Positions 1-43,526 of a stretch of 43,526 bases of DNA are shown piece by piece. Numbering within the stretch: position 1 is the stretch's first letter; each line of letters starts with the position of its first letter. The notes beneath the pieces are model-generated. The model saw nothing but the letters and a program-made list of their open reading frames with translations. It searched no databases and had not been told where the DNA came from. Made by a program: the position numbers and the translations under genes. This DNA comes from a virus: the IMG/VR virus record IMGVR_UViG_3300025012_000165, positions 1-43,526 of that record. One strand, written 5' to 3'.

Positions 1-263
1 AGATTCCTGAGGAGACCGCGGAAACATGGTCCCTGGACAAGGTATTCGACACCCCGCCGCCCGCGCTGCCTGAGGACATGACCGACAGGGTTGTACACAC
101 CCCAGCGCTCACCCTGACCTTGGCCAGCGCCGCGGCCCGAATCCCTGTACCCCCGCTGGTGGCGCCGAAGCCCGTGCCAGCCCTGGTGGCTACCACAAAG
201 GCTTCCTACGATGAGGACGATGAGTACGAAGAACTCCTGTATCTTGTCGCCATGGTGATCTGA
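1..263 (+). CDS. C-terminal end of the repeat-bearing tail protein (continues from the right edge)
   Basis: This open frame enters from the left edge and stops at TGA 261-263. It is the end of the gene that begins at 41645: subtracting the 43379-base offset of the terminal overlap keeps the frame, giving one protein of about 665 residues. The part here is rich in Pro, Ala and Thr, then ends in an acidic stretch (EDDEYEELL) and a hydrophobic tail. A low-complexity proline-rich tail after beta-repeats could be a flexible tip or an assembly sequence, but I do not recognise a family. The next gene starts on the last base of the stop codon (TGATG), so translation is probably coupled. An ATG at 78 in this frame is internal, not a start. 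Confidence 0.85.
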   Translation, partial: IPEETAETWSLDKVFDTPPPALPEDMTDRVVHTPALTLTLASAAARIPVPPLVAPKPVPALVATTKASYDEDDEYEELLYLVAMVI

Positions 264-775
264 TGAGCTTCCCCACGAAGGACCAAGAGGCGCTGTTGCT
301 CGAGCGCGGGCGGGTGTGGCGGTACGACATTTTCAGCGGGGACATAGCAGCAGCCGGCACCTACAATGTTGGCATCACGACGGGCGCCCGCGAGGTTGTC
401 ATCTACAACCGGAAGTACTCGACGACGACACCCCTGTGCAAGATCGCCCTACACGAAGTCACGTTCACGGACGGGACCGACCCACAGTTCGCCAACCGCA
501 GGTTGTCCAGTACCAAAGCGCCACCCGCGACCGTGAAGACTGGGGTGGCCGCGACAGTCGGCGCCGTGATTTTTTCCGCAACCCTCCGCGCCGGGACGGC
601 AACGGGAAACGCTCAAGTTGGTTTCACCGACACACAGGATGCAGTAATCTTGGAAGCCAACACGTCGTATGTGGTCCAGTTCACCAACCTGGGGGCCTCG
701 ACAGCACAGATCGACATGTCTTTCAACATCGCCGACACAGAAAAGATCTTCGCGCACAGCGAATTTGGAGGGTGA
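263..775 (+). CDS. Putative virion protein, 170 aa
   Basis: The start ATG overlaps the stop of the preceding tail gene (TGATG). The product is rich in Thr, Val, Ala and Gly with alternating hydrophobic residues, as expected for a beta-sandwich structural protein; no signal peptide or membrane segment is visible. It sits between a tail protein and the scaffold gene, so a head or tail decoration role is likely by position only. Its stop TGA (773-775) is embedded in the ribosome-binding motif GAGGGTGAC of the scaffold gene, which links the two. No named family recognised. Confidence 0.8.
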   Translation: MSFPTKDQEALLLERGRVWRYDIFSGDIAAAGTYNVGITTGAREVVIYNRKYSTTTPLCKIALHEVTFTDGTDPQFANRRLSSTKAPPATVKTGVAATVGAVIFSATLRAGTATGNAQVGFTDTQDAVILEANTSYVVQFTNLGASTAQIDMSFNIADTEKIFAHSEFGG

Positions 776-779
776 CACC

Positions 780-1670
780 GTGAGTGACAACATCAGTGAA
801 CTGCTGGGCGACCAGCCCATGCTTGACGAATCGACGCTGCCGGACTCCGGCACCGACGACAGCGCACTGGGGTCTACGGGGATTCCCGATGACCTCTTGC
901 CGGCTGATGGACCTGGCGAGCCACCAGCCTCGCGCAAGCACGTCCCCCTGGCTGCCCTGCAGGAGGAGCGTACCCGCCGGCAGGAGCTGCAGGACGAACT
1001 GCGCCAGCAGCGCGAGCTGTCCGCCAAGATGCAGGAGCGGTTCAACCAGCTGATGGAGCGCATGGCACCGCCCGCGCACCCCGAGCAGCCCGCCGTCGAG
1101 ATCCCGCCGTTCATCGAAGACCCCGAAGGGCACATCGCCGCGAAAGAAGAGCTGGTCCGCCGCGAGATGGAGCAGATGCGGCAGTTCCAGCAGCAAACCC
1201 TGCAGCAGCAACAAGCCGCGCAGCAGGGCCAGGTGCTGGCACAGCGTGTGGCCGCGGCCGAGGAGGAGTTCAAGACCACCACCCCCGACTACCCGCAGGC
1301 GGTGGAGTACTTCATTGCCCGGAAGCAGGCCGAGTATGCAGCGTTCGGAGCCGACCCCGTCACTGTGCACCAGCAGCTGCAACGCGACTTCCAAGGCATC
1401 GCCCTTGCCGCCACCCAGCGCGGGCAGAACCCGGCGGCTGTCATGTACGCGATGTCCAAGGCGTTGGGCTTCACCGTGCCCCCGCAGGCCCCCGGCACCC
1501 CGCCGGCCAAAGCTGCGCCGACCAGCCTGAGCAATGTCCAAGGCGCCCCGCGCGCACCGGATGAGCAGGGTGGGGCCAGTCTCGAGGCCATTGCCAACAT
1601 GACCGATGCCGAGTTCGACAAATACTGGTCGCAACTCGAGCGCGGTTCCAAGCAACGGCCGAAGTTCTGA
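780..1670 (+). CDS. Capsid scaffolding protein
   Basis: A 296-residue highly charged protein with long helical, Gln/Glu/Arg-rich stretches (about residues 55-165), an acidic Pro-rich N-terminus and a Pro/Ala-rich C-terminal third. There is no membrane segment and almost no cysteine. This composition, its position upstream of the major capsid gene and the lack of any enzymatic motif are typical of an internal scaffold that guides procapsid assembly and then leaves. The GTG start at 780 is chosen because GGAGGGTGACACC lies directly in front; the longer frame from 669 would overlap the previous gene. The role is inferred from composition and order, not from a catalytic signature. Confidence 0.8.
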   Translation: MSDNISELLGDQPMLDESTLPDSGTDDSALGSTGIPDDLLPADGPGEPPASRKHVPLAALQEERTRRQELQDELRQQRELSAKMQERFNQLMERMAPPAHPEQPAVEIPPFIEDPEGHIAAKEELVRREMEQMRQFQQQTLQQQQAAQQGQVLAQRVAAAEEEFKTTTPDYPQAVEYFIARKQAEYAAFGADPVTVHQQLQRDFQGIALAATQRGQNPAAVMYAMSKALGFTVPPQAPGTPPAKAAPTSLSNVQGAPRAPDEQGGASLEAIANMTDAEFDKYWSQLERGSKQRPKF

Positions 1671-1680
1671 GGGTGACAAC

Positions 1681-2019
1681 ATGAGCGCACTCGACAAGCA
1701 AGTCGGCGGTTCCCACTACCGCCAAGGCACCATCCAGCCCGTGCAGTACATTGAGTCGAACAAGCTGGGCTTCCTGGAGGGCTCAGTGCTCAAGCGCATC
1801 ACGCGCCACGACAAGGAAGGTGGGAAGGGCCGGCAGGACATTGAAAAGGCCATCCACGAGCTGCAGCTGATGCTGGAGCTGCGCTACCCGCCGAGCGAGG
1901 TACACACCTCCTACAGCCCCGCTGTGCCCTTCATGTGCGAGCTGTGCGAATGCTTCCCGTGCGAGTGTGTGGAAGGCGTCACCAACAAGACCCCGCATGA
2001 CCCCCACGGTCGGACGTAG
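1681..2019 (+). CDS. DUF3310-like protein
   Basis: 112 residues. The N-terminal part has the pattern HYRQG..QPVQYIESNKLGFLEG followed by KRITRH and a Lys/Asp-rich helix (KGRQDIEKAIHELQL), which matches the DUF3310 family. That family is common in phages and sometimes loosely annotated as nucleotide-kinase-like; its biochemical function is not established. The C-terminus adds a cysteine cluster (CELCECFPCEC, around residues 84-95), unusual for the family core and possibly metal-binding. The start at 1681 follows GAGGGTGACAAC. A DUF3310 gene between scaffold and capsid is out of place, since family members usually sit with nucleotide-metabolism genes. Confidence 0.75.
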   Translation: MSALDKQVGGSHYRQGTIQPVQYIESNKLGFLEGSVLKRITRHDKEGGKGRQDIEKAIHELQLMLELRYPPSEVHTSYSPAVPFMCELCECFPCECVEGVTNKTPHDPHGRT

Positions 2020-2200
2020 GACGCACCCCTGCCAGGGAAAATGCACCCCCAGCGAAAAGCAGTGCCGGGGGTGCGGCAGGACCGAGGAGGAAATCCGGGA
2101 CTGGAATACCTACAGCCCCGAGGAAAAGAGGCGGATCATGGAAGAGCTGCCACGCCGCCTACTTCCACCTGGTGTTCCTGGTGCTGACGGAAAAGGTTAG
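1997..2200 (+). CDS. DUF1289-like zinc-binding small protein
   Basis: 67 residues with the DUF1289 layout: an early PCQGKC, then CRGCGRT, then EEIRDWNTYSPEEKRRIMEELPRR. Four cysteines (CxxxC and CxxC) probably bind a metal. DUF1289 proteins are small, widespread in proteobacteria and functionally undefined. The ATG at 1997 lies inside the end of the DUF3310 gene (23-base overlap), so the two are likely coupled. Its 3' end overlaps by 42 bases the 3' end of the opposing gene 2159-2551. Confidence 0.7.
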   Translation: MTPTVGRRTHPCQGKCTPSEKQCRGCGRTEEEIRDWNTYSPEEKRRIMEELPRRLLPPGVPGADGKG

Positions 2201-2551
2201 GGCTTCGCCCGTCTTGTTCGTCATGCGCCGGTACTTTTCGGAATCCAGACTGAACACCTTGAACCCGAAGTAGAAACCCCGCTCGCCGAATGCCACCGAC
2301 ACGAACGGCGCCAGGACCACAGGGATCTTCAACAGCCAGTGGTATTCCGGCGTGAATTCGTTCCACTTCGACGGCACCCAGTCGTTGGAGAACCAGTACT
2401 TCGGTTTGGTGATCGGTCGGTACATGATCCCTGAGAACAGCTTGAGGCAGATGCCCCAACCCTTCGCGTCGTACCCGCGTTCATCGTGGTCATACCAGAG
2501 GCCCTTTTCGGCCTTCGACAGCACCACCTGCAGCAGTTTCATAACGGACAT
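2159..2551 (-). CDS. Conserved-looking hypothetical protein on the opposite strand, 130 aa
   Basis: The product is rich in Trp, Tyr, Phe and Lys, with segments such as GWGICLKLFSG, YWFSNDWVPSKWN and FGERGFYFGFKVF. It has no clear membrane helix or signal peptide. I do not recognise the family. The ATG at 2551 is preceded by GAGGGTGACGAC, the same extended ribosome site used elsewhere in this genome, and an extended -10 promoter lies just upstream, so this is a real gene although it opposes the whole late operon. Its end runs 42 bases into the DUF1289 gene. An independently transcribed 'moron'-like gene is the simplest reading. Confidence 0.75.
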   Translation of the reverse strand: MSVMKLLQVVLSKAEKGLWYDHDERGYDAKGWGICLKLFSGIMYRPITKPKYWFSNDWVPSKWNEFTPEYHWLLKIPVVLAPFVSVAFGERGFYFGFKVFSLDSEKYRRMTNKTGEALTFSVSTRNTRWK

Positions 2552-2577
2552 GTCGTCACCCTCGCTTGTGGAGCTTC

Positions 2578-2586
2578 ATTCTACCA
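2578..2586 (-). promoter_or_regulatory. Extended -10 promoter for the opposing gene
   Basis: Read on the minus strand this is TGG followed by TAGAAT, an extended -10 element (TGnTATAAT-like, one mismatch). No good -35 is visible at 16-18 bases, which is tolerated for extended -10 promoters. It would start transcription about 20 bases before ATG 2551. Inferred from sequence only. Confidence 0.45.
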
Positions 2587-2612
2587 CCCGACAAAGGTAT
2601 GCTGTGTATGCA

Positions 2613-2672
2613 GGGTCCGGTGTCACCCGCCCAGCAGCGCGGACCCCGGCCGCGCGATAAAATAAACCGGGG
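2613..2672 (+). promoter_or_regulatory. Competing hairpins in the leader upstream of the major capsid gene
   Basis: The 273-base gap between 2552 and 2824 has no convincing gene. It contains three G/C-rich segments that can pair in two exclusive ways: GGGTCCG (2613-2619) with CGGACCC (2640-2646), or CCCCGG (2644-2649) with CCGGGG (2667-2672). The two stems share bases 2644-2646. This geometry resembles an attenuator or anti-terminator switch, but no U-tract follows directly. A weak sigma70-like promoter lies just downstream. Confidence 0.35.
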
Positions 2673-2677
2673 ACCCT

Positions 2678-2705
2678 TTCACCCACTGTGCACTTGGGAT
2701 ACACT
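2678..2705 (+). promoter_or_regulatory. Candidate promoter for the capsid genes
   Basis: TTCACC (2678-2683) and TACACT (2700-2705), 16 bases apart, each match four of six positions of the sigma70 boxes. The -10 is identical to the one proposed upstream of the late operon (34609-34614). Transcription would start about 110 bases before the capsid ATG and skip the opposing gene. Confidence 0.3.
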
Positions 2706-2824
2706 TGCCAAGCACACACAAAGGTGCTACCGCCGCTGCAGGGCGTATCTGCTGACCGCACTTCCGAGCGTTTCGGACAAAACAGAGGGCCAATCAACTA
2801 ACCGAAACTCACGGGGATGCCATC

Positions 2825-3886
2825 ATGGCTGATACCAACTACGGCGTGAACCACCCGCTCGCAGTGAAGGTGTGGAGTCGCAAACTCCTGCACGAAGCAC
2901 TCAAGCAGACCTGGTTCTCCAAATTCATCGGCAGCGATTCCAACGCTGTCGTGTATATGAAGAACGACCTCGAGAAAGGTCCGGGCGACCGCATTCGTTG
3001 CGGCCTGCGCATGCTCCTGACCGGTGACGGTATCCAAGGTGACAACACCCTGGAAGGCAGCGAAGAAGCCTTGACCACCTATTCGGATGACCTGCTTATC
3101 GACCAGCTGCGCCACGCGGTGCGCTCGGCCGGCAAGATGTCCGAACAGCGTGTGCCGTTCTCTGTGCGTGAAGAAGCCCGTCTGGGCCTCACTGACTGGT
3201 GGGCCGAGCGTCTCGACGTCTCGTTCTTCAACCAGCTGTGCGGCAACACCAGCCAGGCCGACACCCGCTACACCGGCAACAACGCGACCCTCGCGCCGAC
3301 CACCGTCGTGTACGGCGGCGACCACGCAGCAGCCACTTCGCTGACCGCCAGCACCAGCAACGCGCTGACCCTCCGCGACTTCGACAAGGCTGTCGCCATT
3401 GCCAAGACCCGCAGTCCGATGATCCGCCCGATCAAGATGGGTGGCGACTCCTACTACGTGGCCTTCCTGCATACCAACGCAGTGTTCCAGCTGCGCGGCC
3501 AGACCGCTACCGCCCAGTGGGCGGATATCGAAAAGGCCAAGGTGCAAGGCGGCAAGGAAAGCGGGATCTTCACCGGCGCCATCGGTGTCTACAACAACGT
3601 GATCTTCCACGAGTCGACCCGTCTCCCGACCCTCGGTGCCCTTGGTACCCCGGCGACCGGTGCCGAAACCGACTTCCGTCGCGCAGTACTGTGCGGCGCC
3701 CAAGCGATGATCATGGGCTATGGTCAGGACGGCGGTTCCAGCGTGAGCTGGACGGAAGAGCTGTTCGACTACAAGAACAAGCTCGGCGTTGAGGCTGGCA
3801 TGATCTTCGGTATGAAGAAGGCCGTCTACAACAGCGTCGACTACGGCGTCATCACCCTTGCTGGCTACGCGCCGGCTCAAGGCTAA
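2825..3886 (+). CDS. Major capsid protein, N4 gp56 family
   Basis: 353 residues, the usual size for this capsid family. Recognised features: an N-terminal WSRKLLHEALKQTWFSKFIG, then GPGDRIRC, then LEGSEE, then IDQLRHAVRSAGKMSEQR followed by EEARLGLTDWW and FFNQLCG. This ordered set is characteristic of the N4 gp56-type coat protein (HK97 fold). It would form the icosahedral shell with the scaffold upstream. Codon use is strongly biased to C-ending codons, as expected for the most expressed gene. The next gene begins 13 bases downstream, and a strong terminator follows that gene, which should give high expression of these two head genes. Confidence 0.93.
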   Translation: MADTNYGVNHPLAVKVWSRKLLHEALKQTWFSKFIGSDSNAVVYMKNDLEKGPGDRIRCGLRMLLTGDGIQGDNTLEGSEEALTTYSDDLLIDQLRHAVRSAGKMSEQRVPFSVREEARLGLTDWWAERLDVSFFNQLCGNTSQADTRYTGNNATLAPTTVVYGGDHAAATSLTASTSNALTLRDFDKAVAIAKTRSPMIRPIKMGGDSYYVAFLHTNAVFQLRGQTATAQWADIEKAKVQGGKESGIFTGAIGVYNNVIFHESTRLPTLGALGTPATGAETDFRRAVLCGAQAMIMGYGQDGGSSVSWTEELFDYKNKLGVEAGMIFGMKKAVYNSVDYGVITLAGYAPAQG

Positions 3887-3899
3887 CGGGGGCTAGATC

Positions 3900-4352
3900 A
3901 TGGCAACTTTCACCTGCAGTGCAGCCCTGCCCGGCGTGCAGCCCAAGAACGTCTACAAGGGTGCTGTCAGCAAGGTATTCAACCGCCCGGACGTGGCTTC
4001 GGCCGCTGCCGGGGACGTGGTCCTTTGCTGCAAGATCCCGAACCGGGCCATGGTGCTCGACTGCGCAATCCGCATGGGCCACCGTGCGGACACCCAAGCG
4101 ACCGCCAACGTGTTCCTGGCGAAGGACGCCGATGGCTCTGCATCCTCGATTGCCCAGATGGGCACTCAGGTGCTGTCGGCCACTGGTGGCGCAGTGATGT
4201 TCCGCCCGTCCACCACCTGGACCCCGACCCGCATCAGCCTTTCGGACGATGCCGCGGTGCAGTACGCGCTGCTCAAGGTCAGTGTTCAGGCTGGCACCAC
4301 CACGACTTCGTTTTCCATGGCCGGCTACGTGCTGTACTCTATGGATGACTGA
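3900..4352 (+). CDS. Head-associated protein, 150 aa, partner of the capsid protein
   Basis: A Thr/Ala/Val/Ser-rich protein of alternating beta character with no membrane segment or catalytic motif. It follows the major capsid gene closely and precedes the intrinsic terminator at 4370, so it shares the capsid transcript. Position and size suggest a decoration or head-stabilising protein, as in many phages with an N4 gp56-type coat. This is inference from order; no family is recognised with certainty. Confidence 0.7.
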   Translation: MATFTCSAALPGVQPKNVYKGAVSKVFNRPDVASAAAGDVVLCCKIPNRAMVLDCAIRMGHRADTQATANVFLAKDADGSASSIAQMGTQVLSATGGAVMFRPSTTWTPTRISLSDDAAVQYALLKVSVQAGTTTTSFSMAGYVLYSMDD

Positions 4353-4369
4353 ACGTGCGGCGAGACCTA

Positions 4370-4393
4370 GGCCCCTTCGGGGGCCATTTTTTT
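4370..4393 (+). terminator. Rho-independent terminator after the head genes
   Basis: GGCCCC, loop TTCG, GGGGCC, then A and seven T. This is a classic perfect six-pair stem with a stable UUCG tetraloop and a U-tract. It lies 17 bases after the stop of the head-associated gene and inside the late operon, so it probably sets a step down in expression between head genes and the downstream cassette. The T-run leads directly into the ribosome site of the next gene. Confidence 0.93.
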
Positions 4394-4405
4394 GGAGGCG
4401 AGAAA

Positions 4406-4549
4406 ATGATTGACAAACGCGAGGGGTGCTCCAAAAAAGCACCGAAGACCCAAGAATCCTACTTCAACAACGAGCCGGCGATGCCCAACAAGAGCAACGT
4501 CCAGCCCAGCCAGAAGAAGGCACCGAGTGGTCCAAAAACCGGGCAGTAA
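4406..4549 (+). CDS. Small basic hydrophilic protein, 47 aa
   Basis: ATG 4406 is preceded by GGAGGCGAGAAA. The product is rich in Lys, Ser, Pro, Gln and Asn, with no hydrophobic core, so it is probably disordered. It sits just after the terminator and before the glycosyltransferase cassette. A second small basic protein (7211-7303) closes the same cassette. Function unknown. Confidence 0.6.
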   Translation: MIDKREGCSKKAPKTQESYFNNEPAMPNKSNVQPSQKKAPSGPKTGQ

Positions 4550-4569
4550 CGGAAGCCAGAGGGTGACAC

Positions 4570-5919
4570 ATGCAACTTCCAGCAGAAAAAATGCTCGCCG
4601 AAGCCGTGGGCTACCACAAGATCGGCGAATACGCCAAGTGCGTACCACTGTACAACCAGCTCCTGAACATGGAGCCCTTCAACGCAGGTGTGCTGTACCT
4701 GATCGGTGACGCCGCGGTGCGCCAGGGGTGCAGCGGCCTCGCGATCAACCTTCTGTCCAACGCCGTCTCGATCAACCCCACCCCCGAGGCTTTCACAGCG
4801 CTCGGGTGCGCCTTCAAGGCCGAGGGCTTCATTGAGGAGGCACGGGGCGCTTGGCAAGAGGGCCTCAAGATCGGCCCGTCCGCCGAGCTGTTCAACAACA
4901 TGGCGGCGACCTACGCCGACTCCTGCCAGCCGGAAACGGCGATGGGGTTCATCAACCGCGCGCTGTCCTACAACGCTGACAACCCGAACGCCATCTGGAA
5001 CCGGGCGCTCGCCGGGCTCACCGTGCGCGACTGGCCGCAGGCATGGAAGGACCACGAGAGCCGTTTCCACCCGCAGGTGCAGACCGTGTCGACTCGCCGC
5101 GACTATGGGTGCCCGATGTGGGACGGCACCCCCGGCAAGCGCCTGGCGGTGCACGGCGAACAAGGTGTCGGCGACGAGATCATGTTCCTGTCCATGCTGC
5201 CTGAGGTGCTCGCGCGCTGCCCGGACACCGTGGTTGAGGTCGACGCCCGCCTGATGGATACCGTGGAGCGCACGTTCGGCGTCGTGACCTACGGCAACGA
5301 GCAGGCGATGAAGGCGCACGAAAAGCCGTTCGACGCCTGCATCCCGCTGGGCAGCTTGGGTATGCTGCTGCGCCAGACCGACGCTGACTTCCCTGGTACC
5401 CCCTACCTCAAGGCCAACCCCGAGCGCGTGGCCTACTGGCGCCGGCAGTACGCCATGCAAGGGCCGGGGCCTTACATCGGGGTGGCATGGCAAGGCGGCA
5501 CCAAGTCGACCCGCCTCGCGCAGCGCACCGTGCGCGCCAGCGACCTGCTGTTCGCCAAGAAGGGGACCGCCATTTCGCTGCAGTATGGCGAGGGTGCACA
5601 GGTCGACGCGCGCAAGAATGGATACCTGTTCTGGCCGGAGTCGATGGGGATGGACATGGACGAAGTGTTCGCCATGACCGCGGCCTGCGACCTTGTCGTG
5701 ACCGTGGCGCAGACCCTGGTGCATGTGGCCGGGTCCATGGGGATTCCCACCTACGTGCTCACGCCGCTGCACGCCAGCTGGCGCTACGGCATGCAGGACA
5801 CCATGCCTTGGTACGGCAGCGTCAAGCTGCTGCGCCAGAAGAAGCCGGATGACTGGGGCCACCCGCTGGCTGAGGCCAAGCGTGTCGTGGACAAACTGTG
5901 CAAGGGGTACAAGGCATGA
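4570..5919 (+). CDS. TPR-domain glycosyltransferase (GT9/heptosyltransferase-like fold)
   Basis: 449 residues. Residues 1-150 form four or five TPR-like helical pairs (GEYAKCVPLYNQLLNMEP, AINLLSNAVSINP, ARGAWQEGLKIGP, AMGFINRALSYN). Residues ~190-449 carry the GT-B fold features seen in TPR-linked GT9-type enzymes: VHGEQGVGDEIMFLSMLPE, GVAWQGG, and a late acceptor/nucleotide region (MTAACDLVVTVAQTLVHVAGSMGIPTYVL). Such TPR-GT fusions usually bind a protein or glycan partner through the TPR part. ATG 4570 follows GAGGGTGACAC. The methyltransferase gene overlaps its stop by ATGA and a GT8-like enzyme follows, so the three act together. Substrate unknown; a virion protein or host LPS are the main options. 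Confidence 0.85.
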   Translation: MQLPAEKMLAEAVGYHKIGEYAKCVPLYNQLLNMEPFNAGVLYLIGDAAVRQGCSGLAINLLSNAVSINPTPEAFTALGCAFKAEGFIEEARGAWQEGLKIGPSAELFNNMAATYADSCQPETAMGFINRALSYNADNPNAIWNRALAGLTVRDWPQAWKDHESRFHPQVQTVSTRRDYGCPMWDGTPGKRLAVHGEQGVGDEIMFLSMLPEVLARCPDTVVEVDARLMDTVERTFGVVTYGNEQAMKAHEKPFDACIPLGSLGMLLRQTDADFPGTPYLKANPERVAYWRRQYAMQGPGPYIGVAWQGGTKSTRLAQRTVRASDLLFAKKGTAISLQYGEGAQVDARKNGYLFWPESMGMDMDEVFAMTAACDLVVTVAQTLVHVAGSMGIPTYVLTPLHASWRYGMQDTMPWYGSVKLLRQKKPDDWGHPLAEAKRVVDKLCKGYKA

Positions 5920-6443
5920 ACACCATCAGTGACGAGTACCGCGCGCTGAACGCGCGTGCCCACCAAGACAACGACGGGTTCGGCGTGCGGGGCTTCAAGC
6001 ACCTGCCGAAGGTCCTGCAGGTCGCCGAGCGACTGAAAGCTGAGACCGTCCTGGACTACGGGTGCGGGGGGAACACCCTCGCCGCCCACGCCCGGCGCGT
6101 GAGCGCACTCAAGTTCGCCGGCTATGACCCGGCCATCCCGGAGTATGCCGCAGAGCCGACCCCGGTAGACCTCCTGGTGTGCACCGACGTGCTCGAGCAT
6201 GTGGAGCCACTGTACCTGACGAACGTGATGGAGCACATCGACAGCCTGGTGCTGCGTGGGGTCTACCTGAACATCGCGTGCCGCCCGGCGAAGCGGGTGC
6301 TGGCCGACGGCCGCAACGCACACATCCTGGTCCGCAACCCGGAGTTCTGGTTCGACGTGGTGCGCCAATACTTCGATGTCATCGAGTACAAGGCGGTCAT
6401 TGGCCACTCTGTCAGCATTGTTGCCACCCGTGAGGGGTACTGA
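5916..6443 (+). CDS. SAM-dependent methyltransferase (class I, type 11/23-like)
   Basis: 175 residues. VLDYGCGGNTL (about residues 45-55) is the SAM-binding motif I. VDLLVCTDVLEHVEP (about 88-102) is the conserved acidic/DVLEH motif of small class I methyltransferases. The N-terminal DEYRALNARAHQDNDGFG segment is typical of sugar- or metabolite-modifying relatives. It overlaps the TPR-glycosyltransferase by ATGA and is followed two bases later by a GT8-like gene. A role in methylating the glycan or nucleotide-sugar used by its neighbours is likely from context; DNA methylation is unlikely because no target-recognition region or NPPY/PPC motif is present. Confidence 0.85.
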   Translation: MNTISDEYRALNARAHQDNDGFGVRGFKHLPKVLQVAERLKAETVLDYGCGGNTLAAHARRVSALKFAGYDPAIPEYAAEPTPVDLLVCTDVLEHVEPLYLTNVMEHIDSLVLRGVYLNIACRPAKRVLADGRNAHILVRNPEFWFDVVRQYFDVIEYKAVIGHSVSIVATREGY

Positions 6444-6445
6444 TC

Positions 6446-7159
6446 ATGGACATGATCCGGCTGTTCGTTGGGCACGACCCGCGCGAAGCCGTCGCCTACG
6501 ATGTGTTCACCCACAGCGTGCTGAGCCGCGCGACTGCGCCGGTGTCGTTCACGCCACTGGCGCTGAACACCATGCGCAACCACTACCGGGAGCAGCATGA
6601 GGACGGGAGCAACCAGTTCATCTACTCGAGGTTCCTGGTGCCCTACCTGTGCGGCTTCATCGGCTGGGCGATCTTCGCAGACGGCGACATGCTGTGCCGG
6701 GACGATATTACCAAGCTGTGGCGCCTGCGCGACTCCAGCAAGGCTGTGCAGGTGGTCAAGCACCAGTACAAGACCAAGGCCAAGCAGAAGTACCTTGGGA
6801 ACAAGAATGAGGACTACCCCCGCAAGAACTGGTCCTCGGTGATCCTGTGGAACTGTGGCCACCCGGCCAACCAGCGGCTACAGCCGGAAGTGGTCATGGG
6901 GTCCACCGGGGCCTACCTGCACCGCTTCTGCTGGCTCGACGATGAGCTGATTGGCGAACTGCCGCACACCTGGAACTGGCTGGTCACTGAATACGACCAT
7001 GACCGGTCGGCATCCCTTGTGCACTACACGCTTGGTACCCCTTGCTTCAAGGAGTACCGCAATTGCGACTACGCGGATGAGTGGTACGCCGAGCTGCAGG
7101 AGATGCTGGCGGTCCCTGGCAACCGGAAAGGCTGGGCCGACTATCTGGCAAAGCCATAG
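6446..7159 (+). CDS. GT8-like glycosyltransferase
   Basis: 237 residues. The N-terminus (RLFVGHDPREAVAYDV) and the segment FIYSRFLVPYL...GWAIFADGDMLC identify a GT-A type glycosyltransferase; D79-G80-D81 is the DxD metal/nucleotide-sugar site. C-terminal Trp/His-rich stretches (LPHTWNWLV, SLVHYTLGTPCF) agree with GT8-like enzymes. It needs no membrane anchor and none is visible. With the preceding TPR-glycosyltransferase and methyltransferase it forms a compact sugar-transfer cassette inside the virion gene block. Confidence 0.85.
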   Translation: MDMIRLFVGHDPREAVAYDVFTHSVLSRATAPVSFTPLALNTMRNHYREQHEDGSNQFIYSRFLVPYLCGFIGWAIFADGDMLCRDDITKLWRLRDSSKAVQVVKHQYKTKAKQKYLGNKNEDYPRKNWSSVILWNCGHPANQRLQPEVVMGSTGAYLHRFCWLDDELIGELPHTWNWLVTEYDHDRSASLVHYTLGTPCFKEYRNCDYADEWYAELQEMLAVPGNRKGWADYLAKP

Positions 7160-7210
7160 CATAGAGGAGTATCATTGCGCAATGCATAACCCAGTCGGAG
7201 CGAGACGGCC

Positions 7211-7303
7211 ATGCCGAAGAAAGCCAAGAAGCCGGGAAAGCCGGCACCAAAAATCACTGCCAAGCGCCCAGCAAAACCGCGCCCAACTCGTGGGGCTTAT
7301 TGA
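7211..7303 (+). CDS. Very basic small protein, 30 aa
   Basis: ATG 7211 follows GGAGCGAGACGGCC; the frame stops 3 bases before the next gene. The product is one third Lys/Arg plus many Pro (MPKKAKKPGKPAPK...), so it is unstructured and probably binds nucleic acid or an acidic partner. Such mini-proteins are easily missed. Between 7160 and 7210 there is only a short perfect palindrome ATTGCGCAAT. Moderate confidence because of its length. Confidence 0.55.
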   Translation: MPKKAKKPGKPAPKITAKRPAKPRPTRGAY

Positions 7304-7306
7304 ATC

Positions 7307-7930
7307 ATGGCCACCTTGGGAGACATGAGGACGCGCATTGCAGATGAACTGCAAATCGACGAGTCCACTCAAGCCACCGAGATCGACCGGGCCGTGTTCA
7401 GCGCGGTCCGGTTCTACAACGACAACGATTTCTGGTTCCTCGACACCGCGCCGACCACCTTCACGTTGTCGGCCACGTCGAACTACGCGCTTGGCACCAT
7501 CCTCCCCGACCGCTCGCAGATCAAGTCCATCAGCCTCCACCTGACGCCTGGCCGCACCGAACTTCGGTACCGCACGCTGCAGGAGATCCTGGACCTGGAC
7601 TTCGACGACGCCTACACAGGTGTGCCGCTGTACTGGACAATCGACAACGACACGCTCATTGTGCACCCGGTCCCCAACGTCACGCGCACCGCTGAGGCGT
7701 ACTACAGCCTGCGCTACTCGATGACCGCCAGTGCGTCAGCGTCGAGTGTGTGGACCAATGAGGCTGAGGAGCTGATTCGCCTTCACGCCGAAGTGGATAT
7801 TCTCGAGAACCGCATCAAGGACTACGCCGAGGCCATGCAAAAACGCGGCAGGCTGGCCACTGTGGTAGCCAAGCTGGACGAGAAAACAGTGGCCATCCGC
7901 GGCCTACGGCGCATGAAACCATTTATGTGA
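7307..7930 (+). CDS. Head-tail adaptor (connector) protein
   Basis: 207 residues. The N-terminus MATLGDMRTRIADELQ followed by a short helix (DRAVFSAVRFYNDNDFWFL), central beta region (LPDRSQIKSISL, RELRYR-like TELRYRTLQEILDLD) and C-terminal helices (EELIRLHAEVDILENRIKDYAEAMQKR) match the gp4/gp6-like connector proteins that ring the portal of P22-like and related podoviruses. It would close the packaged head and hold the tail nozzle. Its position between head and tail genes agrees. Confidence 0.75.
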   Translation: MATLGDMRTRIADELQIDESTQATEIDRAVFSAVRFYNDNDFWFLDTAPTTFTLSATSNYALGTILPDRSQIKSISLHLTPGRTELRYRTLQEILDLDFDDAYTGVPLYWTIDNDTLIVHPVPNVTRTAEAYYSLRYSMTASASASSVWTNEAEELIRLHAEVDILENRIKDYAEAMQKRGRLATVVAKLDEKTVAIRGLRRMKPFM

Positions 7931-7940
7931 GGGGCCGGCA

Positions 7941-9212
7941 ATGGCACTGGAAACTGCATCCTACATCGCTGAACTGGTGGCCACGAACCCCCTGTCATCC
8001 GACCCGGTTGGGCGGGGGGATGACCACCTCCGGCTGCTGAAAAGCGTGCTGCAGGCGACGTTCCCGAACCTTGGTAACGGGTTCGCGCGCAACGTCAGCT
8101 GCAGCGCCGGCTACACGGTGCTCTCCACCGACAACACCGGGTTGCTCAACGTGCCCGTGGCCACTGGCGCTACCATCACCCACACCGTGTCGCTGCCTGC
8201 CATTGCATCTGTGACGGCAGGTTTCTACCTTGACCTCCATGTGCCAGGCCCCACGGACGTCGTGATCCTGACCCCCACAGGCGGCACCAGCATCGAAGGG
8301 TCCGCCACGTTTACCTTCGGGCCGGAGTCTGGCGGTCGCATCTTCTACGACGGCGCGACCTGGCGTGTGCACCAGTACCCCCTGACCTCCAACGGGACCT
8401 ACGCATTTCACGGCGCGGTGACAATCTCCGGTGCCACGCACCTGCAGAGCACCCTGTCCGTCTCCGGCGCGGCCACGCTCGGCAGCACGCTGACCGTCTC
8501 CGGCGCGGCCAAGTTCCTTGGCGCAGTGACAATCTCCGGTGCCACGCACCTGCAGAGCACCCTGTCCGTTTCCGGTGCCACCACGCTCGGCAGCACGTTG
8601 TCCGTCTCCGGCGCTGCACACATGAAGAGCACGCTTTCTGTCGGCGGCGCGACCACACTTGGCACCACGCTGACCGTCTCTGGTGCGTCGCACCTGCAGA
8701 GCACGCTTTCTGTCGGTGGTGCGACCACACTTGGCACCACGCTGACCGTCTCTGGCGCAGCGCACCTGCAGGGTGCCTTGTCCGTCGGCGGGGCAGTCAC
8801 CCTTGGCACCACGTTGACCGTCTCCGGCGCCGCCTTCTTCAACAGCACGGTCACAATCTCCGGCACTTGTGTGGCCGGTGCATTCATTGCTGGGAACATG
8901 CCACACGCCTGGGTGGCCCTCGACATGACTGGCACCCTTACCGCCAGGGACAGCTACAACGTGTCCAGCCTGACGGACACGGCGACCGGGCGCTTCCGAG
9001 TCAACTTCACGAATAACGCAGTGAATGCCGACTACGCAACGGCCATGCATTCAGCGGCAAGCGGTGTGCACTCCCTGTCGTTGCAGGGCACGTACTCAGG
9101 CGGCGCTACCGACAAGACGGCTACGGGTGCCACATGTGACGTCCGCGATGGCGCTTCTGCGCTGCAGGACTCTTCTAACCTGTCCGTGACGTTTACCGGT
9201 GGGGGTGTGTGA
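7941..9212 (+). CDS. Tail fibre/spike-like protein with a 12-residue repeat shaft
   Basis: 423 residues in three parts. Residues 1-155 (ETASYIAELVATNPLSSDP, VGRGDDHLRLLKSVLQATFPN) are a conserved N-terminal adaptor seen in many podovirus tail fibres. Residues ~159-314 are thirteen tandem 12-residue units of the form TL(S/T)V(S/G)GAxxLGS, expected to build a trimeric beta-helical shaft. The last ~110 residues (from FIAGNMPHAWVALDMTGT) form a beta-rich tip domain, probably receptor-binding. The following 148-residue gene overlaps its stop and resembles a tail-fibre assembly partner. Confidence 0.85.
   Translation: MALETASYIAELVATNPLSSDPVGRGDDHLRLLKSVLQATFPNLGNGFARNVSCSAGYTVLSTDNTGLLNVPVATGATITHTVSLPAIASVTAGFYLDLHVPGPTDVVILTPTGGTSIEGSATFTFGPESGGRIFYDGATWRVHQYPLTSNGTYAFHGAVTISGATHLQSTLSVSGAATLGSTLTVSGAAKFLGAVTISGATHLQSTLSVSGATTLGSTLSVSGAAHMKSTLSVGGATTLGTTLTVSGASHLQSTLSVGGATTLGTTLTVSGAAHLQGALSVGGAVTLGTTLTVSGAAFFNSTVTISGTCVAGAFIAGNMPHAWVALDMTGTLTARDSYNVSSLTDTATGRFRVNFTNNAVNADYATAMHSAASGVHSLSLQGTYSGGATDKTATGATCDVRDGASALQDSSNLSVTFTGGGV
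8415..8882 (+). repeat. Thirteen tandem 36-base repeats in the tail fibre gene
   Basis: The repeats encode TLSVSGAATLGS-type units, each 12 codons, without gaps. Some blocks recur almost exactly at the DNA level: the 8415 and 8523 units, and the 8631 and 8703 units. This points to recent duplication by slippage or recombination. Unit number sets shaft length in such fibres. Confidence 0.85.
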
Positions 9213-9658
9213 TGGTTCAGCGTGTAGTGTTTAACCACAACGGCGTCACGGCTGTTCTTGTCCCGGTCATGCGGTCGGGACTGACCCTGGAGCAGATCAT
9301 CGCCAAGGATGTCCCCACTGGTGCCACTGACATTGCAGTGGTCGACCACACCGACCTGCCGGCATCCCGTGGGTTCCGCGACGCTTGGGTGAATGTCGCC
9401 GGCACTGTGAGTGTCAACCGTGCGCGGGCGGAAGGCATCTTCTGGGACCGGGTGCGTGTCGAGCGTGCCCCCCGCCTTGCCCAGCTAGACGTTGAGGTGA
9501 TCAGGGCCTTGGAAGAGGGGCGCCCAACGGCACCCCTTGTCGCGCAGAAGCAGAAGCTCCGTGACGTGACCACCAAGGACCTTTCCAGCCTGAGCCTCGA
9601 CCAGCTGGAGAATGCCAGGCTCGATAGCGTGCTCAACCTCCCGACCCGGAGCACCTGA
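9212..9658 (+). CDS. Tail-fibre-associated protein, possible assembly chaperone, 148 aa
   Basis: The start VQRVVFNHNGVTAVLVPV and the middle segment LTLEQIIAKDVPTGATDIAVVDHTDLP with FRDAWV are widely seen in small proteins encoded next to phage tail fibres. The C-terminal half is helical and charged (RAPRLAQLDVEVIRALEE, DVTTKDLSSLSLDQLENARL). ATG 9212 overlaps the fibre stop (TGATG). Context suggests a fibre-assembly or capping role; this is inference. Confidence 0.65.
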   Translation: MVQRVVFNHNGVTAVLVPVMRSGLTLEQIIAKDVPTGATDIAVVDHTDLPASRGFRDAWVNVAGTVSVNRARAEGIFWDRVRVERAPRLAQLDVEVIRALEEGRPTAPLVAQKQKLRDVTTKDLSSLSLDQLENARLDSVLNLPTRST

Positions 9659-9659
9659 C

Positions 9660-11285
9660 ATGCCGATCAAGCTGGTAGAGGAAGTTGGGGCTATCGGTGC
9701 AGTAGCGGACGTCAGTGCACTGAAACTCCCGGACGGCGCATGGTCGGACTGCGAGAACGTGCGGTTCGACGGGTACGTGGCCCGCAAGGTCGCCGGGAGT
9801 CGCGTGGTCTTCGGTAGTCTGTCCACCACCGCCTACAGTGTCTTCGCACACTCCAACTTCGATGGCACCCCGTTCTTCTGCTACGCCGGGCTCACCAGCG
9901 TGTTCACCGTGTCGAACAACACGCACTTCGACATTACCCGCCAGAGCGCCACCGTGTCGGGCACGGCGACCAACCGCGCGTACACGACCGACGCCACCGA
10001 GCTGTGGACAGGGGGTGTGTTCGGTGGGCTGCTGTTCCTCAACAACGGTCTGGATGTGCCGCAGGTGCAGCTGACGCCAACTTCCTCATGCCGGCTGTCC
10101 GACCTGGCGAACTGGCCAACCACCGTAACGACGCGCACAAACTGCCTACGCGCCTTCAAGAACTTCCTCGTGGCGCTGGACGTCACCAAGGGTGCAACGC
10201 GGTATCGGCAGATGGTCAAGTGGTCCGCCAGCGCCGACCCGCTCACTGTGCCCAGCACCTGGAATGAGGCAGACACCACCTCGGACGCTGGTGAAACGTC
10301 GCTCAGCGACACCGATGGCACCGTGATCGACTGTCTGCCGCTGCGCGACGTGAACATCGTTTACAAGGAGGACTCGGTCTACGGCATGCAGTATATCGGC
10401 GGCGCGTTCATCTTCCGCTTCTACCAGATCTTCAAGGGTGTCGGCCTGCTGTCGCGCCGGTGCGTTGCCGCCTTCGAGCAGTACCACTGCTTCATCGGGA
10501 ACGACCTCGATGTGTACGTGCACGACGGCACAACGCTCCGCTCCATCGGGCAAGACAAGTGGCGCAACTGGCTGAACGACAACATCGACGGGACCAACTA
10601 CCAGCGCACCTTTATGGTACCCAACCCAGTGACCACCGAGATCTGGATATTCGTGCCGACCGGCGATGACGACTACTGTTCCAAGGTACTGATGTGGAAC
10701 TGGCGAAAGGATACCTGGGGCGTCCGCACCGTGGACAACGTGTCCGGTGGCGACATTGGAGTGATCCAGTCGACCGACTACATCGAGAACTGGGACACAG
10801 TGCTCACCACTTGGGAAAGCGAAGTCCGGTCATGGTCCGAGATGTCATCGATCCCGCCGGGCAAGCGCCTGGTGCTGGCCAGCCCAACCCGCCTTACTGG
10901 CCTGATCGAGACCGAGATTGGATCGAGCGAGTTTGGCGCCGCGTTGCCGTTCTACCTCGAGCGCCAGGGCATGTGGGCCGCGCCACTCAAGATCGACAAC
11001 AACGCACGGGTGATCGACCTGCAGTCGGTGAAGTTCATCCGGCGCATCCGGTTCCGCACCGTGAGTGTCAACTCCAACAACATCACCTTCAAGGTAGCGG
11101 TGCAGAGCGACGTGGACAGTGCACTGGTCTACACGGCAACCACCAAGATGATTGGGACCACCGCCGAGGTAGTTGTGCTCAAGCGTGGGCGCTTCCTGAG
11201 CATCAGGATCGAGTCTTCGCAGGACGTCGACTTCGATCTGCACGCCATTGAAGTCGAATCCGAATCCTCGGGGATGTACCTATGA
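9660..11285 (+). CDS. Tail nozzle / packaged DNA stabilisation protein (P22 gp10-like)
   Basis: 541 residues. The N-terminal VEEVGAIGAVADVSALKLPDGAWSDCENVRF is the typical entry sequence of gp10-like nozzle proteins, followed by many short beta-strands expected for a six-bladed propeller-like fold (repeated Trp/Gly/Asp strand pairs across residues 50-500). It would assemble below the connector and plug the tail. ATG 9660 is chosen because it follows the previous stop at once; the longer frame from 9612 overlaps coding sequence. The next gene overlaps by ATGA. Confidence 0.8.
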   Translation: MPIKLVEEVGAIGAVADVSALKLPDGAWSDCENVRFDGYVARKVAGSRVVFGSLSTTAYSVFAHSNFDGTPFFCYAGLTSVFTVSNNTHFDITRQSATVSGTATNRAYTTDATELWTGGVFGGLLFLNNGLDVPQVQLTPTSSCRLSDLANWPTTVTTRTNCLRAFKNFLVALDVTKGATRYRQMVKWSASADPLTVPSTWNEADTTSDAGETSLSDTDGTVIDCLPLRDVNIVYKEDSVYGMQYIGGAFIFRFYQIFKGVGLLSRRCVAAFEQYHCFIGNDLDVYVHDGTTLRSIGQDKWRNWLNDNIDGTNYQRTFMVPNPVTTEIWIFVPTGDDDYCSKVLMWNWRKDTWGVRTVDNVSGGDIGVIQSTDYIENWDTVLTTWESEVRSWSEMSSIPPGKRLVLASPTRLTGLIETEIGSSEFGAALPFYLERQGMWAAPLKIDNNARVIDLQSVKFIRRIRFRTVSVNSNNITFKVAVQSDVDSALVYTATTKMIGTTAEVVVLKRGRFLSIRIESSQDVDFDLHAIEVESESSGMYL

Positions 11286-11518
11286 GCTACGAACCGACAC
11301 ACCCCGGCGAGGATGTCATCCCTGGGTGGCTGTATGACGAGCTGAGCCGCGTTGCCGCTGAGATGTACCGGCCCACGGTGCTCCAGCTGGAAGTGCTTCA
11401 CAGCGAGCCTGAAAGGCCGCAAGATGGGATGATCGCTTTCGCAGACGGCACAGACTGGAACCCCGGCACCGGGGCTGGCGTTTACGCACGGATCAGCGGT
11501 GCCTGGTCCAAACTTTGA
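11282..11518 (+). CDS. Small virion-region protein, 78 aa
   Basis: The pattern WLYDELSRVAAEM... followed by PQDGMIAFADGTDWNPGTGAGVY and a final W is common in small podovirus proteins encoded after the nozzle gene. The second half (ADGTxWNPGxGxGxY) looks like a short beta-motif also found in tail-tip or fibre attachment proteins. Overlaps the nozzle gene by ATGA. Precise role unknown. Confidence 0.65.
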   Translation: MSYEPTHPGEDVIPGWLYDELSRVAAEMYRPTVLQLEVLHSEPERPQDGMIAFADGTDWNPGTGAGVYARISGAWSKL

Positions 11519-11528
11519 GGGTATCGAC

Positions 11529-11960
11529 ATGGCGGGTTTCATGGACTATCTGAGCAACTTCATGGGCCAGAACGGCGGGCAACTCCCGGCCGGGCTGCAG
11601 AGCATGCAGTCCATGGGCGCCGGCCTGCCGCAGGGCCTCCTGCAAGCTCTCCAGCAGAGCCAGCAAGGTCAGCAGGGCTTCGGGCTCGGGCAGCAGATGC
11701 CGGGCATGCCACCGCAGGCGCAAGGTATGAACTCGATGGCTGGCATGCTTGGTGCACAGCCGCAGGGGATGCCCGACATGGCGTCCATGATGCGTACCAT
11801 TGGCCCGCAGATGATGTCCATGGGCCAGGGCCAGCAACAGCCGCAGCAGCCGTTGGGGCAGCTCCCCGTCGCCGGCCAGGGTCGCCAGATGCCGGGCATG
11901 CAGGGCTACCTTGCCCAAGGCGGCGGCATCGCCCCGCGCGCCATCGTGGGACGTCGCTGA
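11529..11960 (+). CDS. Gln/Gly/Met-rich low-complexity protein, 143 aa
   Basis: ATG 11529 follows GAGGGTATCGAC, a variant of the genome's extended ribosome motif. The product is dominated by Gln, Gly, Met and Pro (repeated QGMP, GQQQPQQ, PGM) with a short N-terminal helix (MDYLSNFMG). It is probably disordered. It lies at the head of the ejection-protein block, which has similar Q/G-rich composition, so it may be packaged in the virion. No family recognised. Confidence 0.65.
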   Translation: MAGFMDYLSNFMGQNGGQLPAGLQSMQSMGAGLPQGLLQALQQSQQGQQGFGLGQQMPGMPPQAQGMNSMAGMLGAQPQGMPDMASMMRTIGPQMMSMGQGQQQPQQPLGQLPVAGQGRQMPGMQGYLAQGGGIAPRAIVGRR

Positions 11961-11961
11961 G

Positions 11962-12366
11962 ATGTCCGCCCTGGCACCGGTGCCCTGCCAGCACATTGAC
12001 GAAGTGTGGGGGTTCGTGGAGCCTCTGGTGGCGCGCTGCTTCAAGAAGATCAAGGAGTACCGCTGGCTGCCGGAGGACATCAAGTTCTACCTGCAGGAGC
12101 GGGACATGCAGCTTTGGCTAGTGGTCGATGAGGCCGATGCCTACGGGATTGTCATCACGCAGATCCTGGATTCGCCAAGAGCCCGCGAGTGCCAGATATT
12201 CATGATTTGCGGGAAGTTCCCGCGGGATTGGCGTAAAATTCAACAGGACGTCGAAAAGTGGGCAATCGACATGCAGTGCACCCACGTTTCGGCGATGTCC
12301 CGGCCAGGGTCCGCCAAGATTAACGGGATGGAAAAAGGCCTGATTCATACGTACCGGAGGTTGTGA
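11962..12366 (+). CDS. GNAT-like domain protein of the virion block, 134 aa
   Basis: Globular protein with alternating helix/strand order (VWGFVEPLVARCFKK, DIKFYLQERDMQLWLVVDE, AYGIVITQI, CQIFMICG, WRKIQQDVEKWAIDMQC, THVSAMSRPGSAKIN). The layout resembles the small GNAT-fold proteins found among podovirus internal genes, which often lack a clear acetyl-CoA loop; I cannot confirm catalysis here. The stop overlaps the next start (TGATG). Confidence 0.6.
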   Translation: MSALAPVPCQHIDEVWGFVEPLVARCFKKIKEYRWLPEDIKFYLQERDMQLWLVVDEADAYGIVITQILDSPRARECQIFMICGKFPRDWRKIQQDVEKWAIDMQCTHVSAMSRPGSAKINGMEKGLIHTYRRL

Positions 12367-13463
12367 TGGGCGGCGGAAGCAAGAGCGGCGGAAGCAGCAC
12401 AACGGTGCAAAAGGCCGATCCCTGGAGCGGTGTGCAACCGTACCTGAGTACTGGCTACAAACAACTGCGCGACCTGTACATGCCGGGTGGCCAGCTGGGT
12501 GAGGGCCCGCAGTACTTCCCGACCTCGACCGTCGCAGATCCCAATGCACTGGAAGGCACCGGCCAGGACATGCAGATCGACGCCACGAGCCAGCAACAGC
12601 AGGCAGCCAACCAAGCGCTGCAGGCCATGTATGGCATGGGCATCGGTTCCAACTTCGCCAACATCGGTGCCGGGCAGGCGCTGGGGGCATCGCAGGGCCT
12701 CATGGGTGCCGGGCAGTACGGCCTCGGTGCTGGCCTTCCCGGTGCTACCCAAGGCATGAACCAGCTGCTGGCAGCCGGCGACGTCGAGAACAACCCCTAT
12801 TTCCAACAGGCCATGCAGTCGGCAATCCGCCCGGTCACTGAGCAGTTCACCGAGCAGGTGATGCCCGGCATCCGCCAGGGCGCTATCGGCGCCGGCCAGA
12901 TGGGTGGGTCGCGCCAAGGCATCGCAGAAGGCATCGCCGCACGCGGCTACCTTGACACCGTGGGCGACATTACCGCGAACATGGGCAGCCAGGCGTATGG
13001 CCAAGGTCTGCAGGCGGTACAAGCAGGCGGTGCACTGGGCGGGCAACTGGCGGGACTCGGCCTGAGCGGCCTTGGCACTGCTGGTGGGCTCGGTCAGGGC
13101 CTGTTCGGCGAAGGCATGACCGCTGCCGGACGTCTCGCTGCGCTGGCACCCACTGTGCAGCAGTCCCTGCTGATGCCTGGGCAGACTCTCGAGCAGATCG
13201 GCCAGCAGCGCACCGCCGACGAGCAGGCGCAAATCGACGCGAACCTGCAGCGGTGGAACTACGAGCAGCAGCTGCCGTACAGCATGATATCCGACTACCT
13301 TGCCATGCTCAACGCGTCTCAGGGTGGCACAACCGCCAGCACCATGTCGGGCCAACAGGGTGGCGGCAACCGCATGATGTCCGCGCTCGGTGGTGCGGCA
13401 ACTGGTTCCATGTTCGGGCCGTGGGGTGCGCTCGCGGGCGGCGCTCTCGGCCTGTTCATGTAG
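12366..13463 (+). CDS. Internal virion (DNA ejection) protein, 365 aa
   Basis: Gly/Ala/Gln-rich protein that begins MGGGSKSGGSSTTVQKADPWSGVQPYL, a motif common in podovirus internal proteins (xPWxGxQPYL). The body has repeated Gly/Gln helices. The C-terminus carries a glycine-zipper-like hydrophobic tail (AATGSMFGPWGALAGGALGLF), which could insert into a membrane during ejection. It is the first of three large consecutive proteins that probably form the ejection machinery. Confidence 0.75.
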   Translation: MGGGSKSGGSSTTVQKADPWSGVQPYLSTGYKQLRDLYMPGGQLGEGPQYFPTSTVADPNALEGTGQDMQIDATSQQQQAANQALQAMYGMGIGSNFANIGAGQALGASQGLMGAGQYGLGAGLPGATQGMNQLLAAGDVENNPYFQQAMQSAIRPVTEQFTEQVMPGIRQGAIGAGQMGGSRQGIAEGIAARGYLDTVGDITANMGSQAYGQGLQAVQAGGALGGQLAGLGLSGLGTAGGLGQGLFGEGMTAAGRLAALAPTVQQSLLMPGQTLEQIGQQRTADEQAQIDANLQRWNYEQQLPYSMISDYLAMLNASQGGTTASTMSGQQGGGNRMMSALGGAATGSMFGPWGALAGGALGLFM

Positions 13464-13471
13464 GAGGGGTG

Positions 13472-14842
13472 ATGGCAACTTTCGCGGATATCCTGCAGGG
13501 CCTGAACACCCGGCTCACGACCGGCATGAACCAGCCGCTGACCCAGCTCGGCCTGCAGATGCTCGCCCAGTCCGGCCCGCAGGCCAACAACCCTGGCTTT
13601 GGTGCGCGCCTTGGCCAAGCCGGCATGGGGTTCGCACAGCAGCAGGGGCAGATGCAGGAGCTGCAGCAACAGCAGATGCTGCGCCAGATCCAGCAGCAGC
13701 AGATTGCCGCTGCAGCCGCAAAGCAGGAAAGCGAGAACCGCGCCCGGTCCCGCGTGCAAAGCATGATCCAAAGCGACCCGAACATCCTGGCCAACAACCC
13801 GCTGGCCCGCGCGGTGCTCGAGTCCACCGGCGACTACAGCGCCATCGGCGACCTGGCCAAGCTCGGACCGCAAACCCCTGCTGCCCCGCGCATGCCCTGG
13901 CAGTTCGAGCAGAAGTTGCCCACTGGTGAAGCAGTGCAGCACATCTACGACCCGGCAGCCGGCGGCTACCAAGCTGGCCAGCCTTTCCGCCCGACCGCTC
14001 AGCAGAACGTCGATATCCGCGGTGCACAGCTTGGCCTTGGCCAGCAGCGCTGGGAGACCGAACAGCAGTTCAAGGAGCGCCAGGCCGCAGAAAAGGCCAG
14101 CCAGTTCCAGCAGTCCATCGGCCAGCGTGAGCAGCAGTTCGGTGCACAGCAGCAGTTCCGCGAGACCGAGGCCCAGCGCAAGCAGGGCAACTGGACTACG
14201 GAGCAGGAGCGCGCCGCGAAGCAGGCCGAGACCGCAGCGAAGCAGGCTGACACCGCAGCCGAGAAAGAGCAGCGCCAGCAGCGCGCCGAGTTCCTCAAGA
14301 ACAACGTCGAGCGTGGTTCCCTGCGCAAGCAGTTCGCCGGTGCCACATCGCAGATCGACAACGCACAAGCGCTCGCCAAGCAGGTGATCAACCACCCTGG
14401 CCTGGCCGGCAACTTTGGTGTCCGCGGCTCGGTGCCGAACATTCCGGGCAGCGACGCTGCAGACGCGGCGGCAGTGATCAACCGCCTGCGCTCGGTCGGT
14501 GGCCTGCAGGAGATCATCAAGCTCAAGAACTCCGGCGTGTCGTTCGGCCAGCTGTCGAACTTCGAGCAGGAGCAGGCGCAGAAGGCGTTCGTCAACCTCG
14601 AGAAAGCCCAGAGCGTAGAGCAGGCCCGTGAGAGCCTGCGCGTGCTTGTCGACTCCCTCGGGAAGCTCAAGCAGAACATGTCGACCGACTATGAGAGTAC
14701 CGACCGCCTGTATGAGCTGCCGGGCCGCGCCGAGCCGCGCCAGCAGCAGCCCGCCGGTGCACCCGCTGTCGGTGCTGTGGAAGACGGTTACGAGTTTATG
14801 GGCGGCAACCCCGCAGATCCGCGCAGTTGGAGAAAACGCTAA
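13472..14842 (+). CDS. Internal virion (DNA ejection) protein, Q-rich, 456 aa
   Basis: ATG 13472 follows AGGAGGGGTG; the frame open since 13253 is inside the previous gene. Residues 55-90 and 190-290 are Gln/Ala/Glu/Arg-rich helices that look like long coiled coils; the remainder is helical. No enzyme motif is visible. Position between a glycine-zipper protein and a transglycosylase matches the order of P22-like and T7-like ejection proteins. Stop overlaps the next start (TAATG). Confidence 0.75.
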   Translation: MATFADILQGLNTRLTTGMNQPLTQLGLQMLAQSGPQANNPGFGARLGQAGMGFAQQQGQMQELQQQQMLRQIQQQQIAAAAAKQESENRARSRVQSMIQSDPNILANNPLARAVLESTGDYSAIGDLAKLGPQTPAAPRMPWQFEQKLPTGEAVQHIYDPAAGGYQAGQPFRPTAQQNVDIRGAQLGLGQQRWETEQQFKERQAAEKASQFQQSIGQREQQFGAQQQFRETEAQRKQGNWTTEQERAAKQAETAAKQADTAAEKEQRQQRAEFLKNNVERGSLRKQFAGATSQIDNAQALAKQVINHPGLAGNFGVRGSVPNIPGSDAADAAAVINRLRSVGGLQEIIKLKNSGVSFGQLSNFEQEQAQKAFVNLEKAQSVEQARESLRVLVDSLGKLKQNMSTDYESTDRLYELPGRAEPRQQQPAGAPAVGAVEDGYEFMGGNPADPRSWRKR

Positions 14843-17523
14843 TGGCCGGGCCTTGGGAGAAATACCAGGAAGCGCCGGCCACTGAGCCGGCGTCGTCGCA
14901 AGTGTCTGCTGCCGGGCCATGGCAGAAGTATGCCACCCCCGCAGCGCCCGCTGCCCAGCCGGGCAACTTCGATGACCTGATCAAGGCCACCGCGCAGAAG
15001 TACAAGCTCGACCCGCGCGAGCTGCACGCCATCGCCAAGACCGAATCCAATTTCAACCCGCGTGCCGTGTCGCCCGCCGGTGCACAGGGGCTCATGCAGC
15101 TGATGCCGGCCACGGCCGCCGAGCTGGGTGTGCAAGATCCGTTCGACCCGGCACAGAACCTCGAGGCCGGCGCCAAGTACTACTCGCAGCTGCTCAACCG
15201 CTACAAGGGCAACCGGCAGGCCGCCCGCGCCGCCTACAACTGGGGCATGGGCAACCTCGACAAACAGGGCATGAAGAACATGCCCACCGAGACCCGCGAC
15301 TACCTGGCCCGGATCGAGCAGGCCATGGGCGACACCGACGTGCCCAGCACCCCGGACGTCACCCCCGAGAATCCCCGCCAGGACTGGGCCGGCGCCGCCG
15401 ACGACCTCATCGAGCGCAACCGCGAGCTGGACCAGGCCGCGGCCACCACCGGTATCTCCCGCGAGGAGTATTTCACGCAGAAGGCCGAGGTCGCCGAGGA
15501 GTACTACGAGCGCACCGGGAAGCGCCCGGAGTGGTCCGGCACCGAGGACATTACCCGCGGTCTTGGCCAGGGCATCCTGCGCGATCCGATCCAAGCTGTG
15601 CAGCAGATTACCGACCTTCGGTGGGCGATCCCCGACGTCGTCGAGCGCCGCCTGAGCCCGACTGGCCAGACCAAGACTGAAACGGAAGCCGGCGAAGCCA
15701 AGGCTCTCGAGCGGTACCGCGCCGCGGTCGGTGAGGGTGGGTTCGACATTGGCCGGTTGGTCGGCAACATCGTCAACCCGGCCAGCATGGCAACCGGCGG
15801 CAGCGGTGCACTACCGGCGTGGGTGGCGAAGCTCGCGCCCAAGGGGCAGGCTGCTGTTATGGCAGCGATGCGTGGTGGCATAGGCGCTGGTGTGGAACCC
15901 GTGGACCCAAGTGGCACTGGGGGCATCGCTGGCCAGAAGGCTGCGCAAGTCGGCATCGGTGCACCATCGGGCATGATTGGTGAGGGTGTGACGCGCCTTG
16001 TCACCAAGGGTGCCGGGCACGCAGCAGGTGCCATCGCCGACCAGATGGCGCACGAAGAAATCTCAGCGCTGGTCAAGCTCAGCAAGGATTGGGGTGTCGA
16101 CCTGCTTGCCGGTGACTACGACAACAACCGTCGCATCCTGCGCGGTATTGAGGGTCGGCTGCTGAACTCGCAAATCCCTGGCCTGAACATCGACCTGCGC
16201 CTGCAGCAGAAGCAGGCCCAGTCCGCTGCGTCGAAGCTGCTCAGTGCACAGAACAAGCAGATGCAGTCGATGACCTACACCAGCCTTGACAAGATCCGCG
16301 AGGTCGCCGCCAGTGACAGCCGGCGCTCCGGTGAAGCGAAAGCGATCCTGCGCATGGTGGACGAGGCTGGCACCGATGCTCGCCGCGTTATGCAGGCATC
16401 CGGCAACCTCAAGTGGCTGCGCATGAAGCTGTCCAGCGATGACCTGTTCGACCAGGTGGAGCGCATTGCCGGCGAAGCCGATGTGCCGCCGAATGCCACC
16501 CTGCAGGCCCTGGCAGACGCCGAGAAAAAGGCCGGCACCGTGGTGGATGTGGACAGCCAGACACTGCAGCTTATCTCCCGTTGGCGCCAGCGGCTGGAAG
16601 GTGCGCCGGATGAGGGCGAGGAGGCCCTGGCCGAAGCCGCCGAGGGCGCAGTGCCGAACACCTACATGCGTATGCGCGAATTCCTGACCGACGTCCGTGG
16701 GCGCGCCGAGCAGGCCACCACCGCCGGCACCACCAAGACGGGTGCACTGTGGCTCAAGGACATTGCCAAAGCAGTGCAGGCCGACATGGACGCTTTTGCC
16801 GAGGCCACCCCCGCGCTCAAGACGGCGAATGACCGGGCCAACCGCTTCTACCAGGACCGCGTACTACCGTTCCAGCAGCCGACCATGGCGAAGGCCCTCA
16901 AGTCGGACAACCCGGATGAGGTATACGGCGCTTTTGTGCGCAGCGGCGCCGACTGGAAAGGCGATACCGCACAGCTGGCGCTGTACAAGGCGCTAGACCC
17001 GAAGGGTCAGGCAGCGGTGCGCAGCGGCATCCTCGAAGATGCTTTCCGCCAGGCCACCGACCCGGAGCACTTCACGCCGACCGGGTTCAACAAGATCTTG
17101 CGCCAGACCGGCTACGAGACCTATTTCCGCGGCACGTCACGCACCGAGCTGGACGGGCTGATGCATATCATGGACCGGATCAGCCGGTCGGACCCGGCGA
17201 AGCTGGCCACCTTCAACCCGATGCTGGGCAACCTGGCCAGCTTGGGCGGGATCGGCATGGCCACCGGCACAGCGGCGCCGGCCACAGTCGCCAGTGCACT
17301 GGCTGCTACCGGGGCGATGAAGTGGCTGGTGACTACGAACGAAGGACGGCGCTTGCTGTACTCAGCCAACCTGCTGAAACCAGGCGTCGCCGAATCCGGA
17401 TCGAAGGCCGCTGCATGGGCGCAGCTGCTGGACAACATCAACCGCCAAGTCGCTGGGGGCGTTGGTCGCGCCACCGGCGTGGAGTCTGGCAGACCGCAAG
17501 GAAACCCACGTCCGCAGGAGTGA
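14842..17523 (+). CDS. Large internal virion protein with lytic transglycosylase domain, 893 aa
   Basis: Two copies of GPWxKY (residues 3-8 and 25-30) open the protein. Residues 42-150 form an SLT/goose-type lysozyme domain: catalytic E68 in KTESNFNP, GLMQLMP (83-89) and AYNWG (131-135). The remaining ~740 residues are mostly helical, with Gly/Ala-rich hydrophobic stretches around 310-370 and 810-835. Proteins like this are ejected with the genome and open the peptidoglycan locally. ATG 14842 overlaps the previous stop (TAATG). It is the largest gene in the window and closes the virion block. Confidence 0.88.
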   Translation: MAGPWEKYQEAPATEPASSQVSAAGPWQKYATPAAPAAQPGNFDDLIKATAQKYKLDPRELHAIAKTESNFNPRAVSPAGAQGLMQLMPATAAELGVQDPFDPAQNLEAGAKYYSQLLNRYKGNRQAARAAYNWGMGNLDKQGMKNMPTETRDYLARIEQAMGDTDVPSTPDVTPENPRQDWAGAADDLIERNRELDQAAATTGISREEYFTQKAEVAEEYYERTGKRPEWSGTEDITRGLGQGILRDPIQAVQQITDLRWAIPDVVERRLSPTGQTKTETEAGEAKALERYRAAVGEGGFDIGRLVGNIVNPASMATGGSGALPAWVAKLAPKGQAAVMAAMRGGIGAGVEPVDPSGTGGIAGQKAAQVGIGAPSGMIGEGVTRLVTKGAGHAAGAIADQMAHEEISALVKLSKDWGVDLLAGDYDNNRRILRGIEGRLLNSQIPGLNIDLRLQQKQAQSAASKLLSAQNKQMQSMTYTSLDKIREVAASDSRRSGEAKAILRMVDEAGTDARRVMQASGNLKWLRMKLSSDDLFDQVERIAGEADVPPNATLQALADAEKKAGTVVDVDSQTLQLISRWRQRLEGAPDEGEEALAEAAEGAVPNTYMRMREFLTDVRGRAEQATTAGTTKTGALWLKDIAKAVQADMDAFAEATPALKTANDRANRFYQDRVLPFQQPTMAKALKSDNPDEVYGAFVRSGADWKGDTAQLALYKALDPKGQAAVRSGILEDAFRQATDPEHFTPTGFNKILRQTGYETYFRGTSRTELDGLMHIMDRISRSDPAKLATFNPMLGNLASLGGIGMATGTAAPATVASALAATGAMKWLVTTNEGRRLLYSANLLKPGVAESGSKAAAWAQLLDNINRQVAGGVGRATGVESGRPQGNPRPQE

Positions 17524-17528
17524 CGAGC

Positions 17529-17726
17529 ATGGCCAACCTCGATGATCAAGTGGCAGACATTCGCGAACGCGTCGCCGGAATTGAGGCGAAGCTTGGCTTC
17601 CTGCAACGGACGATGGAGAGTCTCAGTGCACAAGCGCCAAAAAGCGGCGGGGCCATCGTACTCCCCGTCGCTCTGGTTATCACCGTGCTTGAGATTGTGA
17701 AAGTGGTTGCCGAGCGCGTGGTCTAA
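17529..17726 (+). CDS. Small coiled-coil plus one-TM protein, XhlA/holin-like, 65 aa
   Basis: The N-terminal half is an amphipathic coiled coil (DDQVADIRERVAGIEAKLG) and the C-terminal half one membrane helix (AIVLPVALVITVLEIVKVV). This layout matches haemolysin XhlA-type membrane-associated lysis accessory proteins. It is the last gene of the late operon. Its stop overlaps by four bases the stop of the opposing small membrane gene, so the two operons converge with no gap. Lysis role is inferred from topology. Confidence 0.6.
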   Translation: MANLDDQVADIRERVAGIEAKLGFLQRTMESLSAQAPKSGGAIVLPVALVITVLEIVKVVAERVV

Positions 17727-17836
17727 CCTCCAAGCCTGCTCAGCACCACGGCGATGACCATGAGCACCGGTGAGGCCACCGCAAATACCACCAGCAGGGC
17801 AGTGTACGCGGCGAGCGCCGCCAGACGCCCTCTCAC
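17723..17836 (-). CDS. Small one-TM protein, 37 aa
   Basis: GTG start at 17836 overlaps the stop of the preceding gene (GTGA). The product is almost entirely one hydrophobic helix (AAYTALLVVFAVASPVLMV) with basic ends. Last gene of the leftward operon. It may be a lysis accessory or membrane-modifying peptide; nothing more can be said from sequence. Confidence 0.5.
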   Translation of the reverse strand: MRGRLAALAAYTALLVVFAVASPVLMVIAVVLSRLGG

Positions 17837-18039
17837 GGCCGCCGCTCCAGCGTCTTGCGCCAGTCCTCGGTATTGTCGAGGCACCGCATCTGTTTGGAAG
17901 TGGACGATGACCGCGACCACACACGCGACAGTGCCGATACGGTAGGGCGCTCCCCGTACCAGTACCAGGTGCCATCGCCATCTTGCGCGAGGTACCTGGC
18001 CCATTCCGGCGCGCCGGCCCAGCTGGGTTTAATGTTCAT
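17833..18039 (-). CDS. Small Trp/Tyr-rich protein, 68 aa
   Basis: MNIKPSWAGAPEWARYLAQ followed by DGTWYWY: an aromatic-rich N-terminal region often found in small phage proteins encoded near lysis genes. The C-terminal part is Ser/Arg-rich. It overlaps the upstream gene by 11 bases and the downstream one by four (GTGA). Function unknown. Confidence 0.65.
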   Translation of the reverse strand: MNIKPSWAGAPEWARYLAQDGDGTWYWYGERPTVSALSRVWSRSSSTSKQMRCLDNTEDWRKTLERRP

Positions 18040-18295
18040 CAGTGTCCCCCAACAGCTTGTTCATCCGCTTGATATTCGCGTCGACTTCCTCCGGCGTCAT
18101 CTGGCGCAGCGGAGGCAGATCTTGCCAATCCTCTTCCTCTTCCTCTTCCTCTTCCTCTTCCTTGAGCATGGCCTGCTCCAGGGTGATCGAGATTGTCTCA
18201 GCCTTGTCGCAGTGCTCACACTTGAGCCCGCCGCTCAGCAGGTTGCCAACAAAACGCATGCGCTCACCGCAGCTCTTGCACAGATCTTCGTTCAC
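18029..18295 (-). CDS. Zinc-ribbon protein with poly-Glu tract, 88 aa
   Basis: CKSCGERM...LKCEHCDKAE gives two CxxC pairs, a zinc ribbon. Then follows a run of about ten glutamates encoded by a hexanucleotide repeat (five CTCTTC units on the plus strand, 18131-18160), and a C-terminal helix (TPEEVDANIKRMNKLLG). GTG start at 18295 overlaps the upstream stop (GTGA). Acidic-tail zinc proteins can mimic nucleic acid or bind RNA polymerase, but no function can be assigned. Confidence 0.7.
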   Translation of the reverse strand: MNEDLCKSCGERMRFVGNLLSGGLKCEHCDKAETISITLEQAMLKEEEEEEEEEEDWQDLPPLRQMTPEEVDANIKRMNKLLGDTDEH

Positions 18296-18477
18296 GGCTT
18301 CTTCCCCTCTTTGATAACATCGGCAGCCGTAGCGCAGCGGCGCAGCATATCGGCCAGCATTTCTTCCCGGTTGTCGTCAGGGGTAAGTGGCATGGGGATG
18401 AATGGCACACCGCGCTCTATCATCAGAAACACCAGCTGGGTTGAACGCTCAAGGATGTAGGCGTCTTCGGGGGTCAT
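18292..18477 (-). CDS. Hypothetical protein, 61 aa
   Basis: MTPEDAYILERSTQLVFLM...PFIPMPLTPDDNREEMLADMLRR: a small acidic helical protein. ATG 18477 overlaps the upstream stop (ATGA) and its own stop overlaps the next gene (GTGA). No motif recognised; gene reality rests on tight coupling on both sides. Confidence 0.65.
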   Translation of the reverse strand: MTPEDAYILERSTQLVFLMIERGVPFIPMPLTPDDNREEMLADMLRRCATAADVIKEGKKP

Positions 18478-18719
18478 TGGATTGTCTCCGGTGCATGGTG
18501 GGTTTTGCTTTCCGCAACGCAGCTCGGGCACCCGTCATAACGGAAGTGGAGCGGGTTGCCATAGTGACAGACAATCTGTGCACAGGTTGCGCACTCGGGG
18601 TCCGGGCACCCGCGCAGCAGTGCACAGATGGCATCGTCCAGTTCATCGGCGTGCCGGGTGGCCTCGCGCCAGGCCATCACCGCTTCGGTCAGCAACTTGT
18701 GCATTTCCTCGCGGGTCAT
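18474..18719 (-). CDS. Cysteine-rich small protein, 81 aa
   Basis: An N-terminal helix (MTREEMHKLLTEAVMAWREATRHADELDD) leads into a cysteine-rich segment (CALLRGCPDPECATCAQIVCHYG...CPSC) that could bind one or two zinc ions. It overlaps both neighbours by ATGA. The longer frame to 18947 lies inside the holin gene and is discarded. Function unknown. Confidence 0.65.
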   Translation of the reverse strand: MTREEMHKLLTEAVMAWREATRHADELDDAICALLRGCPDPECATCAQIVCHYGNPLHFRYDGCPSCVAESKTHHAPETIQ

Positions 18720-19132
18720 TTCTTGGCCCTCTTGTCGTAGCTGCGTGCGCCGGCATAACCGAGGTAGCCGACCGTGAAGGTCCACCACAGTTCTTCGGGG
18801 ATCGCAGCGAACCCCTTGCCGACATTGGCGAAGAATAGGTCCATGCTGTCGGGGTAGAACACCCCCATCAGCGGCGCCAGCACCGACATACCAAGGATGA
18901 CCGTGTAAAACACATACAGGAACGATGGTCGCGCGCGGCTGGTCCACGGGTCCGCGCTCTTGGCCTCCTCGACAATGGCGCGCATCCGCACGTCAAGGTC
19001 GCGCAGATCCCCTTCCTGCTGCAGCTTCAACAACTCAAGCTCGGCTTGTGCTCTGACAGCCGGGTCCGGGATGGCGCGGTTAAGCACCTCCCTGCCCAGC
19101 TCCAGAATGCTGCCGATGATCAACGGGGTCAT
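18716..19132 (-). CDS. Three-TM holin-like protein (GTA_holin_3TM family-like)
   Basis: 138 residues. The N-terminus (MTPLIIGSILELGREVLNR) is followed by a charged helix (AELELLKLQQEG) and then SADPWTSRARPSFLYVFYTVILG, the hallmark 'DxWTsraRP..lY' segment before the membrane part of the 3-TM holin family described for gene-transfer agents. Two or three hydrophobic segments follow (LYVFYTVILGMSVLAPLMG; LWWTFTVGYLGYAGA). It would permit lysozyme release or membrane collapse at lysis. It is encoded in the leftward operon, 16 kb from the lysozyme. Confidence 0.8.
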   Translation of the reverse strand: MTPLIIGSILELGREVLNRAIPDPAVRAQAELELLKLQQEGDLRDLDVRMRAIVEEAKSADPWTSRARPSFLYVFYTVILGMSVLAPLMGVFYPDSMDLFFANVGKGFAAIPEELWWTFTVGYLGYAGARSYDKRAKK

Positions 19133-19174
19133 GGTGGGTACCTCAAGGAAGGCGCGTCCCTGCGCCAAGGTTGG

Positions 19175-20230
19175 TCAGGACTTCCACTTGGCCATCAGGC
19201 TTCCAATGTCCAGGCCACCGGCCGCCGCCGGCGTGGTCTGCTGGGTCTCCTGCTGCACCACCTGTTGTGGTACCGGGGTCTCCTGCACCGGGGTGTTGGC
19301 CTCACCGAGCATGGATGCCAGATCCTGCTGGAACTGCTCGCGTTGCTGGGGCGTCTCCGCAGCCCTGGCGGCTTCCATTTCGGCCTTGGTGCGGCGGCGG
19401 CGCTTGAGCGGGGTCTCGGCCGCGGGCGGCAATTGCAAGCCAGGGTGGGCCGCCGCAGGGGCTTCTGCAGCTGGTGCACCGAACTGCACCACCTGCTGCG
19501 GTACCGGACTCGCCAGCTGCTGTTGCTGCTCTGCCGGCGCCTCAAAGTCGCTCTCGCGCAGAAGGTCGGCCACCTCCTGGCTCTTGGACCGGTCAAGCAG
19601 ATTCATCGCGGTCGCCTTGTCCACGAACCCGACCGCAGCGATCTTGACCACCGGGTACTGGATGGCCGGGTCGAACCCCATTTCGACCAGCACGGACTGG
19701 GTCGGGATGTTCGCATTGCGCAACTCGGTGTCCAGCTTACGCAGCGACTGCATGGACATGGTAGGGACATTGAAGGTCATCAGCTCGTTCGGTGCACCTT
19801 CCCACACCAGCACCACCAGCTTGCGGTCGCCGCACGCCTTGCCGCGCCCAGTCACCGGGTGGCTGCCGAATGCATTCTTCGGGCAGCCGGCACAGTTGCC
19901 GCACTGCGCCGCCTTGACGCCCGGCGCCGGGGTCTTGCCGTCATTGCTGTAGCAGTCCGGCGCGTCGGTGCTGCCGGGCACATAGCCCTTGGCATACCAT
20001 GCCTTGGTGATGTTCTGTGCGCTGGCGACCAGCACCGCCTTCACGGTCGGCGTCGGCAGAATCATCTGCTGGCCGTCCTTGGTGACGCACCACTGCTTGG
20101 AAGTGGTGACGGACAGCTTCGGAGCGCGGGGCGTGATGCCGGCGCCCAGGCCGCTATCTTCGTAGGTCAGTTCCCCACCACGCAGGTAGTCGGGCAGATT
20201 GCTGGATACGGCGATCAGGTTGTTGCTCAT
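19175..20230 (-). CDS. Cysteine-rich phage protein with Pro/Gln-rich tail, possible DNA-binding protein, 351 aa
   Basis: The first ~220 residues are globular: SSNLPDYLRGGELTYEDSGLG, a cysteine cluster (QCGNCAGCPKNAFGS) and KACGDRKLVVLV. The last ~130 residues are low-complexity (Gln, Pro, Ala, a KRRRRTK patch). I have seen similar proteins next to replication genes in other phages but without an established function. A metal-binding, single-stranded DNA-binding or replication accessory role fits its place below the helicase and a coiled-coil protein; this is inference. ATG 20230 starts the globular part. Confidence 0.65.
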   Translation of the reverse strand: MSNNLIAVSSNLPDYLRGGELTYEDSGLGAGITPRAPKLSVTTSKQWCVTKDGQQMILPTPTVKAVLVASAQNITKAWYAKGYVPGSTDAPDCYSNDGKTPAPGVKAAQCGNCAGCPKNAFGSHPVTGRGKACGDRKLVVLVWEGAPNELMTFNVPTMSMQSLRKLDTELRNANIPTQSVLVEMGFDPAIQYPVVKIAAVGFVDKATAMNLLDRSKSQEVADLLRESDFEAPAEQQQQLASPVPQQVVQFGAPAAEAPAAAHPGLQLPPAAETPLKRRRRTKAEMEAARAAETPQQREQFQQDLASMLGEANTPVQETPVPQQVVQQETQQTTPAAAGGLDIGSLMAKWKS

Positions 20231-20240
20231 CGTTATTTCC

Positions 20241-20618
20241 TCACTTGGCACGGGTAAAACGCAGGGTGGCGGTTTGAGTCATTTCCACCCCCGGCGGAAG
20301 TTCGTTGTTGACCTGCAGGTATTCCTGCACGGCCTCGGCCGATGCGCGCTTGGTCAGGAAGTCGGCGTCACCGCGCTCGAACACAAAGTCGAAGAAGGCT
20401 TCGGCGTCCGCGACACGGACGGAAGCGTTGTTGACCACCACCACCTGATGCCCAGCGCTCGACTTGCCGCTGCTCAGGTTCAGTTGGTTCATCGCAGCCA
20501 TCAGCGCGGCCTTGACCTTGTCACGCACCTTTTTGATGTCGGCAATCTCCGCCTCCTTTTCGTCCACGAAAGCGGCAATCGTCGCGTACTCTTCCAGCAG
20601 TTGGTTAAAATCGCTCAC
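20241..20618 (-). CDS. Coiled-coil protein of the replication block, 125 aa
   Basis: GTG start at 20618 follows GAGGGTGACGC. The first 50 residues are a charged coiled coil (IAAFVDEKEAEIADIKKVRDKV), then a beta-like region (HQVVVVNNASVRVADAEAFFDFV) and a C-terminal ELPPGVEMTQTATLRF. Such small proteins often accompany phage helicase/ssDNA-binding pairs. No enzymatic motif. Separated by only a few bases from genes on both sides. Confidence 0.65.
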   Translation of the reverse strand: MSDFNQLLEEYATIAAFVDEKEAEIADIKKVRDKVKAALMAAMNQLNLSSGKSSAGHQVVVVNNASVRVADAEAFFDFVFERGDADFLTKRASAEAVQEYLQVNNELPPGVEMTQTATLRFTRAK

Positions 20619-20621
20619 GCG

Positions 20622-22022
20622 TCACCCTCCAAACAGCTTCAAGAAAATACCGGACAGCTTTTCCTTGCCCCGGAGCGAGGCGTACACATGGGCCTCGGTC
20701 GGGGTAGAACAGAACTCAACCACCAGCGGCTGACCTTCCTGGCCGTACCGAAAGATCCGGTCATTGAGCTGTGCATACAGCTCCAAGTCGTAGATTGGCC
20801 CGAACCAGCACACGGTGCTCGAACGGGTCAGTGTCACACCGTGCGCGAGCGTCTTCGGCTGGCACAGAAGAAAGTCAATCTGGCCAGCTTGCAGCCTGGC
20901 GATAATCTCGCCGCGGGCGTTCGGTGATACTGCACCAATTATATACTCGACGCGGTATCCTTTCGCGGACAAATCACGCTTTAGGCGATGAATTGTGTGT
21001 ATGAACGGGACTGCGACGATAACCGGGCTGTATTCGACTTCCTCATGAAGATCCACCAGGGCCTGAATGCGCGGCCCGCACGGAACCTCTACCTCGACGC
21101 CCTTGTTGTCGTAGACCGACCCTGTTGTGATCTGCACCAGCTTGGTGATCAGCGTTTGCGCCTCCTTCGCGTTGATCTGCTGGCCGGCGTACTGCGCCTT
21201 GCCGGCATCGATCATGTCCTTCAGCAACTTTTGCTGCTCCGGAGTGAGCGGGATGTCCTTGCGCAGGCGGATCGGTTCCTTGATGTCGCCCATCACCTGC
21301 TCGCGCGTGTAGCGCACAGCGGGCTGCATGAAGCTGTGCACCCGCTCCAAGGCATCCTTCTTCGGCACCCACACGTTCGGGTACGGCTGGTTGCACAGCA
21401 TGTCCCGGTATGCCTTGAAGCTCACCACCCGGCCATCCCGGCGACGGGGCAGGTTGTCCGGGTTTATCAGCAGGCACTGTGCGTAGCTGTCCAGGATGTT
21501 CTTGGTCAGTGGTGTGCCAGTGAACGCCCAGCGCCCCGGCTTGCACAGGTTCATCAGCATGTTCAGCGCTTTCCAGCGGTTTGTCTGGCTGTTGCGGTAG
21601 TAGCCGCTCAGTTCGTCGATGACCACCAGGCCAGGGCACCAGGTGCGCAACTCGTGGAACATGCTGGCCAGGCCATCCGGGTTTATGATCGCCACCCCGT
21701 TGAAGCTCGCCAGCTCGGCCGCCTGCTTCTTGCGCTTGCGGGCCACGTCCAGCAGCATCAGCGGCACGCCCGGCGCAAAGCTCTCCATGTGCTCGACCCA
21801 AGTCGCCCGGATGACCGACAACGGCGCGACCACCAGAATGCGCGGCACTGCACCGTAGTCGTACAGCAAGCGGATGGACTCGACACTCGGGAAGGTCTTG
21901 CCCGATCCGCAGGCGCTCAGGTTATAGGCCCGCTTCCAGCTCAACAGGAATTCCACCGTTGCCACTTGGTGCGGTTTGGGCACAATCTTCTGGCGGGTCA
22001 GCACCGCGATTGAGGAGGCCAT
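20622..22022 (-). CDS. SNF2-type superfamily 2 DNA helicase/translocase
   Basis: 466 residues with all core SF2 motifs: Q/I region (KPHQVATVEF), Walker A ACGSGKT (37-43), Ia (ILVVAPLSVI), II VIDELSG (134-140, DELS variant), III FTGTPL (167-172), and VI (QLNDRIFRYGQEGQP). The RxGQ ending is typical of SNF2-like translocases. It probably remodels forks or recombination intermediates during phage replication. ATG 22022 is chosen over upstream codons because the zinc-finger gene ends at 22024. Confidence 0.9.
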   Translation of the reverse strand: MASSIAVLTRQKIVPKPHQVATVEFLLSWKRAYNLSACGSGKTFPSVESIRLLYDYGAVPRILVVAPLSVIRATWVEHMESFAPGVPLMLLDVARKRKKQAAELASFNGVAIINPDGLASMFHELRTWCPGLVVIDELSGYYRNSQTNRWKALNMLMNLCKPGRWAFTGTPLTKNILDSYAQCLLINPDNLPRRRDGRVVSFKAYRDMLCNQPYPNVWVPKKDALERVHSFMQPAVRYTREQVMGDIKEPIRLRKDIPLTPEQQKLLKDMIDAGKAQYAGQQINAKEAQTLITKLVQITTGSVYDNKGVEVEVPCGPRIQALVDLHEEVEYSPVIVAVPFIHTIHRLKRDLSAKGYRVEYIIGAVSPNARGEIIARLQAGQIDFLLCQPKTLAHGVTLTRSSTVCWFGPIYDLELYAQLNDRIFRYGQEGQPLVVEFCSTPTEAHVYASLRGKEKLSGIFLKLFGG

Positions 22023-22023
22023 A

Positions 22024-22221
22024 TCACCACCCGTACTTCGCGCGGTAGTCGCGGTAATACGCCTGACGCGCTTCCTTGTGGGCGTGGTAGTAGGCACTGG
22101 ACGCGGCGCGTTTGCAGCACATGCACATGGTGCTCAGCAGGTCGCTTTTGGATGTGTCCTTGTAGTAATCCGACACCGGCTTGGTCTCGCCACAGCGAGG
22201 GCAACGCTTCTCGGTTTTCAT
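22024..22221 (-). CDS. Zinc-finger protein with HNH-accessory-like sequence, 65 aa
   Basis: CPRCGETKPVSDYYKD...MCMCCKRAASSAYYHAHKEA: two CxxC-type pairs followed by a Tyr/Lys/Arg-rich helix. This is the zinc-binding module found at the N-terminus of many phage HNH endonucleases, but the nuclease part (HNH) is absent, so it stands alone. ATG 22221 lies just after the Cas4/RecB-like gene. It may recruit or stabilise nucleic-acid enzymes nearby. Confidence 0.75.
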   Translation of the reverse strand: MKTEKRCPRCGETKPVSDYYKDTSKSDLLSTMCMCCKRAASSAYYHAHKEARQAYYRDYRAKYGW

Positions 22222-22223
22222 GG

Positions 22224-22901
22224 TCAGTTCCCCAGCTTGCGGTTCTTGTTGTTCGGGCACTTGAACGCGCCGCACCAGCTGCAGGCGTTGCACGGCGTGC
22301 GGGGTGGGTTGCCCCCGGCGATCAGCTTGTCCGCATACTCGAACTTCTTCCACCAGTTCGACATGATCAGTGCACTGTCCTCGATGTGCTTGGAGAAACT
22401 GCACTCCGGGTGATCGACATACAGGTACTGGACCTCGGTTGTCAGCGCGCCGTGCGTCATGTGGGTGGCCGCGCCGTAGAACTCCGCGTCCTCTTCGTGC
22501 TCGGTTTTGTGCTTGCCGGTCTTGTAGTCGATGATGACCACATGCCGGTCCTTTTCGATATACAGGTCCAACGCCAGGCGCACCCGGAGGTTGTTGCCTT
22601 CGAAGAATGGCGTGCGCTGATAGTCGATGCTCATGCCGAACTTGTGCTCCGGCACCACGGTAGCGCCGCCGTTGCGCGCCTCGATGACGTTGCCGACAAA
22701 GGCGTTGAACCGTGCCAGTTCCTCCGGCAGCTGCAGCTCATACTTCACGGCATCTTCCAGGCTCTTGTGCACCTGCCGGCCGCGGTTCATTGCGTCATTC
22801 GGAAAGTCCTTCCACTCCTTGGTGACGTTCTTGGCGTAGTACATGGCCGGGCACTGTTCGAAGTCCCGCCACTTGCTGATGCCCCAGATTGGGATGTTCA
22901 T
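22224..22901 (-). CDS. Cas4/RecB-like PD-(D/E)XK nuclease with probable Fe-S cluster
   Basis: 225 residues. WRDFEQCPAMYY (C17), RGRQVHKSLE (H45), E85, ALDLYI (D112) and IIDYKTGK (D125, K127) give the RecB-type nuclease signature (H...D...DxK). Four cysteines, C17 plus a C-terminal CNACSWC...C cluster, match the Fe-S arrangement of Cas4/AddB nucleases. Likely a 5' or 3' single-strand exonuclease serving phage recombination or replication. ATG 22901 overlaps the upstream stop (ATGA); sits between polymerase and SNF2 helicase. Confidence 0.88.
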   Translation of the reverse strand: MNIPIWGISKWRDFEQCPAMYYAKNVTKEWKDFPNDAMNRGRQVHKSLEDAVKYELQLPEELARFNAFVGNVIEARNGGATVVPEHKFGMSIDYQRTPFFEGNNLRVRLALDLYIEKDRHVVIIDYKTGKHKTEHEEDAEFYGAATHMTHGALTTEVQYLYVDHPECSFSKHIEDSALIMSNWWKKFEYADKLIAGGNPPRTPCNACSWCGAFKCPNNKNRKLGN

Positions 22902-23056
22902 TCGTCATCTCCAAGTGCCGCGTCAAGGCGGTCCTCAAGATCCACCGCGTCGACCGGTTCTTCATACCCGTCGTCGCCGCACTCAAGGTGATGGCCGGCC
23001 TCGCGGGATAGGTCCGACCACATGAAAAACCCGCACTCGCTGCAGTAGTTGCTCAT
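22898..23056 (-). CDS. Small acidic zinc-finger-like protein, 52 aa
   Basis: The frame starts on the last base of the polymerase stop (TGATG) and its stop overlaps the nuclease start (ATGA). The product begins MSNYCSECGFFM and has a second pair around H-H-L-E-C, so a CxxC...HxxxC zinc site is possible; the C-terminal half is very acidic (DDGYEEPVD, DLEDRL, GDDE). Too short for routine gene finders, but the double overlap supports it. Confidence 0.65.
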   Translation of the reverse strand: MSNYCSECGFFMWSDLSREAGHHLECGDDGYEEPVDAVDLEDRLDAALGDDE

Positions 23057-24906
23057 CACTTTGCCTCCAAGTACGTGTCGCCGTAGGAACCCTCACCCTT
23101 CAGCGGAATGTCGGCGCACCATGCCGGCGCCATCGTCTGCACCTGCTCGATGATGCCGTTCGCCTCCTCCACCAGGTGCGTCGGCACCACGAACCCCATT
23201 TCGTCGTGTACGGCCATCGCCAGGCGCAGGCCGTACTGTCGCCAGGCGATACGGGCGTGGAACATGAAAGCGTCGTAGCTCAGGGCTTGGATGATGTTTT
23301 CAAGGAACGCCCCGCCGAAAATCTTCTTCCACTCCTGGCCCTTGTTCCGCCCCTTGTTGACCCGGTATACCCAGTCGCCGTCTTCGTTCACGCGAAGCTC
23401 GGGGTACCAGATCGACCGGCCGGAGGGCAGGACCACGCGCCCACACTCGAAGCGCACACCCTTGACCTCGAACGGCTCGCCGAACCCGGCGACCACCGGC
23501 AGTGCCGTCTTCTGCAGCAGATCCCACCTCCCGACGATGGCCGGGTGGCTGTTGCGATAGCCCACCTTCACCGACTTCGCCAGTTGCTCGTCCGCGGTCT
23601 TCACCCCCTGCGATTTCAGCGATGCCAGGATCTTCGCGTCACCCGACCCGTAACCGCAGGACAGTTCGCCCTGCTTGCCGATGAAACGCTCCGCGTCGTC
23701 GGCCTTGGTGATCGGTCGGCCGAAGATCTTGGACGCCAGCACGCAGTAGGGATCGCCCCCGTTGCGCAGCAGGTCGACCAGCCACTGCTCACCACACCAC
23801 CAGGCGTTCATGCGCAGCTCGATCTGGCTCAGGTCGCGCACCAGTAGCTTGCGGCCGTTGGGCACCCGGATGCAGCCACGCAGGTCACTGCCGCGCCCCA
23901 AGTTCTGCATGTTGTACTCTTCGCCGCCGTGCCGCCCAGTGTGCGCCTTGGCGTAGGCCACCGGGAACGGCAGCTCGGCCGGCAGCCTGGCGAACACCTT
24001 GGCCCTCGACTCCACCTGTGCAGCCTTCTCGCCGATGCGCGTCTCATAGAGCGCCTGCACCCGCATATCTTCGTGCTCGGCCAGGGCCCTGAAATCTTCG
24101 TCCTTCGCTGCGAAGGCGTAGGCTACCTCGCCGGTACGGGGGCTGATCTTCGTCGGCGGCTCGACGCCGCACACGCGCAGCATGTCGGCGAAGGTTCCCG
24201 CACTGCGCAGCATCTTGCGGGTGATGCCCAGCTCGGCAGCTGCTTTTTCCTTGGCCCGGACTTCGGCGGCGTGGATGCCGGCGGCGCGCAGGGTGTCCAT
24301 ACGCAGTTGGGGGTAGACGCCCATGGCCAGGGTCAGATGGATGTCATCCAGTGCCATCTCCCAAGGGTACTCCTCGGCCAGCAGTGCACTGAACAGCCCG
24401 CGCATCACCTTGTTGTCCTGCTTGGCGTAGACGGCCATCCGCGCTTCCTGCCGGGGGTCCAGGTCGCGCACCCCCTTGAAGTCGCCCAGCACGTCGACCA
24501 TCTTGTGCATGCTCGGGTTGTCCGGCCAGTAGTGTTTGCCCAGCGCCTCCAGACCCATGCTCAGGTGTGGATACCGCGTCGAAAGTGCACCGCGTGCCAT
24601 GCTCATCGTGTCGAACAGCATCACCTCGCGGGTGAATGCGCCGCCGAAGAACTTGCTCGTGATGCCGTGGTCGAACAGGCCGTTGTGGCAGCACATGCCG
24701 TCGATGTGCGGCGCGACGTCACCGAAGAACTCGCGCAGCTGGGGACCCGTCACCCACTCATTGTCGCCATCGTCCAGCGCGACGGCGGCGCCGTGCACCT
24801 TGAAGCGCGGGTCGTTCAAGTACTCGGTGCGGATCATCCCGGAGTTCTTGTTCTTCAGCTTGTACACGTCGTCGTAGTAGGTCTCATAGTCGATGAATAG
24901 CATCAT
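23056..24906 (-). CDS. Family A DNA polymerase with 3'-5' exonuclease domain
   Basis: 616 residues. Exonuclease motifs: D6-x-E8 in FIDYETYY, HNGLFD (D79) and YAKQD (D164). Polymerase motifs: A, VRDLSQIELR (356-365, Leu instead of the usual Tyr after Asp); B, KQGELSCGYG (411-420); C, VHDE (566-569). No 5' nuclease domain, as usual for phage family A replicases. The start is put at ATG 24906, because GAGGGTGACACCT lies directly in front; the longer frame begins with TTG inside this ribosome site. Works with the primase and SF3-type helicase encoded immediately upstream. Confidence 0.95.
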   Translation of the reverse strand: MMLFIDYETYYDDVYKLKNKNSGMIRTEYLNDPRFKVHGAAVALDDGDNEWVTGPQLREFFGDVAPHIDGMCCHNGLFDHGITSKFFGGAFTREVMLFDTMSMARGALSTRYPHLSMGLEALGKHYWPDNPSMHKMVDVLGDFKGVRDLDPRQEARMAVYAKQDNKVMRGLFSALLAEEYPWEMALDDIHLTLAMGVYPQLRMDTLRAAGIHAAEVRAKEKAAAELGITRKMLRSAGTFADMLRVCGVEPPTKISPRTGEVAYAFAAKDEDFRALAEHEDMRVQALYETRIGEKAAQVESRAKVFARLPAELPFPVAYAKAHTGRHGGEEYNMQNLGRGSDLRGCIRVPNGRKLLVRDLSQIELRMNAWWCGEQWLVDLLRNGGDPYCVLASKIFGRPITKADDAERFIGKQGELSCGYGSGDAKILASLKSQGVKTADEQLAKSVKVGYRNSHPAIVGRWDLLQKTALPVVAGFGEPFEVKGVRFECGRVVLPSGRSIWYPELRVNEDGDWVYRVNKGRNKGQEWKKIFGGAFLENIIQALSYDAFMFHARIAWRQYGLRLAMAVHDEMGFVVPTHLVEEANGIIEQVQTMAPAWCADIPLKGEGSYGDTYLEAK

Positions 24907-24917
24907 AGGTGTCACCC

Positions 24918-26249
24918 TCAAATATCAAAATGCGCCGCTCTCACTTCACCCACTTCGTTCCGCCACCGCTCGATGTTGCGCCAGCACCAGACGTTGCAGG
25001 AGATCCGTGTGCCAGTCTTGCTCGCGTAGTTTGTCGGGAGTTGCACTGCGCCAAGGTCAGCCAGCGCTGACGGCAACGTCTTGTTGTTCAGTCGCAACCC
25101 CTTCATGTTTCCGGGGTATAGCGTGTTCAGCTGCTCGATCAACCCCGTGTACCGCCCAAGGTCCTTGTCGAATGGCGGTTTGGCCTGTGCGATCAGATCT
25201 TCGATGAACAGGTGCAGCCCGCTGCGCGACGCAAGCTGGGTCTTCCTGCTCGCCTCGGTCTGGGGCGCTGGTGCGTGCGGGTCCCAGTCGGCGGTGAATG
25301 TCCAGCGGCTGAATACGCCGGCCAGCAACTCCGGGCCAGGCCCGTCGATCCAATCCACCAGTCGCTTGTAATACTCGTTGTCCTTGCGCTCGGACTCGCA
25401 CCGGAGCACCAGGAAACGGCGGTCGTTCTGCATCAGCGGCAGCGCATCCTCATTGTTCGTGGTTACGATGTAGTGCGCCACGTTGCGCACCTCCTTGCTC
25501 GCCCTGCCCTTACCTTCGAACTGGACATTTTCCTCGCTGATCATTGATTTAAACCGCTCGTACCCGTCTTTCCGGTCTGAGCTGGCCATTTCGTTGAGCA
25601 CCACGATTCGCTTGTGCTCGATGGCGTCCATGAAGTTCTTCTGGATCTCGTGCCCGGTGCAGCTGGCGACCAGGCTCTTGCCAAACACATGGGCGATCAG
25701 CTTGGACAGAACCGTCTTGCCCACGCCCCCGCGCTTGGAGTACAGCATGATCGCTGTCGGGATCTTCACGTCCGGGAAGCGCCATAGCTGCGCCAGCCAG
25801 TTCAGGAAGTACAGGACGCCCTCCCGGTCGCCGTCGCTGATGAACATCAGGTGCTCGATCAGGATCATGATGCTGGCGTGTGTGGCGTCCGGGTCCGGCT
25901 CGGCCATTTCCTGCTTGAGGAGGTACCAGCGGTTGAATACTGTGCTGTCGGCCTCCTCATCGTCCTCGGGCACGTTGGTGGGTTCCATCACCACCCGGCG
26001 TACTGTGCGCTTGCTCGCGTCGGCCCAGTTCCACCAGCATGCACCGCTCGCCATGCTGCGCAGAAGCCCCTCGTTGTCCACCAGGGCGACGTCGCCGTAG
26101 TGTTTGGTGCAGTACTGAACAAAGCCCTCCTTCCCCAGTTGATCCCCGCTTGCAACGTGGTAGGCCACCGCCCGACCAGCGCCCGCGAACATGACAAAGT
26201 CGCGGGAAATCTGGTACAGGACGGGCAGTGAAGTCGGTTGGATGTTCAT
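24918..26249 (-). CDS. SF3-type replicative helicase (DUF5906/D5-like)
   Basis: 443 residues. The N-terminal ~110 residues are a D5-N-like adaptor; residues 160-285 hold the AAA+ core: Walker A SKRGGVGKTV (171-180), Walker B RIVVLNE (214-220), sensor 1 VTTNN (262-266) and a likely arginine finger NDRR (275-278). The C-terminal ~120 residues may bind DNA. This family normally works with a primase domain, here encoded separately just upstream (26255-27166). The polymerase ribosome site overlaps its last codon. Confidence 0.9.
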   Translation of the reverse strand: MNIQPTSLPVLYQISRDFVMFAGAGRAVAYHVASGDQLGKEGFVQYCTKHYGDVALVDNEGLLRSMASGACWWNWADASKRTVRRVVMEPTNVPEDDEEADSTVFNRWYLLKQEMAEPDPDATHASIMILIEHLMFISDGDREGVLYFLNWLAQLWRFPDVKIPTAIMLYSKRGGVGKTVLSKLIAHVFGKSLVASCTGHEIQKNFMDAIEHKRIVVLNEMASSDRKDGYERFKSMISEENVQFEGKGRASKEVRNVAHYIVTTNNEDALPLMQNDRRFLVLRCESERKDNEYYKRLVDWIDGPGPELLAGVFSRWTFTADWDPHAPAPQTEASRKTQLASRSGLHLFIEDLIAQAKPPFDKDLGRYTGLIEQLNTLYPGNMKGLRLNNKTLPSALADLGAVQLPTNYASKTGTRISCNVWCWRNIERWRNEVGEVRAAHFDI

Positions 26250-26254
26250 TGGAT

Positions 26255-27166
26255 TTACCTTGCGACAATTTCGAGCCGAGCCCGTGCGATCTCATCGCAG
26301 AACCATTGCCACCCTCTTTCACGGGGTTTAATGCCGACAAAATCGCTCCCAAGAGTCCCGAACCATATCACCTTGGCGATGCTTTCGTCCGACAGTTCGC
26401 CGATTGTATTTTTCAATCGACGGTGCGCCGCGTTCGAAGGTCCGACGTTCGATCCCAGCCGGATCAGCGTATTCATCGTCAGCCACAGGACTGTGGACCG
26501 GTCCGGCACCGCGCCCAGCTCGAACGCCGGCTGGGTCAGCAGCGCCACGACGCGCGCATCCCGGCAGGCGACGGCGTCGCGCAGCGTAGAAACCTCCTCC
26601 GGGCTCGTAGGCCACGCATTCGCCACTGCCGAGGGGTCTAGTAGCACCCCCGCGATACTGCGCTCCCTGATGGCGCTCAGGAGCCCTATGGCCCAGTCGG
26701 GGGCGTCCTGCAAAGGACCCTGGCGCAGCCACTTGTATGAGGTGCCGGACGGGTGTACCGAGGGTGGCGCGACCATGTAGCCGTTGGCCAGAATGTCGAT
26801 CTTGCCGCTGGCGCCCCGGTGCACTGTGCGCAGCGCCGGGCAGCCGTCCGGGCGCCGGTAGTAGAAGTGTGCACCCTTCGTGGTCAGCACCACGTTGTTG
26901 CAGGGCTCGGGCGTATTCGCCATGGCCTCCATGACAGCATCCTTGCTGTCGCAGTCGACCACCAGCAGGCCGGACGGGCGCAACAGGACCGCGCACCCAA
27001 AGCTCGGGTTGTACTTCCACTGCCCGGCAATGCCAGGGATAGGCAGTGCACAGTCGCTGTCGGTCAGGTGCTTGAACTTCACTGCCGGCTTCTTTGTGCC
27101 GGGCACCAGGGGGATAGGCAACCATCCGAGTTCGGTGTAACTGTGCACCATTTCATGTGCGTTCAT
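26255..27166 (-). CDS. Prim-Pol primase (bifunctional primase/polymerase, N-terminal type)
   Basis: 303 residues. Signature elements: VHSYTELGWLPIPLVPGTKKP at the start, VVDCDS with catalytic D71 and D73, GAHFYY with H100, KIDILANGYMVAPPS with D124, and GTSYKW. These are the residues of the archaeo-eukaryotic-type Prim-Pol domain. It would make primers and possibly extend them. ATG 27166 is chosen because it overlaps the upstream stop (ATGA); an in-frame ATG at 27193 lies inside that gene. Together with the SF3-type helicase and family A polymerase it forms an almost self-sufficient replisome. Confidence 0.9.
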   Translation of the reverse strand: MNAHEMVHSYTELGWLPIPLVPGTKKPAVKFKHLTDSDCALPIPGIAGQWKYNPSFGCAVLLRPSGLLVVDCDSKDAVMEAMANTPEPCNNVVLTTKGAHFYYRRPDGCPALRTVHRGASGKIDILANGYMVAPPSVHPSGTSYKWLRQGPLQDAPDWAIGLLSAIRERSIAGVLLDPSAVANAWPTSPEEVSTLRDAVACRDARVVALLTQPAFELGAVPDRSTVLWLTMNTLIRLGSNVGPSNAAHRRLKNTIGELSDESIAKVIWFGTLGSDFVGIKPRERGWQWFCDEIARARLEIVAR

Positions 27167-27396
27167 ATTGCGATTCCATTGTCGATTACACATTGTTCGT
27201 TCTCTTGGCACGTCAGCCACTTGATAGCGTACTGACATGCCCAGCCACTTGGTGCCCACATGCATACATCGGGCAACCACAGTTCTTTCGGTACTTCAGC
27301 CTCCTCAGCCATCGCCGGGGCTTGAAAAAGCAGCGGCAAGTTGACGGCAAGTGCAATTACTACAGTACAGAATACAACCACTTTGTAAGTGACCAT
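27163..27396 (-). CDS. Secreted cysteine-containing small protein, 77 aa
   Basis: The N-terminus is a typical Sec signal peptide: MVTYK, a hydrophobic core (VVVFCTVVIALAVNL) and a probable signal-peptidase site after APAMA, residues 26-30. The mature ~47 residues contain four cysteines and several Trp (LPDVCMWAPSGWACQYAIKWLTCQENEQC), suggesting two disulfides in the periplasm. Its stop overlaps the primase start by ATGA. An early exported protein could block superinfection or act on the envelope; function unknown. Confidence 0.75.
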   Translation of the reverse strand: MVTYKVVVFCTVVIALAVNLPLLFQAPAMAEEAEVPKELWLPDVCMWAPSGWACQYAIKWLTCQENEQCVIDNGIAI

Positions 27397-27402
27397 GTTC
27401 TG

Positions 27403-27507
27403 TTACTCCATCATGAAAGCTGCCGCCTCCTTGTAGGTGGCAAAACTTCCAATTGATTGGCCGGCGCAAATCACATGCCAGCGACCGTACCGCTTTTCAA
27501 TGTGCAC
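27403..27507 (-). CDS. Mini-protein, 34 aa
   Basis: GTG start at 27507 follows GGAGAAACAAG and lies inside the end of the preceding gene. The product (IEKRYGRWHVICAGQSIGSF then ATYKEAAAFM) looks like a beta-beta-alpha mini-domain rather than random translation. It ends just before the secreted protein. Support is the ribosome site, the overlap and the sensible sequence; still the least certain of the chain. Confidence 0.5.
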   Translation of the reverse strand: MHIEKRYGRWHVICAGQSIGSFATYKEAAAFMME

Positions 27508-27673
27508 CTTGTTTCTCCACTTGTTCCCACTCGACTTGCAGCCAGAATTGCCTAGCGTAGTCGATCATCCTTTGTGCAGCTTCCCATTCCCCGTCGTGGG
27601 TATCAGCCTGTGCGAATGTGGCGGATAGACGGGCGAGGATGTAGTTCTGTTCGGTTGCTTTGCTAGGGACCAT
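27497..27673 (-). CDS. Hypothetical protein, 58 aa
   Basis: ATG 27673 is preceded by AGAGGAGACACCCC, a strong ribosome site; the frame upstream to 27781 lacks one. The product is helical (ILARLSATFAQADTH, EAAQRMIDYARQFWLQVEWEQVEKQ). No motif recognised. Confidence 0.65.
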   Translation of the reverse strand: MVPSKATEQNYILARLSATFAQADTHDGEWEAAQRMIDYARQFWLQVEWEQVEKQGAH

Positions 27674-27723
27674 GGGGTGTCTCCTCTGGTTGATAGGTGG
27701 CGCGTCCATGCGCTCGTTTTGTC

Positions 27724-28101
27724 TCACTCCGATTTTTCGATGAGCCAGTCCAGCAGCCTGAGACGCTCGGGGTTTTCCCACAGATCACCATTCGCGGTGC
27801 CTGTGTCGAACTCATCTTTGCCGCCGACCGGGTACACAAGAGACCTGTAGGCGGCCTCCTCGGGGTCCAACGTGTCAAGGTATTCCCCGAATAACCGGCT
27901 CATTTCCTTATCCACGTTATGCGCCATTGCATCGTTGGTGCCGGCGTCGGTCATCTTCCCTTCGAGATTCCAGCAGATGCCGCCTACCATCATGAACCAC
28001 TTGCGCGGCGTCTTCCCATTCACGAACTTCAGCGCCTCGGTACGCACCTGGCGCAGCATGAAGTTGAGGAATGCGCGAGTCTTGCGGGTTTCCGGGTTCA
28101 T
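27724..28101 (-). CDS. Hypothetical protein, 125 aa
   Basis: The N-terminal helix (TRKTRAFLNFMLRQVRTEALKFV) is followed by WFMMVGGICWNLEGK and an acidic C-terminal half. ATG 28101 follows AAGGACCGAAACA and overlaps the upstream stop (ATGA). Belongs to the cluster of small unknown genes upstream of the primase; no function visible. Confidence 0.7.
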   Translation of the reverse strand: MNPETRKTRAFLNFMLRQVRTEALKFVNGKTPRKWFMMVGGICWNLEGKMTDAGTNDAMAHNVDKEMSRLFGEYLDTLDPEEAAYRSLVYPVGGKDEFDTGTANGDLWENPERLRLLDWLIEKSE

Positions 28102-28319
28102 TGTTTCGGTCCTTTGTGCATGTGCAGTGTCGGCCACTGCTCGGTATGCGCGTCGGCCATGAACAGCTTGGCGCAGCGCACACAACGCTGTGCACGGCCT
28201 TGGTAGGCCTCGCTCAGCCATGTATGGCCAAACAAGCGGTAGTAGATCGCCCACTTGCGAAAGTCGCGTGCGTCGCGCAGCTGCAGCTCAGCCATGGCGA
28301 CCAGGACGTTCCTGTCCAT
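28098..28319 (-). CDS. Hypothetical protein with CxxC, 73 aa
   Basis: MDRNVLVAMAELQLRDARDF then WAIYYRLFGHTWLSEAYQGR and CVRCAKLFM...H...H. One CxxC plus C-terminal histidines could bind zinc. ATG 28319 overlaps the upstream stop (TGATG). Function unknown. Confidence 0.65.
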   Translation of the reverse strand: MDRNVLVAMAELQLRDARDFRKWAIYYRLFGHTWLSEAYQGRAQRCVRCAKLFMADAHTEQWPTLHMHKGPKQ

Positions 28320-28564
28320 CACACGCTCCGGATACCGCGTCGGGTTTGCGCGGTCACTTTGGTAGACTGGATGCTACCGTTGAAATTGCTTTCTACATCA
28401 GCGCGCACACCAGCCGGGACCACCCTGATAATGCCACCTGACTGCAGGAAGCTGGCCACCAGGTGCGCCAGCTCGACGCGCAGCGCTTCCTTGTCTTCGA
28501 CCACACGGTCGCGCTCCTCGATGGGGTACGCGTTGACGAAATCGGTAAAGTCGACGTCGAGCAT
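28319..28564 (-). CDS. Hypothetical protein, 81 aa
   Basis: ATG 28564 follows GGAGGTGTGAC. The product starts MLDVDFTDFVNAYPIEERDR, then has a helical middle (DKEALRVELAHLVASFLQSG) and a short beta-rich, Arg-ending tail. Overlaps the next gene by TGATG. No motif recognised. Confidence 0.65.
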   Translation of the reverse strand: MLDVDFTDFVNAYPIEERDRVVEDKEALRVELAHLVASFLQSGGIIRVVPAGVRADVESNFNGSIQSTKVTAQTRRGIRSV

Positions 28565-28565
28565 G

Positions 28566-29039
28566 TCACACCTCCGGCTTCTGCGTGCGGTTGAAAAGCT
28601 GGAAGATATTCGTTTTCTCCTTCCCGAGCATCCCACGCAGACCGGCGAATCTCACCTGTGCATCCGTGTGCCGGCGTCTCGCATCGCCGCTCATTTCCTC
28701 GACGCGCGCGTACTCCAGCGCCTTTGTGCACTTGCCGGCTGCGCGCCGAATGTCGTTCATTGCCGCCAGCATCGCCGTGTGCGCCTGCTCATCCGGGGGC
28801 ACAACAAGGTAGCCCTTGCCGCGCACGTTGGACAGGTAGATCCGGTGCTGGCGCAACAGTGTATCCTTGAACTGCTCAAACCTGTCCATGAACGTGAGCG
28901 CCCACATGCGGTTGTCCATTGTGCCCTCTGGCGGCATGTCGAGCATGTCGTGCAGCGCGTAGTGTGTGACCAGGTCGCCGTCCTTGTAATCACGTTCGAA
29001 GTATGCCGCCACAGCAGCTTCAAGGCTCCAATTTTTCAT
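28566..29039 (-). CDS. Hypothetical protein with possible DNA-binding fold, 157 aa
   Basis: Residues 1-50 (AAVAAYFERDYKDGDLVTHYALHDML) and 50-80 (ALTFMDRFEQFKDTLLRQHRIYLSNVRGKGYLVV) resemble a winged-helix layout: the segment 'LSNVRGKGYLVVPPDEQ' looks like a beta-wing of the DUF-type regulators often seen in phages. The C-terminus is basic and helical. ATG 29039 overlaps the upstream stop (ATGA). The DNA-binding suggestion is inference. Confidence 0.65.
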   Translation of the reverse strand: MKNWSLEAAVAAYFERDYKDGDLVTHYALHDMLDMPPEGTMDNRMWALTFMDRFEQFKDTLLRQHRIYLSNVRGKGYLVVPPDEQAHTAMLAAMNDIRRAAGKCTKALEYARVEEMSGDARRRHTDAQVRFAGLRGMLGKEKTNIFQLFNRTQKPEV

Positions 29040-29605
29040 GACGCAACCTCGACGTTGAAGCGCCCGAACTTCGGGCGGTAGTCGCCGACACCCACGTACA
29101 TGCCGGCGTCGGTCAGGCACTTGATGACCTCCTCCCTGTTGATGGTCTCCTCATCGAACATGATCTCGCAGGTAGTCGACCAGCTGGCGAATAGCGGGCG
29201 GTAGCGGGTGATCCGGGACGTGGTGACTTTGACCGACCGAGCATCTGTGAAACGCCCGTCCTTCCACATTGCTTCTGCGCTGCGTGGGCCGTCATACGCC
29301 AGGTAGCAGCGTTCATCCATCACTTCCACCGAGCGCTTGAGCTGCGCACCGAGCTTTGAGAGCTTGCCGCCAGCGACCAGCGCGGATTCCAGATTCACGC
29401 CGGGCAGGTACGGGCCTTTGTCGTCAATGTACAGGCCGCCCAGCCACTCGCTCTTGGCGATGCTCTCGTGGTCATCGTCCGTCTTCTTGCGCTTCACCGT
29501 GAGCGCCTTGTGCGCCTTGGTGAGCGGGTGAAGCGGGTTGGCGTAAATGTCCGCGTGCATGAGTAAGGGACGCGCACCGGTGATCTTGAACTTGATGATT
29601 TCCAT
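29036..29605 (-). CDS. Possible RAMP/Cas7-fold protein, 189 aa
   Basis: ATG 29605 follows GAGGAATCGAAA; upstream in-frame sequence is the pentamer repeat block and is not coding. Features: IKFKITGARPLLMHADI at the N-terminus, GPYLPGVNLESALVAGG (64-80) resembling the 'PG.sL.galr' motif of RAMP proteins, and GVGDYRPKFGRFNV (172-185), like their Gly-rich C-terminal loop. These suggest a single ferredoxin-like RAMP/Cas7-type fold that could bind RNA or ssDNA. No CRISPR array or other cas gene is present, so the similarity is structural at most. Function unknown. Confidence 0.6.
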   Translation of the reverse strand: MEIIKFKITGARPLLMHADIYANPLHPLTKAHKALTVKRKKTDDDHESIAKSEWLGGLYIDDKGPYLPGVNLESALVAGGKLSKLGAQLKRSVEVMDERCYLAYDGPRSAEAMWKDGRFTDARSVKVTTSRITRYRPLFASWSTTCEIMFDEETINREEVIKCLTDAGMYVGVGDYRPKFGRFNVEVAS

Positions 29606-29651
29606 TTTCGATTCCTCACATTGCCATGATTGGTAGCGGTTGCCACCCGAA

Positions 29652-29862
29652 CAGGGGACTCTTGGAATCCCCTGCCGGCTGTAAACAGCCCCTGCCTCGC
29701 CCCGCCGTGCCCAGCCCGGCCTCGCCATGCCGTGCCCAGCCTCGCCACGTGGTGCTGAGTGCACCGGGAAGACGACTCGTCAGAATCGCCAGCCCGCTGT
29801 AAACAGCCCCTGCCTCGCCTTGCCAAGCCGCGCCCCGCCATGCCGAGCCGAGCCGCGCCCTG
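29652..29862 (-). repeat. Duplicated hairpin and GGC-pentamer block, non-coding
   Basis: The 261-base gap between genes (29606-29866) holds two similar blocks. Each has a hairpin (29652-29674, a 7-pair CAGGGGA/TCCCCTG stem; 29771-29781, GACGA/TCGTC), then an exact 24-base direct repeat (29678-29701 and 29796-29819) that contains the near-palindrome GCTGTAAACAGC, then a run of pentamers (29692-29746 and 29810-29859). On the minus strand the pentamers read GGC plus two variable bases, about ten in a row in each block. Long frames here translate the pentamers as Gly/Ala/Arg-rich nonsense. It lies directly upstream of the RAMP-like gene and could be a leader, recombination site or structural RNA. 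Confidence 0.75.
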
Positions 29863-29866
29863 TGAA

Positions 29867-30118
29867 TTACTCCACCGAGTAGCCAAACAACTCGGGCTTG
29901 TCCATCATCTTGTTGATCGCCCGGCTCGAAATGAGCACGGCGTTGATGTGTTTCAGCACGCGGTCGCGCAGCTCGCTGTCAATGTCTGTCCGGCACGCCA
30001 CCAGCTGCGAGTGTCCCGGCGTCACCTGGAACGGCGCTACCAGCTCTTCGCCGATGAATCGCCAGGGTGCATAGGGTGCGTTGCCCGTGCTCACTTCATC
30101 GCTGCTGTAACGTCTCAT
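29867..30118 (-). CDS. Hypothetical protein, 83 aa
   Basis: ATG 30118 is preceded by GGAGGATCGGCC, one of the best ribosome sites here. The product has a beta-like N-terminal half (APWRFIGEELVAPFQVTPG) and a helical C-terminal half (DRVLKHINAVLISSRAINKMM). No family recognised. Last gene before the repeat block. Confidence 0.7.
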   Translation of the reverse strand: MRRYSSDEVSTGNAPYAPWRFIGEELVAPFQVTPGHSQLVACRTDIDSELRDRVLKHINAVLISSRAINKMMDKPELFGYSVE

Positions 30119-30318
30119 GGCCGATCCTCCTCGGGATCTACAGTGGGGACCCACGCCCCAGTATTCAGGTTGTAACGCCCTTTGCACCCGTTGACAACGA
30201 TGGGCAGCGAAAGGGGGTCGCCAGCTGCCTGCACCGGGAATAGGACTTCCTGTGCCGACCACGGGCCACCCATGCACACCCGTACCTCGTACTTGGTCTT
30301 TGCGGTCGGGAGTCTCAT
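30115..30318 (-). CDS. Hypothetical protein, 67 aa
   Basis: MRLPTAKTKYEVRVCMGGPW then LPIVVNGCKGRYNLNTGAWVPTVD: a short beta-rich protein. ATG 30318 has a poor ribosome site but overlaps the stop of the pentapeptide-repeat gene (ATGA), so it is probably translated by coupling. Its own stop overlaps the next gene (ATGA). Confidence 0.65.
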   Translation of the reverse strand: MRLPTAKTKYEVRVCMGGPWSAQEVLFPVQAAGDPLSLPIVVNGCKGRYNLNTGAWVPTVDPEEDRP

Positions 30319-30977
30319 TGTGCACACTGCGGTTTGACTGCTGGCGATGCCTCGATGATCTGGAAAATGATCGGCTTCCAGGTGCGCCACCAGCGCATCG
30401 CCATGCGATCCATGTTTTGGATAACCAAATCCGAGGCGTCGCGCCATAACTCAAGGGGGTGCTGCTGACACCCAATGGCCATTGTGTCGTGTGTGTACAC
30501 AACGCACCACCGGTCGACCTGCATCGATTTGACTTCCAGCATGTTGCCGACCATGTAGCGAAGGCAGGCGCCGGAAAGGTTGGTGCCGTAAAGGTCGGTA
30601 CCGGAAAGGTTGGCGCATGAAAGGTTGGCGCCGGAAAGGTCGGCACCGGGAAGGTTGGCGCCGGAAAGGTTGGCGCCGGAAAGGTCGGCACCGGAAAGGT
30701 TGGCGCAGGAAAGGTCGGCGCCGTAAAGGTTGGCGCCGGAAAGGTTGGCGCCGTAAAGGTTGGCGCCGGAAAGGTCGGCGCGGGAAAGGTCGGCGCCGGA
30801 AAGGTTGGCGCCGTAAAGGTTGGCGCCGGAAAGGTCGGCGCGGGAAAGGCTGGCGCCGGAAAGGTCGGCGCCGTAAAGGTCGGCGCCGGAAAGGTTGGCG
30901 CGCTGGCCTTTCTCGTGGTGCGTGTCGACCCACAGTTTGTGCTGTTCGAGCACGGTTTTCAGTTCTTGGCTATCCAT
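30315..30977 (-). CDS. Pentapeptide-repeat protein
   Basis: 220 residues. Residues 1-26 are a short helical cap (LKTVLEQHKLWVDTHHEKGQR). Residues 27-141 are about 22 uninterrupted A(D/N)LxG pentapeptides forming a right-handed square beta-helix. Residues ~142-220 are a non-repeat domain (MQVDRWCVVYTHDTMAIGCQQHPLELW, MAMRWWRTWKPIIFQII) also found in other phage pentapeptide proteins. Some pentapeptide proteins (Qnr, MfpA) mimic DNA and act on gyrase, but they have different caps, so that role is only a possibility here. ATG 30977 is chosen; the longer frame enters the upstream membrane gene. Confidence 0.88.
   Translation of the reverse strand: MDSQELKTVLEQHKLWVDTHHEKGQRANLSGADLYGADLSGASLSRADLSGANLYGANLSGADLSRADLSGANLYGANLSGANLYGADLSCANLSGADLSGANLSGANLPGADLSGANLSCANLSGTDLYGTNLSGACLRYMVGNMLEVKSMQVDRWCVVYTHDTMAIGCQQHPLELWRDASDLVIQNMDRMAMRWWRTWKPIIFQIIEASPAVKPQCAQ
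30555..30899 (-). repeat. 15-base tandem repeats coding the pentapeptide helix
   Basis: About 22 units of 15 bases (plus-strand form AGGTTGGCGCCGGAA and close variants). Units are nearly identical in DNA as well as protein, suggesting recent expansion; the array could change length in steps of five residues. Confidence 0.85.
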
Positions 30978-30980
30978 GAT

Positions 30981-31121
30981 CAAATTACCCCTACGGCGAT
31001 GACGGACCAGATGACGGCGACCGGGATAAGGCAGGTCCACCAGTACGGTTCGTTCTGGCTCACGAACATGCTCACGATCAGCCCATTGAATATGGCCAGC
31101 ACTGCGATGACTCCAATCATG
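30981..31121 (-). CDS. Small two-TM protein, 46 aa
   Basis: ATG 31121 follows GAGGTAGTCGTC. The product is two hydrophobic helices (IGVIAVLAIFNGLIVSMFV and TCLIPVAVIWSVIAVGVI) joined by SQNEPYWW. It ends three bases before the pentapeptide gene. A membrane-acting early peptide; function unknown. Confidence 0.65.
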
Positions 31122-31162
31122 ACGACTACCTCAAATAGGTGCACATCCTTGTGCGGGGAAGG

Positions 31163-32005
31163 TCAGGCTACGGCCGCTTTGAGAGCGTTGGCCATGGCCC
31201 AGATTGCACGGTTCAGCTTGACGTCGGACTCGGCACCGGTGACAGCGCGGGTGCTCGCCCGGCGGCCGGTCACGGGGTTGCGCCCGGACTGGCCACCCTT
31301 GACCAGGTTCTCCTGCAGACGGTTGAATGTGGCCCACATGTCGTCGCCCACATCCTCGCGGCGACGCGGCAGCAGGATGCGGTCTGCGCTCACCGGTGCC
31401 AGGCTCTTGCCGGTCTCCTCATCGGTGCCGTAGCGGTACTCCAGTGCACCGGTGGCGAGCGCCACTTGCGCTTCGCGGGGCAGGATCAGGCCGCGCATTT
31501 CCTCGCGGTCGCTGGTCACGGTCTGGAAGTTGTCCAGCACCTGGTATGCGCCTTCGATGACGTTGTTGCGGGCGTCGCCGCTGTGCCGCACGCTGGTGTC
31601 CATGGACACGTCGCCGTGCACCAGGCCGTTGGCGCACACGAACCGGAAACAGCCGGCAATCATGCGGTATGCACTGGTGCCGTCGTGGCTGTTCATCAGC
31701 AGGATCTCATTCGCGGTGCCGCTGTCGTCGTGGATCTGGGTCACATGGCGCAGGCGCAGGAAGTGTTTGGTGAACTCCGCCTTGCCCCCTACACGGGTGC
31801 GGCCTTGGGCCACTGCGAAGGGCTGGAAGCCCTCCCGGCGCAGCCCGTCCAGCACTTCGATGGTCGGAATGTACTCGTAGCGGTCCGAGCGGCTGTCATG
31901 CTTGCCGGCGGCGAAGATCGACGGCGCGACGCGCATCATCTGGTCATCGGTCAGCGGCTGAGCCGAACGAACCGCGCCACCTGCAAAGCCTTTGAACATT
32001 TTCAT
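31163..32005 (-). CDS. DUF932-family protein
   Basis: 280 residues. The order DDQMMRVAPSIFA, YIPTIEVLDGLRREGFQPF, HFLRLRH, ANEILLMNSHDGTSAYRMIAGCFRFVCANGLV and the following helical part match DUF932, a family common in phages and plasmids, thought to act in plasmid/phage DNA metabolism but not biochemically defined. It begins after a likely internal promoter (32058-32086). Confidence 0.85.
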   Translation of the reverse strand: MKMFKGFAGGAVRSAQPLTDDQMMRVAPSIFAAGKHDSRSDRYEYIPTIEVLDGLRREGFQPFAVAQGRTRVGGKAEFTKHFLRLRHVTQIHDDSGTANEILLMNSHDGTSAYRMIAGCFRFVCANGLVHGDVSMDTSVRHSGDARNNVIEGAYQVLDNFQTVTSDREEMRGLILPREAQVALATGALEYRYGTDEETGKSLAPVSADRILLPRRREDVGDDMWATFNRLQENLVKGGQSGRNPVTGRRASTRAVTGAESDVKLNRAIWAMANALKAAVA

Positions 32006-32057
32006 TTTCTGCTGCCTCTGGTTTGTTGTGCGTCCGTGCCGTTGTTCCTTGTCTAAC

Positions 32058-32086
32058 CTTGTATCACGGTATCACGGGGGTGGCAA
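32058..32086 (-). promoter_or_regulatory. Candidate internal promoter with tandem operator-like repeat
   Basis: On the minus strand: TTGCCA (32086-32081), 17-base spacer, TACAAG (32063-32058). The spacer holds a perfect tandem repeat CGTGATAC CGTGATAC (32061-32076), which may be an operator. The 84-base gap to the DUF932 gene has no gene. The -10 is weak (four of six). Confidence 0.4.
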
Positions 32087-32089
32087 CCC

Positions 32090-32683
32090 CTAGATCAATC
32101 CATTTTCAGCGAAGCTGTAGACCTCGCACGGGGTCAGATCCTCCTGGTCCTTCGACCTCGAACCACCCACAATCATGTGGTCCAGCACACGCACGTCCAG
32201 CGGGGTCAGCGTGTCCATCAGGGCCGGCGTGAGCACCAGGTCAGCGTCGCTGGGCTCGGTATGCCCACTCGGGTGATTGTGCACCAGGATGACCGCTGCA
32301 GCGTTGTGCTCAAGACAGCAGCGCACCACGTCGCGCCGGTGCACACACGACTGGTCGATGGTCCCACGGTAAAGCACCTTGCAGTCGATGAAGTCGTGCG
32401 CCGTATTCAGCAGCACCAGCGCGAACAACTCGCTGGGCTCTTGCGCGAAGTTCAACCGGAGGAAGTCCTTCGCCACGCTCGAATGGTTCATCGTCACCCC
32501 CGGCACTTGGAGTCGCTGGCGCAAGATCCCCAGCGCCTGGCGGATAATCTCGTCTTCGCGCTGGCGCACAGTTGCCTCCGGCGCCCACAGGGGGCTGCCC
32601 GGCACAGGGCTGGGTGCCTGCTCGGCACGATTGGTCCAGTAGTCACCGCGATTCTCGCTGCGGGCCTTGTTGTGAGTACTCAT
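32090..32683 (-). CDS. RadC-like JAB/MPN-domain protein
   Basis: 197 residues. VHNHPSGHTEPSDAD is the RadC metal-binding motif (HxHPSG...D), preceded by LVLLNTAHDFIDCKVLYRGTIDQ and RDVVRCCLEHNAAAVILV. The N-terminal helix-hairpin-helix region of bacterial RadC is missing, as in phage/plasmid forms. It may be a protease-, deubiquitinase- or nuclease-like metal enzyme; the true function of RadC is unsettled. ATG 32683 overlaps the upstream stop (ATGA). Confidence 0.85.
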   Translation of the reverse strand: MSTHNKARSENRGDYWTNRAEQAPSPVPGSPLWAPEATVRQREDEIIRQALGILRQRLQVPGVTMNHSSVAKDFLRLNFAQEPSELFALVLLNTAHDFIDCKVLYRGTIDQSCVHRRDVVRCCLEHNAAAVILVHNHPSGHTEPSDADLVLTPALMDTLTPLDVRVLDHMIVGGSRSKDQEDLTPCEVYSFAENGLI

Positions 32684-33372
32684 TTGTTGTTGCCCCAGAA
32701 GTTGGACCATTGTTCCGCCATCGCGGTTGCGATGCCGTCATAGGTGCGGCTGCGATACTTCCAACGCAGGTCGCACGGCGTCTCGCGATTCTGCCCGCTA
32801 TCAGTCTGGTTTGCCCAACGCTCACGCCGTGCGCCAGTGACCTTGTCCACTACCACGCGGCCCGGCACACGCAGCGCGGGTTCTGCGACCAGCACCGGCA
32901 GGCCACGCAGCCAAAGGCATGTCTTCTTGCTCGCGTCGTCGCCGAACTCATACGGCTGGACGATCTGCGCAGCCTTGCCGATATGGCGCGACAAGACACC
33001 CACAGGGTTCTCCATGCACACGTGCGGCACGTCCAGCTCCCAGAACATGCGAGCGAACGCGATAGCCTCCACGCGCGCCGCTCTGCGCTCTTCGCCGTAC
33101 AGGATGCCCGGGTTCATGTGTTTGCGCTGCTCGCTGACGTCCTTGTAGCACCACTCAGCCGAGCCCGTCAGGTATGTGCACGGCGGGTGCGCTATGACAA
33201 GATCGAAGGGCATACCCAGCAGGTCGCGCACATCGCCGCGGTAGTGGTACGGGCTGTCATCCTCGGCAGGCTCAAGGTCGCAGGATATGGCGTCATGACC
33301 CAGCGCGTGGAACGCCCGGCGCACAACGCCGGATGACTCACAAGCGACCAGCACACGCATTGGGCGGCTCAC
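32680..33372 (-). CDS. Cytosine-C5 methyltransferase-like protein
   Basis: About 230 residues. RVLVACESSGVVRRAFHALGHDAISCDLEP is a Rossmann-type SAM site with GHDAISCDLEP in place of the usual Dcm sequence; DLVIAHPPCTYL carries the PPC motif IV with the catalytic Cys; VCMENPVGVLS is motif VI (ENP in place of ENV). A small target-recognition region follows. It may methylate phage DNA against host restriction. The GTG at 33372 is chosen because it overlaps the upstream stop (GTGA) and follows GAGGG; an internal ATG at 33360 is the alternative. Confidence 0.7.
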   Translation of the reverse strand: MSRPMRVLVACESSGVVRRAFHALGHDAISCDLEPAEDDSPYHYRGDVRDLLGMPFDLVIAHPPCTYLTGSAEWCYKDVSEQRKHMNPGILYGEERRAARVEAIAFARMFWELDVPHVCMENPVGVLSRHIGKAAQIVQPYEFGDDASKKTCLWLRGLPVLVAEPALRVPGRVVVDKVTGARRERWANQTDSGQNRETPCDLRWKYRSRTYDGIATAMAEQWSNFWGNNK

Positions 33373-33575
33373 CACACTACCCTCGAGCTGGACGCTTCCA
33401 GCTTGCAGTTGTTGGCCCAGCAGCGCGCGTCGGCTGCCTTCATGCGGTAGGTGAGCGCCTTGAAGCACTCACCCTTGCGGTCCAGTGCACGGGCTGTGCG
33501 GTACGCTTCCTTGGCCATCTGCAGGTAGAACGCACGCTCGGCACGCTGCTGCAGGCTGTATGCTGTGGTGTTCAT
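33369..33575 (-). CDS. Hypothetical basic helical protein, 68 aa
   Basis: MNTTAYSLQQRAERAFYLQM and ALDRKGECFKALTYRMKAADARCW: two amphipathic, basic helices. ATG 33575 overlaps the upstream stop (ATGA). Early gene directly below the first one; function unknown. Confidence 0.65.
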   Translation of the reverse strand: MNTTAYSLQQRAERAFYLQMAKEAYRTARALDRKGECFKALTYRMKAADARCWANNCKLEASSSRVVW

Positions 33576-33733
33576 TTGCTTTGCTCTCCGCTCTTTGCTT
33601 TGGTGGCTGTGCGCTTGGCTTTCCAGTGGCGCACAAGGGCTCTCACGGTGTCACAGACCAGTGCTGTGACGATCAGGCCGACCACGATGCACAGTGCCAC
33701 CCTGTCGCGCCTGCTGGTGTTTTTGGTGCTCAT
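33572..33733 (-). CDS. Small one-TM protein, first gene of the leftward operon, 53 aa
   Basis: ATG 33733 is preceded by GAGGCCGACC and lies ~40 bases after a strong promoter. One membrane helix (VALCIVVGLIVTALVC) between basic ends. Being first in the operon it should be among the earliest products. Function unknown. Confidence 0.65.
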   Translation of the reverse strand: MSTKNTSRRDRVALCIVVGLIVTALVCDTVRALVRHWKAKRTATKAKSGEQSK

Positions 33734-33775
33734 GGTCGGCCTCATTTGTCATCGTTTTCTATCACTCTTGGCTTA

Positions 33776-33803
33776 AATATAGTCTATGCACTGGGGTTGC
33801 CAA
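33776..33803 (-). promoter_or_regulatory. Main leftward (early) sigma70 promoter
   Basis: On the minus strand TTGGCA (33803-33798), 16-base spacer, TATATT (33781-33776): five of six matches at each box. Predicted start ~33769, about 35 bases before ATG 33733. The gene chain below has few other promoters, so this should drive the whole leftward arm. Confidence 0.75.
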
Positions 33804-33830
33804 TGACCGTTCATCGCCGCCATAACGTAT

Positions 33831-34420
33831 AGGGATGTGGGGCGGATGTTTGGGGATTGGTAGGGATGATTTGGGTTGCGTGTGGAGTGGTTTTATTTAA
33901 AAGACTATCGATCTTGGCTGGTTGATAGAGGAAGTGTATGGGCATGTCTAAGATCTTAGCTCTGTGCTTGGGGTTGTTTAGCGGAGGTGCACATGGCTGG
34001 AAGCCACGGATCTTGGGGCTTTTCTCTTATTTGTTTATAGTTATTATAGATAAAAGAATAATAATAAAGCATATAGGTTAAAAATAAGGTATATATATTT
34101 GCGTAAGAGAGGGATCAAAAAATCTATGCAATGGTTAATTCCCCTAAACATTGTGCACTGAGCCAAGATCTTAGCCAAGCCTCCGGCAGCTGTGCACCGA
34201 GCCAACCCATTTTAAAACTTCGCCCATCACGCTTCCTTAAATTTAGCTTGGAGCCAAGACCCAAGCCCTCCCCCTGGCGAGCAGCACACACGCATCACGG
34301 CTCTTGGATTTATGCCCATCACCCTTTGGGCCAAGGGCTAAGCGCGCTGACCTTTCCTGGCTACCTGGCTGCTAGCTGGGTAGCATGTGGTGGGCAGCTG
34401 GGATCTGCGAGCTGAGAGCT
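33831..34420. other. Candidate replication origin / control region
   Basis: Part of a 911-base stretch (33734-34644) without a convincing gene. A core at ~34021-34140 is roughly three-quarters A+T in a ~60% G+C genome. To its left GATCTTGGCT-type motifs point right (33910-33919, 33952-33961, 34009-34020); to its right AGCCAAG-type motifs occur in inverse orientation (34161-34170, 34173-34179, 34252-34258). CTAAGATCTTAG (33949-33960) is a perfect 12-base palindrome, nearly repeated at 34164-34174. TGTGCAC(T/C)GAGCCAA occurs twice (34152-34166, 34191-34205). Inverted iteron-like sites around a melting region fit an origin; proof is lacking. The rest (34420-34580) is G/C-rich with repeated AGCTGG and no gene seen. 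Confidence 0.55.
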
Positions 34421-34585
34421 GGGTTGGTTCATTGTGGCATGCAAGCGGCGTGCCAAGGGCCAGGCAGGCGGATCTCTGGTCGCAGCTGGCAGGTCGACCG
34501 GGTGGGGGGCCGGTCCGGGCTTTTGGCTGTCCGTGTAGCGGGACCAGGGGCAGAGAGATCCGAGCCAACTTCAGAAATCCGAGAC

Positions 34586-34614
34586 GTGACAACTCCCCTC
34601 GCATCCCCTACACT
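34586..34614 (+). promoter_or_regulatory. Candidate late (rightward) promoter
   Basis: GTGACA (34586-34591), 17-base spacer, TACACT (34609-34614): five and four of six matches. Predicted start ~34621, 24 bases before the first late ATG at 34645. The same -10 occurs at the putative capsid promoter (2700). Confidence 0.5.
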
Positions 34615-34644
34615 GCAGTCACGCCCACCAAACAGGCCCTACCC

Positions 34645-34734
34645 ATGAAAAATTCCGATAAAATTATCCTGACCATAGCCGTGATAGTAACGGTGCTCAT
34701 GTTCCTGTCCATCATGGTGGGGATCATCGAATGA
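34645..34734 (+). CDS. 29-residue membrane peptide, possible pinholin or lysis regulator
   Basis: A short frame: MKNSDK, one hydrophobic helix (IILTIAVIVTVLMFLSIMVG), IIE. Its stop overlaps the lysozyme start (ATGA), so the two are coupled. No clear ribosome site is visible in front, so translation may be low or the transcript nearly leaderless. Lysis link is inferred from coupling; length is below most holins. Confidence 0.55.
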   Translation: MKNSDKIILTIAVIVTVLMFLSIMVGIIE

Positions 34735-35249
34735 CCAACATCATCCAGCTGCTCGAGTTCGAGGAAGGCTGGCGCGAGACCGCCTACCTGTGCACCGAGG
34801 GCTACCCCACCATCGGCTACGGCTTCAAACTCGGACCGAAAATCACTGGTCCCAAACCAGCCGCTCTCGCCAAGTGCCGCAAGCTCTACAGCTTCAAGCT
34901 GCCGAAGCCGGCCGGTGAGGTCTGGCTGATCGAGACCGCGCAGGCCAAGTTCGAGGACATGTGTGCGCTGCCGCACATCCTCAAGGCCGTAACCACCTGC
35001 CGTGAGGCGCACCCGGACACCCCGGACTACGCCAACCCGCGGACCTGCGTGCTGATCAGCATGGCGTTCCAGATGGGTGTCGACGGCCTGGCCGACTTTG
35101 TGAATACCCTGCGGCATATCGCCAACGCCGACTGGTTCCAGGCCGAAACCAACATGCTCAAGTCCAAGTGGGCAAGCCAGACCCCCAACCGTGCGCGCCG
35201 GCACGCCAGGCAGATGCGCAGCGGCGAGTGGGACCCGGAGTACAGCTGA
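34731..35249 (+). CDS. Endolysin, T4-type lysozyme (GH24)
   Basis: 172 residues. The catalytic pattern E-x8-C-x5-T is present: E12, C21 and T27 in EEGWRETAYLCTEGYPTIGYG's region, with Cys replacing the Asp of T4 lysozyme (allowed in the E-8-D/C-5-T group). The C-terminal MAFQMGVDGLADF and RRHARQMRSGEW are typical of phage lysozymes. No signal peptide or SAR anchor is visible, so it needs a holin to reach the peptidoglycan. ATG overlaps the membrane peptide stop. Confidence 0.93.
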   Translation: MTNIIQLLEFEEGWRETAYLCTEGYPTIGYGFKLGPKITGPKPAALAKCRKLYSFKLPKPAGEVWLIETAQAKFEDMCALPHILKAVTTCREAHPDTPDYANPRTCVLISMAFQMGVDGLADFVNTLRHIANADWFQAETNMLKSKWASQTPNRARRHARQMRSGEWDPEYS

Positions 35250-35821
35250 TGGCTCTAACCGAGAAACCCTGTGCAAACCCGGCCTGTGGTACGCTGTTCG
35301 TCGGTCGCGCCAACAAGCACTACTGCAGCGATCACTGCCGCTGGCGTAAGCATTCCGCCACCCACTACGAAGCCGTGAGGTCGACCATGCCGAAAGTCAA
35401 GGACCCGGAAGCGCAGCGCCGCGGCAAGGCCAACCGCGCCAAGGGTGCCCGTGTGGAGCGCGAGGTGTGCCACCTGATCCGCGACCTGACCGGCGACGAC
35501 GTTTCCCGCAACCTGAGCCAGACCCGCGATGCCGGGGGCGACGTGAAGTGGGGACCGTTTTACCTCGAGGTGAAGTACCAGCAGACCCTGGCCTTGCCGG
35601 CATGGCAGCGGCAGGCGACCGAAAGCGCGGCGAAGGACGTCGACCAACTTGTGCCGGCGGTTGTGTACCGGCGCCCGAACGAGCATTTCTGGGTGGCCAT
35701 GCCGTTTCACACTTTCGTGATGATGTTCGACATGATGCGCAAGCGGATTGCCGAGCTGGAGCGCGGTCAAGAGGCCAACGCGGCCATTCAGGCCACCGTC
35801 GACCAGGTAGCGCCGGAATGA
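35249..35821 (+). CDS. Zinc-finger PD-(D/E)XK nuclease, resolvase-like
   Basis: 190 residues. N-terminal zinc finger: CANPACGTLF...YCSDHCRW (about residues 7-32). A nuclease domain follows: GARVEREVCHLIRDLTGDD, DAGGDVKWGPFYLEVKYQQ (D..14..ExK) and QRQATESAAKDV. This order resembles Hjc-type Holliday-junction resolvases and related phage nucleases; substrate inferred. ATG 35249 overlaps the lysozyme stop (TGATG). Placed just before terminase, it could debranch DNA before packaging. Confidence 0.75.
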   Translation: MALTEKPCANPACGTLFVGRANKHYCSDHCRWRKHSATHYEAVRSTMPKVKDPEAQRRGKANRAKGARVEREVCHLIRDLTGDDVSRNLSQTRDAGGDVKWGPFYLEVKYQQTLALPAWQRQATESAAKDVDQLVPAVVYRRPNEHFWVAMPFHTFVMMFDMMRKRIAELERGQEANAAIQATVDQVAPE

Positions 35822-36237
35822 GCGAAGAGATCAAGCTGCACCTGATCCAGCGGGTCATGCCCCCGGACCCCTTGGCCGAAAAGCGTAAGCGCGACCGGGA
35901 GAACGGTCGGATCGCGGCGCTCGAGTTTGCGAATGAGGCCCTTCTGGAGACCGTGGCTGTGATGCGGTCGACGAAGGACCCATCGATCAAGCTCAAGGCA
36001 GCCAAGGAGATCATGAACCGTGCATGGGGCACGCCGAAGAACGTCGAGGACGAGTCCAAGGCCATGGCGAACCGCTCGATGCTCGAGGTGCTGGCCACCA
36101 TCAGCACCGAACTGGCCGCGCTGGAGCACCAACCGGACGAGCCTGTGCACCAGCAGGTCCAAATCGAGGATGACAATGCGCTTGAAGCCCTACTTTTGCC
36201 GGAAGAACCTGAAGATGAGCAAGATGAGCAGTCTTGA
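35818..36237 (+). CDS. Putative terminase small subunit or packaging accessory, 139 aa
   Basis: Helical, acidic protein: EKRKRDRENGRIAALEFANE, LETVAVMRSTKDPSIKLKAA and KEIMNRAWGTPKN resemble the helix-turn-helix/coil parts of small terminases; the tail is very acidic (EEPEDEQDEQS). Overlaps the nuclease by ATGA and lies two genes before the large terminase. Assigned by position and character, not by a clear family match. Confidence 0.55.
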   Translation: MSEEIKLHLIQRVMPPDPLAEKRKRDRENGRIAALEFANEALLETVAVMRSTKDPSIKLKAAKEIMNRAWGTPKNVEDESKAMANRSMLEVLATISTELAALEHQPDEPVHQQVQIEDDNALEALLLPEEPEDEQDEQS

Positions 36238-36523
36238 AGGCCCCCGTGAGGCCCTGGCAGCCTCTCTGACGCATTTTAACGCTACGGTACGGGCCTACCT
36301 AGCGCCCCACCACGAAATCGTCGTAAAACGCGCCGTTGACGCCATCCTGAGGGCCACCGCCGATTACACGAAAGCGTTCCATGAGGCCGAAATCGAGTGC
36401 CAGGGCAAGGTAGTGGTGCCCCGTTATCTCAGCGAGGACATGTACAAGGCCTTGAGGGAGAACGATGATCCGGTGCACGCCTGGCGCGACCTGATTCGGC
36501 GTCTGGAGACCCAGAATGGGTGA
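36215..36523 (+). CDS. Hypothetical packaging-region protein, 102 aa
   Basis: ATG 36215 lies inside the previous gene (23-base overlap); an alternative ATG is at 36224. The product is helical (ALAASLTHFNATVRAYL, VKRAVDAILRATADYTKAF) with a C-terminal YLSEDMYKALREND. It overlaps the terminase start. It could itself be the small terminase if the previous gene is not. Confidence 0.65.
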   Translation: MSKMSSLEGPREALAASLTHFNATVRAYLAPHHEIVVKRAVDAILRATADYTKAFHEAEIECQGKVVVPRYLSEDMYKALRENDDPVHAWRDLIRRLETQNG

Positions 36524-37967
36524 CTCGATCCTGTACCAGGGGGATTCCATCGAGATGCAGAAGCGGGCGCAGCTGACGTTGGCGCACTGGCGGGCGCACC
36601 CCGAGGTTTTCGTGCGCCAGGTGCTGGGTGTCACCGACATCGAAAAGTGGCAATTTCGGCAGCTGTGCGACTTGGTGAAGCATGATCACCACTCGATCAG
36701 ATCCGGCCACGGCGTGGGCAAATCCGCGCTGCTGAGCTGGGCGATCCTGTGGTACACGTCGACCCACTTCCCGTGCAAGGTGCCGTGCACCGCCCCGACC
36801 AAACACCAGATCGAGGACGTGCTGTGGGGCGAACTGGCGCTGTGGCGCCGCAAGATGAAACAGGGCCTGTCCGATCTGTTCGAGGTGACGAGTGAGCGCA
36901 TGTATTTCAAGATGGCTCCGGAAGAGTGCTTCGCTGTGGCACGCACGGCGCGGGCGGACAACCCGGACGCCCTGCAAGGTTTTCACTCGGAAAACATACT
37001 GTTCGTGGTGGATGAAGCGTCTGGCGTGCCCGATGAAATCTTCCAGCCACTGGAGGGTGCGCTGTCCACACCAGGTGCCAAATCCATCATGGCTGCGAAC
37101 CCGACGCGTGTGCGGGGGTATTTCTACGACTCGCACCACCGTAATCGGGCGCAGTTTAATTGCGTCCGTGTGTCGTGTGAAGATTCGTCGCGGGTTAGCC
37201 CGAACTATATCGAGAAAATGCGCGCCCAGTACGGCACGGAATCGAACGTGTACCGTGTGCGGGTACTCGGCGATTTTCCGAGTGAAGCGTCGGACGTACT
37301 GATCCCCCTGAGCGCTGCCGAAGCGGCGGTGGAACGGGATGTGGAAGTCACCGACCACGTTTTGCCGATCTGGGGGCTGGACGTGGCCCGCTACGGCGAG
37401 TGCCTGAACAGCCTGGCGAAGCGCCGGGGGAACACCCTGCTGGAGCCGATCCGGACATGGGGCAACGTGTCGACGATGATCACCGTCGGCAACCTGGTGC
37501 AGGAATACGAGAACACCCCGATCTGGGAGCGGCCTCATGAAATCATCATCGACGTGGTGGGTGTGGGTGGCGGCGTGGTGGACCGGGCGATTGAGCTGGG
37601 GCTGCCGGTGCGCGGGGTGAACGTCGGCGAGGCGCCGCCCAAGGGCGACTCCAAGCGGTACCAGAATCTGCGCGCCTGGCTCTGGTGGCAGATGCGCGAG
37701 TGGTTTGTGGGCCTCGGTTGCACGATCCCCAAGGAGATGAGCGATTTCCTGATCGCCGAGCTGACGGATGTGCACTACGCGCTGACGTCGACCGGCAAGA
37801 TCGCCATCGAGGGCAAGAAGGAAATGCTCGAGCGCGGCGTGCCGTCGCCAGACCGCGCGGATTCGCTTATGCTGACTTTTGCCGGCTCGCTTGTGACCAC
37901 CGACGAGTTCGAGGCCCAGCGTAGCAAGATGCGGCCCAAGAAGAAGCGCAGTTTCATGTCTAGCTGA
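36516..37967 (+). CDS. Terminase large subunit
   Basis: 483 residues. ATPase: adenine/Q region (WQFRQLCDLV), Walker A SGHGVGKS (63-70), Walker B ILFVVDE (161-167), coupling motif AANPTR (194-199). Nuclease (RNase H fold): D289 in GLDVARYGE, D346 in IIIDVVG and a late Asp in SPDRADSL (~446-449). It cuts and pumps phage DNA into the procapsid through the portal. Starts inside the preceding gene (8-base overlap). Confidence 0.95.
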   Translation: MGDSILYQGDSIEMQKRAQLTLAHWRAHPEVFVRQVLGVTDIEKWQFRQLCDLVKHDHHSIRSGHGVGKSALLSWAILWYTSTHFPCKVPCTAPTKHQIEDVLWGELALWRRKMKQGLSDLFEVTSERMYFKMAPEECFAVARTARADNPDALQGFHSENILFVVDEASGVPDEIFQPLEGALSTPGAKSIMAANPTRVRGYFYDSHHRNRAQFNCVRVSCEDSSRVSPNYIEKMRAQYGTESNVYRVRVLGDFPSEASDVLIPLSAAEAAVERDVEVTDHVLPIWGLDVARYGECLNSLAKRRGNTLLEPIRTWGNVSTMITVGNLVQEYENTPIWERPHEIIIDVVGVGGGVVDRAIELGLPVRGVNVGEAPPKGDSKRYQNLRAWLWWQMREWFVGLGCTIPKEMSDFLIAELTDVHYALTSTGKIAIEGKKEMLERGVPSPDRADSLMLTFAGSLVTTDEFEAQRSKMRPKKKRSFMSS

Positions 37968-37977
37968 GGGTGACACC

Positions 37978-38232
37978 ATGCAGATTGTCAAGTTCCCCGA
38001 GATGGCCAAGCCGGAGTACATGACGGCGTCGGATTGGCTGCGCAGGGTAGCAGACCTGATCGAGGAGGACCACGGTAAGGAAGTCTTCCTGTCCGTGGGT
38101 GTGATAACCTTCGACGCTACCGACGGTTCGGGGTTCTTCTACAACACGCCGGGCGAGGAAGAACGCGTCCTGCAGGAAATCGGCATCCTTGAACTGGCAA
38201 AAAACCACCTGATTCGCACCGCGATGGAGTAA
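37978..38232 (+). CDS. Hypothetical protein, 84 aa
   Basis: ATG 37978 follows GAGGGTGACACC, the extended ribosome motif. The product (SDWLRRVADLIEEDHGKEVFL, GFFYNTPGEEERVLQEIGILELAK) is a small mixed alpha/beta protein between terminase and portal. Function unknown. Confidence 0.7.
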   Translation: MQIVKFPEMAKPEYMTASDWLRRVADLIEEDHGKEVFLSVGVITFDATDGSGFFYNTPGEEERVLQEIGILELAKNHLIRTAME

Positions 38233-38237
38233 CCAGA

Positions 38238-40529
38238 ATGGCCCGTGACGAGAGCGCCCAGAGCGAAGACGAACTGGTCACATGGGCCAGATCGCGTATG
38301 AGCGAACACACCGAGGCGACCGGCGACTGGCGCAGCCAGGCCAATGATGCTTTTGGGTGCGTCGCGGGCGACCAGTGGGACGAATCGGTGCGCAACGACC
38401 TGGAGGCCGAGGGCCGACCGGTGTTCACCTTCAACCGCGTCGCAGGCTTCATCCGCGGCATTTGCGGTCTGGAGACTTCCACCCGCAACGAAGTCCGCTT
38501 CTACGCCCGTGAGCAGGGCGACAACGGACTGGCCGACGTGGTGAATGCCGCAGCCAAGTGGGTGCGCTCCAACTGTGATGCCGAAGACGAAGAGTCGGAC
38601 GCATTCAAGGACATGCTGATTTGTGGCATCGGGTGGACCGAAACCCTGTTCACCACCGAAGAAGATCCGGATGGGCAGATTGTCATCGAAAGGGTGGACC
38701 CGCTGCACATGCGCTGGGACCCGGCCGCGCGCAAGCGGGGGCTCGCCGACCGGCGCTGGTGTGGGCGGATCAAGTGGTTGCCGGTGAGCACCATCCGCGA
38801 CGTGTGGGGCGATGCCAAGGCCGATGAGGTCGAAAGCATGATCGAGACCGACACGGAAATCCTCGAGGAGTTCTCCTCTACCCCGCACGATGCCACCGCC
38901 GCGCACGAGTACGACGCCGACTCGCTGGGCCAGGCCCGGCGGCGCGCCGGCATCCCTGTCGTGCAATTCCAGTACGCCAAGACCGCCACCTTCTACGCTG
39001 TGACGAACCCGGCCACCGGTGCGCGGGAAGAGTTGTCCGAGGAGGACTACCGGCGCTTGGTCGAGCGCGTCGGCGATGTGCTCAACGGCCAGAAGTTCAG
39101 GAAGCGCCAGTACCGCCAGCTGATCTACTCCGGCACCGTCAAGCTCGAGGAGGGCCCGCTGCCGAGCGACGGGTTCACCTTCCAGCCGATCACCGGCATC
39201 CGCGACCGCAACAACGGCATCTGGTACGGGTTCGTCCGTGACATGCTCGACCCCCAACGCTGGATCAACAAGTTCTTTTCCAGCATGGCCGACGTCGTGG
39301 CGAGCCAGGCGAAGGGTGGCCTGCTGGCCGAAACCGACGCCTTTGTGAACCGCCAGAACGCGCAGGAGGACTGGGCCGACCCGCGGTCCATCGTCTGGTT
39401 GAAGACCGGCGCACTGGCGGGCGGCAAGGTGAAGGAGCGCACGTCCAGCGGCATCCCGGCGGGCTTTTCCCAGTTGCTCGAGTTCACCGTTGGGTCGCTG
39501 CCGCATGTGGCCGGTGTCAACCTGGAGTTCCTGGGGCTGGCCGGGCGCGAGCAGGCCGGGGTGCTCGAGAACCAGCGCAAGCAGGCGGCAATCGCCACCC
39601 TGGCCGAGTTTTTCAACGCACTGCGCCTGTACCGCAAGCAGCAAGGCAGGATTTTGCTGAAATTTATCAACGAATTCATGAGCGATGGGCGCCTGATCCG
39701 TGTCGTTGGCAAGAAGGACGAGCAATTTGTGCCCCTGATCCGCCAGCCGGACTGGATCAAGTTCGACATCGTGGTCGACGAAGCGCCGAACAGCCCAGAC
39801 CAGAAAAACCGGACCTGGGAAGCCCTCATGCAGATCCTGCCGACCGCGGCCAAGATGGGGTTCCCGATCCCGCCGAGCATCGTCGAGTACGCGCCGTTCC
39901 CACAGGCACTTGTGCAGGAGTTTCAGGAGTTCGCCCAAGGCGAAGCCGGTCTGCCGCCTGAGATGAAGGAGCGAATCCAGCAGATGCAGGAGAAAATGGC
40001 CGCGCAGGAGGAGGAGATTAAAAAGCTCTCCTCGAAGAAGGAAGAGAGCATGGCGCAGTTGCAGTTCAAGCAGGTCGAGTCGCAGCAGGACATGCAACTC
40101 GAGGTGCAGAAGCTGCAGATGCAGATGCAACTGGAGCGCGAAAAGTTCCAGCAGGAGATGGCCCTGGAGCGCGAAAAGGTGTCCGCCCAGCTGGCCCTGG
40201 AGCGCGAAAAGGCCCTCGGCCACGCCCAGCTGGAACGCGAGAAAGCAGCCACCCACGCCGGGATCGAACAGGAGAAAATCCGCTCCAACGCCGACCTGGA
40301 GCAGGAGCGCATGTACCTGAGCAGCGCTGGTGAAGGAGGCGAGGGTACCGAAGGTGGTGCGAAGCGCCCGGCCAGCCTTGCCCAAGCCATGGCCGACGCG
40401 CAGACTGAGACACGCGAAGCGCTGAACGCGCTTGCCCAAGCCATGGCCGAGCTGGCCAAGGCACAACGAGCACCACGCAAGGTTATCGACGGCAAAGGCC
40501 GCGAGATCACCGTAACCACTGGAGATTGA
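38238..40529 (+). CDS. Portal protein (P22-type)
   Basis: 763 residues, as long as P22 gp1. The N-terminal region (WRSQANDAFGCVAGDQWDE, FNRVAGFIRGICGLE, EESDAFKDMLICGIGWTE, IERVDPLHMRWDP) is the P22-like portal core. The middle (KFFSSMADVVASQ, GLAGREQAGVLENQRKQAA) is the stem/crown region. From ~570 to ~700 there is a long coiled coil with repeated LEREK heptads, likely the barrel helix extended into the head. It forms the dodecameric DNA gate and terminase dock. Confidence 0.93.
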   Translation: MARDESAQSEDELVTWARSRMSEHTEATGDWRSQANDAFGCVAGDQWDESVRNDLEAEGRPVFTFNRVAGFIRGICGLETSTRNEVRFYAREQGDNGLADVVNAAAKWVRSNCDAEDEESDAFKDMLICGIGWTETLFTTEEDPDGQIVIERVDPLHMRWDPAARKRGLADRRWCGRIKWLPVSTIRDVWGDAKADEVESMIETDTEILEEFSSTPHDATAAHEYDADSLGQARRRAGIPVVQFQYAKTATFYAVTNPATGAREELSEEDYRRLVERVGDVLNGQKFRKRQYRQLIYSGTVKLEEGPLPSDGFTFQPITGIRDRNNGIWYGFVRDMLDPQRWINKFFSSMADVVASQAKGGLLAETDAFVNRQNAQEDWADPRSIVWLKTGALAGGKVKERTSSGIPAGFSQLLEFTVGSLPHVAGVNLEFLGLAGREQAGVLENQRKQAAIATLAEFFNALRLYRKQQGRILLKFINEFMSDGRLIRVVGKKDEQFVPLIRQPDWIKFDIVVDEAPNSPDQKNRTWEALMQILPTAAKMGFPIPPSIVEYAPFPQALVQEFQEFAQGEAGLPPEMKERIQQMQEKMAAQEEEIKKLSSKKEESMAQLQFKQVESQQDMQLEVQKLQMQMQLEREKFQQEMALEREKVSAQLALEREKALGHAQLEREKAATHAGIEQEKIRSNADLEQERMYLSSAGEGGEGTEGGAKRPASLAQAMADAQTETREALNALAQAMAELAKAQRAPRKVIDGKGREITVTTGD

Positions 40530-40530
40530 T

Positions 40531-40935
40531 ATGGCCGTACAACTCAGCGTAACGGCGCGGAACGACCGCCTCAACGCAATCGAGACCACTGTGGGCACCG
40601 CCCCGCTGCTGACTCTGCGCACCGGTGCCGCACCGGCCAACTGCGCCGCCGCCGACACCGGGACCCTGCTGGCCACCATCACCCTGCCGTCCGACTGGCT
40701 CGCCGCCGCTGCGTCCGGCGCCAAGGCTCTGGCGGGTTCGTGGGCTGGGACTGGGGCCGCTGCTGGCGATATCGCCCACTTCCGCATCAAGGACAGCACC
40801 GGTACCACCACGCACATACAGGGCACCGTGACTGCGACAGGTGGTGGTGGGGACATGACTGTGAACAACGTCACCATCGCAGTTGACCAATCCGTGTCCG
40901 TGACTACCTTCACGATGACCGACGGGAACGCCTGA
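40531..40935 (+). CDS. Putative virion protein, 134 aa
   Basis: Begins AVQLSVTARNDRLNAIETTVG and continues as an Ala/Thr/Gly-rich beta protein (LRTGAAPANCAAADTGTLL, HFRIKDSTGTTTHIQGTVT, NVTIAVDQSVSVTTF). This type is frequent just upstream of fibre genes in phages with no known function. Ribosome site GGAGATTGAT. Probably a minor structural protein. Confidence 0.7.
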   Translation: MAVQLSVTARNDRLNAIETTVGTAPLLTLRTGAAPANCAAADTGTLLATITLPSDWLAAAASGAKALAGSWAGTGAAAGDIAHFRIKDSTGTTTHIQGTVTATGGGGDMTVNNVTIAVDQSVSVTTFTMTDGNA

Positions 40936-41645
40936 TGGCCACCGTGTGGACGAAGGAACTCTTCGACCTGGCGTACAACGTCAGCGCAGAGCCCGGCGGC
41001 CACCCGGCCAGCCGCGCGGAAGTGCGCCTGCACTACAACCGCGCCGCCCTGTACCCGACGATGCTGGCGCGCGCCCAGCGCTTCATCGAGGTCCTGGCGC
41101 TCACCCCCGCCGACCGCATTGTGGTTGTCGGGTGCGGGTTCGGGTGGACCGTTGAGGCGCTGCAAAGCCTCGGGATGACTGTGGTAGGGTGTGATATCTC
41201 AGCCCATGTGCAGAGCAGCAAGAACGCCACCGAGGACACTGAGGTCGACGACGCTGTGCGCGCCGCCGGGCTCGACCCCATGGCCGGCGACGGGCTCACG
41301 GTTGCCACCCGCTTGAAGGATGGAGGCCCTCGAGCGCGTGTCGCGGTGCTCAACGAAGACAGCACCAGCAACCAGAGCCGCAACCGGGTGAAGACTGTGC
41401 TCGGGTCCAACCCGACAGTGGTTATCACCGAGGACGTTGTAATCTCGCTGACCGACACCGAGTGCGCTGCGCTGCAGACCAACATCGCCAGGTACGCGAC
41501 TGGCGTACGCGTGGTGCACTACCTCACCGAGCTGGCCAACCCCAACCCGCCGTTCAACTTCAACAGCAAGACCGCCGAAGAGTGGAAAGCGATTTTCCCA
41601 ACTTCGACAATCATTGCCGTTGGTGGAAAGGATAAGGTCCTCTAA
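40935..41645 (+). CDS. SAM-dependent methyltransferase-like protein in the virion block, 236 aa
   Basis: RIVVVGCGFGWTVEALQSLGMTVVGCDIS (about residues 58-86) is a full class I motif I/II (GxGxG-like, then acidic end of strand 2). The C-terminal part is less conserved (VVITEDVVISLTDTECAAL, RVVHYLTELANPNPPFNF) and lacks clear catalytic motifs. Overlaps both neighbours by single bases (TGATG, TAATG). It may modify a virion protein or the glycan made by the 4.5-7.1 kb cassette, or be a structural relic; not a DNA methylase by motif. Confidence 0.75.
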   Translation: MATVWTKELFDLAYNVSAEPGGHPASRAEVRLHYNRAALYPTMLARAQRFIEVLALTPADRIVVVGCGFGWTVEALQSLGMTVVGCDISAHVQSSKNATEDTEVDDAVRAAGLDPMAGDGLTVATRLKDGGPRARVAVLNEDSTSNQSRNRVKTVLGSNPTVVITEDVVISLTDTECAALQTNIARYATGVRVVHYLTELANPNPPFNFNSKTAEEWKAIFPTSTIIAVGGKDKVL

Positions 41646-43526
41646 TGGCACTTCCCACGACGATGGCGGGGCTGCAGGACAACATTGGTTATGTAACCAA
41701 ACCCTTTATCTCGTCTGCTGGGAATGTGTACGCGTTTGGCCGTGTAGGGTCCGTCACCGACACATTGCGCGCAGTCAAGGCGACCGACCCGACGTCGAGT
41801 TTTTCCGCGGTCGGTACCGACGTTGAAATGGTCGATACTGTGGCGATGAATAACACAATCGATGCTTTCCAAGTCGGTGATGTTATCCATATCGTGACCG
41901 GCACCGGTGGTGCGTCTGCATTTTATATTCACTACCACACGTTTAACATGGCAACCGACGCGTGGGTAATTACCAATGAAGTAGTCAAGGCAAACTTCCC
42001 ACTGATAAACCTCACACACGAAAATAGGGGTGTCGGTATTGTAGTGCGCTCGGACGGCGATGTTATAGTCCTGTATAACGGCCTATATGACACCATAGCG
42101 TCCAGCAACTACCCGCGCGTAAAGTATGCCCGCAGGGAGTCTGGGACTTGGACCATCGACGTCGCCGTCGACAACGGCGGCACAATTCCGTGGTTGAGTG
42201 GCGGGGCTATTCTCGGTTCCAGCGACCGCACACACTTTTTCTTTAGTAACTTCAACGCGGACGATGACTACCAACGGGCGCTCACCAGTGCAAACGTACT
42301 GGAGACTTTCCCGGCTGCGTTCGATACCGCAGTAAACACCAACGGCAGGGAGCAGCAGGGCACGAGTTATGAAAGTGGTGGCGTGACCAAAGTAAGGTAC
42401 CCCTATTCAGATTCAGACACCACAAACATATCCAGTGCAAAATTTGACTCCGCCGACGCCCCCACTATAACCGAGGATTTGGACATTACCGGCACGTCCG
42501 GTACTTTGAACGTCTACTTCATGAGTTCGTTCGCCGCGGACGGAACAACACTTTGGCACACATACCTGTCTACTGTGTTCGGCGACATATTCACCCAATC
42601 CAACGCGGATGATGCAGGGTGGAGTGGCGTAACGTCGTTCTACAACCCGGCATCGGCGGTTAACTCGGTAAAAACGAACATCTTCACGCGCGGGAGCAAT
42701 GTTGTTCTCGCAATGTCCTTTGCAATAACTGGCACGGACGCGCAGTACCACGAGAAAGTTCTTCGCGCCGTCTCGACGAGCATTACCGGGTCTGCAGCGT
42801 TCACCCTGGACGCCCTCACCCTGGCGTCCACCGGCGCCGTAGGGAGTATCACTGGGTCCGCAGCGTTCACCCTGGGTGCCCTCACCCTTGCGTCCACCGG
42901 CACCACAGGAAGCATTACCGGGTCTGCAGCGTTCACCCTGGGTGCACTCACCCTTGCGTCGACCGGCACCACAGGAAGCATTACCGGGTCTGCAGCGTTC
43001 ACCCTGGACGCCCTCACCCTGGCGTCCACCGGCGCCGTAGGGAGCATCACTGGGTCCGCAGCGTTCACCCTGGGTGCACTCACCCTTGCGTCGACCGGTG
43101 CAGTGGGGAGCATCACTGGCTCAGCCGCGTTCACCCTGGGTGCGCTCACCCTGGTGTCAGTCGCTGATGTGGGTGCAGCAAGCATCACCGGGTCCGCCGC
43201 GTTCACCCTCGGTGCACTCACCCTTGCGTCAACCGGCACCGTGGGGAGCATTACCGGGTCCGCAGCGTTCACCCTCGGTGCACTCACCTTGGTGTCGGCC
43301 GCTGAACTGGACACTCCCGAGGTCGAGGAACCGGTTGCCGACTCGTCGGCGGGTTCGAGCGGTGCGCGCCGCAAATTCAAGATTCCTGAGGAGACCGCGG
43401 AAACATGGTCCCTGGACAAGGTATTCGACACCCCGCCGCCCGCGCTGCCTGAGGACATGACCGACAGGGTTGTACACACCCCAGCGCTCACCCTGACCTT
43501 GGCCAACGCCGCGGCCCGAATCCCTG
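41645..43526 (+). CDS. Long tail protein with 22-residue beta repeats (runs off the right edge)
   Basis: The frame stays open to the window end and continues at position 1, stopping at 263; full length about 665 residues. Residues 1-~375 are a beta-rich domain (DVEMVDTVAMNNTIDAFQ, FQVGDVIHIVTGTGGASAF, IVVRSDGDVIVLYNG, WTIDVAVDNGG) resembling sialidase-like or propeller-type strand repeats in virion proteins. Residues 380-556 are eight ITGSAAFTLGALTLASTG units. A Pro-rich tail follows. No ORF caller would find it without circularising. Position before scaffold and after a methyltransferase suggests a tail or head appendage; receptor binding is possible. Confidence 0.85.
   Translation, partial: MALPTTMAGLQDNIGYVTKPFISSAGNVYAFGRVGSVTDTLRAVKATDPTSSFSAVGTDVEMVDTVAMNNTIDAFQVGDVIHIVTGTGGASAFYIHYHTFNMATDAWVITNEVVKANFPLINLTHENRGVGIVVRSDGDVIVLYNGLYDTIASSNYPRVKYARRESGTWTIDVAVDNGGTIPWLSGGAILGSSDRTHFFFSNFNADDDYQRALTSANVLETFPAAFDTAVNTNGREQQGTSYESGGVTKVRYPYSDSDTTNISSAKFDSADAPTITEDLDITGTSGTLNVYFMSSFAADGTTLWHTYLSTVFGDIFTQSNADDAGWSGVTSFYNPASAVNSVKTNIFTRGSNVVLAMSFAITGTDAQYHEKVLRAVSTSITGSAAFTLDALTLASTGAVGSITGSAAFTLGALTLASTGTTGSITGSAAFTLGALTLASTGTTGSITGSAAFTLDALTLASTGAVGSITGSAAFTLGALTLASTGAVGSITGSAAFTLGALTLVSVADVGAASITGSAAFTLGALTLASTGTVGSITGSAAFTLGALTLVSAAELDTPEVEEPVADSSAGSSGARRKFKIPEETAETWSLDKVFDTPPPALPEDMTDRVVHTPALTLTLANAAARIP
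42782..43312 (+). repeat. Eight 66-base tandem repeats in the long tail protein
   Basis: Units start at 42782, 42848, 42914, 42980, 43046, 43112, 43184 and 43250. Seven are 22 codons; the sixth has two extra codons and the last is truncated. Several are almost identical at DNA level, indicating recent duplication. Confidence 0.9.
43380..43526 (+). repeat. Terminal overlap with bases 1-147 (circular map junction)
   Basis: The 147 bases repeat positions 1-147 with one mismatch, G127 versus A43506, which changes Ser to Asn in the tail protein. Since the junction falls inside a gene that reads through in frame, it marks an assembly overlap of a circular or terminally redundant, permuted genome rather than a functional end. 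Confidence 0.9.

Follow-up and report, generated by a model that had tools for sequence, protein, structure and literature searches.

Virion glycosylation by phage-encoded glycosyltransferase and methyltransferase genes is already known from mycobacteriophages of cluster O and others, a few of which have been shown to carry glycosylated heads, with altered immune recognition as a consequence. In cluster O mycobacteriophages, according to PMC11600133, which cites Freeman et al. 2023 (as does PMC12619734), an O-methyltransferase and three glycosyltransferases modify the capsid and tail tube. Among bacterial systems, the TPR domain of FlmG binds flagellin and is required for flagellin glycosylation (PMC7591256). 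Here we describe a three-gene cassette in a 43.5-kb virus record, which we analyzed over its whole length (the window). This cassette is likely dedicated to O-glycosylation of capsid proteins, acting on the head shell (the major capsid protein [MCP] and/or the cement protein) and methylating the glycan. Its new aspects relative to the described systems are the type of enzyme, a tight linkage to the capsid gene that holds in two capsid lineages, the way the terminator-like site is placed, and an apparently wide distribution. A literature search, with most subscription journals outside its scope, found no description of a phage cassette pairing a TPR-glycosyltransferase (TPR-GT) with a capsid.

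An ORF and profile scan of the window recovered the gene set of a short-tailed phage, including a portal, a terminase, internal virion proteins, a DNA polymerase, and a primase/helicase. The cassette lies on the + strand, where the gene order is MCP, cement, TPR-GT, SAM methyltransferase, GT8-like transferase, and adaptor-like protein (Table 1). This layout had been predicted from the letters of the DNA, and every element of it was recovered: three ORFs placed between the head genes and the adaptor, the first two sharing an ATGA (5916–5919) and the last two separated by two bases (6444–6445). In addition to its Pfam match, the MCP matches the major head protein family phrog_334 and the MCP of Ralstonia phage GP4 (8h89_A, 7e-47). 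The original prediction also placed a second methyltransferase-like gene before a long tail protein. Such a gene is present, but its matches are weak; given its location elsewhere in the genome and Pfam scores that all fall below cutoff, it is not part of the cassette as we define it.

Table 1 Features of the capsid-linked cassette and its surroundings, in window coordinates
Feature	Position	Strand	Basis
Major capsid protein (MCP), PF13252, N4 gp56-type / Ralstonia GP4 gp2-type; proposed acceptor	2825..3886	+	Pfam Phage_capsid_3 4.4e-68
Candidate acceptor loop in MCP, residues 171–179 (TSLTASTSN); SLSATTTxA in many cassette-bearing relatives	3335..3361	+	Alignment
Capsid cement (decoration) protein, 150 aa; alternative acceptor	3900..4352	+	AlphaFold pLDDT 82; VIA fold matches
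Intrinsic-terminator-like hairpin (GGCCCCTTCGGGGGCC ATTTTTTT) then seven Ts, between cement and cassette	4370..4394	+	Sequence
TPR-glycosyltransferase, 449 aa	4570..5919	+	Pfam TPR repeats; fold; alignments
Small class I SAM methyltransferase, 175 aa	5916..6443	+	Pfam Methyltransf_23 34.3 bits (cutoff 27); phrog_24759 1e-18
GT8-like (GT-A) glycosyltransferase, 237 aa	6446..7159	+	Pfam Glyco_transf_8 30.7 bits (cutoff 24.3); phrog_28018 6.6e-40
Head-tail adaptor-like protein, end of cassette interval	7307..7930	+	phrog_19385 6.8e-13; phrog_6013 tail protein 0.023; syntenic in relatives
Repeat-rich tail protein	7941..9212	+	phrog_11355/6465 tail
Second gene with weak methyltransferase similarity, upstream of the other repeat-rich tail protein	40935..41645	+	Methyltransf_11 6e-4, PF13489 4.8e-4, both below cutoff

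Several further features of the window deserve mention. The right-end ORF (41645–43526) continues in frame at positions 1–263 and would encode a repeat-rich tail protein of 714 aa if joined; the join sits in a near-duplicate stretch, and circularity is likely while the exact joining point is unsure. Two tiny lysine-rich ORFs flank the cassette (4406–4549, 47 aa; 7211–7303, 30 aa), and the cassette-free Paracoccus phage KLEP18-1 also has small genes annotated in the corresponding interval. Between the nozzle and the internal virion proteins lies a conserved gene (11911–12366) in synteny with genes annotated as acyl-/acetyltransferases in related phages; its product may be structural, or it may be one more enzyme that modifies the virion.

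The AlphaFold model of the TPR-GT, built with 43 aligned sequences (pLDDT 95, pTM 0.90), predicts a TPR superhelix (residues 1–174) joined to a GT-B domain (residues 177–449). In whole-chain Foldseek comparisons, SPINDLY and O-GlcNAc transferases (OGT) ranked on top. The catalytic domain matched GT9 structures in VIA, namely 3tov (Z 16.6, 3.2 Å over 247 residues) and WaaF (1psw, Z 16.1), as well as the protein heptosyltransferase TibC (Z 15.5). The predicted structure therefore agrees with the initial description of this gene product as a TPR-linked GT9-like transferase. At the level of Pfam, the glycosyltransferase part of the window protein has no match of its own, and Glyco_transf_9 is found in 2 of 43 relatives (best E 3.8e-4). 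Conserved stretches in the alignment include a GEQGxGDE loop, W-x-GG, S-x-QY, and H-xx-G.

The assignments of the other two products, as a small SAM methyltransferase and a GT8-like transferase with a DxD motif, proved sound, both scoring above their Pfam cutoffs and retaining their motifs across alignments. In the methyltransferase, LDYGCG (the glycine-rich loop of motif I) and YDP are invariant or nearly so, and DGRNAH is invariant. In the GT8-like enzyme, D79 and D81 of the DGD sequence (the DxD metal site) are invariant. The C-terminal motif HxxGxxKPW of the LgtC/glycogenin type does not occur in its alignment, where a conserved HYTxGxPCF is found instead, and for this reason we refer to the enzyme as GT8-like rather than GT8. 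Judging from the conservation of their catalytic motifs, the cassette enzymes look active.

We searched IMG/VR using the TPR-GT alignment as query; a single-protein query returned one locus only. Clustering of the TPR-GTs at 90% identity left 100 non-redundant sequences, of which 72 have 2.5 kb or more of upstream DNA and 63 have 4 kb or more on the downstream side. An MCP gene lies upstream of the TPR-GT in 71 of these 72 loci, a figure that holds for the nearer relatives only, the loci having been ranked by TPR-GT similarity and not by context. At the sole exception, L165, a capsid gene lies downstream. The capsids fall into two types, PF13252 (55 loci) and phrog_1328 (16 loci), the second of which escaped the PF13252-type profile. 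A methyltransferase follows the TPR-GT in 53 of the 63 loci and a GT8-like gene in 56, while ten keep the TPR-GT without a methyltransferase in the stretch examined. The search for the same three genes beside N4 gp56-type capsids, suggested with the original prediction, thus returned a PF13252 capsid at 55 of 72 loci, with the methyltransferase and GT8-like genes usually following. When loci were instead retrieved with the GT8-like protein, only 14 of 80 had a PF13252- or phrog_1328-type capsid. Taken together, these counts indicate a TPR-GT tied firmly to the capsid gene and partners that are found in other settings too. Viral contigs abound in members of the GT8-like family (at least 598 confirmed matches), and the loci retrieved with the GT8-like protein (L002–L081) present mostly other contexts, including contigs of 50–188 kb.

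Closer to the window, all three genes are present in each of seven relatives whose capsids are 77–86% identical, at 54–69% identity, and the GenBank phage MW202512 has the same gene order at 28–49% identity. The gene order thus persists in close relatives, in this GenBank phage, and in dozens of IMG/VR contigs that are only distantly related; the cassette is not a chance insertion. Capsids of the same family also occur without it, in Microcystis phage Mae-JY35, Rhizobium phage RHph_Y1_10, Paracoccus phage KLEP18-1, and IMG/VR contigs. In these cassette-free relatives, the adaptor gene comes after the cement-position protein with no cassette between them, and that protein is shorter than in cassette-bearing phages (mean 133 versus 152 aa). 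The capsid tree requires no fewer than five changes between presence and absence of the cassette, of which two or more fall on branches with strong support. The existence of cassette-free relatives and these repeated changes of state lead us to view the cassette as an optional module occupying a fixed slot. Since phages with the same capsid do without it, the modification would be dispensable in some lineages.

A further element of the slot is a terminator-like site between the cement gene and the TPR-GT, found at 35 of 74 non-redundant cassette loci. Control stretches of equal length inside the capsid and TPR-GT genes contained such a site in 1 of 74 and 0 of 73 cases, respectively. The position of the hairpin is kept across loci though the sequences differ. 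Most simply, this arrangement would let capsid and cement proteins be made in bulk while read-through supplies catalytic amounts of the enzymes.

These positional data bear on the target of the enzymes. The GT9-like domain is a relative of LPS heptosyltransferases, which also belong to GT9, as the WaaF match illustrates, and phage glycosyltransferases that change O antigens are well known (PMC12619734 also describes them). Accordingly, host LPS or some other glycan of the cell surface might be what the cassette modifies, leading to serotype conversion or superinfection exclusion. We consider this unlikely in view of the capsid-locked position (71 of 72 loci) within the late gene block and of the TPR fusion, which is typical of protein-directed transferases. 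Moreover, the window yielded no match to the phage-integrase family, the cassette encodes no membrane protein or flippase, and hydropathy revealed no clear transmembrane segment in its enzymes.

A somewhat smaller chance attaches to glycosylation of a tail protein instead of the head shell, through the Ser/Thr-rich repeats of the product of 7941–9212 or of the ORF running from 41645 to the end. Such repeats were among the substrates first suggested; the former gene is near the cassette, and the tail tube is a glycosylated structure in mycobacteriophages (PMC11600133). However, in 46 of 63 cassette loci fewer than 300 nt separate the adaptor and nozzle genes, leaving no room for a gene of the 7941–9212 type. 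We disfavor the tail repeats, and reject them as the main substrate, because most cassette loci lack this gene. It also ranks among the fastest-evolving late genes, with 38–47% identity in the closest relatives.

Bacterial homologues offer a third potential target. TPR-GT homologues lie within ~6 kb of flagellin genes at 11 of 79 bacterial loci, in alpha- and gammaproteobacteria, planctomycetes, and others, and a Phenylobacterium homologue beside several flagellin genes aligns across the whole phage protein (E 1.6e-49). By analogy, the cassette would modify host flagellin or pilin during infection, an idea we find improbable in that the phage copies travel with capsid genes and not with early or host-takeover genes. 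In other bacterial loci, TPR-GT, methyltransferase, and GT8-like genes form arrays; all three occur together at nine loci, one of which has phage capsid genes. Seen against these arrays, the three phage genes resemble a small excerpt from a bacterial island for protein glycosylation. Eight loci with all three genes (L284, L285, L286, L289, L293, L295, L306, and L316) include several with at least three TPR-GT matches, and among them a flagellin gene is nearby at L306 only. Glycosylation of modified phage DNA bases, for which glycosyltransferases exist in DNA-hypermodifying phages (Pyle et al. 2024, cited in PMC12619734), is the least probable reading, given the capsid-adjoining position, the TPR domain, and the lack of a recognizable base-modification gene among the ORFs scanned.

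The central idea of the original prediction was glycosylation of a virion protein by the phage that encodes it, with the TPR domain docking the substrate. The fold, the bacterial homologues beside flagellin genes, and the capsid-locked order all strengthen this idea; among its candidate substrates, the capsid (or the cement) now takes precedence over the tail repeats. Our favored acceptor is the MCP, or else the cement protein, the former being preferred because it is the only upstream partner common to both capsid lineages. The candidate MCP loop aligns within the A-domain of the GP4 MCP (residues 141–307; PMC9698820). In the PF13252 lineage, residue 174 of this loop is Ser or Thr in 89% of 61 cassette-bearing versus 5% of 19 cassette-free MCPs, an enrichment that comes down to only two independent contrasts where branches are well supported and is inseparable from shared ancestry. 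Two contrasts prove nothing alone, and we treat the loop as a lead and not as an established acceptor.

In the PF13252 lineage, the gene before the cassette encodes, by its predicted structure, an Ig-like capsid cement of the GP4/Pam1/KHP type. The cement model matched GP4 cement in VIA (8h89_J; Z 15.2, 2.4 Å over 138 residues), followed by the cements of Pam1 (Z 10.8) and KHP40 (Z 10.7). GP4 cement forms trimers on the outer capsid surface at quasi-threefold axes (PMC9698820). The N terminus of the cement (MATxTxS/T) is Thr-rich, with T5 present in 40 of 40 aligned rows, and we considered this TxTxT motif as a glycosylation tag. We rejected it: the N termini of related cements face the capsid (PMC9698820), a role at this interface would explain the motif equally well, and, like the MCP loop, it is inseparable from shared ancestry. 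With its probable location against the capsid in this fold family, the N terminus would be a poor glycosylation site. Ser plus Thr content (22.7% versus 19.2%) was not decisive either. The idea of the cement as the only substrate is weakened by the 16 loci with phrog_1328 capsids, where the cement model matched no protein. Small proteins encoded behind these capsids include a family of 107–123 aa, and some loci carry an apparent extra transferase. Directly behind the phrog_1328-type capsid, three loci (L229:5774–6250, L242:5756–6295, and L260:5441–5968) encode a protein with an IVGHGPS-like start, possibly a sugar transferase. In three cassette phages (L147, L182, and L221), a 145-aa protein without a cement-profile match is found behind the capsid; these may be divergent cements or other proteins.

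How might a capsid-directed module operate? Late in infection, read-through past the terminator behind the capsid and cement genes would supply the cytosol with a little of each of the three enzymes. Through its TPR superhelix, the TPR-GT would dock newly made head protein, allowing its GT-B domain to add a first sugar to Ser or Thr residues of the MCP and/or cement. The GT8-like enzyme could then extend the glycan, and the methyltransferase, if the sugar is indeed its target, would methylate it before or during head assembly. Such a modification may benefit the phage by shielding or stabilizing the head. We can also envision, with somewhat less than even confidence, a more specific arrangement: many environmental short-tailed phages, with capsids of two families, would keep as a permanent component of their head module a FlmG-like system, related to bacterial flagellin-glycosylation islands, that glycosylates the MCP itself, for example at the SLSATTT loop, and methylates the glycan.

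If the head shell is the target, capsid glycosylation would be a general virion feature across dozens of diverse environmental phages, and sugar-coated heads may be much commoner than thought. The cassette would tie phage capsid glycosylation to bacterial flagellin glycosylation, and it would constitute a cloneable enzyme set in which the TPR domain should choose the acceptor. The proposal predicts that capsid proteins of cassette phages are heavier than their gene-derived mass.

As with the virion-glycosylation genes of mycobacteriophages, tandem phage glycosyltransferases and a methyltransferase sit among virion genes; the capsid is modified there and is proposed to be modified here. The cassette differs from those systems in its TPR-docked GT-B enzyme and in its occurrence in short-tailed phages of other hosts, and tblastn (E 1e-3) with the TPR-GT and the GT8-like protein matched 6 and 18 records, respectively, none of them from a mycobacteriophage. 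The Ralstonia phage GP4 head (8h89) shares the MCP family and the cement fold, and a text search of the paper describing it returned no mention of "glyco" (PMC9698820). OGT and SPINDLY (GT41) likewise fuse a TPR superhelix to a GT-B domain; over the whole chain, however, they reach a TM of only ~0.46 at 14–15% identity, and the phage catalytic domain fits GT9 well. TibC, a GT9-like GT-B enzyme, is protein-directed. It lacks a TPR domain, forms a dodecamer with iron, and acts on autotransporters. FlmG of Caulobacter (PMC7591256) combines an N-terminal TPR domain with a C-terminal GT-B domain, as the phage enzyme does, and it is a cytosolic enzyme that modifies a self-assembling structural protein, two properties that we predict the phage enzyme to share. 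FlmG, which transfers pseudaminic acid, is longer than the phage enzyme (596 versus 449 aa), and the phage gene is set apart by its place beside capsid genes.
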